Shown here: positions 1-64,000 of the stretch, piece by piece
Layout of the letters: each line of letters opens with the position of its first letter
Position numbering within the stretch: the stretch's first letter is position 1
DNA from: Thozetella sp. PMI_491
Lineage: Eukaryota; Ascomycota; Sordariomycetes; Chaetosphaeriales; Chaetosphaeriaceae
Length of the DNA stretch: 64,000 nucleotides
Assembly: GCA_021432635.1 (NCBI GenBank)
Contig: MU270025.1
Span: forward strand, 517,244 to 581,243
Direction: 5' to 3'
Notes under the pieces: model-generated
What the model was told of the DNA's origin: nothing
Seen by the model: only the letters and a program-made list of their open reading frames with translations
Databases searched by the model: none
Program-made: the position numbers and the translations under genes

Positions 1-871
1 CCTACTGGGAGTGTGGCGGTGGAGTACGCTGTGAGACCATGACAAAGATGAGCAAGTGATTTTACAGTCCTCATATCAACCCTATGTAGCAATCCGAATC
101 TTGGCTAATGTAGACAGCAACCTGGCTGCATTCCTCGGTGACCCGAACTTCCCTCAGATTGTTATAGATGCGCGTCAGTGGGAGAAGATCCTTCGGTATC
201 AGGACTTCTATCGTAAGTACTCCCGTCTTGGCCTTACCAATCTGTACGACCGGCCTCTAGCAATTGATGGGCTCCAACAGCGTCTCCTGCGCGCGATGAA
301 GGCCAAGGGCGGGTTTGGCGTGTTTGACGAGGGGGTTAATAAGGGGCTGCTTCGCCGAAGTCTTCTGTGGCACCGCGGCTCCGACATAACCAGTCTGTCC
401 CGGATCAAGTTCCCGTCAGATTGCGCCATATCTGCGGTCCCTTCATGGTCATGGATGTCTTATGCCGGCGGCATCGACTATCTGAGCTTGGAATTTGGCG
501 GCATCGCATGGGAGGATGTTGTCTCGCCCTGGTTCCGCAACATGGACGGCCGCCCCCGCACGGAAAGACGGGAAGCGAATATCACTTTGACCGCGGTAGC
601 TTGTGATTTCGACTCTGCTGGTGCCATGACAGATGAAGGATGGCTGATTTTCGACTGCCCTGGAGGATCGATGCAGCTCGAGACCAAGTGTGTTGTGTTG
701 GGAAAGCAGAATGGGCCAGCACATATTGAAGACCAGAGACACTACATGTTGCTTGTTGCACCCACCATGACGCTGGACTGCGATGGAAACAAGATCTATG
801 AGAGGGTCGGAGCAGGCTACCTCCCTGGGCGTCACGTTTCGTCACAATGGATAACGGTCAATATCCATTAG
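1..871 (+). CDS. HET-domain (heterokaryon incompatibility) protein, 3' part only
   Basis: This is the C-terminal part of a HET-domain protein whose 5' end lies outside the window. Exon pieces are <1..55 and 118..871. The first piece reads YWECGGGVRCETMTKM, the typical YWEC...CET stretch that closes a HET domain. A 62-nt intron (56..117; gtgatt donor, ggctaat branch region, acag acceptor) keeps frame into LGDPNFPQIV. The rest carries the usual HET-protein tail: YRKYSRLGLT, DRPLAIDGLQQRL, a GLLRRSLLWHR block and PSWSWMSYAGG. HET proteins mediate allorecognition and cell death after fusion of unlike hyphae. An intronless reading is ruled out because the 118..871 frame has a stop at 32-34 and only a GTG at position 56. 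Family assignment is secure; specificity cannot be judged. Confidence 0.88.
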
Positions 872-2410
872 GGCTCCTTCATGTTGTTATACATGCCACG
901 AATTCTTATATAAGTCCCCATCTCAACAGCGGAATAACTTTTCCATGAATTCTGCGCGCCTACCAGTGGTGCCTGTATAGAGATCGGATAATATATTCCT
1001 TGCCGGGATGGTGAGCACGGTGATACTACGAATAGCTCGGCAAAGTCGCAGCCTGGTCTCACTCTCAGGGGTGAAGCGCTAAAGACTGGCCTAGGTGGGA
1101 AAAAAGGTGCAGTAAAGGAAAAATTTTCCCTCGAAATGTCCCTAAACAATATACGAATCGTAGGCCTGCAGGGGTAGGTAGACCCGTGTCAATTTGCTTT
1201 TCAGCCATCTTGCAGGGGGACGACCGCTACGGAGGACAAATAAATTGCAGTGAAGCAGGGGTGAAAATTTTGCACATTCATCTCCAAGGGGTGTAGAGTA
1301 CCTTGCGGGGGGCGCAACGAGTTCAGATGAGCAAAAATTGCAGTGAACTTGTAGCTGTGCTGCGGATGGCATTCAGAGCGTACGATCGCCAAGTGATAAT
1401 GAATTACATATCATGAGGGCATCGAGGGATAACGTTTGGCTACAGTTCTGAACTTGCAGTTAGTCGTATATAGAGGCTTAGGGGAAGGCAGGACAGGGAG
1501 ACGGCAGTAGTATATGTTGCATAACGTACCTAGGTAACTAATTATTGTCATAACGCAAAACTTAACTAGTGGTGTCCATTAGTCAACACTGCCCTATTCT
1601 ACCCACTTCACGTCAATGTCAAAGAATTAGAATAATTGTTGCCGTTTGCTATGGGCAACACGATTGTCATTTCACCGGCCTTTCATTACAATACACCTAC
1701 CAATATAAACCCAGCCCCATACTAGTTTCCTCATAGCAACCACGTAGTACACGTTGTATCACAGGGCTAAGGCCAATATAAGTCCTAATGTTCCCCTGCA
1801 AATATAAAGGCACCATGGCCAATCCGCTATCACATTTGCAGTAATTAGCAACTGTTCTCGGAGAACAACTAGGCACTATCCCACGGTCATCAATGAATCC
1901 CGTTCGAATACGCCTGGCTCGTACTCGACAACGAGAGGCAGAATATTCCGAGTGGGGCAACAGAACCCTCAACCTAAACCATATGGTATCGTAGTAAAGA
2001 AGGCCACGAGGCATCATTATGCCCTGCACCCACTCTTGCTCCGCCATCCAGAGATGTATTAGGCTGCGGCATTCTCAATAGCTCCGAAGATTGCTGTGGT
2101 CTATATCTATGACAACGTGTCACAACCCGACTTCGACGAAGAGTAGCGAAGGATATGTCTAGCACAAAAGTTGTCATATCTTAGGCACACGTATCAGCTC
2201 CAAATTTAGTCATCTGTTAGTAATTATGTACCTGAGTAGATCGTCCATCGGATATAGCTCGCGCCTCCATCGGGGTACCTTACAGCTCAATTGACGACAG
2301 ATAATATAACTATATATCGGGACCACACTACTGCTAAATCTATCGAGGGCAGAAAGGAATAAACACGCATCAAAGCGACACTTTTCCACATATAATTTTT
2401 ACCTCGGGTC
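872..2410. other. Intergenic, no gene recognised
   Basis: No convincing coding sequence was found. Open frames here are under 120 codons, do not resemble known families and overlap each other. Sequence from about 1,400 to 2,400 is visibly more AT-rich than flanking genes. It could be an eroded element, but no terminal repeats or transposase remnants were recognisable. Confidence 0.5.
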
Positions 2411-2755
2411 TCAATAAATGCGGCTTCGGGTTCCCCTATACCTAGGCAGCTTTGGAGCAGGGACGCACAATCCACCGCAATCACGGCCTCCTCTCTTCGG
2501 GTCACAGTCGTCGGGCGCATCGATACACACTTGCCCCGAGGGGCATATGAAACCAGCAATGCCACCACAGAACTTCCGCTCCTCTAGATTGATGCACATC
2601 AGATTCTGGATTGGTCCTTTGCAGGGTGTGTCGATACACGTGGTGTTGAACGGGCAGAGGGTCGTAGAACACCGGCCACAGGAGAGGCAGGGCTGCTCGC
2701 AGGTGTTCGCCGCGACGAGTGCTAGTAGCGTTGAGATAAGGAAATATCTCATCAT
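2411..2755 (-). CDS. Small secreted cysteine-rich protein (114 aa)
   Basis: A 114-residue protein starting with MMRYFLISTLLALVAA, a clear signal peptide. The frame is open further upstream, but the only sensible start is ATG at 2755 because it places the hydrophobic core at residues 3-16. The mature part has 14 cysteines in about 75 residues and ends with a module of the form CGGIAGFxCPSGQVCID..DDCDPKRGGRDCGGLC. That module recurs in small secreted fungal proteins. Single exon, followed by a basic tail (RYRGTRSRIY). The role is unknown: candidate effector, adhesion or wall protein. It lies between the HET gene and the CorA-like gene and transcribes on the minus strand like the latter. An alternative start one codon later (2752) changes nothing. 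Confidence 0.72.
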   Translation of the reverse strand: MMRYFLISTLLALVAANTCEQPCLSCGRCSTTLCPFNTTCIDTPCKGPIQNLMCINLEERKFCGGIAGFICPSGQVCIDAPDDCDPKRGGRDCGGLCVPAPKLPRYRGTRSRIY

Positions 2756-3566
2756 GAAAGAACCGAAGTTAACGCTGCCGGCTATGATGGTGCGTAGCGG
2801 TTGGGAGAAAATCAGTATGATATGGCTGGTCTTATAGCGATCTGCACTATTTCTAGTGGCGTTCGCGGGTGTGTAGTTGTTAGGAACGGCGATGACAGAG
2901 GTCAAATTTCTAGTGAGGAATGGTCGAGATCGAACTCATCAAGAAAGTAGGAATCCGGGGGGGTTAAATCCTCAGGGTCTGGATAAAGTCAGAGGAATGC
3001 TAGGGCGACGCTGATCCCTTGGAAAAGCCAGCACACGAGCCTGTGGCACGCATCCAAACACTCAATGGACTAACTGCCAAGGTAAGAGGCGTGAGGCCAA
3101 GCCTTTAAGACTCTCCCCTTGCATACGTTGCATTTTAAGGGATGCGAACAGGAAGTCCAATGGTAGGGTGGAAGCTGGCCTTCCGTGGACCTACAATGTA
3201 GCTAATCCTTGGGCTAAATACCCGGGCAGAGGTCCTACTCACCTAGCATAAACCTGGAATTTTGGGAAGGGAAGTACGGGGTCCGCAGCGTCTACACAGC
3301 GTCTATCAAAGCGGGTAAATGAATAAGCTGTAGCCAGACTGAGCCCTGACATGTGATTAAACCCGGTGCAGCACTCGACAAATTTTGAGAATGAGAAAGG
3401 GCAAAATACTTTAGAGGACCTGGCTACTTGACATAAACCACTTCTACAGTCCATTTTTTCCCGCCTAAAACTGCTGGGAGGTAGTATTATTCGGGTCTGT
3501 TTCCTTCTGGCTCTGTGGCTGAGAATGCGCCCATAAATAGGAACACAGATATTGGAATATATTAAG
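2756..3566. other. Intergenic between two minus-strand genes
   Basis: It holds the 3' region of the CorA-like gene and the promoter side of the small secreted protein gene. No additional gene was recognised; the 71-codon frame at 3239..3454 has no features. Confidence 0.45.
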
Positions 3567-6500
3567 TCACAAAACAGATGTCGGTGCCTGCAAGCTCTGG
3601 CGCTTTCTACCGTCGGCCTTTCCAGCTACTTGGGCTGCTTGTATCAACTGATCCCGGGTTTCGTTCCATCGGCGGACCTTGTCGTGCTGGGCCATTACAA
3701 TATTATCCTTAGTATTCTTGAGCTTCTCGAGGCGGCCGTTTCGTGCCCCCAGCTTCGGATCTTCAAGCTCTCTAAACTGATATGGTTTCAAGATAGAAGT
3801 GGTAGTGCCTTTGCTATCTTTAGAATCCTCGAAGTTCGCCATCAATTGAAGCTTGATATAGTGGTAAGCGATCTTGATCAAAACAACTGCAAACCTCCAG
3901 AGGAGGCGGCATGTTCTCCTGATGCGGTTGTCAAATGCGACTAGCAGGACGAAGGTGATCAATGCGACAGAAATACCTGGTTACAAAGATGTCAGTCAAC
4001 TCCCGATGCAAAGAGCTGCCTAATCCGTACCTAGCATGAGGACAAACTGCGAGAGGAATGTCGTTGCTTGAAAGTTCGGGATCACACCTAGCGCCGCAGT
4101 GAGCCCTGGAGGGTCATATGATGAATCTGTTGTTGTATTGCTGTTGGATGCTCCGGAGGAGTCGCTCGAGGTACCATTGCCGCTAGAGTTGGTGCTATTA
4201 GAAGGGCCTCCCTGCAGCTCGATATTATTCATGCCAAACAGGCTAGTAAAGAATGACATGGGCAACTGGTTATATTATTAGTACTCTGACCCCTGAGATC
4301 CTTCATGTTGCAGGGCTAACAGGGACGTACAAATATGATTGTTAGGACTGTAAACACCATGATCGCTTTCCCTTGCTTGACGGTCGTTCTCCCTTGCATT
4401 ACAGCCTGGTAGGCTTGGACGACACCGGCTTGTTGTTGCTTGAGATTGAGCAGATTGTCCACCTATGGCGTTGGTCAGCTTTTGTCGGTCTCGTAGATTC
4501 CATCGAAACTCGTTACTCACGTTCATTGCAGTGCTCTCTGCGCTCTTCTTGAGCCCACTAAGCTCTTTCAGCCTCATTGCCATGTCTGACTTCAGATCTG
4601 CAGCACGCTTTTTGAACACCCTGAGCTGTGCTGCCTCCTCTTCGCGGCGTTCCGCGGCGTGCTTTCCTGATGCCAGTTGTTCTGAATCTTGCTCTTCGCG
4701 ACGCTTACTGCCTTTCGATCGACCGGAACTGAGTATATCCTCTGCGATTTTAATGAACCGCTTTACCATTTTCTCCTGCTGCTCGGCCACATTAGACATC
4801 ATGTCTAGTTCGTCGATGATGTCCCGAATCTCTTGTTGCAATTCGCTCTCTCGTCCAACATCCAGAAGTGTCAGCAGAGTCGGTGGGATCATGTCGCCGT
4901 CGAACGAGCACGATATGCTCCGATGGAGGTTCTTCATGAGATCCTGGAGGTGCCGCAGTGCGATTGCTTGTCTGTTTGCCTACTTTTACATTAGACCTTT
5001 ATGTTGCTATTGTCATAAACCGATAGAGAAATAGGCCATATCACTTGCGATATTTCCGATGGACTCGGCAAAGATATCCATCACCTGCGGGCGCTTGTCC
5101 GGGGTCCTGGTACGATCGAAGAACGTGTCGAAGCATTCATCCAAGATGATAAGGGCCAGGTCGAAAACAGACCGCACATGGTTTGACGGATTCGTCTGGT
5201 CGCACAGCCGCCGACGTATTGAGTAGTGAACACCTGAGGGGTCCTTAACATCGGCGCCAAAGCGCTTGGGGAAGCAGGTGAGAATGGTGTTTTTGTCAAG
5301 GATCTAGCCATGCCCAAGTGTTAGTAATTTCCTGCAGTGGATGTTTATGTGGCTACCCGGAGCATGTCTCAAGAGCAGGAGCTCAAATGCCTCGAATATT
5401 CGACGAAAGTGGCAATAAAGAACACGGGAATACGGACCCACATCCACAGCTGGTCGACCATGACAACGCGTGCTACCTTGCAGATGTCTGAAGTGCACTG
5501 CTCGCAGCCATGGTCGTCCTCGTACTTTGTGTGCCCGGTCCATCTCCATGTCTCCGTAGACTGCCGCTTCTCAGTGCAGCCTTCATCATGGCCGTCATTC
5601 CTTGACGTGGCTTTCACTCCGCCATTTTCGTGGCCGCCTTTCCTTGGAGTGGCGTTCACTCCATCATTGGTATTCTGCGACCTCAGGGCGGGAGGCCTCG
5701 CAACTGGAAGAAGCCGGAGCCGGTGCTTGTCGTCGTGGAGTCGATGTGGGAACTCCGCTAGCGTGTGTCGGTAGACAACCTGATCGCGGTCTCGGCGTCT
5801 CGTCGACTTCAGCTTCCAAAAGTAGGACTGGTCAAGAGTTCTCCGAGGATGTAAATGATGGCCGTCAACGGATGGGTGGGGAAAGAGGTATTCCTCGAGT
5901 ACTTTCTGGTCCTTGAACGAGTACATGGCCTCGAAAAGCCTGGCGGCATCCGCCAGATACTTGGCAAGTGCATTTTTGGGTTTGAGCCGGCAGTGTTTTC
6001 CAACCATATCTAGTTGTAGGTCCAGCTCCATTTGAGTGAAGCGACTAGCATTGGTTGGGTCCCGGGCTATCCTTTCTTTGCGTCGTCTAGCCCATTCCTG
6101 CCGTACCTTGTACCACAGGATATCCTCGATCTTGCGTGCCATGCGCACCTCTCGCACTGCCTCCTCTTTCTGCGCCTTTGTAAGTGGGTAGTAATCCATG
6201 TAATCTTTATGCGAAACCCGTGGGAGGCAAGGAGTGCACCACTTGCCCGTCGCCGGGCGGTGATTCGTGCGCTCTTGTTTCTCCTTCCATGTTTCCTCTC
6301 TTTGGCGTCTCTCGAATGCTTCGGTCGCTTCCTCAATGATATCCGCCATTCTCGAGCGGTTACGGTCAGTGTCCCAGTGCAGATACGGCATCTTCATCAT
6401 TATGTTAGAGGAGGAAAGACGTCAGTAGTGGCGGCGCTCGCCACGCAGTAGCAATGAAACTTACAAATAAGACCATATTGTGCTGACTCTCGTCCAAGAA

Positions 6501-8018
6501 TGACCTCATGGGATCTACCGACAATGAGCATGAACAAGTTCTGTTGCGTTTAAATAAATGTCGAACCTGGTTACTACTCACCTGTAGAAAACCTCTCGCA
6601 TAAGCAACGAAGGTAGCGACTGTGCGCGATGGTGTCGTCGAAGGAACCGTGCTCTTGGCCCTTCCATAGCTCATCTTTAAGCACCATTTTGGCTCCCTCT
6701 TCGCCAAAGTACGTCTCCATTGCACCCTAATCAAGAGTTAGTAAACTTGCATCTTCAGTTGAGGCAACTAATGGGATGCTGGCCAACCTTCACCCACTGC
6801 AACTGCTGATTAGCTGGATCCGTAGACGGTAAGTATTCAGACTCTGGGACTCACCACCATATTATTGCTCGCTATATGGAAATATCGAATTGTGTTCTGG
6901 TCAGGCGGAAGCGGCCCATCGGCATTTTCATCGGACTCGCTAGACTCGTCTGTTTGGACTTTTCCAGCTGGGCTGTCTAGCCCAGAATGTGCTTTCCAGA
7001 CCGCCGTGTCGTTCTCGTAGTATTCCGACAGCTTGATGAACTCATCGCTCAGAAGCTTCTCAATTGAGAGATGCTGATCAGGGAACTGGCCCTCTATTCA
7101 TACCCGAGTGTTAGCACCGTCCTGGAATAGCTGTTCCTGTGGATCCCTAGAGTATGTATTAAAGAGCAGAAGCTCAAATTCTCCCAATATTCGACGAAAA
7201 TAGCAAAAAGGGGCAATGGAGGACGGACTGTAGACTTCGTCATGGATTTGCATCTGCAGAGGAACCATCATGCCTCTTAAGGCGTCCTTCAAACCGCTTT
7301 TGGCCAGCTCTTCTTTCACCTGCAATTGTTGCAGGGGTTGCATGAAGATAGCTTGTGCTTTCACGTCCCTTTTGAGATTGTAAATATTATCCTGCATCGC
7401 CATATTTAACAGGTTTTGCGTCGGAGTTCGTGGCTTTGCTTCGTGCTTCTTTTTGTACCGATGGATGACGCGCTCAACAGCTGTCATACTACTTTCTTCC
7501 AAGTCTTCCAGATAGTCCTCAACAGCTGTTATTTGCCTCTCTTCCGAGTTGGTCGGAGGGGATCCGTTTGTCTTGTCGCTACTGACTAACATGGCCCGCC
7601 ACGCCTTTCCGCTGGTGGCCACATTTTCGACGAGCTTTGTGGGTGACCCAGCCAACGCAGACCGTACTATCTCCACTCTCTTCAGGTCCCCTTTCACTCT
7701 TAGAGCGGAGGCATATTTGACAAACTCAACCGAATGTTCCTGTCTGGACCATGGAATCTGTGGCTGCGCTTCGTCGGCAAGACGGACAGCCCCATTTGGT
7801 CTATCCCAATTCTGCTGGTCGTTCCAAAAGGAGTCCCTCTGATCGTATCGCAGGCAGCCGAAATAATGAGTCCGGAGGTCCTCAAGGCTTCCAAGCGGGT
7901 GTGAATCTGACGAAATACAACGGCCACCTCCTAGACTGAAAGTTGATCCCCTCTGTACTGGGCGTCGGGTTGGTACCGGCGCAGCTACATCCACGAGCGG
8001 TATAGGAGTGCTAGCCAT
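3567..8018 (-). CDS. CorA-like Mg2+ transporter family protein, 11 exons, 1225 aa
   Basis: Large fungal CorA-like protein. Exons on the minus strand: 8018..7229, 7093..6855, 6796..6788, 6726..6582, 6514..6465, 6391..5438, 5303..5049, 4979..4521, 4462..4331, 4265..4031, 3976..3567; all phases close. Joined exons read through conserved family segments: NNMVWVKGAMETYFGEE, SQHNMVLFMPYLHWDTDR, RRTLDQSYFWKLKST, VDQLWMWILDKNTILTCFP, PQVMDIFAESIGNIANRQ and VDNLLNLKQQQAG. The C-terminus has TM1 followed by LPMSFFTSLFGMN (CorA GMN signature near residue 1021) and TM2 near residues 1080-1103. The long N-terminal part and the Ser/Asn-rich loop between the helices are unassigned. Two introns (7228..7094, 5437..5304) are homologous to each other and one (5048..4980) appears to be GC-AG. 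Mg2+ transport is inferred from the family; many fungal members are uncharacterised. Confidence 0.88.
5304..5437 (-). repeat. Introner-like element, copy A (intron 6 of the CorA-like gene)
   Basis: A 134-nt intron between VDQLWMW and ILDKNTI (phase 0). It begins gtccgt and ends ctag in the sense direction. By eye it is roughly 70% identical along its whole length to the 135-nt intron at 7094..7228, in the same sense orientation with about one 1-nt gap. Shared plus-strand blocks are agtgttag near the 3' splice site, gagcagRagctcaaat, aatattcgacgaaa, and acggac at the 5' splice site. Flanking exons are not similar, so the copied unit is the intron itself. Confidence 0.8.
7094..7228 (-). repeat. 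Introner-like element, copy B (intron 1 of the CorA-like gene)
   Basis: A 135-nt intron splitting the codon after MQIHDEVY (phase 1). It starts gtccgt and ends gaatag in sense. It matches copy A at 5304..5437 over its full length. The other eight introns of this gene are 54-73 nt or have unrelated sequence (one, 6854..6797, is 58 nt), so this pair is about twice the usual length as well as mutually related. Phases differ (1 versus 0), which fits independent insertion rather than exon duplication. Confidence 0.8.
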
Positions 8019-9141
8019 GGGAAAGCGGTATTATAAGATAAGCCGATAAATGCTTCTCACTGGCTGTGTCTCACATACCAAATGTCGGCGCACACAGAAT
8101 GTTCCATCAGGAGGGCTCAAGACGACAGCCTCGTGTGGGACCAAGTCACAGCATGGTCCAACTGCAGGGTTGTGCGACGAGTGGGGACCTTTTTATCCTG
8201 CCTTGGCACCATCCCTTCCATTCTAGGACGACCAGGCTGAGATGCAATTTACCTTTCTGCGCCGCGTGCCCTGGCAGCCGCATCACCTGCGCCATCACAG
8301 CACTAGACTGTTCTGAGACACCGCTTCGGCTGTTGCAAGTTCAGCTTTCGAGTTGGCTGAGGAGGGTGTGGACAAATATTTCGCGCAGAATGCACCACTA
8401 GGGTGCCGCAGCCCACCCTCCGCAGCTTGCTATCGAAATGGCGTTGCTGTCGATCCTTGGATGCGGAAAGGCTGTGGCGCTCGGAAAGGGGGGTGCGAAG
8501 CGGGGAAGAATGAACAAATCCGGGTGCCAGCTGCCCGATATCCTTGCTCTCCATATCACTTTAACAGCTCGATTCTAATTCCGACCTGTATGGCGAGGGT
8601 GTACAAAGATGTCTGAAACAATAAGCGGCGGGCCGCATATAACCGTGGGAGTTGACTGCCGACTAGGAGTGTATACCTGTTAAAAACGCCGACATTTCCG
8701 TGGCTGCAGAGATAGTAGTAGCTATCTTATCAACAAACCAGAGCACGTGTGAACTCACATCTAGCCCTACATGGGGAGTGTCGGACCCCCAGACTCAGGG
8801 TGTAGGCAAATGGTTAATAAATGTAGACAATACATAGTACACCTACGACAAATAAGCGAAGACGAAACCAAGTCGAACCCTCGTCTGCTTTTCAAGCTTG
8901 GCATTGGTTGTAAAATCAGATATCTCTTCATTTGCTGTGCTATTCGTCTAGACAATAATTTCACCTACGACTAGTACTTCAGAATAGCCCCAGCCGATCC
9001 CAGCCATTCATTAGATAAGATAGAAAGATATACCGTAGGTCAATGGAGCATATAAGCAAAGGGTCAAATTTTCCACAAAGCCGCAACGTCTCTGCAAGTT
9101 CCTAAGTGGCATTTCAAATTAGTATGCAACAGAAAATCTAT
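8019..9141. other. Intergenic; promoter side of the CorA-like gene and 3' side of the NLR gene
   Basis: No gene recognised. The 111-codon plus-strand frame at 8066..8401 has no recognisable domain or codon bias. Sequence becomes AT-rich toward 8,700-9,140, as expected for a fungal 3' flank. Confidence 0.45.
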
Positions 9142-11799
9142 TCAAAGATCCTCCTCTCGCCAATTTTGTAGATGTGTTGATGAGGAGATGGTATCTGGAT
9201 GATCTGGACCAAGCACACGCTGCCGAGTCTGAACACATTCCTCCATCAACGACAAAGCCTCAACTTCTCGTCCCAGATCTTTCCATGTCAAGGCAAGATG
9301 AGCCATATATGCCAGCGTATGTGGATGGTCAGGCCCTAGCTTAGCTTTACTGGTCTCCAGGGCCTGTAGCTCGATTTCTTCGGCCTCATTCAACCGGCCC
9401 TGGTAGTAAAACGTGTTTGCCAAGTAGCTCATAGAAGCCAGTGTATTCGGATGGTTGGTCCCTAGAGTAGCCTTCTGGGCCTCTAGAACCTTTATTTGGA
9501 GCTCCTCGGCTTCATTCAACCGGCCCTGGCTGCGGAACGTCGCCGACAGGTCGATCATATGTGTTAGTGTATCCGGATGGTTGGTCCCTAGTTTAGTCTT
9601 CTGTATGTCTAGAGCCTGTAGTTGGAGCTTCTCAGCCTCATTAATTCGGCCCTGGCGATAAAATATAGCAGCCAGATCAGCCATAACGTCTGCTGTGTCA
9701 GGATGAGCCGCCCCTAGCTTGAGTATGCTGATCTCCAGTGCCTGTCGTCCGAGCTTCTCGGCCTCTTTCAACCGACCTTGCTTCCGAAATATTGAAGTCA
9801 AGTCCCGCATGGCGAGAAGAGTATCTGGATGGTCAGTCCCTAGCTTGGACTTGCTGATCTCCAGTGCCTCCAGCAGAAGTTGCTCGGACTCTTTGAACCG
9901 GCCTTGTTTCCGATACGTGTTTGCCAAATTGATCATACTTCTCAGAGTGCTTTGATCATCAACCTGTATCGTGGTCTTGTAGGTCGTGAAAACATGTACA
10001 TCTAATTCCTCGGCTTCTTTCCAACGGCCTTGGGACCGAAATCGGCTGGCTAAATCGGCCATCCTTGATAGAGTGTCTTCGTGGTTAACTCCCAAATTTA
10101 CTTTGCTCAGCTCCAAGACGTGTATTGTCAGCCTCTCGGATTCATTCCGCCGGCCTTGGTTCCAAATTGCGCGTGACAGACCGTCCATGCTTCTCAGAGC
10201 TTTTGGATGGTTGATTTCATAGATCGTCTCACAGGTAATCATTTCTTTATTGTGCATTCTTTCCGCAATTTCGTAGTTTCCCATCCAGTTTGCATACTGC
10301 CCTGCGTGATGCAAAAGGTCTACCCATATCTCCTCCAGATCGCGGTTTGTCGGTCTATAGTCAATGACCAACTCGACATGCGGGAAGAGTGTCTGGCAGC
10401 TCGGCCAATTCTTGTGCTCCGGAACTGGAAATGCTTCAGAGAGCCTCTGGATGCATTTATCTTGGAACTTCTCTTGCAAATGCTTATCCGTTAGCCAAAG
10501 TTTAATGGAAGACTGCACAAGGCTGTGCATAGAGAATAGGTTCCCTGTTGTGTCCAGCGAGATCAGAGAGTAGTCTCTTAGTTTCAAAATGTCATCCTCG
10601 AACTCCGGTTCGGTATCCGTCGAATCCGGTACCGGGCCTCTGGGGTGTATTGCGCCTGCTTCGTAGTTGGAGCCGATGGTATCTGCATCCTCTATCTGCG
10701 CAATGGGCTCCCGGTCCGGTCTAAGAATGGACTCGGGAATGCTCTGTGGGTCGAAAAAAGCCATGAGAGAGAGAAGGTCCACGGCGGATTTCCTTTCGCT
10801 GTATATTTGAGCAATGGACATTAATCCAGTGTTGAGGACGGCATTCGACTGGTCAACGTCACGATGGAGATCTTTCCGAACATTGTTGAGGAGGTGGTTT
10901 CTCCTTTGCTCACTCTCTCCGAAATCGGTTAAATATTTGTGTATTGACATCCTCGGCGCCCTATGAGTGATATACGCTGCAGCTTGACTAAGAGCCAGAG
11001 GAATCCTGTTGAGCTTGTTGATTAGGTCCGCCGCGGCGTTACGGTCGCGAACAATATCCAATTTTTTCTCGAGTAGAGAAAGAGCTTCCGAGGGGTCCAT
11101 TGGTCCAATTTGAATGACATTTGCACTGCCTCCACAAAAGTCGAGACCGATGCTGTAATTGCGTGTCGTGAGAAGAGTAAAGCCATGGCCACTCTGAGGG
11201 ATGTACGACGCCAAGGGGTGTGTCTCTGCCACGTTCCCCGGCGCGTCGAGGAATTGGGTATAGTCATCAGCGCTATCAATAACTAAAACCCATTTTCCGT
11301 TGTGTCTATTCGACAACCACTGGTGGACCAGCCGGCATATGTCCACGCCCTGGTTCGTTCGACCAGGAAGCTTGACATTGTCGGCGATATCCCGAAAAGC
11401 CTTCTCGAACCGTGCGCGCGACGCGGCATGCACCCAAAACACCCAGGTGTCGGGTCTGCTTTCGGCGATACGATGTGCAAAATGGATGGCCAGTTGAGAC
11501 TTTCCAATACCTCCAAGACCGGCCAGGGCTAGACGACCCGGCGGGCCGGAACTTCGCTTGAGTATCTGGTCAAGAAGGTCGCCACGGCTGATGAAGTCGG
11601 GGTTGGTGGAGTAGGGAATGAAACTAGTCGGCTCGGGAGTGTTCTCGGGCAGTTCTATAGAGGTCAGTCTCTGCGACGCACTGAGGACGGATTCGTTGTA
11701 TCCCTTACCTGGTGCATGAAAGTTGTTCGTGACGATCTCTCCGTAGTTCATTCCCGTCACGACTGATTGTTGGGCATGGCCCACGCGCATTTGAGACAT
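9142..11799 (-). CDS. NB-ARC/TPR NLR-type STAND protein with N-terminal amyloid-like motif (885 aa)
   Basis: Signal-transducing ATPase of the fungal NLR type, single exon. The open frame extends to 11850, but that codon is TTG; the first ATG is at 11799 (MSQMRVGHAQ). Residues 10-26 (QSVVTGMNYGEIVTNNF and its preceding Q) sit before the NTPase and match the C-terminus of the divergent neighbour. The NB-ARC follows: P-loop GLGGIGKS (residues 94-101), Walker B WVLVIDSADD (170-179), LLTTRN and an IPLALSQAAAY GLPL-like block. The C-terminal third is about nine 42-residue TPRs with signatures such as QGRLNEAEELQ and LGTNHPDTL, near 9170..10310. In characterised fungal systems, ligand binding to the repeats triggers oligomerisation and the N-terminal motif templates amyloid folding in a partner effector. 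That role is inferred here from architecture and gene arrangement. Confidence 0.9.
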   Translation of the reverse strand: MSQMRVGHAQQSVVTGMNYGEIVTNNFHAPGKGYNESVLSASQRLTSIELPENTPEPTSFIPYSTNPDFISRGDLLDQILKRSSGPPGRLALAGLGGIGKSQLAIHFAHRIAESRPDTWVFWVHAASRARFEKAFRDIADNVKLPGRTNQGVDICRLVHQWLSNRHNGKWVLVIDSADDYTQFLDAPGNVAETHPLASYIPQSGHGFTLLTTRNYSIGLDFCGGSANVIQIGPMDPSEALSLLEKKLDIVRDRNAAADLINKLNRIPLALSQAAAYITHRAPRMSIHKYLTDFGESEQRRNHLLNNVRKDLHRDVDQSNAVLNTGLMSIAQIYSERKSAVDLLSLMAFFDPQSIPESILRPDREPIAQIEDADTIGSNYEAGAIHPRGPVPDSTDTEPEFEDDILKLRDYSLISLDTTGNLFSMHSLVQSSIKLWLTDKHLQEKFQDKCIQRLSEAFPVPEHKNWPSCQTLFPHVELVIDYRPTNRDLEEIWVDLLHHAGQYANWMGNYEIAERMHNKEMITCETIYEINHPKALRSMDGLSRAIWNQGRRNESERLTIHVLELSKVNLGVNHEDTLSRMADLASRFRSQGRWKEAEELDVHVFTTYKTTIQVDDQSTLRSMINLANTYRKQGRFKESEQLLLEALEISKSKLGTDHPDTLLAMRDLTSIFRKQGRLKEAEKLGRQALEISILKLGAAHPDTADVMADLAAIFYRQGRINEAEKLQLQALDIQKTKLGTNHPDTLTHMIDLSATFRSQGRLNEAEELQIKVLEAQKATLGTNHPNTLASMSYLANTFYYQGRLNEAEEIELQALETSKAKLGPDHPHTLAYMAHLALTWKDLGREVEALSLMEECVQTRQRVLGPDHPDTISSSTHLQNWREEDL
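9170..10310 (-). repeat. Tandem 126-bp TPR-coding repeats (about nine units)
   Basis: Each unit codes for 42 residues with the pattern QGRxxEAExLxxxALExxKxxLGxxHPDTLxxMxxLAxxF. Several neighbouring units are also close at DNA level; on the plus strand a ccggccctgg or cggccttg block recurs about every 126 bp. Such near-identical sensor repeats are typical of fungal NLRs, where they can expand, contract and recombine. Confidence 0.8.
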
Positions 11800-11992
11800 G
11801 TTCGCGGCGCAATCACCGACTTTTTGGAAAGAAGACGAACTCGTTATCAAAAGCCTTGTCAGGTTCTAAGTTGTGCATTTGGTCAGTCGGTGGTGCGGCT
11901 GAGCAACTTTTCACGTGCCGGCTGCCTTAAGTTACAACCACTCAGATTCCGCGAGGCCGCCAGCCTGGATACGCGTTACTACCAACATCTCA
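11800..11992. promoter_or_regulatory. Short divergent (bidirectional) promoter between NLR and HeLo-like genes
   Basis: Only 193 bp separate the NLR ATG (11799, minus) from the HeLo-like ATG (11993, plus). Both promoters must lie in or overlap this interval, so coupled expression is likely. No clear TATA box was seen. Confidence 0.6.
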
Positions 11993-12880
11993 ATGGCAGA
12001 TCCGTTGTCCATCACGGCAGCTATTATTGGCATTGCTACGCCAGCGGCCCATGGCGTACGGCTCCTACTAGATGACATTCAGCGCATCAAGGACGCACCG
12101 GCTAATATCAAAGCTCTAGGAAGCGAGCTAGATGCCCTCAATAGCGTTGTCAAGTCGCTTCAGAGCTTGGAGCTGGAGCCTTTGGGTGGTACCATCGCGG
12201 CTCAGGCGCAAGATGCGGAGAGACTATGCGGCGAGTCCTGCGCCAAGTTCCAACAGGACCTTCGTCGCTGGACCCGGCACGGTGATGGCGAAACACTAGC
12301 CTGGCGTGACCAGCTAAAGATTGGCTTCTTCAAGCAGCGCCAGATACAAACCATGTCTACATTGTTGCAGCGCTGTAAAGGAACGCTTTCTCTGGTCCTC
12401 GCTACGGCGACCCTGTGCGTCGACTTGTTGTCCCCTCAAAACTAGCGGTTGCGCTGGCGCGTACTAATACGATATAGTTTCGCCTCCTTGAATGGCGGAC
12501 ACGTCGACAGCAGCACCGTAGGCGCTGCCGCCAACCCAGAAGCGGATATAGCATCTGCGATTGAGGAGACAAATCAGCAGCTTCAGGATGCTGTAGGCCA
12601 GTACCGGGCGCTTGCCAGAGTGAGAAACGATGCCAATGATGATGCCCAAGACAGGAGCAGTGCAGTGGACCAGGTTGTCGACGAGGAGGAGTTTTTGGAC
12701 ATATCGCAGACACTACTCAAAGCTCTGCTCGCCAAGGCCCAAAAGGTGGCTGCGTCAGGGCAAACGGGCGGAGACCGCGTGTCTGTGCAGGTTCAAACCG
12801 CTAATCAAAGCATTGTAAGCGGGATCAACCGAGGCAGCATCAGCTATACATATGGTGGGCCGCAGAGAGGTACTGCCTAG
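11993..12880 (+). CDS. HeLo-like domain protein with C-terminal amyloid-like motif; probable cell-death effector partner of the NLR (274 aa)
   Basis: Exons 11993..12414 and 12478..12880. The 63-nt intron (gtgcgt donor, tactaatac branch, atatag acceptor) joins LVLATATL to FASLNGG in frame. The N-terminus, MADPLSITAAIIGIATPAA followed by HGVRLLLDDIQ, matches the HeLo-like N-terminal domain found on many fungal STAND proteins; here it is free-standing. A helical middle ends in a Q/G-rich tail at residues 238-274 containing QSIVSGINRGSISYTYG (251-267), the counterpart of QSVVTGMNYGEIVTNNF in the adjacent NLR. HeLo-type domains in HET-S and HELL proteins permeabilise membranes after amyloid templating of the C-terminal motif. 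By analogy this is the executioner of the pair. The domain assignment is strong; the amyloid function is inferred. Confidence 0.85.
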
Positions 12881-13416
12881 GGCGTTGTCAGCTAGAATGA
12901 CATCTGGACTTGCTTCTGCCTTCCCATGCTTATGACCGCCTAAACATCTAAACAGGGCGAGGGGTGCAGAGTATCTTGGGCATTTTCATTCTTGGCTAGA
13001 TCAGCCTTTGCTCATCTAGTTTAGTAGAGGCTTGGCGTGATCATATCCTGAGCTGTGCCTTCCTATAACTAGCAGCTGCAAGCTGCCTGTGGTGGGTCGC
13101 CGCCAGAGCTTCGGACCTCCCTAATCAGGAATCAGGACGTATGCAACCTTGCATCGGCGCGCATTCGCGGACTTACCTCACAGCGCTTACGACGCGAATC
13201 AACCATCAATCTACGTATATAGGATACGTCAGCTACACACGCAAAAGAAGCCGTTGGCTCCCTCGCTTTTCGCTTTATAAAAGTGCTGCCAGCATCAGCC
13301 CTCTAATCCATCAACCAGCATATTTCAAGCTGGTATCTGCATCTTGAACTTTCTTGTTAGCCTTGCCTTCGAACCACCATCACCCGAACTTCGCATAAAA
13401 CCTGCTCAAAGCACAC
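12881..13416. other. Intergenic, upstream region of the beta-lactamase-family gene
   Basis: No gene recognised. It includes a TATA-like site at 13276..13283 and short pyrimidine-rich stretches before the start codon. Confidence 0.5.
13276..13283 (+). promoter_or_regulatory. TATA box of the beta-lactamase-family gene
   Basis: The sequence TATAAAAG lies about 133 bp upstream of the ATG at 13417 and is followed by C/A-rich leader sequence, a plausible core promoter layout for a filamentous fungus. Confidence 0.5.
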
Positions 13417-14886
13417 ATGTCGGACGATTTCTTCACTAAGCTCGAGGGTCTGCTCTCTTCCCAGGATGCCGCATATAGCGACGCGGCATCTTTCGTAGCC
13501 AGCCTGGGCATCCCCTCTGCCTCAGTGGCGATTCTGGATAATGGCAGCATTTCGGCGCACACTTTCTCCACAGTTGGTGACGGGACAGACACCTTGTTCC
13601 AGGCGTGCAGCATCTCCAAGCCGATGGCGGGCCTGGCCACGATGAAACTGATTGAGGAGGGCAAGCTCCAACTCGATGATACGCTCCCGCACCTCGTCGA
13701 GCCCGATGTCTGGGCCATCCTCAGCCAAGGCGCGGGCCCAGAGAAGCTGGCTCTTCTCGAGACCGTGACCCTCACCCAGCTCCTCAGCCACACCGCCGGC
13801 TTCTCGATCCATGGCTTTCAGGGCTACGTACCAGGAGCTACTCTGCCGACGGTGCGCGAAATCCTTATCGGTAGGAGCCCGGCCAACACGAGGCCCATCG
13901 AGCTCACCGGCCTGCCGGGATTCTGCCATTCATACTCAGGCGGCGGCTTCACGGTGCTGCAGCTCGTCTTGGAGAAGGCAGCCCAACTACCCTTCCCCAA
14001 GTTAATGCAGAAGCTCGTTCTCGATCCGCTCGGAATGACGCGCTCGTTCTACGCCTTGCAACCTGAGGAGAAGGACTACGCCAGCGCCTACTTCACCGGA
14101 TATACCCCTGCCGATGTTCCTGCGGTCAATATCCCAGAGCAAGCCGCCGCGGGGCTCTGGACCACCCCGAGCGATCTGCTCAAGGCCGTGCACGCAGTGC
14201 AGCTGTCACTCAGCGCGGGTGAAGGGGAAATCACATATCTCCGGCGCGAGATCGCTCAGCAGATGCTCACAGAAGTCGACGGTGGGTACGGGCTCTCCTG
14301 GAGAGCACCGCGTGACAAGGGTGACGGATTCGGCCACTCCGGACAAAACTGGCCCGGCTGGATTTGCTTCGCGTTCGGCTACGCAGACCTAAAGAGCTTT
14401 CTTGGAGACGCACCCGAGGGTGCGGACCCTCTGCTCACGGGGTGCGGGATAAGCATCATGACGAACTCGTGCGAAGGGGCTGAGGGTGCAATGAAGATTG
14501 TCGAGGCAATTGGCTACCTCAAAGGTTGGCCGAATCATCCCCAGATAACCGCAGCCAGGTGGGTGCCGCTGCAAGCTGTTGGGACGGAGACTCCTACGGA
14601 CTGGAAGGAGTGGACCGGGACTTGGGTCGACGACGACAAGAGGGTGTTCACCGTTGCTCACAACTCGGCCGGCCAGCCCACGTTCTTGTTCGCAAAGCTC
14701 CCCCCGCTCAGGCTCGTTCCGGCCGCCATTGTACCGGAGGTGTACAGTGGTAAAGGATCTTCAATCGACCTTAGGATCCCCGCTCTTGAGATGATGATCA
14801 GACTAGGTTGGAATGGAGAGGCTCGGATTGTCCAGGTGTGGTACGGAGGTAACCTCAGTGTGACCGATCTCAAGAAGGCGGATTAA
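13417..14886 (+). CDS. Serine beta-lactamase / penicillin-binding-protein-like hydrolase (489 aa)
   Basis: Intronless member of the class C beta-lactamase family (PF00144 type). The catalytic motifs are in order: SISK at residues 65-68 (S-x-x-K; nucleophile Ser65, Lys68), YSG at 173-175 and HSG at 307-309 in place of bacterial KTG. Family blocks such as LLSHTAGF, DPLGMTRSF and GGYGLSW are present. A C-terminal segment of about 110 residues (from PTDWKEWTGTW) forms the extra lipocalin-like part seen in many such proteins. There is no signal peptide, so it is probably cytosolic. Fungal members include acyltransferases and esterases of secondary metabolism as well as peptidases; the substrate cannot be told. 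A PhzF-like gene follows in the same direction and a methyltransferase after that. Confidence 0.88.
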   Translation: MSDDFFTKLEGLLSSQDAAYSDAASFVASLGIPSASVAILDNGSISAHTFSTVGDGTDTLFQACSISKPMAGLATMKLIEEGKLQLDDTLPHLVEPDVWAILSQGAGPEKLALLETVTLTQLLSHTAGFSIHGFQGYVPGATLPTVREILIGRSPANTRPIELTGLPGFCHSYSGGGFTVLQLVLEKAAQLPFPKLMQKLVLDPLGMTRSFYALQPEEKDYASAYFTGYTPADVPAVNIPEQAAAGLWTTPSDLLKAVHAVQLSLSAGEGEITYLRREIAQQMLTEVDGGYGLSWRAPRDKGDGFGHSGQNWPGWICFAFGYADLKSFLGDAPEGADPLLTGCGISIMTNSCEGAEGAMKIVEAIGYLKGWPNHPQITAARWVPLQAVGTETPTDWKEWTGTWVDDDKRVFTVAHNSAGQPTFLFAKLPPLRLVPAAIVPEVYSGKGSSIDLRIPALEMMIRLGWNGEARIVQVWYGGNLSVTDLKKAD

Positions 14887-15197
14887 GGATTCACGTTTCA
14901 CTGTGTTGGTTGGTAGAATTGTCTTATTTGCTTGTGAGATATTGTTCAGATCTACTAGGTAATCGAAGGGGGTCTAGCATGGCAGGGAGCTTGGATTGTA
15001 GCCCTAGTTTAGCAAGTTCCTTAGAATAGTTATTAAAATACTATAACTAGTTACATGAGTATCTGTGATGTAGTGGGTCCAAGGTGTGCTTCGTGACTCA
15101 CGGTTACCCCACCAGATCTACTAGACAAAAGGCTCCTGATTCCCTCCTCAGATACCAGGCCACGATTCAGCGCTCTATCGTTTATTATTTGCACAAC

Positions 15198-16127
15198 ATG
15201 GCTCCAAGGCTCTCTTTTGTGACGCTCGATGTCTTCACGGAGACCCAGTTCGCCGGCAACCCTGTGGCCATAGTCAAGGTACCTCGAGATGCGGTGCTGA
15301 GGCAGGATCAAAAGCAACGCATTGCGCTCGAGTTCAACTTATCCGAGACCGTCTTTCTTCACGAGCAAACTGAAAGCCAGGCTATCGAAGGAGTCGTCAA
15401 GGCCGACATCTTCAACCCGGTCGCCGAGCACCCCTTTGCTGGTCATCCAACGGTTGGCCTCTCCAACTACTTGCTTCGTCATCAGCCTCCTGAAAGGCAA
15501 ACGCGAATAGTCGCATTACTGCTTAAAGCAGGGCGATTCGATATCAGCCTCAATGAATCCATCGGAGGTATCCAGATTGCGCTAGCACACGCCGTGCATG
15601 TCCACGCCAACCCATCGCTTCTCAAAAGGCTAGGCAATCTCCCAGTTGTTAGTATCGTCAAGGGTATGACGTTTGCACTTGCGAATCTGCCCTCCTTGGA
15701 AGAGCTGGGGAAGCAAACGCAAAATTTAGTAGGTGCCGAGAATACCCACTCCTCGACGTCGCTGCTTGACGAAGGGTGGCAGGCTGGCATGCTGGCGACC
15801 TACTTCTATGTCGAGATGGGTTACGAGAACGGCAGCGACGGAGTCAAGCAACGGAAGCTTCGTACGAGGATGTTCAGCAGACGGGAGGACCCCGGAACTG
15901 GGTCGGCAGCCAGCGCCTTGGTTTCCTTTCTCACGCTGCAGGAAAAGCACCCCGGCAGGTATCGGTATCACCTTATCCAAGGCATTGAGCTAGGGCGGGA
16001 GAACCATATTTATCTTGAAGTGATGGTAAAGCAGAATTCTGTTGGCGGTTTCATGGAGGTTGACCAGGTAGTGCTTAGCGGGCAGGCGGTATTGAATATG
16101 GAAGGGACTGTAGCTATTCCTCACTAG
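15198..16127 (+). CDS. PhzF-like isomerase/epimerase family protein (309 aa)
   Basis: Intronless PhzF family protein. The frame is open upstream to 15084, but the proper start is ATG at 15198 (MAPRLSFVTLDVFTETQFAG), exactly where the family fold begins. Key features are the FAGNPVAIV block, NLSETVFL with the catalytic glutamate at residue 50 (the PhzF Glu45 position), the AEHPFAGHPTVG motif, and DPGTGSAASAL near the C-terminus, which corresponds to the second half-site. Length (about 300 residues) is normal. PhzF proteins are cofactor-free isomerases acting on small acids; most fungal members have unknown substrates. It lies 311 bp downstream of the beta-lactamase-family gene in the same orientation. 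Confidence 0.9.
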   Translation: MAPRLSFVTLDVFTETQFAGNPVAIVKVPRDAVLRQDQKQRIALEFNLSETVFLHEQTESQAIEGVVKADIFNPVAEHPFAGHPTVGLSNYLLRHQPPERQTRIVALLLKAGRFDISLNESIGGIQIALAHAVHVHANPSLLKRLGNLPVVSIVKGMTFALANLPSLEELGKQTQNLVGAENTHSSTSLLDEGWQAGMLATYFYVEMGYENGSDGVKQRKLRTRMFSRREDPGTGSAASALVSFLTLQEKHPGRYRYHLIQGIELGRENHIYLEVMVKQNSVGGFMEVDQVVLSGQAVLNMEGTVAIPH

Positions 16128-16941
16128 GAAACCAGCTTTTCCTCCTGTTATTACCCCGTATCGCCTCCGCCAGTGGCAAATACTTCTCAAGCTCAGGCAC
16201 CGAGCTACCATAGGATCTTGAAACAGCGTTTGGATTACATCGACTTCAAATAACCCCCTTCTGATCTTGCAGGCTCCAGATTGGCTTGAGAAGACCTCGC
16301 TTGGGAGCTAGTTGACGGCTGTTGGGAATACGTGACCACGGTCCGCACCAAGTCTTTACAACAATTCCGTCACAATCAAATCGCCGAGTTGTAGAACATG
16401 CCACGGTGTAAAGTGGTTGATTTGTATACCTCCAGCGGCCTGTTCCTCGCGATTGTTGGCGAATGCAGGCGGCTCGCACAAATAACCCAAGATCTTGAGG
16501 ACCGGTTGAGCCGCAGAACGGCAACAATGTCGAGATCGTCGGGCCTATTTATTTATGCAAGTACTTTATGCACAGTCGGGCCGGAGCAATAGTCACCCCT
16601 TGCTTTCCGTAAATGGCTAGAAGTCTGCAAGATAGGGACCACGACGCTCAGCTTGACCCTGATCCGCACTCATAGGTTCAGCTTTCCTCAACGTCGTATC
16701 GCCCGCATTGTTCACTTTGTAGGTGCAGGCTAAGTGTTTCGCTTGAACGGGTCATCCCGGGGCCGCTGGGTAGCTGCCCAAGGCTCAAGCCTACTCGCCT
16801 TGTTCACAAGCCTCGCCACGTTCTTCTTGCAAAGCCGTACATGCACGCATGATATAATTATTGCCCCACGTATCGCCTAAACACGCTCCTCAGGTTTGAA
16901 GCGTCAAATAAACCGAAGCGCAATTGGCGCAATTGGAAGCA
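16128..16941. other. Intergenic, upstream of the methyltransferase gene
   Basis: No gene recognised; the frames here are short and featureless. Confidence 0.45.
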
Positions 16942-17823
16942 ATGGAGTCGCAAGAGACACCAAACCCGGCACTGACAACTGCCTCGGCGGAGGGGCCGCT
17001 CAGCGGGCCGCAAGAGTCTCTTCTCATCACCTTGTATGCCAAACGTCAAGATTTTCGCTCCCCCAAGCCGCTCCTGGGAGACAAGTGGGCGGCGGACGTG
17101 TTCGAGAAGATGGGAGATATCCAAGACATTGAAACGCGTCTGAAAGGCACCCCAGTCTCCATCACAAGCGTGACAGTGCGCGCACGCTGTCTGGACAACT
17201 GGATCGTCGAGTTCCTGGCCGCGCACCCTACTGCTACTGTGCTACACCTCGCCTGCGGTCTGGACACGCGTGCGCTGCGCCTGCAGGATCAGTGCGGCTC
17301 CGGCGTCCGCTGGATCGATCTCGACCTTCCCGATGTAGTCAAGCTGCGGAGGAGGCTTGCAATGCCGCCGCCGGAGAACGTGGGCGAGTATACTCTCGTG
17401 GGGGCTTCGGCCACGGACCAAGGCTGGCTCGAAGATATCCCTGCCGACCGGCCCACCGTGGTGGTGTTCGAAGGGCTGACGATGTACCTCGCACTAGAGG
17501 ATGGCAAAGCCATGATTCAGCGGCTAGTCAGCTACTTCCCTTCGGGTCAGCTACTCTTCGACTCCATGTCTCCTCTCTCGTTGAAAGTGCTGAATGGGTA
17601 CTTGTATTGGAAGGGGAACTGGAACTTCCGGTTCCACTGGGGAGTTGGCAACCCCAAAGACGTTGAGACTTTCCACGATCGCATCAAACTAATGGACGTA
17701 GTATCCATGTACCATGGCCCAGGTACGGAAGAGCTTCCACTCCAAGGCCGTGTTTTCTTCTATGTCATGTCATGGGTTCCCTATCTGAGTCACTTTTTTA
17801 TCTACCTTAGGTATAAGTTTTGA
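16942..17823 (+). CDS. SAM-dependent O-methyltransferase, TcmP/leucine carboxyl methyltransferase type (293 aa)
   Basis: Intronless. The open frame begins with a TTG at 16924; the first ATG is 16942 (MESQETPNPALTTASAEGPL). The SAM-binding region reads TVLHLACGLDTRALRL, followed by VRWIDLDLPDVVKLRR, which is diagnostic of the LCM/TcmP O-methyltransferase family (PF04072). RPTVVVFEGLTMYL corresponds to motif III. N-terminal YAKRQDFRSPKPLLGDKWA is also typical. The C-terminus ends in a hydrophobic stretch, FFYVMSWVPYLSHFFIYL, which may contact membranes or a hydrophobic substrate. In fungi such enzymes often methylate polyketides or small acids. It is convergent with the FAD monooxygenase immediately downstream, which suggests a tailoring pair in a small metabolic cluster. 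Confidence 0.88.
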   Translation: MESQETPNPALTTASAEGPLSGPQESLLITLYAKRQDFRSPKPLLGDKWAADVFEKMGDIQDIETRLKGTPVSITSVTVRARCLDNWIVEFLAAHPTATVLHLACGLDTRALRLQDQCGSGVRWIDLDLPDVVKLRRRLAMPPPENVGEYTLVGASATDQGWLEDIPADRPTVVVFEGLTMYLALEDGKAMIQRLVSYFPSGQLLFDSMSPLSLKVLNGYLYWKGNWNFRFHWGVGNPKDVETFHDRIKLMDVVSMYHGPGTEELPLQGRVFFYVMSWVPYLSHFFIYLRYKF

Positions 17824-17897
17824 AGCAAATGGCTTGACTTTGAACCCGTATATTCTCTCCGATCGTTGTAGGAGATACTGCTATACTATTAGCTCTT

Positions 17898-19346
17898 CTA
17901 CAATCCAAATATCGCCCGTATCTGCTCAAAGAATCTTCCCAACATCCCTTTTCCCCCTCGTCTCGATTGCTCATCATCGTATGGGACGCGAGTTTTAGGC
18001 TGCTCCTTTAGTTCCACAAAGTCAAGTTTGACGCCGGCCGCTATCAGAGGCGCGATTTGTCGGTCTGTCGCGGATCGCCCAACATCCCACGGGAGCGGCC
18101 AACTAAATCGGAAACGTAGCCACGGCGTCAGCCAAGCCATGATTCGGAGATGGTACGCCGTGTTCTCCAGGTACTTCTCCGAGATACTAAATCTCTTGTC
18201 TTGATACCTCGAGAAAACCTCTCTGAGTATCTCGGTTGACGGGCTGGCATGCTTTCTGAGCGTCTCTCGCAAGTAGTTTGTAAGCACGGCGACGTCTTCT
18301 AAGCCCATGTTTGCGCTGTATGCCAGATTCGGGGTCTACGGGTCCGAAGTTAGGAGGTAGCTACCAGGGATAGAGTGCCAGACTCACCACTTTGTGGATG
18401 GCATCCCCGACTAGGACGGCTCGGTCAGAGTGCCACCGCGGCATAATACCTTCTTCAAGAAGCGCAAGTTTCTCACGCCACATACCCCTTCTTATATCCT
18501 TCAACGTGAAGCCTCCACCAACCTCGAAATCTTCAAACTCGGCAGCAAGAGCCTCGCGCTCAGCATCAGAGTACCGGATGCGCTCCGAAGTAGGCGCTGG
18601 GAGCACCCGATATAGCATCCAGAAGACCCGGCCGGGCTGGGTGATGATCTGAAACCACCAACCCACGTGGTTGATTTCAGTGACGTAGCCGGCATCCATG
18701 CCCTTCGGAAGCTCGCCGATGCCATAGATGGCTTGGAATGTAGATGTAAAGCTGGCTACTTGGGACCTTTGACTGACTAGCTCCCTCACTTTGCTATGCA
18801 CACCATCAGCGCCCACGACGATAGACCCTTCATCGACAGAGCCGTCCTCAAAGTGCACGCGCACGCAGTCGGTTGTCACCTCGAGTCTCTTTAGCGATTT
18901 GTCTGTCCGCACCCGGGCTTCTTGGTTCGGCAAGGTCTCGTACAGCAGTCGAATGAGCTGCCATCTCTCAAACAGCATCATATCGTAGCCGTGGCTTCCA
19001 ATTTTCAGAAATCCCATCAGGTGTCAGTACTTCTGGATACTCACTTTTCCCTGAGCCACTCAAAGTAAGGCTGCTCTCCGAAAGACTCGCCGTTCGGCCC
19101 CATGGCTCGGTGGGCTATCATCGGCGGTGCCAGCCTTCGAGCTGCATCTAGAATCCCGAATTGGTCGAGCAGGCGTACATTGTTCGGCTGGATGGCAAGG
19201 CCTGCTCCCTGAGGCTCGCCTATGTTGGCGTTCTTCTCGTATAGCGCGTATTCGATTCCCGCGAGCGACAGGGCGTGGCCGAGTGCTAGGCCAACCGGTC
19301 CACCGCCGACGATGATTACCTTAAATGGGCGTTCCATATGCTGCAT
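17898..19346 (-). CDS. FAD-dependent monooxygenase (448 aa)
   Basis: Exons 19346..19045, 18994..18388 and 18335..17898, with introns of 50 and 52 nt; all phases close. The protein starts MQHMERPFKVIIVGGGPVGL, an N-terminal Rossmann GxGxxG (residues 14-19), and continues with a YEKNANIGEPQGAG nucleotide-binding edge. The middle carries VVGADGVHSKVR (DG motif), and the splice into exon 3 rebuilds the flavin-binding VLVGDAIHKVTPNLAYSAN (GD motif). It closely follows the PaxM/zeaxanthin-epoxidase-like group used in fungal meroterpenoid and polyketide tailoring, ending in a basic tail without an obvious transmembrane helix. ATG at 19346 or the in-frame one at 19337 could be used. It is convergent with the O-methyltransferase (74 bp apart) and lies directly downstream of a decayed P450. 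Confidence 0.88.
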
Positions 19347-19477
19347 CTAGCAACTACCAGTCAACCGGCGGTGAACAGTACAACCCGTGATGAAGATGCA
19401 AGATCTCGAGCACCGAGTGACACAAACTCTTTGTGGCGGCCAAGATTGTCCCAATGCAGTTATGATTGGCTACCCCC

Positions 19478-20484
19478 CTAATGTGTGACAAAGACTTGGA
19501 GTAATGGACGACGCATAGAACCGGCCTTCCATAAGGTTAGCCACATAAACCACGCTGTTCCGTCTACGGCTGCCTTAGTTTCTCTCATCCTGTCAACAAA
19601 TAGATCCACTCTCCCCTTGACACGAGGTTCGTGGCTTCCAATAGCTGCAAATACGGTCATAGTCAACCTGCTGGTGAGCATACTCTTGGAAGACAAGAAG
19701 GTGGAAGGAGGGGCTCTACGTGGTCGTCGAGGGACAGTGTAAAATTCGAAGCTTGCCTTTGACCGCGAATCCTTTATACCAAGCCTTTCTGAGTGTCCTG
19801 TGGACCTTGGTGTGTCTGACGAGATGGACCGAGGTCTTCATATTGTTGACGTCTTTATGAAGGAACCATGTCAAGTATCGACGCTCGGAGTTATGACCGA
19901 AGAACAACAGCGGTGCGGATTTGCGAACTACACACAACTGGTGAGGGCCCATACATGCCTGTCAGTTCTGGACAGTATCGGGGTGTAGCAGTCGCTCGTA
20001 AAACAATCGGTGCGTACAAAGCCACCGTACTGTAGATGCATCCGCTCCAACTCCTCATGTTATTTGCCTTCCTTGGTCGTCTGGGTGAGGGCATAGAAAG
20101 AAGCTGTGCTGGCACCGAAGGATCCTGGGAAGCCACAAAGTAGGTGCAGGAAGGCGCGGTAAATGATAATGCTAGCGAATAGCCCCGTGTTGAAGCTGGC
20201 AGCAGCCAAACCCGTTCGGACCACGGCATGGAAGGCGTTATATCCTACGGCGTGGTAGGAGCATCCCGGAGCAGCCACTACCAGAGATAGAAGAGACAGC
20301 AAAGCAAGGGCAAACTGTTCGACTTCAACACGACTAAGCAGGAGAATGTTCAATGTGGAGAAATTGAAGTATCTTCTAGGTCGGCGTGAAGAGCACAAGA
20401 AGTCGGAGAAGAGCAAGGCGAAGCTGACCAAGTCGATGCCTTTGCTATTAGAGTTTGAAGACACTGCAGGGCACCGGTCGCCAT
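19478..20484 (-). pseudogene. Truncated cytochrome P450 pseudogene
   Basis: Remnant of the N-terminal half of a fungal P450. The frame ending at 20060 carries a hydrophobic anchor and IYRAFLHLLCGFPGSFGA, matching the YRLFFHPLxxFPGPFGA hinge. The TAA at 20060..20062 is followed, still in frame, by HEELERMHLQYGGFVRT (the WHEELxxLHxxYGxxVR block), so a premature stop interrupts the gene. The next block, TKVHRTLRKAWYKGFAVK, is in another frame (helix C region). An apparent GC-AG intron (19756..19645) then leads into SHEPRVKGRVDLFVDRM. Everything after this is gone: no I-helix, ExxR or heme-cysteine region exists before the FAD monooxygenase begins at 19346. No in-frame ATG is present at the 5' end either. 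Confidence 0.75.
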
Positions 20485-21287
20485 GATTTCCATTGCGCCG
20501 ATCAGCGACTATGACGATCCGGCTAGAGGGGAGCTGCCTTGCAGCTCATCTCCTGCATCAGCGGACATGGTAGGTTGCAGACTAGATACACCAGGCTTGG
20601 CTGTTGTCCAAGGATGAGCATTGTGACTCCCGATAGACCTTCTCTGCTAATACAACGCGGTGGGTCGCCGCAAGCGTTCTGCAAGTAACCTATCGATGAG
20701 TAACCTGTTGATGAAGCTGTCCAAGTGATGTGACTAGTATACGGTCTGCCACGACTGTCGACTTGGAACATACCAGTGGGACCTTCGGTCTATTCAGCAA
20801 ACTGCATCATATTTATAATCTAGTACACCGTGCAGTACCAAAAGTCCCACGGACACGTTGACTATTCAGTCTCTCGGACGGACTAGGCATGGGAGAGAGT
20901 GAAGGTCAGGCTCGGGATGCGAGCTGCACCTGTTAACTCGCTCACCGCACTAAAGTTGCTTGCAGCAATGTGTGAGCCCGTCTACTAAGCACCAGGACGC
21001 TGTATGCAAGGTTGGAACAAATACACATGAATATTATCCCTAGGTATTCTAAAGGCCCTGTCGCATCCCCTTGTGCGCAGAGCGTGCGGTAAGCACATCG
21101 TAAAGCTCATTCGTGGACGCCGATTAGTGTATCACCATGGTAGCCGGAACAGATCATCAATCCGGCCCATTACAAGGTAAATAATACAAGCAGCCGCCAA
21201 GGCAGGATCGTCCCAACGTCCTAGGCTGCAGCTCCCTTTTTTCTCTTTTGTCATTTCGCCTGTCTACCCTTTAAGTGCCGGTCGTGA
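20485..21287. other. Intergenic
   Basis: No gene recognised between the P450 remnant and the glycosyltransferase-like gene. Possible 3' flank of the latter lies near 21,190-21,287. Confidence 0.45.
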
Positions 21288-22957
21288 CTACCTCTCGGAG
21301 GGCTTTTGCGACTTCGAGTAGGCCGTCGAGCAGATGTTTTCCTCGGCGTAACCCTTGTACCGGCTCAGCGCGTCGGTCCACGCCACACCGCGTCCCTCGT
21401 GGGTGTTGTACTGCGGGTTGAAGGCAAAGTGCACAGCTACTCCGGTGCCGTCCACCACGACGTGCCGGCCGAGCTCCTTAGGTCGCTTGGTGGTCAGGAA
21501 ATCCTCGTCGTCTCGCTGGGGGAAGGGGAACACGTCCATGACGTCCTTGCCGCGGAGAGCGAAGAAGTTGATCGAGAGGCGCTGGTAAGCATAGTCCCAG
21601 ATGTCGAAGTGGTACCTGGACACCTCGTTGCGCTCGAGATGGGTCAGGAACGAGTAGTGCGTCTGGGCCGCAGCGCCCCAGTTGTGCAGGGAAGGGCCGA
21701 ACGCATCGTAGGTCAGGGTCGAAGCGGGGCTCATGGTGATGTCGTAGGGTGTGTCGCCAGGCTTGGCGCGGATGGGGAGCCAGCGGTGGCCCTGAAACGG
21801 AGCCGGCTTGTCGCCGTTCTTGAAGCCATCCGGGCCCTCCGGCGGGCCCTCGTACGAGGGAATCGTCGAGGGTTTCCACGAGGTCGAGACTTGGCCCTTG
21901 GGCTTCTCGAGTTCCTGTAGGATGCGGTCAGCTCGCTGTGATACGACAGCTGGGGTGAGGCTCAGCTTACCGGCCAGAAGGGCTCGTAGAGTCCCATGCT
22001 ATAGTGCACCCATGACAGCGCCGGGTTATTGACGACGTTGGCGGACACGGCGAATAACTGCGGGTTCTCCTGCAGCCTCTTGACCAGTGCGGGGATGGTA
22101 GAATCCTCGATGTACACCTAAGTTGGCCCGTTAGCATCGCTCAGCTTGGCCACGTCCCCATCCGGTCCTCTCTCTACAGTAGAACTCACCACATCGTCGT
22201 CGATCTTGATGTAAATGGCATCCGCATTGGTCACGGGCTCCCAACTTCCGTTCCACCACTCCTGCTCGCCGCTCGGGACGTGCTTCTTGTACGATTTGCT
22301 GGTCGGGAGCAGATCCTCGAGGTACTGTAGATCGTGCTGGTTATCCGTCTTGACGGCGAAGATGACTTCGTCTAGGAGACCGCCGTTTTCCCTGAGGTTC
22401 CTCTGTAGGCATGGTTAGATCGGCTGCTCATCCATTCGGACGCCTGCGAGACACGGGACAGACGGGACTCGGGCCCGAGGGTCCGTGGCCCACCGCGGTG
22501 GAGACCAAGGCATGAGACGAACCTTCAAGTAGCAGTCCAGCACCTCGACCAATTCCTTGCGCCCGTAAAACACCAACGCGATCACTCGCTGGTCCTTGTT
22601 GTCGGAAGGCGCCGCAGCGGCGCCCGTCGAAGCCGGGGGCTTGCCGTCCTTGTCGGTCGGTGTAACCCAGCTTGCCGGCGGGGATGCCTCATCCCCGAGC
22701 TCGCTGGGCGGCGGAGGCGGAGGGGGAGGGGGAGGCGGCGGCCGTGAGCCTTGGTTGTTGGAACCATAAAATGGTGCGCGGACGAGCTGCAGCACGTCAT
22801 GCATCGTGCCTGTGACATAGATGGTCCAGAGGGTGAGGACGAAGGCGAGGACGAAGAAGCAGGTGAGCATGAAGCGAGGGTTGAGGCGGTAGGTCAGGGA
22901 GGACAGTAGGGAGCCTCGGGTCGGCGAGCCGCCTTCTGTGAAGCGTCGGAAAGCCAT
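21288..22957 (-). CDS. Putative type II membrane glycosyltransferase-like protein (473 aa)
   Basis: Exons 22957..22523, 22402..22190, 22117..21971 and 21914..21288 (introns 120, 72 and 56 nt; phase 0 each). The N-terminus is short and cytosolic, followed by one transmembrane anchor (about residues 29-49, FMLTCFFVLAFVLTLWTIYV), then a Pro-rich stem with a run of about 12 prolines. The luminal domain has VIALVFYGRKELVEVLDCYL, DEVIFAVKTDN, and IYIKIDDDVVYIED (Asp213-215). The last is a DxD-like metal/nucleotide-sugar motif set in the usual strand-D-D-D context of GT-A enzymes. GLYEPFWP and a long C-terminal region follow. This is a conserved but uncharacterised fungal family as far as I recognise; Golgi location and transferase activity are inferred. 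Confidence 0.78.
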
Positions 22958-24223
22958 GGCGAATTGTCGACGAGGGTCTAGAGGGGAAGAGGTCTAACAG
23001 CTTCGCGTGCTGCAGCGGTGGCGAGTCGCCGATGGTGCCAAAAAAAAAACGATGGGAAGGCGAGCCGTCCGGGAGGCCCAAAGGAGCGTGACGAACAAAT
23101 CGCGGCTACTTAGGGGGTCTTCGGAGCGTCACCGGGCAAGACTGCGCAAAAAAGTTGCGGCGTTTCCTTCTCTTTTCTTACGAACGACCGAAAGGGGCGC
23201 GCGGTTGGGCCTAGTCGCTGCCGGGTATCATAACATGTTGATGCGTGAGGCGCCGGTGAAGAGAAAGTGGTCGTCGGCAGTGGCCCCAAATTCGATTGCC
23301 CGGGGCGGGATGACGGCGAAAGGGGCACAAGGTCCGTCAATCGATCGGATCGCGCTAGGTGTGACTGGCCTGGCGGGCAGCTACGTCGCCGGTGTCGTGA
23401 AGAAGAGGGTTGGGGAACAAGAAAAGGAAAAGAAAAGAAACGTCGACCAGGTGGACGGCGGCGACGACGAAGGCGAGCGGAGAGACGACCGGTGAAAAAA
23501 AAGGGAGAGAGCCGTGGGGGGGCGGAAGGGAGCCAAATGACAAAATGCGAGGCAATCCGCACTAATAAAGCACCCCAAATTCCCATTAGAGTGCAAAGGC
23601 GAGACGGCCCAGCAGCGCCGCTTCGCCAAGCCTTTTAGGACCTGGACGCCTCCCTGAAGCCAACACAGCGCGCCGCTGGACGAAGCACCTCAGGCATTCA
23701 CGATAGGTTCGCGCTTAAATCTTACTGGCCCTCCGCTGGTCCTCCACTGGCCGTCAGATACGTACCCCAGCCGGAGCCAGTCTGTCGTGCAGGGAATCGG
23801 GAAGGGATGGCTTCAATTGGTTGTCTGCAGCGGCCGTAGTCCCAGAAACTGGGTCTCCTTTTTTTTCTAGCCCTCAATCTCCTAGGCTCGTCAATGCTAA
23901 CGGTACTTTCAGGCCTTTTTGTCTATTCTGCCCCACACGTCTTCGTCGGGGCGGGGGGCTCGAGCAAGACTCCAGATGGCATTATTAGCATTATTAGGAG
24001 TCTATCTCGTCCCGGGAAAAGTCACTGCGATGGGCCGTTCTCGGCTGGCATGTATCGCATTCCAGACCGCCCGCCGCCCCCTCATTGTCTGGCGATAAGA
24101 ACGGCCTCGAGGCGATAATAGGCTTTCAGTACAGCAGCAGATGACAGATGTCCCTCCAAGCCACCCGAAAGCCTCATGATGCTAAGATCTCCCGCCCCGC
24201 TATTGGCTGTCCCCCCCCCAAAG

Positions 24224-24260
24224 GTAAATGGCCAGGTGTACGTAGTACCTGACCATTTAC
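24224..24260. repeat. Inverted repeat (14-bp arms, 9-nt loop)
   Basis: Left arm gtaaatggccaggt (24224..24237) and right arm acctgaccatttac (24247..24260) are reverse complements with one mismatch, around the loop gtacgtagt. The loop/arm sequence tacgtagtac recurs directly at 24259..24268, so a direct repeat overlaps the inverted repeat. Confidence 0.7.
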
Positions 24261-24807
24261 GTAGTACATTTCGATCCTCCGAGAGAGACCCGACTTAACC
24301 AGCGCCCTTTTTAGGTCTTTAGGGGGGACGTGCCGGAAGAAAACGCCCTAGAGATCTCCACTCGCTTCCCCCTGCCACCTGCGATGGCCAAGGTCTGCGA
24401 AATTTCGCGAGCTCTGCGCCCCCGGTTCGGCCAGGACGAGGGAAATATTGGACACGGGATGCGAGCGAGCGACTATTCTCCTTCGCTCGATACCCGGCGA
24501 CGAGCCTCTGAAAGAAGTTGTCTAGCATAACAGCGTTTGCTTCCATGCTCGCTGCCGCCCGTATTCTGCACAGGCAGAAGCATACTAGCCTTTTAAGCGC
24601 CCCCCGCCTGTGCATGACAAGGATGCGATCAACACGATAGACTGCCGCACTTGGGGGAGGTTAAAAAGGGCCCGCCCGCCTGGTGACCTAACAACTGATG
24701 AGCCACCCGAAGGATCGACCGTGCTGCCTGCAAACGCAGACACGCCAATTAAAGGGTTCTCGTTGTCTCGGATCGCCCGCCGCCCGCCCGTGCATAGGAG
24801 AGAGGGC

Positions 24808-24824
24808 GAGAGAGAGAGAGAGAG
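24808..24824. repeat. (GA)n microsatellite
   Basis: Seventeen bases of uninterrupted GA dinucleotides, preceded by a related imperfect gagagagggc stretch. Confidence 0.9.
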
Positions 24825-26413
24825 GAAGCAAGAGGAGCTAACTTTGCCTCCCATGCCTCCCTCGAAGGCCTGGCTTGGTTTGGCCCTGTCTGTGGCGTCT
24901 TGACGATCGATCGTCCCCGCCGCGAACCTTAGGCACGCTTAAATTCTAGCCCTCAGTCACTGCCGTGTTGGCTCCCGCATTAGGGGGGTTGGGGCTGAGT
25001 CGGGCAGACACCTTACTTAACCTCTGCATAGCACCACAAGCGCGTGCGGGACTAGTGCCGATGGACTTGTGTCTCGTATCTCGGCGGGGTCGCCCATGTC
25101 GTCCGTTCCTCGTAAATCGCGTGCTGCCCATTGCTCGCACGAGACCAAGGAAAAAGGGGAGAGTTAGATACCAAAGTTAGACAGTGACGAAACTCCAACG
25201 CTCCCAGCGCCCTTCGCCCCCCTTTTTTTTTCCTCCCCCGCGAGAGGAGGGGGATGCGCTCTGGTCAGCTCAGCAGGATCGCATGTCTGAAACCACGCCC
25301 ACGAAGTTTCCAGGGCAGCCCGCACTGAGGAGCGAGAAAAGTGCCCTCAATTAGAACCGGGGGGTGGTCACACAGGAGGAGGCTGACGGGCGCCCCTGCG
25401 CAAACACCGTCTGTCTGACGCATGAACTGGTAGACGGACGGCAAATGGCCGTTCTTCTCTGGCTCGCTCATCCCGTTGTTGGTTTGGTGGTGAGAAAGTC
25501 CCCGGCCCCTCCAATCATGGCCGCTCAATCTACCATTCGCGCCGCCCCGCCCGTCATTTTCCTTCCGGTTGGTGCCAAATGTGGTGTGGTGTGGTGTGGT
25601 GCAGTCATGTACGGGACAGTACCTTAAATCGTGCAGCCAGGCGCAGGCTCGCCCACGTAGAATATGTCGGCATTGGTAGCCGAGACGAAACCGCTACTCG
25701 TTTTCCAAACTTGGAGTATCGCAAGCAAGGGATCCCAGGCGGGGAAGAACAGTAGCGATCAACGATTGCATAGCATCCCTCCACACAGCATCCTAGCCAA
25801 GCTGTTCACCGCCATCGGCTCACAAATGCAAATCAACGAAGTGTTTCGACGATGATTCCTTGTAGCACTTTCTTCTACTAAGTGGCCAAATACTCGGGGC
25901 CAGTTCATCCAAGGAATGCCTACTAGCACTTCGCTTAGGCGGCCCAGTTACCTTCCCGTCACACCGATACTTCCCTGGTTTTATTTCTTTAACTAGTGAC
26001 GTAGATCTGAGGATAAATGAATCGAGTGCAAACGCCTCAAGGCGAAAGTCTCGATGGTGCTGTCAACGTGTACCCTCTTTCTAGAGAGGCGCTGAGGAAC
26101 GCCAACGTTACGTCTCTCATCAATAGCCACTTAGGCATGTATTCGCTGCTTTGTAGGGTGGGTAGATATGCTCTGTAGACATACAAGCTATCTATATACT
26201 AAGTAAAGCACTACTAAGCGAAAGCGCTAGGGGGTGCCACACTTTCCTGCCACCCCATGCCTGTTCCCTGATCTTTACACCCAAGGTCATGATTCCACCA
26301 TGGTCTACACTGTGTCAAATGCGTGGGTATAGATATGTACGCACGCGTAAAGGCAATCGTTCGCACGGAGTCCGTGGTCCCTGCCAACGGCTGCCCGGCT
26401 TCGTCTTCGTGGT

Positions 26414-28748
26414 CTACTGAACCTTCAGATATCCCGCCATGTTGGCTTGCTCTTCGGGATGCACCACTCGCGTCGCTAGTGGCAGGCTCGCCGACGATGT
26501 AAGCGCCTCGGCCTCGTCGGAAACGCCTATTTCGGCCGCCTGTGCGGCCTTTGCGAGGTTGATGACCGGCAGCTCCGACATGTGTACCTTGGCCTGACCG
26601 TAGGGCACGAGTGTGTAGGTCGCCTTCTTGCCGGTGCAGGTCACGTTCTTTGGTGGCACATCTGGCGTGGCACCGAAACGTAGGGTCCAGTTGAGGGCGC
26701 AGCCGTCGACCGAGATGTGTCCGGCATCAAGGCCGGGGACGAACGGAACGACGGGCGAAGACGCAGGGGCGTGGTATTTGAGCGTTGAGGGATCGATCGC
26801 GATCGCCCACTCACCCTCTCCATAAAAGTAGTAGTCTCTGGCCTGGCTGAAGGGCACATCTGGGATCGGGGGCCCGCCGGCATCGTAGAAGTGGTGCGGC
26901 AGCGAGCTGATGTTTGCCACGGGGGAAGGGTCTAGCGCATACAGGACACTCCCCACATAGACTGATACGGCGCCATTCTCGCGGGCCTCGGTGCGCACGT
27001 CGGCCCCCAGCTTATAGGTGACAGTGCTCTTACCACTTGGAAGCCCGACCTGTACGAGTCCCCCTGCGCTGTCCTGCTGGAAGCTTTCCTCCTTCGATCC
27101 GATAATGGTGTGGACTTCGACGAACGTCGCCCACCCTGGCACACGGAGGCGGAGCGAGAAATTGGCGTCCGCACTGACACTATATGTGAAGGTATTCACG
27201 AACGGGTAGTCGGTGGCGCACTCGATTGTCACGTTGCCGACCTTCAAGCTCGCAGTGACGGTCGACGGTGAGAGGAGAGCGTGTATGAGCGTTTTGTCGT
27301 CTACAACGGCCCAGCTGTTGGACAGGAACTTGGGGAAACCCTGTGGGTGGTTCACGGTGCAGCATGGGTACATCGGCTCCATGCCAAACGTTGTCGCTAC
27401 CCCCCAGGCCGAGGTGGTGAATACCTGGGGGTAGGAGCTGGCGACTGCAGAATTGTTGGTCCACGGGCCGTTCGGCTGGTCCATGTACTGGTGTCCCCAA
27501 TGATCCGTCGTCAGCATCACGGGCAGGGCGTTGAAGATGGCGCGCTCGGCCCTGTCAGCGTACTGGTTGACGCCCAGGCTAAGGTAGAGATACTCGAGCG
27601 AATATGCCGTCTCCACGGCGGTGCAGAGTTCGCTACCGGAGTACGAGGCGAGATCGCGCATGATCTCGTCGGCGAGCACGGTCCCGGAGGGCGCACCGTG
27701 GTACTGAAACGTCCATTCGACGGCGTTGTTAGTAGTTTGCAACAAGCTGCTGTTGTGCGTAAAGCGGTAGATAACGGCGAGGGACTTGAGGCCTGCGGCA
27801 AGTCAGCACCCTTCCTACTCGTCCATTACCTGGGACAATGCCTACCCTGGCCGACATTGACGCCGTGCAAGAAGGCGAACAAGGGGTTCCCCGTGGTCGG
27901 ATCGGTGATCACCTTCTGATACGTGCCTTCGGCATACCACGAGTCCCAGCGGAACAGCGTCTGGTTGAACAGCATGTTCATGTTGTCCCACAGCAGCGCG
28001 TCGCTCTTTGGGTCCGGGTGATGCTCGAGGAGCCACTGGATGGAGATAATCAAGTCGTGGTAGCGGACCTGGCCCCATGAGCAATCTATGCCGGTCCCAC
28101 AGTCCGTGAAGCCCTTGCCGCCGTCGCTGAGCATCGAGTGGGTTATATTTAAGAAGGAGCGCATGCTAGCCACGATGCGCCCCTCGTAGGCGGGATCAGC
28201 CTCGGCCAGCTGAGTGAGAGCGAGCAACAGAGGCGAGCGCGCCCAGAGGTTTCTAGCATCGCCGACCTCGGGACCGAGCCACCCGTCGGAGGCCTGAAAG
28301 CCCAGGATCGTGTCAACGACTGTCTGAACCTGCTGCTTGAGGCGGGTGTCGTTGAGCCCGTACGCGAGGGGCACTAGCCCGTTCAGCCAGTATGGCAGCG
28401 CCTCGTTCAGCGAGCTGTAGTCGTTGCCTGCATTGGAGCCGGGCGTGTGGAGCCAGCGTGAATCGGCGACGAAGGGATAGAAGTCCGCCTCGTGCCCCGC
28501 CAGTCCTGCGGCCGACTTTTGCATTTCCGCCAAGAGCCAGCCCCCAGGCTGGACCGAGCCGAGCGGTAGAGGTGTGAAGCTCCATGGAATCACTAGGCGG
28601 CGTGAGAATTGGGCTGATAGACGAGCCGGCGGCGGCCGGGAAAATACCACTTACAAGTCTGTCCAGAGCCTTGGGCGAGGATAGGGACAACAGCCGCTGA
28701 CCAGAGCGCGGAACGAAGCCAGCGCGCCGGCCAGCTTGGGGTGGTCAT
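26414..28748 (-). CDS. Secreted GH127-type beta-L-arabinofuranosidase (739 aa)
   Basis: Exons 28748..28655, 28592..27846 and 27792..26414 (introns 62 and 53 nt; phases close). The ATG at 28748 gives MTTPSWPARWLRSALWSAAV, a signal peptide ending near residues 25-26. The body is the DUF1680/GH127 alpha/alpha-barrel: GGWLLAEMQKSAAGL, ASDGWLGPE, WGQVRYHDLIISIQWLLEHH, then SGSELCTAVE and PMYPCCTVNHPQGFPKF. Glu335-Leu-Cys337 and Cys424-Cys425 reproduce the Glu/Cys/Cys/Cys zinc site of bifidobacterial HypBA1, in which one of the paired cysteines is the nucleophile. A C-terminal beta-rich domain follows. The likely role is release of beta-L-arabinofuranose from plant glycoproteins or oligosaccharides outside the cell. 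The family call is secure; substrate is inferred. Confidence 0.9.
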
Positions 28749-30661
28749 ACTGGCGGATAAATGAAATAAAAAAAAAAGACAATTGAGATAGAAGCACAAC
28801 TCCCAAGCTCATGCGATGCTCATGCGACGGCGGCGCAAGGGCAGAAGGAGAAGGGATGGAAAGCCAGCTCCCGCTGACGAGGAGTGAAGACAGGCGGGGA
28901 CGAGGGGAAACAACGGGAATGCTACAAGTGAGATTCGGTCAAAGAGCGAGGTCTTGCGTACTAGCCATCCCCCTCTGGAGAAAGAAGGGCTCCCGGCAGG
29001 TCTTAGTAGTGGGAAAAAACGAGTTGGACCCTTCCGGGGGAAGAAGAGGAGGACAATGGCTGGGTGCTGGCAGCCTGGGTGTGCCGAGAAACAAGGTCGG
29101 GGAAGCTGTTGATGATGCTCGGTCCTGCAGAGCTGGGGTGCAGCAACGTGCGCTGGTTGGTCGGGCGGCTCCCCACGCGACCCAGTGACTGGGCGCAACT
29201 GCCCGCACGAGACTAGCGAAAATGGCCAAAAGAGACAAAATGGCACCCCAAAAGGCGGAGCGTGCGGAGGTCTGCGGCCACAACACAGGATTGGGTCGGC
29301 CGCTCTCAGCAGATCACCAACCAAGCTTTCTGTATAGTCTGTCGGATATTAATGAGCATCAATGCAGACGCGCCTCGCCTGCTGTATTCGGGATCAACCG
29401 CGTTTCGACCAGGCTCTCCAATGATTTCCCCTTCCCCGACTCCCCCAATATGTGTGCACAAGACCTGCTTGCATCCAATCCTCACCCCGCTTCGGTAGGG
29501 GCGGGGCACCAGCGTCGATGGGCTCCAGCAGCGCGGCACCAGAGCGGGCTCATTTGTCGTGTTTGGGTGTACTTGCGATCCGCATATGACACTGCTCGCC
29601 AAATGCTGCCCGGCATATAGATCAGAGCGGCGAGACAGACAAAGGGAAGGAGACTCGTCTACGAATAGCCCGCCCCTCCACAGTGCCTAACCCACCTGCT
29701 CGCACTTAGGCAGGTATCACAAGGGAGGGAGGAGCACATGATGGTGGTTTGGCTGGCTGCCCCGAGCCTGCTCCGGTCCAAGCCGCTGCAGGCGGCAAGA
29801 TGCAACCCGTCCGGTGCTACCCAACATCTCGATCCAGGAGGTGGCTGCACGGCTCAAGGGCGGCAGCAATGTCGACATGCCGGCACACGGACATGCATCA
29901 GCGGGCGCTGACCTCGGCACACCACAAGCCACAATTCGGCACTCGAGCCCGTCCTATCTATGGCGGGCCTCGCACAATTGAGTCATCACTAAGTCGTCCA
30001 AGGTCAAGTCAGTCCCGATCACGGCCCTATTGGCATCCGAGAATAGAGCCACCCATGAATCACTCACCAAGAGACTCTGGAAGCAGGTCACGTTCGCCAC
30101 CAACAACCATCCCCTTCATACTAGTCCTTCCCCCGATCCATAATGATGACACCGTCTAGGCTCCGCAGCGCAAGCAATCGACGATACATGGTCAATGGCG
30201 AGGCTCCTCAGGATCCGCAGGCCATGGAGAATGCAAACACCTAGTCACCCCGGCGCGCTAGTGACAGCACGCTGCCGGGCCCGAACCGGGCGACCGCCGT
30301 TGGTCAGGGGAAGCATCCAGTAAAGTCGTCGCCGTACCTTGCCCCAGACTGTCTAGCCCGAGTAAAACAAACCTTAAATGTCTACAACGCACCTTCAGTC
30401 ACAAAATGTATTACGGGTGCCCCCAGCTAGGAGTATTCGAGGATGCATTATACGATTTCTATTTTTTATGCAAAAATGCGCGAATCGCTCAAGCCATGTG
30501 ATATCCATTTTGATATACCGGCCAGACAAGTGGGTATGAAAGGAAATAGTGCCCGCGGCCGAAAACGCCTTGCTCCAAGCTAAGATGATCAAGCTCCCCC
30601 TCTCCGGGTTGTCTAGGCTTCACCGCCGTAACCATGTTGTTTTTCCGTTGTCTATATAGTC
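28749..30661. other. Intergenic (1.9 kb)
   Basis: Promoter side of the GH127 gene and 3' flank of the next minus-strand gene. No additional gene was recognised; the frames at 28809..29324 and 29749..30159 lack domains and plausible initiation context. Confidence 0.45.
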
Positions 30662-31255
30662 CTACTCGCGACCAGCAGCACCGCCAGCCGCGGCACGGGT
30701 GGGGTTGTTGTCGACAATGATGCCGACGCCCGCACCCTCCGCACCGGTTCCGAGCTGTACCTTGGGGCCCTTGGTGAGGGCGGCCTCGGCAAAGGTAAGG
30801 GCGCGGTCAAAGCCGGACTGGCGCTTCTGGAACTTGGGCTCCTCCTCGGCGCGGGGGCTGACCTCCTTGCCCATGCCAGCAACAGGGAGCGAGGCCTAGG
30901 AGACCGTTAGCGATCTACAAGGGAAAACAGACAAAGGCTATCCAGGGCTACTAACCGACTCGGTTAGAATGGGCGTAGCAGCGGCGTTGACAGCAGCACC
31001 CTCAGCCGCGGGGGCGGCGGCAGGCGCGGCGGCAGGGGCCTGCTGCTGGGCGGCCGCCGCGGCAGCTCCAGTGGTGGCAGCACCCTGAAGGGTGTTGACC
31101 AGGTTGGTCACGGCGTTGGCTTCCTCGAACGACATAGCACCATCACCTACCACCAGCGCGGGCGAGTAGGCACCGAGGTTGATGTTGAGGGGCAGAGGGG
31201 CGGCGCGGGCGAGCGCGATCAGGACAGCCGTAGCGAGGACCGAGTTGGAAAGCAT
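30662..31255 (-). CDS. Small secreted Ala-rich protein with Kex2-type dibasic site (177 aa)
   Basis: Exons 31255..30956 and 30895..30662 with a 60-nt intron (gttagt donor, ctag acceptor; phase 0). MLSNSVLATAVLIALARAAP is a clear signal peptide. The first part (EEANAVTNLVNTLQGAATTG) leads into a low-complexity Ala/Pro/Gln stretch at residues 63-95. Exon 2 contains EEEPKFQKR with a KR dibasic site at residues 124-125, followed by QSGFDRALTFAEAALTKGP and a Gly/Ala-rich tail ending GGAAGRE. No cysteines, no known domain. It may be a wall-associated or proteolytically processed protein. Function unknown; the gene model rests on the signal peptide, the splice signals and an unbroken frame. Confidence 0.72.
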
Positions 31256-33690
31256 CTTTGCGGTTGTGGGTGGTCGTGTGGATATTACGGATTAAAGACA
31301 GCGAGAGCAGAGAGTTCCGAAACGGCTGGCGTTGGATGGGTTGGCGATGTAGGAAAAATAGGCGTATAAGCACAGGTTACCAGACCAGAGAACGTAATGA
31401 GCACAGCTCGGTGAAATGAAGAGCACTGCTCGAGAATAGGAAAAGAACTACCGTCAAGGCGAAGCTTTGGTCTGTCTGTGAGAGAGATGGGCCGAGAAGT
31501 TTGGACAGATTCTCCACGGCGAGAAGCACGGGATATATACCCCATGATGTTGGAACAACTTGCTTTCCACCCGCACCCGCTTGGAAGCCCAGGCGCCCAG
31601 CCTGTAGATGGAACAAGTGCCAAGGGTGGCCAAGAAGTTTCCAAGACATGCAAGGCCCGCCAGCTTCATCTGGGCCTGGGGATCTGCCCTCGCAGGGTTT
31701 GGAGAGGCCGTGGGTAGCAAGGGACTCCAGAGGGCCCGCGGCAGCGCCAAGATGGGGCCGACAGGGGAGCATTTGGGAGGAGAGAAACGGCCGCGAGCGG
31801 GTCCGCTGGTCGAGGCTGCAGAGAACCGCTTCTGGACGACCACGTTGCGCCGGCCGCGTGTTTCCCCCACCCGGCCGGGCCTCTCGTCCCAACTTCTGCC
31901 CATTGGCCGCTCCGTCCCTTTGCACGCCGCCGTGCCCTTCGCAGTGGGACCTGTAGCAGCCAAGCAGCCAAGAAGCCTGGGATGCTGTGTGAGGTTCTGA
32001 GACAGGTCTTGGCGCTTGGCATTGGCGGCACTGTGCAGTCCGTCTCCCCCCCCCCACGGCGGCGAAGATCAACAGGAGGGAAACGCCGTGGACAGAGTCG
32101 CAGGCGCAGAGACGTCGAGTCGCACGGGCCGTGCGATCCCATGTAGTGAGACGGCCGCCAAGCCGCCAAGCACCGCCAAGAGCCGCATCCCGACTTCGAC
32201 GCCACGTCGAAGAGCCGCCGCCAAGCGCTTGGAAACACTGCTCAAATCGTGCTAAGAATGGCATTTGCAGCGCTGGAGATGGAAATCGCGCACTTCAGAC
32301 GCTGCTGTCCGCTCGATGTGGTATCGACCGCCTGGGCGACAGTAGTTTAAGTTTCTAGACGGCGCTAGGCGCTCCATGGCAACCCTAATATAGCAAAACA
32401 TGGGGAGCGCGCGCCCTCGCCCGCTGCCTGCAGCTGCCGAGAGAAAAGCTGGGACGCGTGGAGGGCTTGAATTGTAGGATGCTGGACATGAGTTGGGCCT
32501 AGTGCAGCAAGTCGCCCGGCAGTTCTGACGCGCCAGATACCCTATCCGACTTGGCGGCGCCACCCCGGCCCCGGCACGGCTGACCCCTGCCCGTGCCGAC
32601 CAGCCCGACGGCAGGCCGCTTCTTGTAGGCGCCTCCGCGACGAGGGTGGGATTCGCCGCAGCCCCGACGCTGACCCTCGGTTGGTAATGTGGCTTTGAAG
32701 TGGCTGGCAGGAGCATCCGTCTAGCCTTTATCAACGGGTGTTAGATATGTCGTCGCGCTTATCAGCCCCCGTCGCATCTGACGACTTAGTGGTTGGCGGG
32801 CGGCCTTCTTCTTGATAGACCTCGGCGGACCCAAGCTTGACACCCCCTTGATAGCTGCACAATCGAGCTCAAAGTGCCACATATTCATTTGTGCATATGC
32901 AGGAACGCTTGGGCCACGATTAGCTCATGAGAATGGGGAGATCCAACAGCTCTCTCCATCGAAGGCTAAGAATGCAGTGCATAGAGAGAACAGTGTAAGG
33001 CTACACAAGAAGTGCAATTTCGTCGCCGCCCTCTCCTAGCTCCCCTCTTGACAGCCGCCCAATAGAGTCTAAAATTGCAGTGCATTCATATCAGGTGAGC
33101 ACTAGTTGGTCAAAACTACCACTATTTACCCAAACTCTCATGCTTCGTGTTTTCTTCGCATCTTTCGCAGTAGCTTGCCCGGGACAGGGCCCAGTCACCG
33201 TAGCTATGCCGCCCCCACTCTCTGACTCCCTCCACGCCACCTTGTGATGATGGTTAATCCACGCTCGTCCCTTTCAGAGTTACCTTGCTAGAGGTGCACC
33301 TCTGCTCATCAAGGAGGTTGGATCTTGCGAAGGATAACGCATAGAATTCCCCGTACTGATAGGGTAGGCACGACCGATAGATAGGTGTGGCGTTACTTTT
33401 CTCGTTGGAGTAACACAGAGTCGACCACGTATTTGGCAAACTCAACAGCTTATACTTCAACTCAAGTTCAGATCATGTTATCTAGGTTTCCGTCGAGGGT
33501 TTATGAGAGATTTATATGCTCCACGCCATTGCGTGCCTAATGGGCGCGGGGGAAGTGTCACCCATGGCCTTTAGAGGTGCTTCAAAATCCAATGCCATGG
33601 TCAACGGGGGTCAAACCAGTAGCCTTTCCACTGTTCCTTTTCATAAGTAGATTTAATTTGTACAAACCGCTTCAACTCGCTTGCCGGAGC
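31256..33690. other. Intergenic (2.4 kb)
   Basis: No gene supported. Very GC-rich sequence at 31,450-32,750 produces long overlapping frames on both strands (up to 295 codons) without domains. An AT-richer part at 32,800-33,500 holds two diverged copies of a 40-bp segment (about 32,852 and 33,046). Confidence 0.5.
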
Positions 33691-35579
33691 ATGTTCGAAC
33701 GCCGGGGGACGGAATGCACAGCGAGGACTGGTAGCGAGGCGTCCACGGGTAGCCCTCAGTGTTCTTACCTGGAGAAGGCAGAAGATTGTCGAGAGAACAT
33801 TGCCGATGGGGTAGAAGCAACGCCTCCCGGTCGTACACTGCGAACAACAAGACTGGATGGGATCCTTGTCGTCGGCATCCCGCCCGATGACGAAGAGTTC
33901 TACAGGAGTTGCAGCGACGCCTTCCGCAAGGTCGTATACTGGAAGGTTAGCGCGCTGCCGGCTCTCTTTCCCACTGTTACCTCTCCTGATGCTGTTTATT
34001 AATTAGGTGGACTGGAGGCTGATGCCTCTTCTCTCGCTGCTGTATCTGGTCGCCCAGATTGACCGAACCAATATCACCAATGCCAAGATCGAAGGTCTCG
34101 AAGAGGCCCTCTGCCTCACCAGCACGCGATGGAGTCTCGTGCTGTCCATATTTTACGTCCCATATATGCTTCTAGGTAGGGTATTCATGTCTATATGGAT
34201 TCTAGATCGTGACGGCTCGGAAACTGACAGGTCATCAGAGATGCCAAGTAATATGTTGATTAGCCACCTCAAGCGCCCGTCGAGATACATGGGCCTCATG
34301 GTCGTAGGTTGGGGCGTAGTCATGCTCGGGCACGCTTTTGTGCGGAGCTTTACTGGCCTGCTGGCTCTCCGGATCGCCCTCGGCGTTATTGAGTAAGTAG
34401 CCTAGTCCGGGCCGTAACTCCCTGCTGACTTGTGGTAAACAGAGCCGGCTTCTTTCCTGGGTCAATGTTCCTCCTTGCATCTTGGTACATGCCGCAGCAG
34501 TTATCTTTTAGAATCGCCCTCTTCGGTGCAGTTGGCTACGTCTCCGGCGCCATATCCGGCCTCCTCGCCGCTTCCGTTGCCAGGCTTGGCGGGTATTGCG
34601 GTCTGGAGAGTTGGCGATGGATCTTCCTAGTTGACGCCATCGTCAGCATATTCCTGGGCATCATGTGTGTCTTTCTGCTCATCGACACCCCACAGACGTC
34701 AGGGCGGTGGCTCAGTGCCCAAGAGATCCGCTTTCTTGAAATCCAGCGCTTCATAAAGGACGGTGGCAAGAGCTCTTTGCACGACATGAAGAGGACGCAG
34801 TGGGAGAGATTCCGGGAGAGCGTCCATGAAGGGAGGGAGGTTCTGGGCTGCTGGAGGATATATATCCAGGGGTTGATCATGGTTTGCTTCGGAACGGCCT
34901 CTTGGGGTGAGCTCGCTCCTATCCTTCGGGTCTGGCTCTTCACTTGCTTACGTATACGGCAAATACAGGGCTTAAGGTTACTCTCCCAACCATCACGAAG
35001 GCAATGGGATTCAGGAACAGCGCAGCACAGCTCATGACCTGCCCGCCTTATGTCGCCGCGGCGGCTGTGGGTCTGATGCTCGCTTACCTGTCCGACAGGC
35101 AATACAAGCGACTCCCATTCATCCTCGGCGCTCTGTCTCTCGCCACGGTGGGTCTTATAATGGCGTTTCTAGGCCGTGGCGACGTAGCAGGGAATATACC
35201 GCTTTACATGACCGCAGCCACTATCGCCTTCATGGGGTTTGCACCAGTCACGTCGCTCGTGACGTCCTGGATAAGCGGGAACCTGGCACCCAACAGTCGG
35301 AAGGCTATAGGGATGGCCCTGGCCAATGGGCTGGCGAGCACCTCAGGCATTGCCGGCAGCTTCCTGTTTTATGGCCCCGAGACGTACTACCGGGCTTTTG
35401 GCATTGGCCTGGGGCTGACTCTGGCCTCCCTGGTGGCCGCCGCGCTGGCGGGCTGGTCGTACAAATGGGCCAACGAGAAGAAAGCTAGGATGACGGAAGC
35501 GGAAGTCAGGGAGAGGTATACCGACGACCAGCTGGTGGGATTAGGAGACAAGTCGCCGCTGTGGAGGTACACCCTGTAG
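33691..35579 (+). CDS. MFS transporter, anion:cation symporter (allantoate permease/Dal5-like) family (550 aa)
   Basis: Exons 33691..33945, 34007..34175, 34239..34392, 34443..34906 and 34969..35579 (introns 61, 63, 50 and 62 nt; all phases close). Splicing rebuilds the family signatures: VDWRLMPLLSLLYLVAQIDRTNITNAKIEGL (first helix and loop), YVPYMLLEMPSNMLISHLKRPSRYMG, LRIALGVIEAGFFPGSMFLLASWYMP, SWRWIFLVDAI and TLPTITKAMGFRNSAAQL. About twelve membrane helices are expected. Members carry allantoate, nicotinate, vitamins or other small carboxylates across the plasma membrane by proton symport; the substrate here cannot be told. An in-frame ATG at 33592 would add 33 residues, but 33691 gives the more usual cytosolic N-terminus. 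Confidence 0.9.
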
Positions 35580-37510
35580 GGCGAGCAGTCAAGCCATCGG
35601 ATCAAATGTGGCCGTCACAGAGGACGGCCAAGGCCCAGCCGCCCGCCAAGCACTTGGGGAAGCGTCTGTGCAGTCTGCAACATGCACAACACCCAAGGCC
35701 GAGCGGACAAGCTTTCGCGCAAGCCGCTCCCCCTCAGCTCCCAGGAGCTTGGGCGGCCCGCCCAGGTCGCAGCTGATCTGCCGCCTCGAATCGAGCTGAT
35801 CGGGGGACGCATGTGCGCGATACAGTGTCACCGCTGGCCACGGTTATGGCGCTATTGGATGAGACCCCAGCATTCAATCTACGTGGCAAGTAGGTTACCT
35901 AGGATATTTGGGAAGAGCTGCCGGCCGTGGACGGCGACTGGTCGGCGGGCGCGCATGTGACAAGCGTTCGGCCGCGAGGTGCTATTGACAAAAGCTCCGA
36001 AGGGATCGCCCCGAAAGCTGCTGCCCACCCATACCTTATCCGGGCTAGCTCTATAGCCTATCGCCCGGTTCATGGGCAAGCTCAAAATAGACATTCTGAG
36101 ATGCGAGAATATAGGTCAGGCATAGGAGCAAAGTAAACCTTGCCTGATGCGCATCCCCTTTGACCGAAGCTGCATAAAAACCCTCGCGTCGGCGCCTGGC
36201 GCTGGCGGGCGCAATCAGAGTTCGCAGCACCGCCTGAGTGGGCTGTGCTTTTGTGTTGTCAGACCTGACCTGTTCCGACCTGGCCTCGCCACCAGGCAGT
36301 GGATGTCTGGGATTCTCCATCGGATTGAAACGTGTTGGGTTGAAGATTGGCCGTAGGGCTCTTATACCGACGACCATGGCTTACCCCCTTGGTCCTGATG
36401 CGGCATAGTGGCAGAGTTTCATTCGGAGAGCGTACCGGACACCGGCGGATGTGGCCAATCGCAGAGCGCGATGGCGTCCTGGAGGGGATGGGGAAGTTGG
36501 GGAGACGATCGCAAAAAGCCTGAGAATAGCCGGATTTCGGTATCCGACGATAGTGGGCTTGGTGGGGTAGTCCGCTAGCCCGGCTCTGGTGTCACCGTGT
36601 CACGCCTTCGCCTCGCCAGCCGTGGTGAGGGAAGGAGCACAGATAAAGGAGGTACACGATGGCGCCCGCGCGCAGCGTCAGTGCAGAGGATTTGGGAAGT
36701 CTCGGAAGGGAAGGCGTAATAAATCCCGGCGATTGCTCCCGCCGTTTGCAGCTATTTACTCCCTCTCTCTCTTTCGAGCATTCCACGCTCGATGTCAGTA
36801 GGCCTGTCCCACGGCCGCGAAGCTACCCGAAGAAGTCTTTAACTGACAAGCGCACCCTTGCCCGCCGTGCCCCACGACCCTCAATATCCTCGCATTCTTC
36901 CGGGGGAGCTCTGCACCGAACTGGGGAGGGGGAGCGCCACACCAATCTAGGCGATAAAGTTGTCTTGATCCGGCCAGTACCTTGCCCGGTCGGCGCCTTT
37001 TTCTCGAGTTCTTTTTTTAAAATTTCTCTCTCTCCCTCTTCTTAACAGAGTCGTCGGGCCGGATGCGCAACTGCTAGCGGACGCAAGCTTGCGCGAACCG
37101 ATTTTCTTTTGCTGGCGGGTTTAAGTTCAGGACTAGCACGGCGACCGGCGCGAAGATAAGCAAGCTCCTGCATATCTCGGGACGTTTGAAGAGGGCCCCG
37201 GATCCTAATTGTTGGGGTTTGTCCCTTGTTGGGGGCGCCTTCTGTACTCGCGCCTTGTTGGGGTCCCTCTAAGCTACCCTGGCTTCACCTCCACAGCTCT
37301 CCTGCTTTAGCGCGCCCACGAGAAAAGATAACATTCTTGGGACTACCCCCTTTAAGAGGAAAGGGACGTGCAAGAAAAAAAATTTCCCGGGTCGATTGTC
37401 TCACGGAATCATACGTTTGAACATCCGGCAGCCGCTAGAAATCGTTCACAAGAGCGCCAGATCGCATCACACGTCGAACCAAGCTCCTTAACGCCTTTAG
37501 CATACACATA
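35580..37510. other. Intergenic (1.9 kb)
   Basis: No gene recognised. The section at 36,990-37,060 and 37,370-37,390 has T- and A-rich tracts, fitting promoter/5' UTR of the small zinc-binding protein gene. Confidence 0.45.
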
Positions 37511-38188
37511 ATGGACGCCTACGCTCCGGCTACCATGGCCCTGCCGCCGTCTCCGGTCCCACGCATCACCCCGGCCTCACCCTTCAGCCCTAAGGAGCGC
37601 GAGTGCTGCCAATGCAAGAGCGTCACGGTCGGCGCCTCGGCCTCGCACCCGGACGCCGCGGTGTCGCGGACCTGCGCCTGCTCGCACGCCTTCTGCAAGC
37701 AATGCCCCCGTATCGACGCCCGGGGCAGCCCGGTTCGCCGGCACTCGTTCCCCACCGACTGGATCTGCAGCACCTGCGGCAACACCCACTCGGCCCTCGA
37801 GATCCTGGACGGCTCCGAGGTCGCCTGCGCTTGCGGCAGCCCGACCCTGCAGGCCGTGTACGACCAGTTCGGCCAGATCTATCTCTACTGGCGCGAGGAC
37901 GAGAGCGTCTACGACCTCAGGGACCCGGAGAAGGTGCAGGAGGCTGCCCGCCGCTTCATGCTGGCCGGCGGTGACACCTGGATGGAAGACACTGAAGGAC
38001 CGGTGGACGGGCCCGCGATGTGGAAACGCCTCTCGTGAGTACCCTGACTGGCAACACTGTACTACACATCTCCCGGCCCGCACATCTCTGGGAGACTATC
38101 GCAACGAAGGAAGCAAGTCGCTAACCTCTAGCATAGGCGATCAAGTACCATGTCGTCGCTGTCGAGCGACGTTGTTATGAGCGACTGA
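37511..38188 (+). CDS. Small cysteine-rich zinc-binding protein (191 aa)
   Basis: Exons 37511..38034 and 38137..38188. Unspliced, the frame stops at 38038, but that stop lies inside a strong donor (gtgagt). Splicing to the acceptor at 38136 gives a tail SRSSTMSSLSSDVVMSD; an alternative acceptor five bases earlier would give a different tail. The core has paired cysteines: ECCQCKS, RTCACSHAFCKQCP, WICSTCGNTHS and VACACGS, consistent with zinc-ribbon or treble-clef structural sites, followed by an acidic/aromatic stretch (YDQFGQIYLYWREDESVYDL). No enzymatic motif is visible. I do not recognise a named family; it looks like a conserved nuclear or cytosolic fungal protein. The long T-rich leader before the ATG suits a housekeeping-type promoter. 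Confidence 0.7.
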
Positions 38189-39776
38189 GACCGAGGCCTG
38201 TCACGGGTCGCTACGGGTGGGCCATTTTGTTGAGCGCGCCAAGACCCGACCAACCGGAGCTGTGTGCAGAGCCATCGCGACCGAAGGACGACTACTCTCT
38301 TTTTTTGTGCATCGTCAGAAAGTGCGTGTGATACCCTAAGTTTACGGCCGCAAGCATTGTTGGACTGTGTAGGATAAAGCGCATCATCCCATCGGAGTTT
38401 GGGCGACCGGGGGAACTGGGGTTTGAGTTTACGAATACGCGGGTTCTGGTCACTGAGGAATATCGACTTTTTTTGTTGTGCAGGTGCGGGGTTGGTTTGG
38501 AACTGCACCGCCCCGAGCTACAGAGAGAGAAACTACAAGAGAAGCTACAGAGCTACACCGCTACCGGGAAACCCGGAGAACATGGGACCGCGGGGGGGAA
38601 ATGCAAAACCATCATCAAAATTTGAGTATTTTGATCACATGGAACTATTGTCTCGCAACAGTGAAAAATAAACGTCAGAGTGATCGGTTAAAGAGCCACG
38701 GAGGTCTCGGAGTGGCGGTCAACCAATACCAAATTGGCTACACGACATTTGTATGGTTGCCAATCGCTAGGGGTGGACATCCATAGTCGACTATGCGGCC
38801 TCGTGCCAAGACATTTTACAGAATTACTCCCTCTTTAAGGCCAAATCCGTCCGCGCCGCTGGCTGTACTGCACCCTTGAGCCTCCAAAAAGGGGGGGCTT
38901 GGCACCCCTGACCTGTCACTCGCCCGTGATACGCTGCCCGATGAGAGGGACACCACCGGCCGCGTTTCCGTCACCAGAGCCGATCGGATCGGGCAGCCCA
39001 GCGGCAGAAGCAGCTAGCGCTGCCGATCTCTGAACGACACCTAGCCAATCCATCCTGCCCGTCGACATCATATAGTAGCCAACCGCTTGACCTCAGCCTT
39101 GCTGAGCATGGGGCTCTTTGTACGCTCAAGGAGAGCCGGTGCGCAAGACGACGTCAATCCGCAAAAGTCCTGGACTCGACCTCGCGGGGCCGACTGCTGC
39201 TCCATAGCCGCAGCATGACGACAAGGTTCACCCAAGCACATGTACGTCGTGGCGGGGGAGGTTGCTCACGAGAGCTAAGGGAAAGAAAGATTGCTCGAGC
39301 GGCGAGCTAGGCAGAGAGACATGCGCAAAGAAAATAGCGGAGATAGTCTTGAATATCTTGATTCGGGGATCTAACACGCTGTCTCTAATGCTGTCCGCGT
39401 GGATGCCGCGCAAAGAATAGTGGCCTCCGCCGGCCACAGCAGATGCTTGCTATGGTATACACAATAGCCCAACGCAGACCGGAAAATGTCTAGTTGGTCT
39501 TCGTCGTAATGTTCGTACCCTGTAAACGCCCCGTAAACGCCCCGCTATATGCTCCTTTTTTGTCCGAAATATCAGATAGGTAAGTTGGTGCCGCCTGAAA
39601 CGACGGAACCGGAACGCCTTTGCACCGCATTCAGCCATGCACTAGACGTGCGTCCCCACGCTACTCCCCCTCGTTGTCTCTTTTTGGGGGGATCAGTTGA
39701 CCCCGAACCAAAGCTTGAGCAGGCGCCAGATGCTCGTCCGGGAGAGCGGCGATCCCTGGCCCTGCTGCAGTAGTTG
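38189..39776. other. Intergenic between convergent genes
   Basis: 3' flanks of the zinc-binding protein gene (plus) and the SGNH hydrolase gene (minus). No gene recognised. Confidence 0.45.
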
Positions 39777-40778
39777 CTATATCGCCCCGTCGTCTTGGAG
39801 GCCGGCCACGGGCTCCGCAGCTACGATGTAGCCGTTGTTGCTGGCGGTGACAAGGCCCTTGTACCAGATGTTGGCCATCATGCGGTAGCCGTTGTCGTTT
39901 GGATGCGTCTGGTCGTGCATGTCGTCCATTCCCGGGCCATCGGTGCCGTGCATCTCGGCGTACACAATGCGCCGGTTCTGAGCCTGCAGCTTTTCAACGA
40001 GGGCCTTGTACTCTGCGTTGACGACAAGCACCCTGCTGTCGACGGTGGCGTTGGTGTTGATGATGAGGGAGCTGAGTATGACAGTGGCCTGGGGGCTCAT
40101 GCTGTAGAGGTCGAGCACCATGCGCTCCATGCGGTCGCTGGCGCCGGTGATGTTGATGTTCCCTAGGCAGTCGTTGGTGCCCGCGTTGATCAAGATGACA
40201 TTGGGCTTGGAAAGCGGCACCGCGATCTGCGCTTTCGCGTGCACCGAGTCGATGATGAAGCCAGGCCAGCCCTCGACATCATTGTCGCGCATGGTGCCGT
40301 GCTGCCGGGTGCCCACCATGTTCACGGCGTTGCCGCCGGACACGAGCTGGTCGCGGAGGCTCCCACGGTAGCCGTTGCCGTCTGTAGACGCCTGGCCAAA
40401 GGTGATGGACGCGCCCAGCGGCATAATACGCAGCGGCAGAGCATTTGCAATAGGCGACAGGGCGCGTGCTCCCAGGTTGTTCATGTTGACCGCCACGCCC
40501 GAGTGAAAGAGGGGCGTAGCGAACGCTTTACAACAACATGTTAGCTCTGTGTTGTTCAATGGAGTGCAGTTCAGTATTGTGTAGGTCAGAGTTGTGCACG
40601 TCGTGATGCACAGCGTCGTGGCGCTTAGCACTCGTGATATTCGCCTAGAGACCGGTCCACTTCATGCATGTGCTATTCGTCGTCGACATCAAGTCTCCTG
40701 GGGAGGGAAGATGGACGACAAGAACCCGTTGGGAACGACGCAGGGGGGGGGTTGCTCACCTAAAAGTAGGGCATTCAT
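39777..40778 (-). CDS. Secreted SGNH/GDSL-type hydrolase, CE3-like (255 aa)
   Basis: The main exon is 40525..39777. Its frame reaches 40631, but there it starts with GTG and is Cys/Thr-rich without sense. An upstream mini-exon 40778..40760 (MNALLL) joined across a 234-nt intron (gtgagc donor, gctaac branch, aaag acceptor) gives MNALLLAFATPLFHSGVAVN, a plausible signal peptide. Catalytic blocks: PLGASITFG with Ser46, AGTNDCLG with Asn124, and DQTHPNDNGY with Asp211 and His214. The order and spacing match SGNH hydrolases and specifically carbohydrate esterase family 3-like acetylxylan esterases. Expected role: deacetylation of plant polysaccharides outside the cell. The enzyme family is secure; the mini-exon is less so. 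Confidence 0.82.
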
Positions 40779-40936
40779 GGTGGGCAGTCTCGATCAAAGT
40801 CTCAGCGATTGTATGGGCAGTTGGATCCGAGCCTGTATCGATGTGTCGGCCACAATAGCCACGTCTCAGACGTTACGAGAGGTGGTGTTATCGCGACATG
40901 TGGGCTTGGCGAAGCGAAGCGAGCTGTTCACCTTGA

Positions 40937-40942
40937 TATATA
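40937..40942 (-). promoter_or_regulatory. TATA-like box of the SGNH hydrolase gene
   Basis: TATATA on the minus strand about 160 bp upstream of the proposed ATG at 40778. Its position supports transcription through the proposed signal-peptide mini-exon. Confidence 0.4.
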
Positions 40943-41507
40943 GGGGGTGCTCGGCACGGCGTAGCTCGCTGGCACCTCGGTAGGATGGGCTGTTGGTCCA
41001 GGATCCGTGCCTTCCGCCTTGCCGGTGCCGTTCAAGATTGTCGACTCGCCGGGGACGCGGTGGGACCACACTGGCTGTGGTGGTGGTCCTTTGACTAGGC
41101 TGAGGGGGCGCAACAGGCGCGATGCAGCGGGTTGAGACAGGAATGCAGCGATGAATTTCAGCGAGACTGCCGCCGCGGGTGAATACCCGTCTCAATTAGG
41201 GACAATTCCGCCTTTAAGAGGAGCGGGCTGTGAGGGAAAGGCCTCTCCAAGTGTCCCACAAAGCCGTGGTAGGGCGGTGCGCTATTGGCCCAGTTCGGCT
41301 AAATCGAAGTCCTCAGAACGCGGTCGAGGTCCAACGAGGGGGAACGAGATTATGAAGTAGCCTAGAGCCTAGGGAGGGTTAAGGCGGGGGGAAGAGTCAG
41401 GCGGAGAAGGTCGAGAAGCAACACGATGGCCCCGTGCTTGGTTGCATACCAGCCGTTCTTATCCACCACGAAGTGTTGGGGGGCCGGGGGGGAGGGAAGA
41501 GGGAAAA

Positions 41508-41522
41508 GGGGGGGGGGGGGGG
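41508..41522. repeat. Homopolymer run (G15)
   Basis: Fifteen consecutive G on the plus strand inside a purine-rich tract; possible assembly or length-polymorphism site. Confidence 0.9.
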
Positions 41523-43090
41523 TGTACAAGAAGAAAAAAGAGAGCTAGGAAACAGGAACGGAGCTATCACGCAGTTCGAGTATAATAACCATGAGGCCGG
41601 GAACCTGGGGGAACGGGCCAGGCCCTGCATCTAGTCAGTCGCATTTTTGGGGTGCCATTTTTTTTTCTCCCTTTTTTCTCAACCGACGATGCGCTGTAAC
41701 AGTCGGGGTCTCCCAGCAAATGCAGACGCAGGTGCAGGCCTTCCCCTCGCCGGGGTCCCCTTCCCCCCAGGGCCTTGCGCGAGCGGGACCAGAATGACGA
41801 ACGGCACTATTGCTACTGGCACGGGGGGCGGCCGGTCCCAAAGGGGATGACATGCACGCACGTGTGTTGTATGTCTGGCTGCTCTGGGGCCGCCCATGAG
41901 TTGGTGGCGGGCTCGATCCGGTATTTACCCCAATCGAGAACCGAAGCTCCTTCCGTGGCTTTCCCCTTTGGACTTCTAGAGCGGTGCTTGCCTAGAGGTA
42001 TGCTATGTACGTAGCTTGGCACTGCACAGGACCTTTCCCTCGTAAGGCGCGGCGTAGAAGAATAAGAAAAAAAAATACAAAGAGGCGCGCGGGAAGCTCT
42101 ACACTGGAGGGGGGGGTTCACCACGCCACAGTAGAGCAGCAAGTAATTGGCAACAGCACGCGGGTACCGATCTCCCATGCATCCTTGGCAAAGGCTTAAA
42201 ACTGGGTCATGGAGGAGTGGGTCTCCAAATGGGCGCGCCTGGACCATCTCCCAGCAGCGACCCGGCTGGCCTGGCGTGCATTTAGGTTGGCGGCTAGCTG
42301 AGAAAGGCTCAGAAAGCGTGGCCTACTGTACTTACTATGTACCGACGAGCTGTTTAGGGGCATTTGGCTCGCACGCTAGGCCTCCGAGCCCCCTTCACCC
42401 CCCTCCCCTCACTCCTCTCATCCTGTCCTCCCCCCTCGCCGTCCAGCCCCCGAAAAGCTCCACGAATGAAGGGCCCTGGAGATGTCGGGTTGGGAACTTG
42501 GTAAAGCGCCCGATTCCCGTTGGTTGCACCACGTACCGCAGCCAGGGGGTGGCGCCAAGCATTTCCCTCGCCCTCCCTCTCGCTTCCCTCCACCCCGCAC
42601 GCCGCAATATCGGGTGCGAATTTCCTGCCGTTGGCTGCGAATTTCACCGAGCCCTGCAACCCGTCGGTGCAGCTGTGACGGCGCCCGAGTAAGCCATTCC
42701 CCTCTCAGGCCCATTCGTCCGAGCAGTGTGCAGCTCTCAGATTTGTTTCGGTCGCCGATCAGCAAAAAGGGCTGTTTCGAATCCCGCAATCCCCAGCTCG
42801 CGTCTCGGTTCGTCCTGCTGTTCCTGCGGTTCTTGCTGCCCGTTTCTGAGCCCCGGAGGCCTCGTCCGGTATCGCCGTCCGTGTGGTTGCCTTAGTCGTG
42901 CAGCCCAGACACCGGTAGTCGAGGGAAAAAACAGGAGTCATGGGCCGTGTGCCCAGCCATTTGACATGGCTCAGATCGACGCCCGACAGGCTCACGACCA
43001 GGGCGACAAGGGATGAAAGCGGCGGAAGGAACCGTATCATACCGTCCGAGGGCCAGATAGGTCTACCAAAATAGCCGTGACGGGGGAAAA

Positions 43091-43114
43091 GGGAGCAAGG
43101 GAGCAAGGGAGCAA
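43091..43114. repeat. Short tandem repeat, gggagcaa x3
   Basis: Three consecutive copies of the octamer gggagcaa, directly visible. No coding context. Confidence 0.85.
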
Positions 43115-44750
43115 AGGCATATACCTCGTGCCCACCCGTGCCGACTACTCGTGTCGCACGACAGACTCGGAACCCGCTCATGCTCGACACCCCGCCGGCA
43201 TGGTTCCTGTCGTTGTGCGTTGTGTGTCCTGAACGTGCAGATCTTTCTCATGTGGACGGCGGGGACTTGGGTCTGAGAACGCCTGACCTTCAAGCCTCTG
43301 AGACAAGCAGAGACAAGTAGTGTAGGTGAGTCTGCTATCTTCCAAAACGGCTACCACCCTGCCATTCCCCATTCCCACCCTATCCCCAGATAGAGAAACA
43401 TCGATGCGGCCACGCCCCCTTGTCTGGACGCCCCCCTAAAAAAAACCACACGAGTTTCAAGACCAAGAAAAAAGGATGGAACCAGACACAATAGGGAGAG
43501 AGAGAAAAAGGACGTACCTGTACATCAGGAAATCTATCTTCGTTGGCACCAACGCTCTCGAGGACGAGTGTCAACCGCCAGCCACAGCCCCTGCAGCTGC
43601 ACTCGCCGCTTCCGGCGCTGCAGTCAGGACGGTAGAAACTTCCCAGAAGATGGGAGCTGGAGGCGTTGTTCACCCCTGACAATCGTTTCTCCACCCTGGC
43701 CCACGCACGACCGTCAGGCGGGAGAGAATCTTGGTTCCCCACGTGCAGGCTTGAATGCCAAGACGGCTACTAGGTCCCCTAGAAGTGCTCTGGCCCGGTA
43801 CGGCGCACATAGCAATTGGGCCAAAGTCCAAGCCCAGAGAGATCCTCAGAGCTCGCCCCGTCTGATCAATGCCAGCATTCCAGCGGCCATGGCCGCCGCC
43901 GCCGCCTCGCAGCGCCTCTCAACACACAAGGAAGGTCTTGGCGCCTTCGAGAAACCTCCCCCCCCCCTCCCAGACCCTGAAGATCCAGAGGCGTATTGAC
44001 ACCAGCAAAGTAATCCCCAGGATTGTCCGAAGATGATTGGTCTGACGCGCACGGCAATCTGCATCCCTCAAGATTACTTCGCGCTCCGCGCCGTCAGCCA
44101 GTCACACATCATCCACCATGTTGATCTGACATTCTGGTGCCACTGGTTGCCACTCTGCACGGCGCAGGCTCTTATCGGCTGAAATCCTGAGACCCTTTCT
44201 CCGAGAGTTGCCTGTCAACAGGCGGGCCTCGCGGAACCTAGCCAGAGCTAGTCGTATTTTTCTATCTAGCTTTGCCGCATGTACGATTGGTACCTAATTA
44301 CGATACGAGATGAAGCGCCCTGCGAACCTCGCCCCTGGCCCGGGCGCTCCTTTGGCTTAGGGCCTAGCCTCAAGCGTCCTCATGGCATGCTCAGTCGCGT
44401 GTGGGTAGGGGGAAGCGGGACAAGTCCGCATTTCGAAACTGGTGGTGGCTGGCGAGTGATCGGGGGCTTATACAACACTTGTCGGTGGAGTCTCACAGAG
44501 CTTTTTGTGGGTCCCGCGAAACCACGCGCGGAGCGGGTGTTTCCACAACCGCCAGTATATGCGCTCCAGCAGGATGGAAAACGACTTGAATGTTATCTGT
44601 GCAGACTTACAGCCAGACTAAACAGGCATATACTAGTGTCCGGTTTGCTGTTTGTGAATGCCTCTCACCATCTATGTATACGTATGCTCATGACAACGAA
44701 AGGGGTATCTCATGAAGGACAGAAACTCGACCTCCCCCCGCACTCTCTGA

Positions 44751-47700
44751 TCAGACCTCCACGCTCATCCTCGGCGTCCTATTGCCCACAATGCCAGACC
44801 CATGCATGCTTTCCACCTCGATCGCCGCGTCGTCCTCTAATTCATCGTCGTGCTCGCCGCTCATCTTCCAAAGGAGCTTCCGGATCTCCGGGTCCTGCTC
44901 CATCTCCTGCCACAGCTCAACGTCCCACTCCTCAACGCTGCTGCGGTCTCGGTCGCCGTCCCGTTGCACGGCCGGCCACATACCGCTGCGCGGCGCCCGG
45001 AACACCTCGCGCCACGTGCTGCGCTTGAACCACTTCCAACCCCATGTCCAGAGCCCCATGACCACCAGATTGCGCTTGACGGCACGGTAGGCCAGCTCGA
45101 TGGTGGCGAGCATGCCCAGGGTGCCTAGCAACGTGAGCCACCACACGGGGTCTTGGCCGAACCGTAGCTTAAGCCCATCGCGGACGTCATAAGGATTGAC
45201 GTCGGTCGAGTAGATACCGCTTAGGAAGCCTTGCCACGCCCACCACCCGCCGCTGGTAATGGCCCAGGAGAAGATGACGATCCAGGTCTTGTAGTGGGCA
45301 TCAAGGATCCTATGCAGAATAGTCAGCATCCATCTCGGTCTAAGACACCAGGCAAATTCGTGAACGAGAAAAAAGAGCTCACAGTAGCTTCCAGTTCGTC
45401 CACATGATCCCAATCGAGAATACCAGGTTCCCGAGCGGGAACAGGCCGTTGTCGCGCACGATCAGCGACACGCCGCCGTGGGACGCCCAGCAGACGGACC
45501 ACACCAAGGCACCTTCCGCTACGGCGCCAAACATCCAGATCAGATAACGCGGGAAGTTGAGGCCCTGGTCCCGCTGACCAAAGATGTACAGCTCGGGGAT
45601 GGCGAGCAGCGTCTCAGCCCGCAGGTCCTGCTCCCAAATGCCTGGGATGATGGTGCACAGACTAGTGAATAGCGTGTTGAGCACAGTCAAGCTCCAGCTT
45701 TCGTAGAGCGACGTTCCTGTGTACCCGTTGTAGCGCTGGTAAAGCTCCGTCGGCAGGTAGAAGAACATCTCCTTCCAGAAGGTCGCCAGGATGAAGCGCG
45801 CTGTGCGCACGTAGTTCCACCGCCCGTGCACCAGCAGCAAACGCGAGAGGAAGCGGAACTGGGCAATGCTGTAGTCGGCGACGCGCGCGGCTTGTAGCCC
45901 CTCGCGGCCCGAGATGCCGACGCCGACGTGTGCGGCCGAGAGCATGGCAAGGTCGTTAGCGCCATCACCGATCGCGAGCGTCAGGGGGTTTGTCGCCGGC
46001 GGCGGCAGGCAGCCGGCGCGGGAGGAGCGTGGAGGTTGCGACGCGTGACTCGAGGACTTGCGGATTGCGCGGACAAGAAGCGCCTTCTGGGCGGGTGAGG
46101 CGCGGCAGCAGATGACGGAATCGATGGATGGGATGAGCGTGTAGAAGAGCTGGCGGAGCGTGACCGCTTCCGGCTCCTCGATCGCGGCCAGGGTGTGCCC
46201 GTCCACGACAACGACGGTGTGGGGCGCGACGGGGGCGGTCAGTATCTCGGCCTGCACTTGGAGCTCCTCCTGGATGTTAACCAACTGCCTCTCCAGGTTA
46301 CCCTTCGCAACGTCCAAGACGAACAAGTCCGAACCAGGACGGCAGATACGAGCCGAGTGGGCGATGTTGATTGCTGTCTCCCGTTTGTCGCCCGTCAGCA
46401 TCCATATCTTAATGTTCGCACGCCTTAGCCGGTCGATCGTCTCGGGGACGCCTTTCTGTAGCTTGTCCTCGATCGCAGACGCGCCGACTAGGTCCAAAGA
46501 CTGCTCGATGAGCTCGCCCGTGGCCTCGATCTGCTCCTGACGGTCGACCAGGCTGGTTTCCGCCTCGAGGTGCAACTTCTTCCAGGCCTGGTACTCCTTC
46601 TCGGTAAGGTACTTGTGCGCGAAGAGCAGGGTGCGGAGGCCCTCCGTGGCGAAGTCGTCGATGTGCTTGAAGCAGCGAGTGAAGATCTCGGCATCATCAC
46701 TCACGGACGGGTCCTCGAGGAATGCGAACTTGTCGTCGAGCGGCGAACGAGAGGTAGCAGGCGTGCTCGGCGAGGCATGCGACACCCTCGGTCTGTAGTC
46801 AAAGGAGACGGTTCGGAGGCCGAGTTTCGGCGGATGCCGATCGTCGGACATGCTGAGCTTGGTGGCCGCTTCGAACGACACGCTCCTGCTCGCCGGAGGG
46901 CGCGCACTGCTGGGACCGGCGGCGCTACCTTGCCGGCGAATGCTCTTCTTGATGGTAAGGCTGGGTCTGCCTCCAAAGCTATTGCGCGGCTCGCGAGCTT
47001 CGCTCCTGCGCTGGAGCTCGTGCTCCAGCTCGGTGCTCTGGCGCACCTCGTTCGCCTTTCGCATCGCCAGGTGCGCCATCCTGAGACGGGGGAGAATGAC
47101 CGAATCGGCACCCTTAGTGAGCAGCCATATCCTCCCGTCAGGACAGCGCACGATAATCGACATGCGCTTCCGCTTGCTGCTGAACTCGATCACGTCTAGG
47201 ATCTCATAGACCTTCTCTGTCATTTCGCCGTCTTGTGTGATGTGAAGGGTCACGGATTGCGCGGATCGCTGAATCACTAGGAACCCAAGGTCTTGCGCAG
47301 CCTTGACCAGCGCGAGCTCGTCTGGCGAAGCAGCCTGAAAGTCTACTTGGCCATCTCTCACCTCGGGGAGACAGGTGTGGCACAAAGCCATCGCCAGGAT
47401 ATACTGCGTGGCCCGTCGAGCAAAATCCGAGTGTGGCCGCAGTCGGATGAACTCTAGGAGATCCTCGGTGTTGAGATCCGGCTGAACGTGATCTGGGCGG
47501 CCGGTAGATCGCCAGTGCGACGAAGATCGGCGGGCGAAGGTTGGTGCGGTCGGGGTGGTCGGCGAAATGACGATGGAAGGTCGGCCCTCAGCAATAGGCG
47601 TTTCAACGCCAGCGCCTCTCCGGGACGCGGCGAGTGACCTTCGCGGAGGATTGGCAGCCTCTTGTTTTGGTTCTTCCTTCGACTCTTGCTCCATCTCTTG

Positions 47701-49284
47701 CTTCGCTTCGTGCTTCGTGTCCGTCGGGGCCTCATCGCGGTCCGTAGCCATGTCCATCTCGTGCAGCCACGCAATCCCCGCAATGCTCAGCTTGCGAAAC
47801 TTCATGACGTTCTCCGTTAGGGTACCTGTCTTGTCCGAGAAGATGTAGCCGATCTGCCCCAGGTTCTCAAGAATCGTGTTGGTGTTGCACCTCGCGGGCG
47901 TGTCCGACTCCTCGTCGTACATGCGGATGTCGGAGTTGAGCATCCACATCTGTCCAATCTTGGTGATCTCCAGGCTCACGTACAGAGCTAGGGGGATGAC
48001 GTTGTTGAACTGAATGGCGAAGCCGATGATGATCTCCTGGAACGGGACCCTGGCGTTCTCGAGATACCAGGCATTCTGCTCGTACTGGTTCTGCCAGATC
48101 AGATAGCCCATCGAGCAGCCCACCGAGAGGCAGACGACGAACAGGGCGAGGCTGAGCACCACTCTATTCGCAATCTTCTCGAGCGCGGGCTTCTTCGCGG
48201 TCGGGTGCCGGTTCGCGTTGCGCCGGATCTTGCACTCCTCGCCCGTGTTGATCACTAGGCCGATCGCGCAGGGCGTGTTCCTCAGCGTGCAGCCACGGTA
48301 CACCACCTCGTTGAGCGTGAGGGGAAGTGTCTTCCCGTCTCTCGTGACGCGGCCCTCGAAGCGGAACAGGTCTGGGTTTGGGTCTTCCACCACAAACTCT
48401 GCATTGCACTGCGAGATGCCCTCAATAGTACCGCAGCCCTCGAGGGCGCTCGAGACCTGCTTGCTCTTGAGGTTCGTCTCGCCGTCCAGCGCCATGGTCT
48501 CGATGTATGCGAGGCCATTCTCCCCGTTTGCGTGCAGTAGGACAATGTCGGCGGGGATATCTTCATCTCGCGCAAGCTTGATGACGTCCCCCACCTTCAA
48601 GTCCCTCCATTTCATCGTCGCCCAGCGGTACCCAGTGTGTGCCTCCTCGCTCGCGTCGCGTACGCTGGAGGCCGCAGGGGCGCGTCTCCCAAGCCACCAA
48701 TGTCCGCCACGCTGCCAGTCCCCGCCGGCCTTTCGCAGAACCGTAGCCGATCGCGCATTTTCGACCTTGTCAAGGCGATGGCGCTTCCAGTCATCGTAGC
48801 CCTCCTTTGCGATCGTGAGGAGCACGAAAAAAAGCAGCGGGAGAATTGTCGTGTAACTGCCGGTGGTGCTCAGACCCGGGATTGTCTGCGGCACGCCGAC
48901 GCACAAGAAGTAAAAGTTGCCCAGGCGCGTGAACTGGAAGAGGAGCTGCTTGGGGATAAAGTCGTAAACAGTGTAGCGCGAGGTGCGGATCACGTTGGAG
49001 AGGTATGGGTGGCCGCGCCTCTCGTCCACTAGTGGTCGCTCGTTATATGGCCGCAGCGGAATGTGTCGCCCGTCTTTGGAGGGGGGCAGCGGTTTACGAC
49101 GGAGTACTAATTCGACAAAGTTCTTCTGGTACCATTCCTTCGCCGTTGCCTTCCAAGGTTTGCTGGCGGGGTCCTTAGGCTTCAACCTCCGGGCCGCGCC
49201 CGCCTCTCGCGGGCGCTTGTCCAACGACGCGTCGTCTGGGCCCGGCCCCTCGTCGCCTCTGCTGATCGTGTTCATCGCGATCAC
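44751..49284 (-). CDS. P4-type ATPase, phospholipid flippase (Dnf3/DnfD class), 1486 aa
   Basis: Exons 49284..45383 and 45309..44751. The 73-nt intron restores WTNWKLLILDAHYKTW in frame. P4-ATPase signatures: FIPKQLLFQFTRLGNFYFL at TM1-2, DGETNLK (268-273), PLALYVSLEI in TM4, phosphorylation site SDKTGTLT (484-488 DKTGT), AASPDELALVKAA and LLTKGADSVI (N domain), MLTGDKRETAINIA, and IGDGANDLAMLSAAHVGVGI (1106-1111 GDGAND). The TM1-2 sequence with STTGSYTTILPL and DDWKRHRLDK is closest to yeast Dnf3 rather than Drs2 or Dnf1. Two long low-complexity insertions (about 510-600 and 745-860, Ser/Arg-rich) lie in the nucleotide-binding region and may be regulatory. The enzyme moves phospholipids to the cytosolic leaflet in Golgi/endosomal/plasma membranes; class assignment is by motif resemblance. 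Confidence 0.93.
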
Positions 49285-50859
49285 GGCGTTGTGTGGGAGG
49301 AGAGCGAGAGCATCCCGGCCTCGAGTGTCGAGTAAATCGGCGTAGGGGGTCGCGAGGCAAGACGTGTTGCGCCTCCGCGATCTGAAGGCGGCGGGACAAT
49401 CCTACAAGGTCAGGACAGAAGAGGTGGCAAGGCTCGCTTTGCCTCCGCAACCCAATCCTCTTGGACCAAAAGCAATTCCGAGTCGCCGGGGGGGGCTGAT
49501 CACCGGATACAGCCTTGACAGCCTCTTTTTGTGCGGCTAGAGGGTGGGCGCGCCCGCGTGGTCTGGTGGAGCTGATCAGGTCCCAAATTACCTGGGGCCT
49601 CGTATTACGGACACCTTCACGCGCGACCACCGGCTATTCATAACTCAGCGAAGACCACAACGACAAGTAAAAAAAAAACAGCGAGCGACAGGGACACGGC
49701 GAGCGAGCGAATTGGCCGGTTTGGTTGGCGGTGGTCTCCCCCGTACGCGAACAGCACAAGGAAAAGAGGAAAGGGCCGGAGGGAGACCGGACAAAGGTCT
49801 CGACTCTGGAGCGCTGGCGTCATTGCTAAGGCGGCAGCCGGCCCGCGAGGAAATCTTGCTGCCACCCCTGTCGCCAATTCCGGATGTAATCAATGGTCGT
49901 GGAGCGCTTTGGTGGGGGCTCCCGAGGGGAGGGAGGGGCTTCGGGTCACCCAGCTTCCTAGAACAGCCAGCAATAGCGCAAGGCGGAGCCACGGGGGAGG
50001 GTTACGGGTAAGCTAGCTCTCGGCCGATCAAGTGTGCAAGGGCAAGAAGGGGTAGGTAAAAAAAAAAGAGCAAAAAGAGCGGGCCCAATCCACATTCACC
50101 AGCTCGCCCGCGTTTGTACCTGTTTGGCGAACAGGCCCTGTTCGTTGTGGCCATGTGCTCCCCCGGTGCTACCTGCCAAGCCTCCCCCAGTGCAGCAAAT
50201 AAGGAGCCGACTTGCAAGTCAGCCTGACAGCTCAGGATGCATACTCGGGATGCATATCGAGAGGTGACTATAGGTCAGGCTAACCCCCCAACCGCCAATA
50301 CCAGCATTAACTCTCGACAGGTAATCGCCATGCGTTTCGATATATACCTTGAGTAGACAAGTTCTCGAAGTGGCAGACCATTTGTCATGTTTCGTTTACA
50401 TTGCGGAAGCAGCGAGTTAACAGGTCGGCGCCGAGCGACACAAGGGTGTCCCCCTTGCTCCCAAGTTGTGCTACACTTCCAATGTTGTATGTTCCATTTG
50501 TATGTACAAGGATGCATTCCCTAATTTTTTATCTACCGAGAGCTGTACATGTCTATGTCTAGTGTTCCCTAACCACCCGAAACGTGCTGCTGCACGTGGG
50601 ACGCCTAATCACGAATCCCAGGCGTTCAACGTATCCGGTTCCATACTTAAACTCTGTACACTAGACGCCATGCGTAGTGCTGAATGCACTCAAGGTCTTC
50701 TGCCTAGCCATTTGTCTATTGTTAGCCCGGTCCTGACTCCTCCATCATACGATCCACGCTTCTTCGATATTCATGCTAGCAAGTAGGTCGTAGTCTAGTT
50801 TGCGATACTATATCGTTCATGGCTTCATCTGTCGGACCATCTCCTCGCCGTGGACTGCT
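49285..50859. other. Intergenic (1.6 kb)
   Basis: Promoter side of the P4-ATPase gene and 3' flank of BRF1. No gene recognised. Confidence 0.5.
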
Positions 50860-53409
50860 TTAGTAGTCGTCCTCGAATGGCTCGTCATCTGCGAAGGGGT
50901 CAACCTCGTCCTGTTGGAACCCCTCGCCGTCGTCGTAGTCGTTCTCCTCGGGATTGTTGACATAGTCATCCTCATCGTCCTCGGCCACGCCCGCGTCGGC
51001 TTGGGCGGGAGCGCCGGTGCTCTTACCCGCCGCAGCGGATTGCATCGCCCGCGGGGGCGGGGACGGGCTGCCGAGGCCGTTCTCGTCGTCGCTGCCAGCA
51101 GCACTTCCGGCCCGGCTGGTCACCGCACTGCGGCTGCCCACCGAGCTCGCACCGCCGTATGTGCTGCCGGGGCCGCCGCGCTTGCTGCTGGCAAAGATGT
51201 CGTCGTACATGGCCTGGTAGTTGAGTCGGGAGCTGACGGCACGGGTCTTCATAACATTTCCGGCAGCCTCGGCCGCGGAGCTCGCGGGGCTCGCGTGCTC
51301 CAGGCCGGTCTTGGCCCTCTTTCCGGTTCTTCGCCGCACCTTCGTGGGCTGTTTCGCCTCCCGCTTGTCTTTGAAATACTTCTGCTGTCGTAGACGCATG
51401 TAGTCCTTGTTCTGGTTGGACCAAATCTGCTCCTTCAGCCGCATCTCATCCTCGCTGAGCAGGCAGTAAGTGACCTCGGGGTCGTTCTTGAACTCGTCCT
51501 CGTGGACCTCTCGTGCCATGGACACGGTGCCGTCTTCCGACATGCTCACACCCGGGGGGAGGATATCAGCTTTGGTCTTCTCGTCTCCGGGAGTAGAGTC
51601 AGCAGCTTGATCGGCTGTCGCTGATGGCTGTGAGCCAGGCAAGGTATCCTTGTCCTGGGAAGGATCGTTAGTCTGGGATGGCGCGTCATTGGCCTGTGAT
51701 GCGTGGTCGGCGACGTCCTGAGCCGCGGCGATAGCCTCGGGATCCTGAAGGTACCGCTCGACCTCGGCCTCCAATTCCTGCTCGTCATTTTCCCAAACCT
51801 CGTCGATCGGCATGGTTATTCTTGAGCCCCCGGTCCGCCCTGGGCCGTTCCCTCTTCTTGATGTAGTTCCGGGAATATGGACTCCTTGCCGAGCGGCCAT
51901 CGCAATCTCGCTGTTCTGGTCTTCGGCAGCATCATCGCCAAACTCGTCGGCCAAATATTCGAGCTGCTGTTCTGCGTCGCCCGTGGCAGCGCGAAGCACG
52001 ATGCCTCGCTCGTCCTCACTGGGTGTTACAATCTGCTCGGGTGCGCCAAGCCTCTCGGGGCGAGGAGGAATCACGAAGCCGTCTTTGTCGGTAATTTGAG
52101 ACAGGCGAGATGGCCCTGGCGCAATCTGTGTTGACTGAGACGCGGCCGGGGTTGACGTGGGCGAGGGCAGGGCGGCCACGGCGGACGCCGACGAGGCAGA
52201 GGGTGCACCGCCCGAGATCTTCTGGCGCTTTTCCGAGCCTAGAGCGCCGGCATCTTGGGTCTCTCCTTCCTCGTCCTGGTCGGATTGCTTCCGCTTGCGA
52301 GGCCGTGTGTGCTTATCCTTCCACTCAGGCTTCTGCTTGTAGAAGAACGGCGGGTCGTGGTGCTCCTTGAGGAAAGATTGCGTGTTGAACTCATCCACTG
52401 TCATGTTAGCTGAGGGTACCATGGCGAACTCATCCAGACGGTTCTGGATAGTGACCATGGTGACCTTGGCGATGTAGACGACCTCTCTGACGGTCCGGCG
52501 ATAGTTGAGCGACCGCGCGGCCATGACCAGAGCCGCGCCGCAGATGCCCGCAGGACGGCGGCCGTGGGTCATTTCATCGTACCGCATGCGCTGGATGATG
52601 CGGATTGCGGCCTCGGCGACTCGGTTGGTGTCACGGTAGAACTCCAGCTTCGCAGCGAATCGCCAAATAAGATCCTCAGGAACGACATGCTTAACGTTCG
52701 GAGGATTGGGCAGGATTGCCAAGAAATCTTTGTACTGACGCCCAAGCTTGAAGACATCGGTCTTGACGAAATCGGCGAAGTCGATCAGCATCACCTTGCA
52801 GGACGGCTCCTGTCGGCAGGCTGCGTAGAGTATGACGCACGCGCAGTCCCGCTTGTCGCGTCCCTGCATGAAGTTCATGGTCGAGGCGATGCGATACATG
52901 CGGACGCCACTCTCCACCAACGAGTCGGGGATGTTGAGGTGGTGCTTCAGCTGGTTCATAAGAGCCTTGGCTTCCCTAACGCCTTTCTCACGAGCCTCAC
53001 TTGCACCACTTCCCGCAACTCGGCGGAAGTCGCGGCCGCTCACACCGCGGACGCCTCCCTGGTCAGCAGCGAGATAGCTACCCTGCACGACGGCGGCACC
53101 AGCAGAATTCTCGCCGAACGTGACCTCGGCGACGATGTTGCTGTCGTCTGCGACTCTACCACAGGTTCTGCAAGTCCCATCGACGACATTGGGCTTGGGA
53201 CAGGTCGGATTTGGGCATTGCTGGCGGTTGGAGTTTACAACTCCTGGGCTGGTTGGGGTCGCGGAGGCAGCCGCCGCCGCCGCCTCGGCTTGCTTGAAAT
53301 TTCGATCCCGGACGCGTTGCTCTCGTTCCATAATACGGCGCACAGGGTTCATGGGCTTAGGCCTGCGGGGGGTGGCCGCGTTCTTCGGCATACGCATAGT
53401 AGTAGGCAT
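50860..53409 (-). CDS. BRF1: Transcription factor TFIIIB subunit BRF1 (849 aa)
   Basis: Intronless. A zinc ribbon CPNPTCPKPNVVDGTCRTCG (Cys65/70/80/83) is followed by two TFIIB-like cyclin folds (about residues 140-330) with SDRNF-type blocks such as NIPDSLVESGVRMYRIAS, QGRDKRDCACVILYAACRQE, VFKLGRQYKDFLAIL, RRPAGICGAALVMAARSLNY and EVVYIAKVTMVTIQNRLDEF. The acidic, low-complexity C-terminal half contains the conserved BRF1 TBP-binding segment (HEDEFKNDPEVTYCLLSEDE and KEQIWSNQNKDYMRLRQQKY, around 640-690) and ends in a highly acidic tail. With TBP and Bdp1, BRF1 recruits RNA polymerase III to tRNA, 5S and U6 genes. The protein is longer than yeast Brf1 (596 aa), mainly through the C-terminal linker, as in other filamentous fungi. 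Confidence 0.95.
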   Translation of the reverse strand: MPTTMRMPKNAATPRRPKPMNPVRRIMEREQRVRDRNFKQAEAAAAAASATPTSPGVVNSNRQQCPNPTCPKPNVVDGTCRTCGRVADDSNIVAEVTFGENSAGAAVVQGSYLAADQGGVRGVSGRDFRRVAGSGASEAREKGVREAKALMNQLKHHLNIPDSLVESGVRMYRIASTMNFMQGRDKRDCACVILYAACRQEPSCKVMLIDFADFVKTDVFKLGRQYKDFLAILPNPPNVKHVVPEDLIWRFAAKLEFYRDTNRVAEAAIRIIQRMRYDEMTHGRRPAGICGAALVMAARSLNYRRTVREVVYIAKVTMVTIQNRLDEFAMVPSANMTVDEFNTQSFLKEHHDPPFFYKQKPEWKDKHTRPRKRKQSDQDEEGETQDAGALGSEKRQKISGGAPSASSASAVAALPSPTSTPAASQSTQIAPGPSRLSQITDKDGFVIPPRPERLGAPEQIVTPSEDERGIVLRAATGDAEQQLEYLADEFGDDAAEDQNSEIAMAARQGVHIPGTTSRRGNGPGRTGGSRITMPIDEVWENDEQELEAEVERYLQDPEAIAAAQDVADHASQANDAPSQTNDPSQDKDTLPGSQPSATADQAADSTPGDEKTKADILPPGVSMSEDGTVSMAREVHEDEFKNDPEVTYCLLSEDEMRLKEQIWSNQNKDYMRLRQQKYFKDKREAKQPTKVRRRTGKRAKTGLEHASPASSAAEAAGNVMKTRAVSSRLNYQAMYDDIFASSKRGGPGSTYGGASSVGSRSAVTSRAGSAAGSDDENGLGSPSPPPRAMQSAAAGKSTGAPAQADAGVAEDDEDDYVNNPEENDYDDGEGFQQDEVDPFADDEPFEDDY

Positions 53410-54875
53410 CGTGGCTGCTCTGGCTGATTGCCGAAGGGATCTTCTAGGAAAGGGAGCTACCGGAGAGTAGGAATGGGCCGGTCGTGCAGGTGGTCCTTGT
53501 GGTACCTACCAGGCACGACGCCGCGATGTGAAGTGTGGCCGGAGCTTTGTCAACTTCGCGCCAGGCAACACAGCGCCAGCATGCAGCAACGGGCCTCTCT
53601 GGAAGCACCGCGCCCGTGCCGAAAATGGTGAAGAGAGGGTTGATTATTTATGAAGTCGCAAGGGAAGTCTGGCTGGTGGGTAGTGAAGCGGAAGGCGAAA
53701 TTAACTAGGGAATATCGTCCCCCACCAAATTATAATGTTGAAGTCTGCTCCGGTCAAATCGAGTCATTTCATAGCCTCGCTCTAGGGTTCTGGGATGAAG
53801 AGTATCGCGAATGCCACGCGGAGAAGGCAGTACGACTGTACCAATCGTGAGGAAGAGAGGTCGAGGTATAAGAAAAGCACACCTCGTCGACGCTGCAGGT
53901 GGGTATTGGGGCCAGCCAAGATTTGCGTGGAAAATTTGGAGGGCAACGCGAGGAGTTGGTGGAGCGGGGAAGTGACTCAGCTCGACGCAAACGCGGATTT
54001 TTAGCTGAACCCCGCGAACCCTCACGCACGGACCATGATACATCCAATCCAGGAGAGGGAGAGTTCAATTTCGAGCCGTCCAATTCTCTTTTTACAGCCT
54101 TTTTCCGCACGTCGCCACCCCAGCCGTATTTCCTTCAGCAACTGGCGGTCTGCTTTGCCTGCAACGCTTGGCGAGTCCAGTGTCCTCCGATAGGCTTTAA
54201 TAATAGGTATGTCGGGCTTCATTACGAGCTATTACCAAGATAATCTTACTCCTCCCTGAGCTTAAAGCTCAGTATCATTGTCTGCAACTCCAACAGCACC
54301 CGTCGGCCCCTAGCCAATTGTAGAGAGCATACCGGAAGCTTTCTTGGGAGCAACTCAAACTCTTGACGTGCCAAGACAGCTGCAGTAAGCAGTCTGATAG
54401 TGCGTTCGCCGTGTAAGCTCGGCATATATGTCTTCGCACAGCGGAGTCTATGAAAGACGTCAGTGCTGGCGGCTCTATACTTAGTGACAACCGAGGGTCT
54501 GTGGATTTTATAGGATCACTTGCAAAGCGGACAACTTTCTGCTCCTTCCCGTTCCTCTTCTGTACCCTCTTACATCGCTGAACTGTGTAGCTCGCCGGAT
54601 GCGATGCACATCCATTCGAGTCAACGAGTTCATAATGTGCAAGATAGGGGATAGACAATTGCCCAGTCTGGGCGTTTCCTACGCGGCGGAGAGTCATTGC
54701 TAGGACAAGGCATAAGTGTTGCGATTATGTCTACCGGCCGGAGCTCACCAAGGCACGTTTTTGATGGCCCGCCATAGTAGCCTTCAGCCAACAGCGACTC
54801 ATTGTTCTCCGCAAATTTCCATACCGATGATTGATGCAATTCTAGACCGGATCCGCAGACCCGGGTATGAGTAAC
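53410..54875. other. Intergenic (1.5 kb)
   Basis: BRF1 promoter and 3' flank of the DUF1349 gene. The 140-codon minus-strand frame at 54275..54697 is not recognisable and was not called. Confidence 0.45.
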
Positions 54876-55567
54876 TTATGTAGACCACGTAACCTCGAAG
54901 TCCTTGACTTCAACCTCTAGCTCGCCAGTCGCCGTCTCTGCGGGCCGCGCGGCCATGCCCAGAACCTCGACTTCCCAGTCATCGGCACTCCCGTCGCCAA
55001 AGGCCCAGCAGATCTCGCGCAGTGGGACCTTCTCGCCGCCGTCAAGCACCTGGTACACCCAGAGGCCGGTGCCATTGCCGTCCTGTTCACGCTGGATTAA
55101 CATGGTAGTCCACGTCTTAGCGGCGGCGGCGGTGGCGCTGGTGTCGGAGGCCGAGGTTGTCAAGGGGGACACGCTCCAGTCTGCCCAGGCATCACACGAC
55201 ACAGTCGACAGCATCGGCTTGCCGTTGTAGAACTCGATGCCCGTCTTGATCCACTTCTGCGGCGGCGCGGCCGGGTCGCTGCCCTTGCGCCGGAACGAGA
55301 GAAGGAGGCCGCCCTGGTCATACTGCTCCGTCCAGAGGAAGGATACCGAGGCGCGGGCCGAGACAAAGGCCGACAGGGGACTCCTGTTGGAGGCCACGCC
55401 AGGAGGCGCACCAGTTGGGGCTAGGTTGGGGGAGCTTAGGTTCAGAAGCTGTCTTCCCTGCAACAAGCTTCATGGGGGACATGTCGCTTACCGTTGAAGA
55501 TATCCTTGCTAGGCGGCTTGCGCCAGATATCAGTGCCGGGGGCGGCCTTGAGGACGAAGGTGCTCAT
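54876..55567 (-). CDS. DUF1349 family protein (206 aa)
   Basis: Exons 55567..55492 and 55420..54876 with a 71-nt intron (gtaagc donor, ctag acceptor). Splicing gives MSTFVLKAAPGTDIWRKPPS then KDIFNAPTGAPPG, the standard start of this family (TDIWRKPP..xxFNAPT). Conserved parts: VSFLWTEQYDQGGLLLSFRR, WIKTGIEFYNGKPMLSTVSCD, ADWSVSP, and WVYQVLDGGEKVPLREICWAFG. DUF1349 proteins adopt a concanavalin-like jelly roll and are cytosolic, about 200 residues long, with unknown substrate (the bacterial relative YesU is in rhamnogalacturonan loci). There is no signal peptide, so direct action on external polysaccharide is unlikely. Other acceptors near 55458 fail on frame. Confidence 0.85.
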
Positions 55568-56419
55568 AATTGTCTAGTTCCTCTTGGTGTCTTTGGAAGA
55601 ACTCGAGACTCGTCACGGCGTGCTGCTCGACGTCGAGTTCGTGAAACATTGGACACTGAGGGCAGCTTATAAGCCCCGTGTACAGTGGGGAGGCGGGGGC
55701 GGGGCGGGGAAGCTGTAGCGGCAACTTGCCTGCTGTGACGTCGCGCGGACCGGCTTTCCAGCGCCAAGATCCAATGGGCAGAGGCAAATACTAAAGTCGG
55801 CTCATTCCCGGCATCTCTGTATACACTACTAGACTACCAGAAGGGCGGGATTACCGTTCCAGTCATTGCCGCCAGGGTTAGCTTCGAGTCACGGCGGGTT
55901 GAACCTCCCTCGTCTTATTTGTGCACCATCGTCGCGTCCCACAGGAGAAAGCCCCAGGCTCCTGTCAGGTGCCCGATGGCAACGTGGTCAAGGCGTCGCC
56001 CTGTTGACTCATGAGATGGCACATGGGCGATGAAGAAAAGCGATAGAAAGCTACAGGGACGACAGTAGTACAAAGGTCATGGCAGGCAGCTGGCCCAACG
56101 ATAGTACCGACAGCACACGCAGACCTCAAGATGTTAGAGGAATAGCTGAGCAGGCGATCATGTAAGACATACTCAAGATAAAAAGTACGTTGCTTTCGCT
56201 GCGACGCCTATCGGCGCCAATGTTCATATTTCTCTACTAGACCTAGGACAACTTTAGATGTTAGGTACATCTTTGTCTTCCCCGCCCCTATTCTGCCCCA
56301 CTTCTAGGTCAACATTCACTACAGCCCTCGACCCCTGAGTTACCATGCTCCAAGAGACTTCACACATCGCCATAGCCGAAAAACCTCAGCCGTGCTAACC
56401 TGCAAGAAGCAGATTGTAT
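55568..56419. other. Intergenic
   Basis: Promoter side of the DUF1349 gene and 3' flank of the membrane protein gene; no gene recognised. Confidence 0.45.
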
Positions 56420-57547
56420 CTATCTACGGACCCGCTGGCCGACTCGAGGCTGGGCCTGCGGCCGCCGGTGCGGGTCCGTGGAACGGTGCCTCGCGCTCCT
56501 CTCCTCCCGCTTCAACTTCATCGTCATCCGCGGCCCGCCCATGGGCAGCGTGAACACGGCACCGCGCTTCTTCCGCTGCTTCGCCATCAGGAATAGCGCC
56601 ACAACAATCAGCACCACGACCACGACCGAGCCCAGCACCGGGGCGAGAATCCAGGGCGGGGTCCCGGTGCCGAGCGACGTCGAAGGTGCTGACGGCGCCG
56701 TGTCCGTCGGCACCGAGCTCACTGCTAATGTGGGAACTGCGGTGGCCGGGCTATATACCCATGTCGGCGGAGGCGAGCACGACGTCCCAGCAGTGGAGGA
56801 AACTCGGCGGGTTAGCTGCGGCCGTACAATCGGTGGGGGGTAGCGCGAAGCCTACTTGGGAGCACCCGGTATACGCTGTTCGCAGACCAGCTCTGGCGGC
56901 AGCCGTAGTTGATCTGGGTCGGAAGACCCGTGGGGAAGCTGCTAAATATGGTCATGGTCATGCAGTAGCTGCCTGTGGGACTGGAGCCAAGAATCAACTG
57001 CGTGCCTTGCCAGAGGCAACTCTGCACCGCTCGGGGTGTCTCACCAGAGATACGAATAGCCATCGTTAACGTAGGCCGAGTCACCACTGCAGGCCGTAGT
57101 GTATGCGCACTTCGTCTCGTCCTGCACGCAGCAAGGCCCCGCATAGCTGCCGGAGGTCTGCCAGATACTGCTCGGTGCGACTGTCAACCGCTCCACTGAG
57201 GCCAAAGTCAGCAGATGGAACAAGAAGCCAGGTGACCGGGAGATCACACCTCCTTCCGGTCCGATATAGTATCCTATAAACTGCGGGTCGAGGGCATCTG
57301 CAAGCGTAGAGGTGGTTGAGTTGTCTGAGCCGGGCGCACTAACAACGGGCTCGGTCGCAAGGGGTGCTGCCCGTTCGTTACGGGGCGCCATCGGGAAAAG
57401 GCTTTCTATTGAGCTATGCACCCACTCTGGAGGAAAAAGAATTCCGTATGCTTCAGGTATGAGAGAATAACTGCTCCTTGGCATCGACGACAAAATTCCC
57501 TGAGGGAGCAAGAGGAGGGTGGATATGGCACGATTTTTAGTTCCCAT
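56420..57547 (-). CDS. Single-pass membrane protein with Cys-rich ectodomain (318 or 336 aa)
   Basis: Exons 57547..57250, 57195..57045, 56980..56856 and 56802..56420 (introns 54, 64 and 53 nt). The 54-nt intron is a multiple of three without a stop, so retention would give 336 residues. The N-terminus MGTKNRAISTLLLLPQGILS is a possible signal sequence. Splicing rebuilds a fungal ectodomain module: SGSYAGPCCVQDETKCAYTT, VNDGYSYLCPTGSYCMTMTI, and PTGLPTQINYGCRQSWSANS. A Ser/Thr/Pro-rich stalk and a transmembrane helix at about 242-263 (WILAPVLGSVVVVVLIVVAL) follow, then a basic cytosolic tail. The layout resembles fungal surface sensors or WSC-like stress sensors, but the Cys pattern is not WSC. 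Function unknown; the model depends on hand-placed introns. Confidence 0.72.
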
Positions 57548-59178
57548 GGTGACAAAGAAAGCGACAGCGAAGACGGTCAGCTGCTAGAAGGGCAATATGA
57601 TCTATCGAATAATACAGAACTACATGGCTTCCTACACTTTACTCTTTGATACACATTTCGTGTGTCTCGGGTATAAGGTCGTATGGCATGGGACCGTTGT
57701 GTATGGTGTCCTCGACTTTCGGGCCCAGAGCACAGGCCATATGCTTGAGACCGGGGTGGCGGCGCATTCTGAGGTACAGGCGAGCGGACATGTCACATTC
57801 ACAACGGCACAGATGGGAACCAGCAGAGGTGAGGTGGCCGAATCTCCCATTACCTAGCCCCTCAAGTGGGCGTAGAGCCAAGCGTGGCTAGCGGGGAGAG
57901 CATCGCTCCTCTAGGGAGGTCTGCACCCAAAAATCCGCAGCCCGACGAAGTAGAGCTGTTGTTCTTTTCTTTTTTTTTTCGTCAAGAAGGAAAAAAAAAA
58001 AAGAAACAGGGTCGTGATCGTCATCAGTCATTACAAATGAGTGACTGCCAGGCTCGACGCGCTGGCAAACCATGCAGGTCATACAAAGAAATTGTCCCAA
58101 CCGTGTCCCATCACCCATCCCCCTTGTGTTCTCCCTTCCGTTTGGTCAACAAAAGAAAATGGTCGTTGTCTCTGACAAGAGAGTGATGATGCGCGGCAGC
58201 GAAGAGTCGAAAAAAGGTCGCGCCAGCCTGTGGTGTCGGTTTCGTCTTCATGTTCGTTTCCCCCTTTTCATGGCTCTTCCGCTGCCTAGCCACGGGTGGA
58301 GTTCCAGTCTGAGGAGTGGTGTCGTGTCTTCCACAATTACCGAAAAAAGCAGAGATTGATCCGTATTCGCTCGTCCTGAGAAAACCAAAGCAAGAGCAGG
58401 GTAAGAGAAATCGCACAAAATGCAAAAGAAACAAAGTATAACGCCGGTTGTTGTGTACTGAGAGATGGGGTATCCAAAGTGCGGCTGCGGGAAACAAGCG
58501 GTGCGCTGGGGGGTGTTGTCGATATAGTCGGACGGAGAGGGGAGGGAGGAGAGCTTGTTGGCTTCCAGTCGCGAGGATCCTCCCTCTTGCCCCGGCGTCG
58601 TTGGCGGTCCATCTGGGAAACCGTTCGACCAGCGAAGATGCTAACCAATCTGATGCTGTCCAGTTGAACCCAACGCCAGTTCTAAGAGAGTTTCCGCGGA
58701 AAGACAGTCCGTATCCCATGGTATCGCAAACGAGAACAAGCAGAGAACCTAACACAAAAGACAAATTCAGCGGGAGAGCAGAGAGAGGGGGCCAGGCTGC
58801 ACAGTCGTCCCCATGCTTCTCTCCTTTCGTGTACCAGCACAATTAAGCCCCTCTCACCGCCCGAAAGATCTCAAAACATCAGATAAAAGGTCGGCCAACC
58901 TCGCGAGAAGTGAAGATGCGGGCATCTCCCAAATGGTATACCAATCTGATGCAAAAAGAGCCTTGGGAGTTGCAAACGAGATGACCCAAAAACGCCAAAA
59001 CATCGCTGAAGAAAGAGTCGCGTAGAGAGGAAGAGAGAGGCAGATAGCCGCCCCCTTCTAGAAAACCCATTTGCCATCCGTGCTTGTACGGATCCGCCAA
59101 TCCTGAGAGCGAAAAAAAAACCAAGAGAGTCGAGCCGGAAACCTGATCGTACACACTGAGCTGCGCGACGCAGCCTCT
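57548..59178. other. Intergenic / 3' flank of the BTB gene
   Basis: No gene supported. T/A-homopolymer tracts near 57,970-58,000 and 59,105. The 243-codon frame at 58111..58842 begins with a non-ATG codon and has no domain. Confidence 0.5.
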
Positions 59179-60183
59179 TCAGATCGTCTTGGGGGTCTTC
59201 GCATTGCTAGCCTCAATGACGTCGTCGAGGTGGTTGCACATGGCGACGAACAGGTCGAAGAACAGCTTACCGCCGCCCTCGCCGTACGCACCGCCGCCGC
59301 ACTTCTCCATCTCGGCCTGCATGGTGCCGCTGCGCTTGAAGGTTTTTCGGCACCGGATAATGAGTGCCAGGTAGTGGGCGCGCAGGCGGCTGTCGGAGTC
59401 GGGGGTATGCGCGTAGCAGTACTGGGCGCTGCGAAGGATGGTGCCGACATCAATGCCGGACTGTAGTCCTTGCTTGCGCAGCGCCAGCCGCTTCAGTTCC
59501 TCCAGCCCGTACCGGTCCGCGGCGCAGTAGATGACCGTGTCGCGGAGCAGGTGTTCGCCGAGACTGGAGACATAAACCGTCGGCTCGACAGCCGAAGGGG
59601 TCTGGGGGCTTTGGCCTGCGCGGCCGCCTCCGATGTGGGGGGAGTGGTCGGTGAGCGCCGGGGAGTGGTTGGGCGTGGCCCGGCGCGCCAGCGAGTCCTC
59701 GAGTTCCCAAGAGTTTCGGTGCTTGTTGTGCAGCAAGCGGGGGTAGTAGTCGCCCTTGTAGAGATACTCGAGGATCGCGCTGAAGACTTCTGGTTCCTCG
59801 TCCGGGAGCGCTATCCGCTTGTTGCTAGCCTCGAGGTAGTTGCCAGCCAGGATCTTCTCGAAGAAGGGGGCCTGGCCTAGCACGTCCTCGTGGGCCGCGA
59901 ACAGCCGCCCTTCCCTCCCGACCGTCAGGGTGACGATGGGGGAGGGCGCGAGCGACCGGTTGCTTTGCCTCGCCTGCGGCTGGGCCTGCATGCGCGGGGC
60001 GTCGTCGCCGTTGAGCGACCGCTGTAGTTTCGACAGCTTCTGGGGATCCCGTAGCGAGCCGGGGCCCTTCTTCATCAGCCTCGCAGACTTGTCCACACGG
60101 TTTTGCGGGTCCATCGTCGCCGAGGGTGTGACCTCCCGCTGGGAGGCACCGGCGTCGCGGGACCGGAACGAGCGCTTGAACAT
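59179..60183 (-). CDS. BTB/POZ domain protein (334 aa)
   Basis: Single exon from ATG at 60183 (MFKRSFRSRDAGASQREVTP) to a stop at 59179. The open frame continues far upstream to 60969, but that part is low-complexity and lies in a T/C-rich leader, so it is treated as 5' UTR. The BTB fold starts near residue 82: PIVTLTVGREGRLFAAHEDVLGQAPFF, KILAGNYLEASNKRIALPDEEPEVFSAILEYLYKGDY. A disordered insertion (about 150-205) interrupts it before TVYVSSLGEHLLRDTVIYCAADRYGLEELKRLA, and helical C-terminal repeats follow. BTB proteins dimerise or serve as cullin-3 adaptors; the target is unknown. The same architecture is common and conserved in Pezizomycotina. Confidence 0.88.
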   Translation of the reverse strand: MFKRSFRSRDAGASQREVTPSATMDPQNRVDKSARLMKKGPGSLRDPQKLSKLQRSLNGDDAPRMQAQPQARQSNRSLAPSPIVTLTVGREGRLFAAHEDVLGQAPFFEKILAGNYLEASNKRIALPDEEPEVFSAILEYLYKGDYYPRLLHNKHRNSWELEDSLARRATPNHSPALTDHSPHIGGGRAGQSPQTPSAVEPTVYVSSLGEHLLRDTVIYCAADRYGLEELKRLALRKQGLQSGIDVGTILRSAQYCYAHTPDSDSRLRAHYLALIIRCRKTFKRSGTMQAEMEKCGGGAYGEGGGKLFFDLFVAMCNHLDDVIEASNAKTPKTI

Positions 60184-62482
60184 GGCGGTCTGCGGGTGGG
60201 TTGGCGGTGGGGTCGGAGCTTGATGAAGAGGTTTCGCGGGCACGCGAGAGTCGAAGCGTACGGGACGGGTAGGAAAAGGCAGCAGCAGCAAGAAAAGAGG
60301 GACAAGACAGAACGACAGGGTTCTGAATTTAAGCTTCTTCTTGCAGGCAGCCTCGTCTCCTGGTTGGCGGCAGAGAGCGACGAAACGAGCGAATATTGGA
60401 TCTTCCGGAAAGACGGTGGAAACGCAGAAAAAAGAGAGTAAGGAGTAGACGCACAAAAAACGATTGACGGGGTCCGGGCGGAGGTATCCCAACGGGTTGG
60501 AAATAACTCCTGCGTACTTTGCGACCCTTGGTTGTGTGTTGAGGGGGGGGAGGAGGAAAAGAAGCAAGACAGATAGTGGCGGGGTGGGGTGGGTGTTGTA
60601 TTTATATTTTGGTCTTGCCCGAACAAGGCGGGCGGTGCCTGGCGCGGGGAGTGGGCAGGGGCCGCGGGAGGAGGGGAGGGCTTTTGACGGTTCGCCTCCA
60701 CCGCCGGCGCTACCTGAACAACAGCCGCTGAAACGCCAGGGCTGGGCCGCATGTGCATGGCTGGCACCGCTCGAGTCCGCTGGGCTCGTCGTCATCGAGC
60801 AGGGATCCTTGCAGCCTGATGCCGTCCAAGGCACGAGGGCGAGATAGGCGAAATCGCCCACTCCACAACATCGCTGGATCGGGCACATGGTCTGCGTGGC
60901 ATGTGTCTCTTGCTGTCCGAGGTGTCGTCGGCCCTTAGGCACCCTTTTTTTCATTTCACCTTTGTACAAACCGCGGCCCGGCGCGCGTCGTGTTGCGCCG
61001 CCAGTCGCTGGCTACCATGTCTCGGGTACCTGGCGCCAGATAGATCGGTACCTTATCGCCGTGCACGCTGCGAAGGGCGCCTTGTTGACCGCCCGACGAT
61101 GACTCGAACCGCCCGTCGTCCCAATTACACCTCCTGACTCCCCGATAAGTCTCAGTCAGGTGGCCCATGAGCTGGCACCTCGTCCCGGTGCGCTGTCCGC
61201 CGTGCTGTCGCCGTCGGTGCCCACGCGGGCCCGGCGGCCCCATGCGCTGGCGGCAGAAGGTCACGGAAGACGCTGGAAGCCGGAATGCCCGCGCCGCGCT
61301 CCCAATTGGAACCCAATGGGCTTCGGACGAGGTGCTGATGCCGTCCGCGGCAGCGCAATGGCCAGTAAGAGAGCTTGTGGGCTCCTCGCCCGGCCAGATA
61401 GCACTGCCACCCCGGAGCGACGCGGCGGCGGCGGCGGTTTTCTGTTGGGGATCTACACGTGTCCAGGTAGTCCAGGTACAGAGCTTAGTCTTTCATCCCA
61501 TGTTCAGAGTGGTGTGCACGCCGTGCGGAGGGGCGAGCCGGGGCGACGCAGCCGCCACGGCCATGCTGCGCTCTGTTTGGCTGGTTTGGCTCAGTCGTCA
61601 TGCCAATCGCCGCCTGCTATGACTGACGGCGCTGCAGGCCTCATGCATGGATGCCTGGCTCCCTCGCAAGCCTCGCTACCTTGCACACGGCTGCACACCA
61701 CCGACCCCCTCGATTATCCAAGGCCTCGCGCACCGTTTGCCCCGTCCGTCCACCGGAATGCACTGGAAGGCAGGGAACATGCCCCACTAGCTCCGACCCG
61801 CTGCTGTGGTTGGGTGGGGGGCTGAGACAAGCGGGAGCGCTACAGGGATTGGTGGTGTGGGAGTCAATCTGGAGAAGAACCCCAGCCTTCCCAAAAGGCC
61901 CATTCAGTGCCCTAGCCATGTCGCCGTCCATTCACATGCATCCCAAATAGGAACCTCGTCCCCCAACCAGAATATAGAGGCTCGCCAGGTATTCGAGCCC
62001 GTGCTACCGTGACTCCGGGTGCAAACGGCGGCAAACTTGATGCTGCATCCATGATGACCGCGCCGTCCGGATCCCTCCACGGGGCATTTTGGCGCATACA
62101 ACCGACCGAGGGGCATGTGGTAATGTCGTGAATGTAGTAGGTCTAGTCTGTTTTAGAAGCCTCTTCCCTCGATTAGGTGCCTCCATCCGAACAACAATCA
62201 GCCCGGCGGGCCAAACAATCCGAAAAGAAACACGGCGGGGATCTCAAGCCCCGTTCCAACTCCCATTCTAACGCCCGTTCCAACTTGTGCAAAAAGCCTC
62301 CTGTGAATAACGATGAACGTACGCACGAATTCGACGCGCGGCTACAGCGGCGGAGAAAAGGTCTGCGTCACTCATAACTGTACAGCCTCCACCTAATGAT
62401 GCATCCATCCTCGCCGACCCGGAGCCATGCCTTGGTCTCCAGCCTGACCCTGGAATGAACCTTGGTGTTCCGTCTACCGACT
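60184..62482. other. Intergenic (2.3 kb), BTB 5' leader and flanks
   Basis: The first 600 bases next to the BTB start are pyrimidine-rich in its sense direction, typical of a long fungal 5' UTR. No gene was recognised in the rest. Confidence 0.5.
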
Positions 62483-63772
62483 CTAAACGGGAACCGCCTG
62501 CGGGACGCGATTGGTGTAGCCGGAACCCGATGGTCCGCCGTTGCTTTCCTTCTTGGTAAGGTTTTCACGCATGCCAATGAGGCCATACATGAAGGAGAAC
62601 ACTGCATTTCGAGCACGGTCAGCGAATCAGCTCCTCCCCCATTACCGAAGGAGTTGCAGGGATAGGTCGATGCTCACTTCCTGATCCCAATGACACGAAC
62701 GCCGCGCTGTAAGCAGCAACTACCTCGCGATACTTGACGAGCTCGGGATCCATCCAGAAGAACGCATTGTGGCCTGTAAGGATCTTGCCGAACGCAGCCC
62801 AGCCTAGATAGGCCGCACACAGGAACATGAGGCCAAAGATGTGGCTTGGAACAGGCTATGGGTGGTCAGCGTTTGGGAGATGTATCTTGGTGTCGAGGAG
62901 TTAACTCGGTACTCACCACCTGTCGCTTGATGCTGTTCAGCCCAAGAATCTCAATCATTGCAATGAGAGTCGTGATGCCCCACTGGTTGATGATGCAGAA
63001 AGGCTTGAACCAGCCGTCGCCAAAAAAGTCATGGACTTGTGTGGTATCAGCATAGAGGCCATCGACCGCAGCACATCTCGGAAGTACACACCCGGGTGTC
63101 CTGATGGGGAGCCAGACTGGGGCAGGTGGCCATGATCTTGCGGCACGAGTACGGTCCAGTAAATAATGGTGTTCATGAAGGTAAACACGTGGACTGCGGT
63201 GTAGAAAAGACTGAAGTAGAAGCGCTTGCGGGAGTGTGTAGTCTGGACCGGCGGGGCCATGCCTCGCAGCAATATCGACTCCCAGCGGCGATCATCGGCC
63301 GCGATATCGGGATAGTAGAGATGAGTGAAAGTCCAGCACTAGAAGAGTCGCTCTCGTTAGTATGTTCTATCTCGCCTCCCCACTGTCTGCCAGGGATCCT
63401 CGGACATGAGACTTACGAAGACAGTCACATGATAGAGCCACATCAGGAGAAACGACATGCTGGAAAACTGCCACAAGATCCGCCAATTGGTGTGGGGGTC
63501 ATCTCGCTGCAGCTTGAAGTCAATCAGCATGCCCCCGACCGCTGTGAGATAGGCCACGATGAATGCTCGTATGTAGGTCAGAGCGCTCTGGTTGATCAGC
63601 GACCAGGGTGAGTGACAGGCGCGTAGAAAAATGGGCTGCAGCTCGTCAGGACAAGCCGTACCTATCTCAAATATTCGGAATCAGTGGCACCTACATGGTC
63701 TTGCACCGTGGCAGACCCGATTGGAACGGGGAGACCCTGGCGGTCATGGAGGAGGGGAGTTCGTGCGTCCAT
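62483..63772 (-). CDS. Multi-pass membrane protein, resembling FAR-17a/AIG1-type (319 aa)
   Basis: Six exons: 63772..63695, 63635..63417, 63338..63092, 63035..62917, 62855..62678 and 62601..62483 (introns 59, 78, 56, 61 and 76 nt; all phases close). The protein starts MDARTPLLHDRQGLPVPIGS and has about six hydrophobic helices: LTYIRAFIVAYLTAVGG, FLLMWLYHVTVFCWTF, FTAVHVFTF-type segment, QWGITTLIAMIEILGL, FGLMFLCAAYLGWAAFG and FSFMYGLIGMR. Conserved polar blocks between helices include RKRFYFSLFYT, INQWG, LNSIKRQVPVPSHIFG and GHNAFFWMDPE. The last exon is supported because it completes MFSFMYGLIGMRENLTKK. The layout recalls FAR-17a/AIG1-like proteins (ER or vacuolar membrane, some with lipid-ester hydrolase activity), but this is a resemblance only. 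Confidence 0.75.
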
Positions 63773-64000
63773 GGCGACGCAGTAGAGAGGGAACGAGGAG
63801 AACAGAGAGGTGGACGCAGCGATCCCGCGGCGATCGAGAGTACGATAGCTCGGTCTGAAGTAGAATGATGCTACTGCCAGGATGCTAGAGCAACCAAAAG
63901 TCTAGTAGGAGTGTCATCAAAGCAAGGAGAGAAGATGAACGCGGGGATCAGGACCGGGGTGTGAAGTTATGCCCGCGCGCTGGAGTCCTTCTGCTGAAGA
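63773..64000. other. 5' flank of the membrane protein gene, window edge
   Basis: 228 bases upstream of the proposed start codon; nothing further can be assigned. Confidence 0.4.

Follow-up and report, generated by a model that had tools for sequence, protein, structure and literature searches.

The window analysed here is a stretch of 64,000 nucleotides that forms part of contig C11 in the 72.3-Mb genome of Thozetella sp. PMI_491. Two divergent genes are found head to head within it. The minus strand at positions 9142 to 11799 carries a PNT1-like NLR gene, identified from its open frame and from Pfam, which encodes a short motif-bearing N-terminus followed by an NB-ARC domain and a TPR array. 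The NB-ARC domain (minus strand, 10873 to 11562; residues 80-309 in the 885-aa frame) scores 24.1 bits in Pfam, just above the cut-off of 23.5, and the repeats match TPR_10 (E 3.6e-88) and TPR_12 (E 4.2e-65). An upstream region of 193 bp between the two ATGs, at 11800 to 11992, is common to both genes.

The plus-strand gene encodes a HeLo-like effector in two exons. Exon 1 (11993 to 12414) encodes a hydrophobic N-terminus and the HeLo-like domain found by Pfam. It is followed by an intron of 63 bp (12415 to 12477; ORF nt 423-485, GTGCGT...TACTAATACGATATAG) and by exon 2 (12478 to 12880), which supplies the end of the helical domain, a linker and a C-terminal motif. Joined, the two exons give a protein of 274 aa, in which the match to PF17111 spans both exons (residues 2-187; 79.6 bits against a cut-off of 27.2).

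Each protein carries a short tag. On the NLR side this is QSVVTGMNYGEIVTNNF (residues 11-27; minus strand, 11719 to 11769), whose first eight codons match the DNA pattern described below, and on the effector side it is QSIVSGINRGSISYTYG (residues 251-267; plus strand, 12806 to 12856), which matches the same pattern. The effector carries one copy. A preliminary description of this DNA had placed the motifs at these residues, counting in the 885-aa frame from 11799 for the NLR, and had held that the proteins are otherwise unrelated; both statements are correct, Pfam finding no further domain in common. Its reading of the locus as a divergent NLR/HeLo-like pair, with a matched motif at the positions used by amyloid signalling pairs, is likewise borne out by an NB-ARC/TPR protein and a PF17111 protein encoded 193 bp apart.

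The NLR gene very likely carries an in-frame intron of 54 bp without a stop (minus strand, 11655 to 11708; ORF nt 92-145, GTAAGG...CTGACCTCTATAG). With this predicted intron removed, the protein would have 867 rather than 885 aa. The intron lies downstream of the motif, which is unaffected, and the spliced protein aligns without gaps past the tag to a second Thozetella NLR, on contig C15. Introns at nearly the same places are given in PMC7885112 for Podospora, whose PNT1 and HELLP genes are each interrupted once, the former by 54 bp (nt 95-148) and the latter by 47 bp (nt 429-475).

The effector agrees with the public model GQ53DRAFT_854000 (P0001, Thozetella sp. PMI_491; 257 aa) except for one splice. 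A 51-nt in-frame stretch of the plus strand, 12815 to 12865, is taken as an intron by that model; splicing it out reproduces P0001 letter for letter, and most of the tag is lost. The public model is probably wrong in splicing the motif out. The annotation of Podospora HELLP likewise needed correction by hand.

The similarity between the two tags can be followed in DNA and in protein. The pattern CARWSNRTNGTNWSNGGNRTNAAY covers eight codons, Q-[ST...]-[IVM]-V-[ST...]-G-[IVM]-N, where WSN admits a few other residues as well, and it was drawn up post hoc, with both motifs already seen. It matches twice in the 72.3 Mb, both times at this locus, and its reversed form has no match in the same 72.3 Mb. 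By our own estimate, chance alone would give about 0.5 match in the genome if all bases were equally frequent; the weight therefore lies in the placement of the matches, at the N-terminus of an NLR and at the C-terminus of the neighbouring effector. Between the termini of the two proteins the best ungapped match scores 44, a value reached by none of 5000 double shuffles (maximum 38). Scored against the effectors among the matches listed, the NLR tag gives 55 with P0002, an environmental relative, 44 with its own effector and 38 with a frame on contig C105; none of the other 64 exceeds 37.

PP is a fungal RHIM-like amyloid motif, with the canonical form N-x-G-phi-Q-phi-G-x-x-N/x-G-x-[IV]. The window effector has N-Q-S-I-V-S-G-I-N-R-G-S-I and the NLR has Q-Q-S-V-V-T-G-M-N-Y-G-E-I. 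In both partners G has become S, Q has become V, and the hydrophobic residue that follows has become S/T, so that S-[IV]-V-[ST]-G occupies the site of the G-phi-Q-phi-G core; the right-hand half, G-phi-N-x-G-x-I, is retained in both. The tags are not a strict PP motif, because the core (and the pattern NxGxQxGxN) is absent from both, S-I-V-S-G standing in one and S-V-V-T-G in the other.

The effector site is nevertheless homologous to PP and in the same register: MAFFT aligns ANQSIVSGINRGSIS on the relatives' NSGIQIGVSNGPIS without a gap. A PP PSSM recognises the effector tag modestly (293 of 20000 shuffles reach its score). On the NLR tag the same PSSM fails, its best score being negative and out of register, with 12310 of 20000 shuffles equal or better, and the register given above was assigned only through the match to the effector. 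What ties the NLR tag to PP is the effector, together with synteny.

Homologue searches with the effector returned 16 proteins at first and 136 in a second search, 120 of which were listed. A census was made of 65 database proteins of 220-420 aa, P0001 left out, and 57 of these include the tag region. Among these 57 listed matches, the PP glutamine site holds Q in 52 and five other residues once each, V in P0002, E in P0007, L in P0010, A in P0029 and M in P0053; the first-G site holds G in 56 and S in one, and 49 have a strict GxQxG. Across the 57 and the window effector, S at the first G occurs only in the window and in P0002.

P0002, which is encoded on a 1.3-kb contig, has the same S..V core in its tag, ANQSIVSGVNRGTISYSY. 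It is identical to the window effector at 15 of 18 positions in the tag and at 131 of 247 elsewhere; 19 of the 248 alignment windows, many of them overlapping each other, match the tag's conservation. A motif less conserved than the rest of the protein, which the preliminary description had raised as evidence against its own reading, is thus not what this one relative displays. Recurrence of the motif pair at orthologous loci, also proposed there, could be followed on the effector side, in P0002: no NLR partner was found for P0002, and a search with the NLR N-terminus returned only itself.

A tree was built from 62 effectors after the last 35 residues, which include the motif, had been cut off, and was rooted at its midpoint for drawing. 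The window effector and P0002 group together at 100/100, on a long stem branch (0.68), and are nested in a set of 10 rows at 99/96. Q is present in seven of the other eight rows, five of them with a strict GxQxG, while P0053 has M. Because the root is a midpoint, the direction of change is read from the nesting within PP bearers. The altered form of the tag is derived within canonical PP effectors. Since Q is not invariant in the relatives, its loss may be tolerated rather than act as a switch.

The preliminary placing of the motif nearer to PP/RHIM than to HRAM fits the single effector copy and the PP found at the same gapless site in the homologues. The motif had also been called unplaceable and possibly new, and here a different view is needed: the homologous site carries PP, the architecture is that of PNT1/HELLP, and the intron positions are near-identical, so the motif is a rewritten PP motif and not an unrelated new family.

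An intact pair of the same kind is found elsewhere in the genome. Contig C15 holds a head-to-head pair made up of a HeLo-like effector and an NLR, with 180 bp between the ATGs, and the tags, NITFGDYNKGVQIGGNVSGPINNTVN and SFGSHNYGVQVGGSHLGTINNTIH, are canonical PP on both sides. The NBD of this NLR is 50% identical to that of the window NLR, and the effector intron, at nt 426-474, compares with nt 423-485 in the window. The C105 frame is an orphan that resembles a second exon and has NKGVQAGINHGTIHNTF at its end; among the frames listed near it, none is a HeLo-like first exon. Thozetella also has two HRAM proteins in the table of PMC4518210.

The locus is a PNT1/HELLP pair by descent and architecture, and its relationship to PNT1/HELLP is seen in the architecture, the tree and the intron positions. 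We consider it likely, with reasonable confidence, that the two tags are the same altered PP and that the pair serves as a cell-death switch, with predicted templating from NLR to effector. The best reading of the sequences is that a PP pair has undergone concerted divergence into a Q-less specificity variant. The same altered core in both partners makes a private death signal likely.

The main alternative is descent from a PP pair with a motif now degenerating, the amyloid function being gone and the similarity of the tags a leftover of common ancestry. Loss of the core residues Q and G, the long stem before the window and P0002, and the absence of the tag from the public model would all suit such decay. 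Decay is not expected, however, to leave three identical substitutions (S, V, S/T) in both partners, nor a tag better conserved in P0002 than the remainder of the protein, nor an NLR tag whose best fit, among the matches listed, is with P0002 and not with one of the other 64 effectors; we regard it as improbable, though deserving of some weight.

Less probable still, the tag could act as a docking motif, a short beta-strand or peptide through which NLR and effector bind each other stoichiometrically and no self-propagating fibril is formed. Both partners lack the residue held to form the polar ladder of PP/RHIM, as such a contact would allow, but the composition rich in G, N and S/T is retained, and the homologous site of Podospora HELLP is an experimentally shown prion region (PMC7885112).

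There is very little chance that 12815 to 12865 is a real or alternative 51-nt intron, leaving the effector untagged or toggling it between responsive and unresponsive forms: its GTAAGC donor, CAG acceptor, length in a multiple of three and use as an intron by the public model are outweighed by the conservation of the encoded residues in P0002, their match to the NLR tag, the position of the single Podospora HELLP intron at another site (PMC7885112), and the lack of a branch point obvious by eye.

Under the preferred reading, a PNT1/HELLP-type pair with a jointly altered PP tag, a mechanism can be proposed by the logic of the PNT1/HELLP and HRAM systems. A ligand would be sensed by the TPR repeats of the NLR, which would then oligomerise through its NB-ARC domain. 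The clustered N-terminal tags could nucleate a beta fold, and this fold would convert the effector tag by templating. Conversion is predicted to free the helical HeLo-like domain, which would then attack membranes. Both tags would have changed together with compatibility kept, and the resulting channel may run separately from that of the canonical PP pair on C15.

A stronger form of this proposal is plausible but tentative, at somewhat under even chances. The tags would represent a Q-less class of RHIM/PP signalling amyloid in which three substitutions, identical in receptor and effector, have swapped polar with hydrophobic positions in the core strand (Q-phi to V-S/T). They would form a prion strain of their own, with no cross-seeding to or from the C15 pair, so that the fungus would have two PP-derived death channels insulated from each other, in addition to its HRAM channels.

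Fungal PP and mammalian RHIM are linked by the G-phi-Q-phi-G core with its central glutamine. Its joint loss in a conserved pair, beside an intact PP pair in one genome, is a natural experiment that bears on the residues by which a sequence becomes a signalling amyloid and on the origin of cross-seeding barriers. Such pairs will be overlooked by searches that rely on the Q core and by automatic annotation that splices the tag out.

Several known systems can be compared with the pair. Mammalian RHIM (RIPK1/RIPK3) resembles it in position, through PP, and differs in its (I,V)-Q-(I,V)-G core, which is missing from both window partners. RHIM membership was rejected on the lack of Q at the core site in either partner and of a Pfam RHIM match. 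PUASM is defined by FxGxGxQxxGxGxF together with a PNP_UDP effector (PMC9815663); it was rejected as well, the pattern being absent and the window effector belonging to PF17111. The sigma motif gave no Pfam match, and models this short miss divergent members.

HRAM tags offer a parallel for joint change, as their NLR and effector copies diverge in concert, for example in NWD2/HET-S (PMC4518210, PMC5485727). HRAM effectors, however, have two 21-residue repeats and a beta-solenoid (PMC4518210, PMC5485727), whereas the window has a single short tag; membership in the HET-s type is ruled out by one tag copy at the effector C-terminus as against two.

HeLo-like domains and MLKL are kin (PMC7885112, PMC12881547). 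The AlphaFold model of the public form of the effector is all helical, with a mean pLDDT of 73 and a weak N-terminus. Foldseek gave no match at E <= 0.001, with MLKL not among the matches listed, and the fold searches on the effector singled out neither MLKL nor HET-S.

The PNT1/HELLP/SBP cluster of Chaetomium globosum is also a tag-based NLR-effector system, but it has three genes, with a lipase as second effector and a canonical PP (PMC7885112, PMC5485727). The C15 pair shares with the window pair the head-to-head order, the intron layout and the 50% identical NBD. It differs in its YGVQVGG and KGVQIGG tags, which retain the PP core, and the effectors align poorly in the tag.

The closest likeness in the literature is PNT1/HELLP of Podospora anserina, as described in PMC7885112: an NB-ARC/TPR NLR adjoining an effector with a HeLo-like domain and some 270 aa in length, a tag in common to the NLR N-terminus and the effector C-terminus, and one intron per gene (nt 92-145 in the window NLR and 95-148 in PNT1; 423-485 in the window effector and 429-475 in HELLP). 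There the PP region of HELLP forms a prion and causes cell death, and no cross-seeding takes place between it and either HET-S or HELLF (PMC7885112). The window pair differs in its tag core, which reads S-[IV]-V-[ST]-G where Podospora has G-phi-Q-phi-G.

The 51-nt "intron" of the public effector model (GQ53DRAFT_854000) spans window positions 12815-12865 and covers most of the C-terminal tag; tags of this kind may be hidden elsewhere by automatic annotation. The glutamine of the PP motif is also absent from four further effector relatives, each of which carries a different residue in its place: E in P0007, L in P0010, A in P0029, and M in P0053.

Relatives of the NLR can be found on other contigs of the Thozetella genome. 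Two of them, on C14 (294583-295512 and 628-1557), have NBDs 46-49% identical to that of the window NLR, and no PP-like tag was seen within 420 bp upstream of either. A third (C69:125445-126362, minus strand) is interrupted by 27 stop codons (15 TAG and 12 TAA), a pattern that looks like the outcome of repeat-directed C-to-T mutation; upstream of it, a PP-like stretch is still discernible. Finally, the TPR part of the C15 NLR (L037) contains a stretch of N inside its repeats, and because of this the protein cannot be read end to end.

Neighboring frames in the window were named by Pfam: a beta-lactamase-type hydrolase (13417-14886), a PhzF-like protein (15084-16127), an LCM methyltransferase (16924-17823), a GH127-type protein (26414-27745), and a GDSL lipase (39777-40631).

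An orphan frame resembling the second exon of a HELLP relative, with the PP-type tag NKGVQAGINHGTIHNTF, is located on C105 (73874-74254, minus strand). No HeLo-like exon for it occurs among the frames listed. Zinc-finger-like frames lie upstream. In P0002, a relative of the window effector, the reading frame runs through an in-frame intron-like stretch, as expected for a gene call made on raw fungal contig DNA; this stretch is located at the intron site of HELLP.
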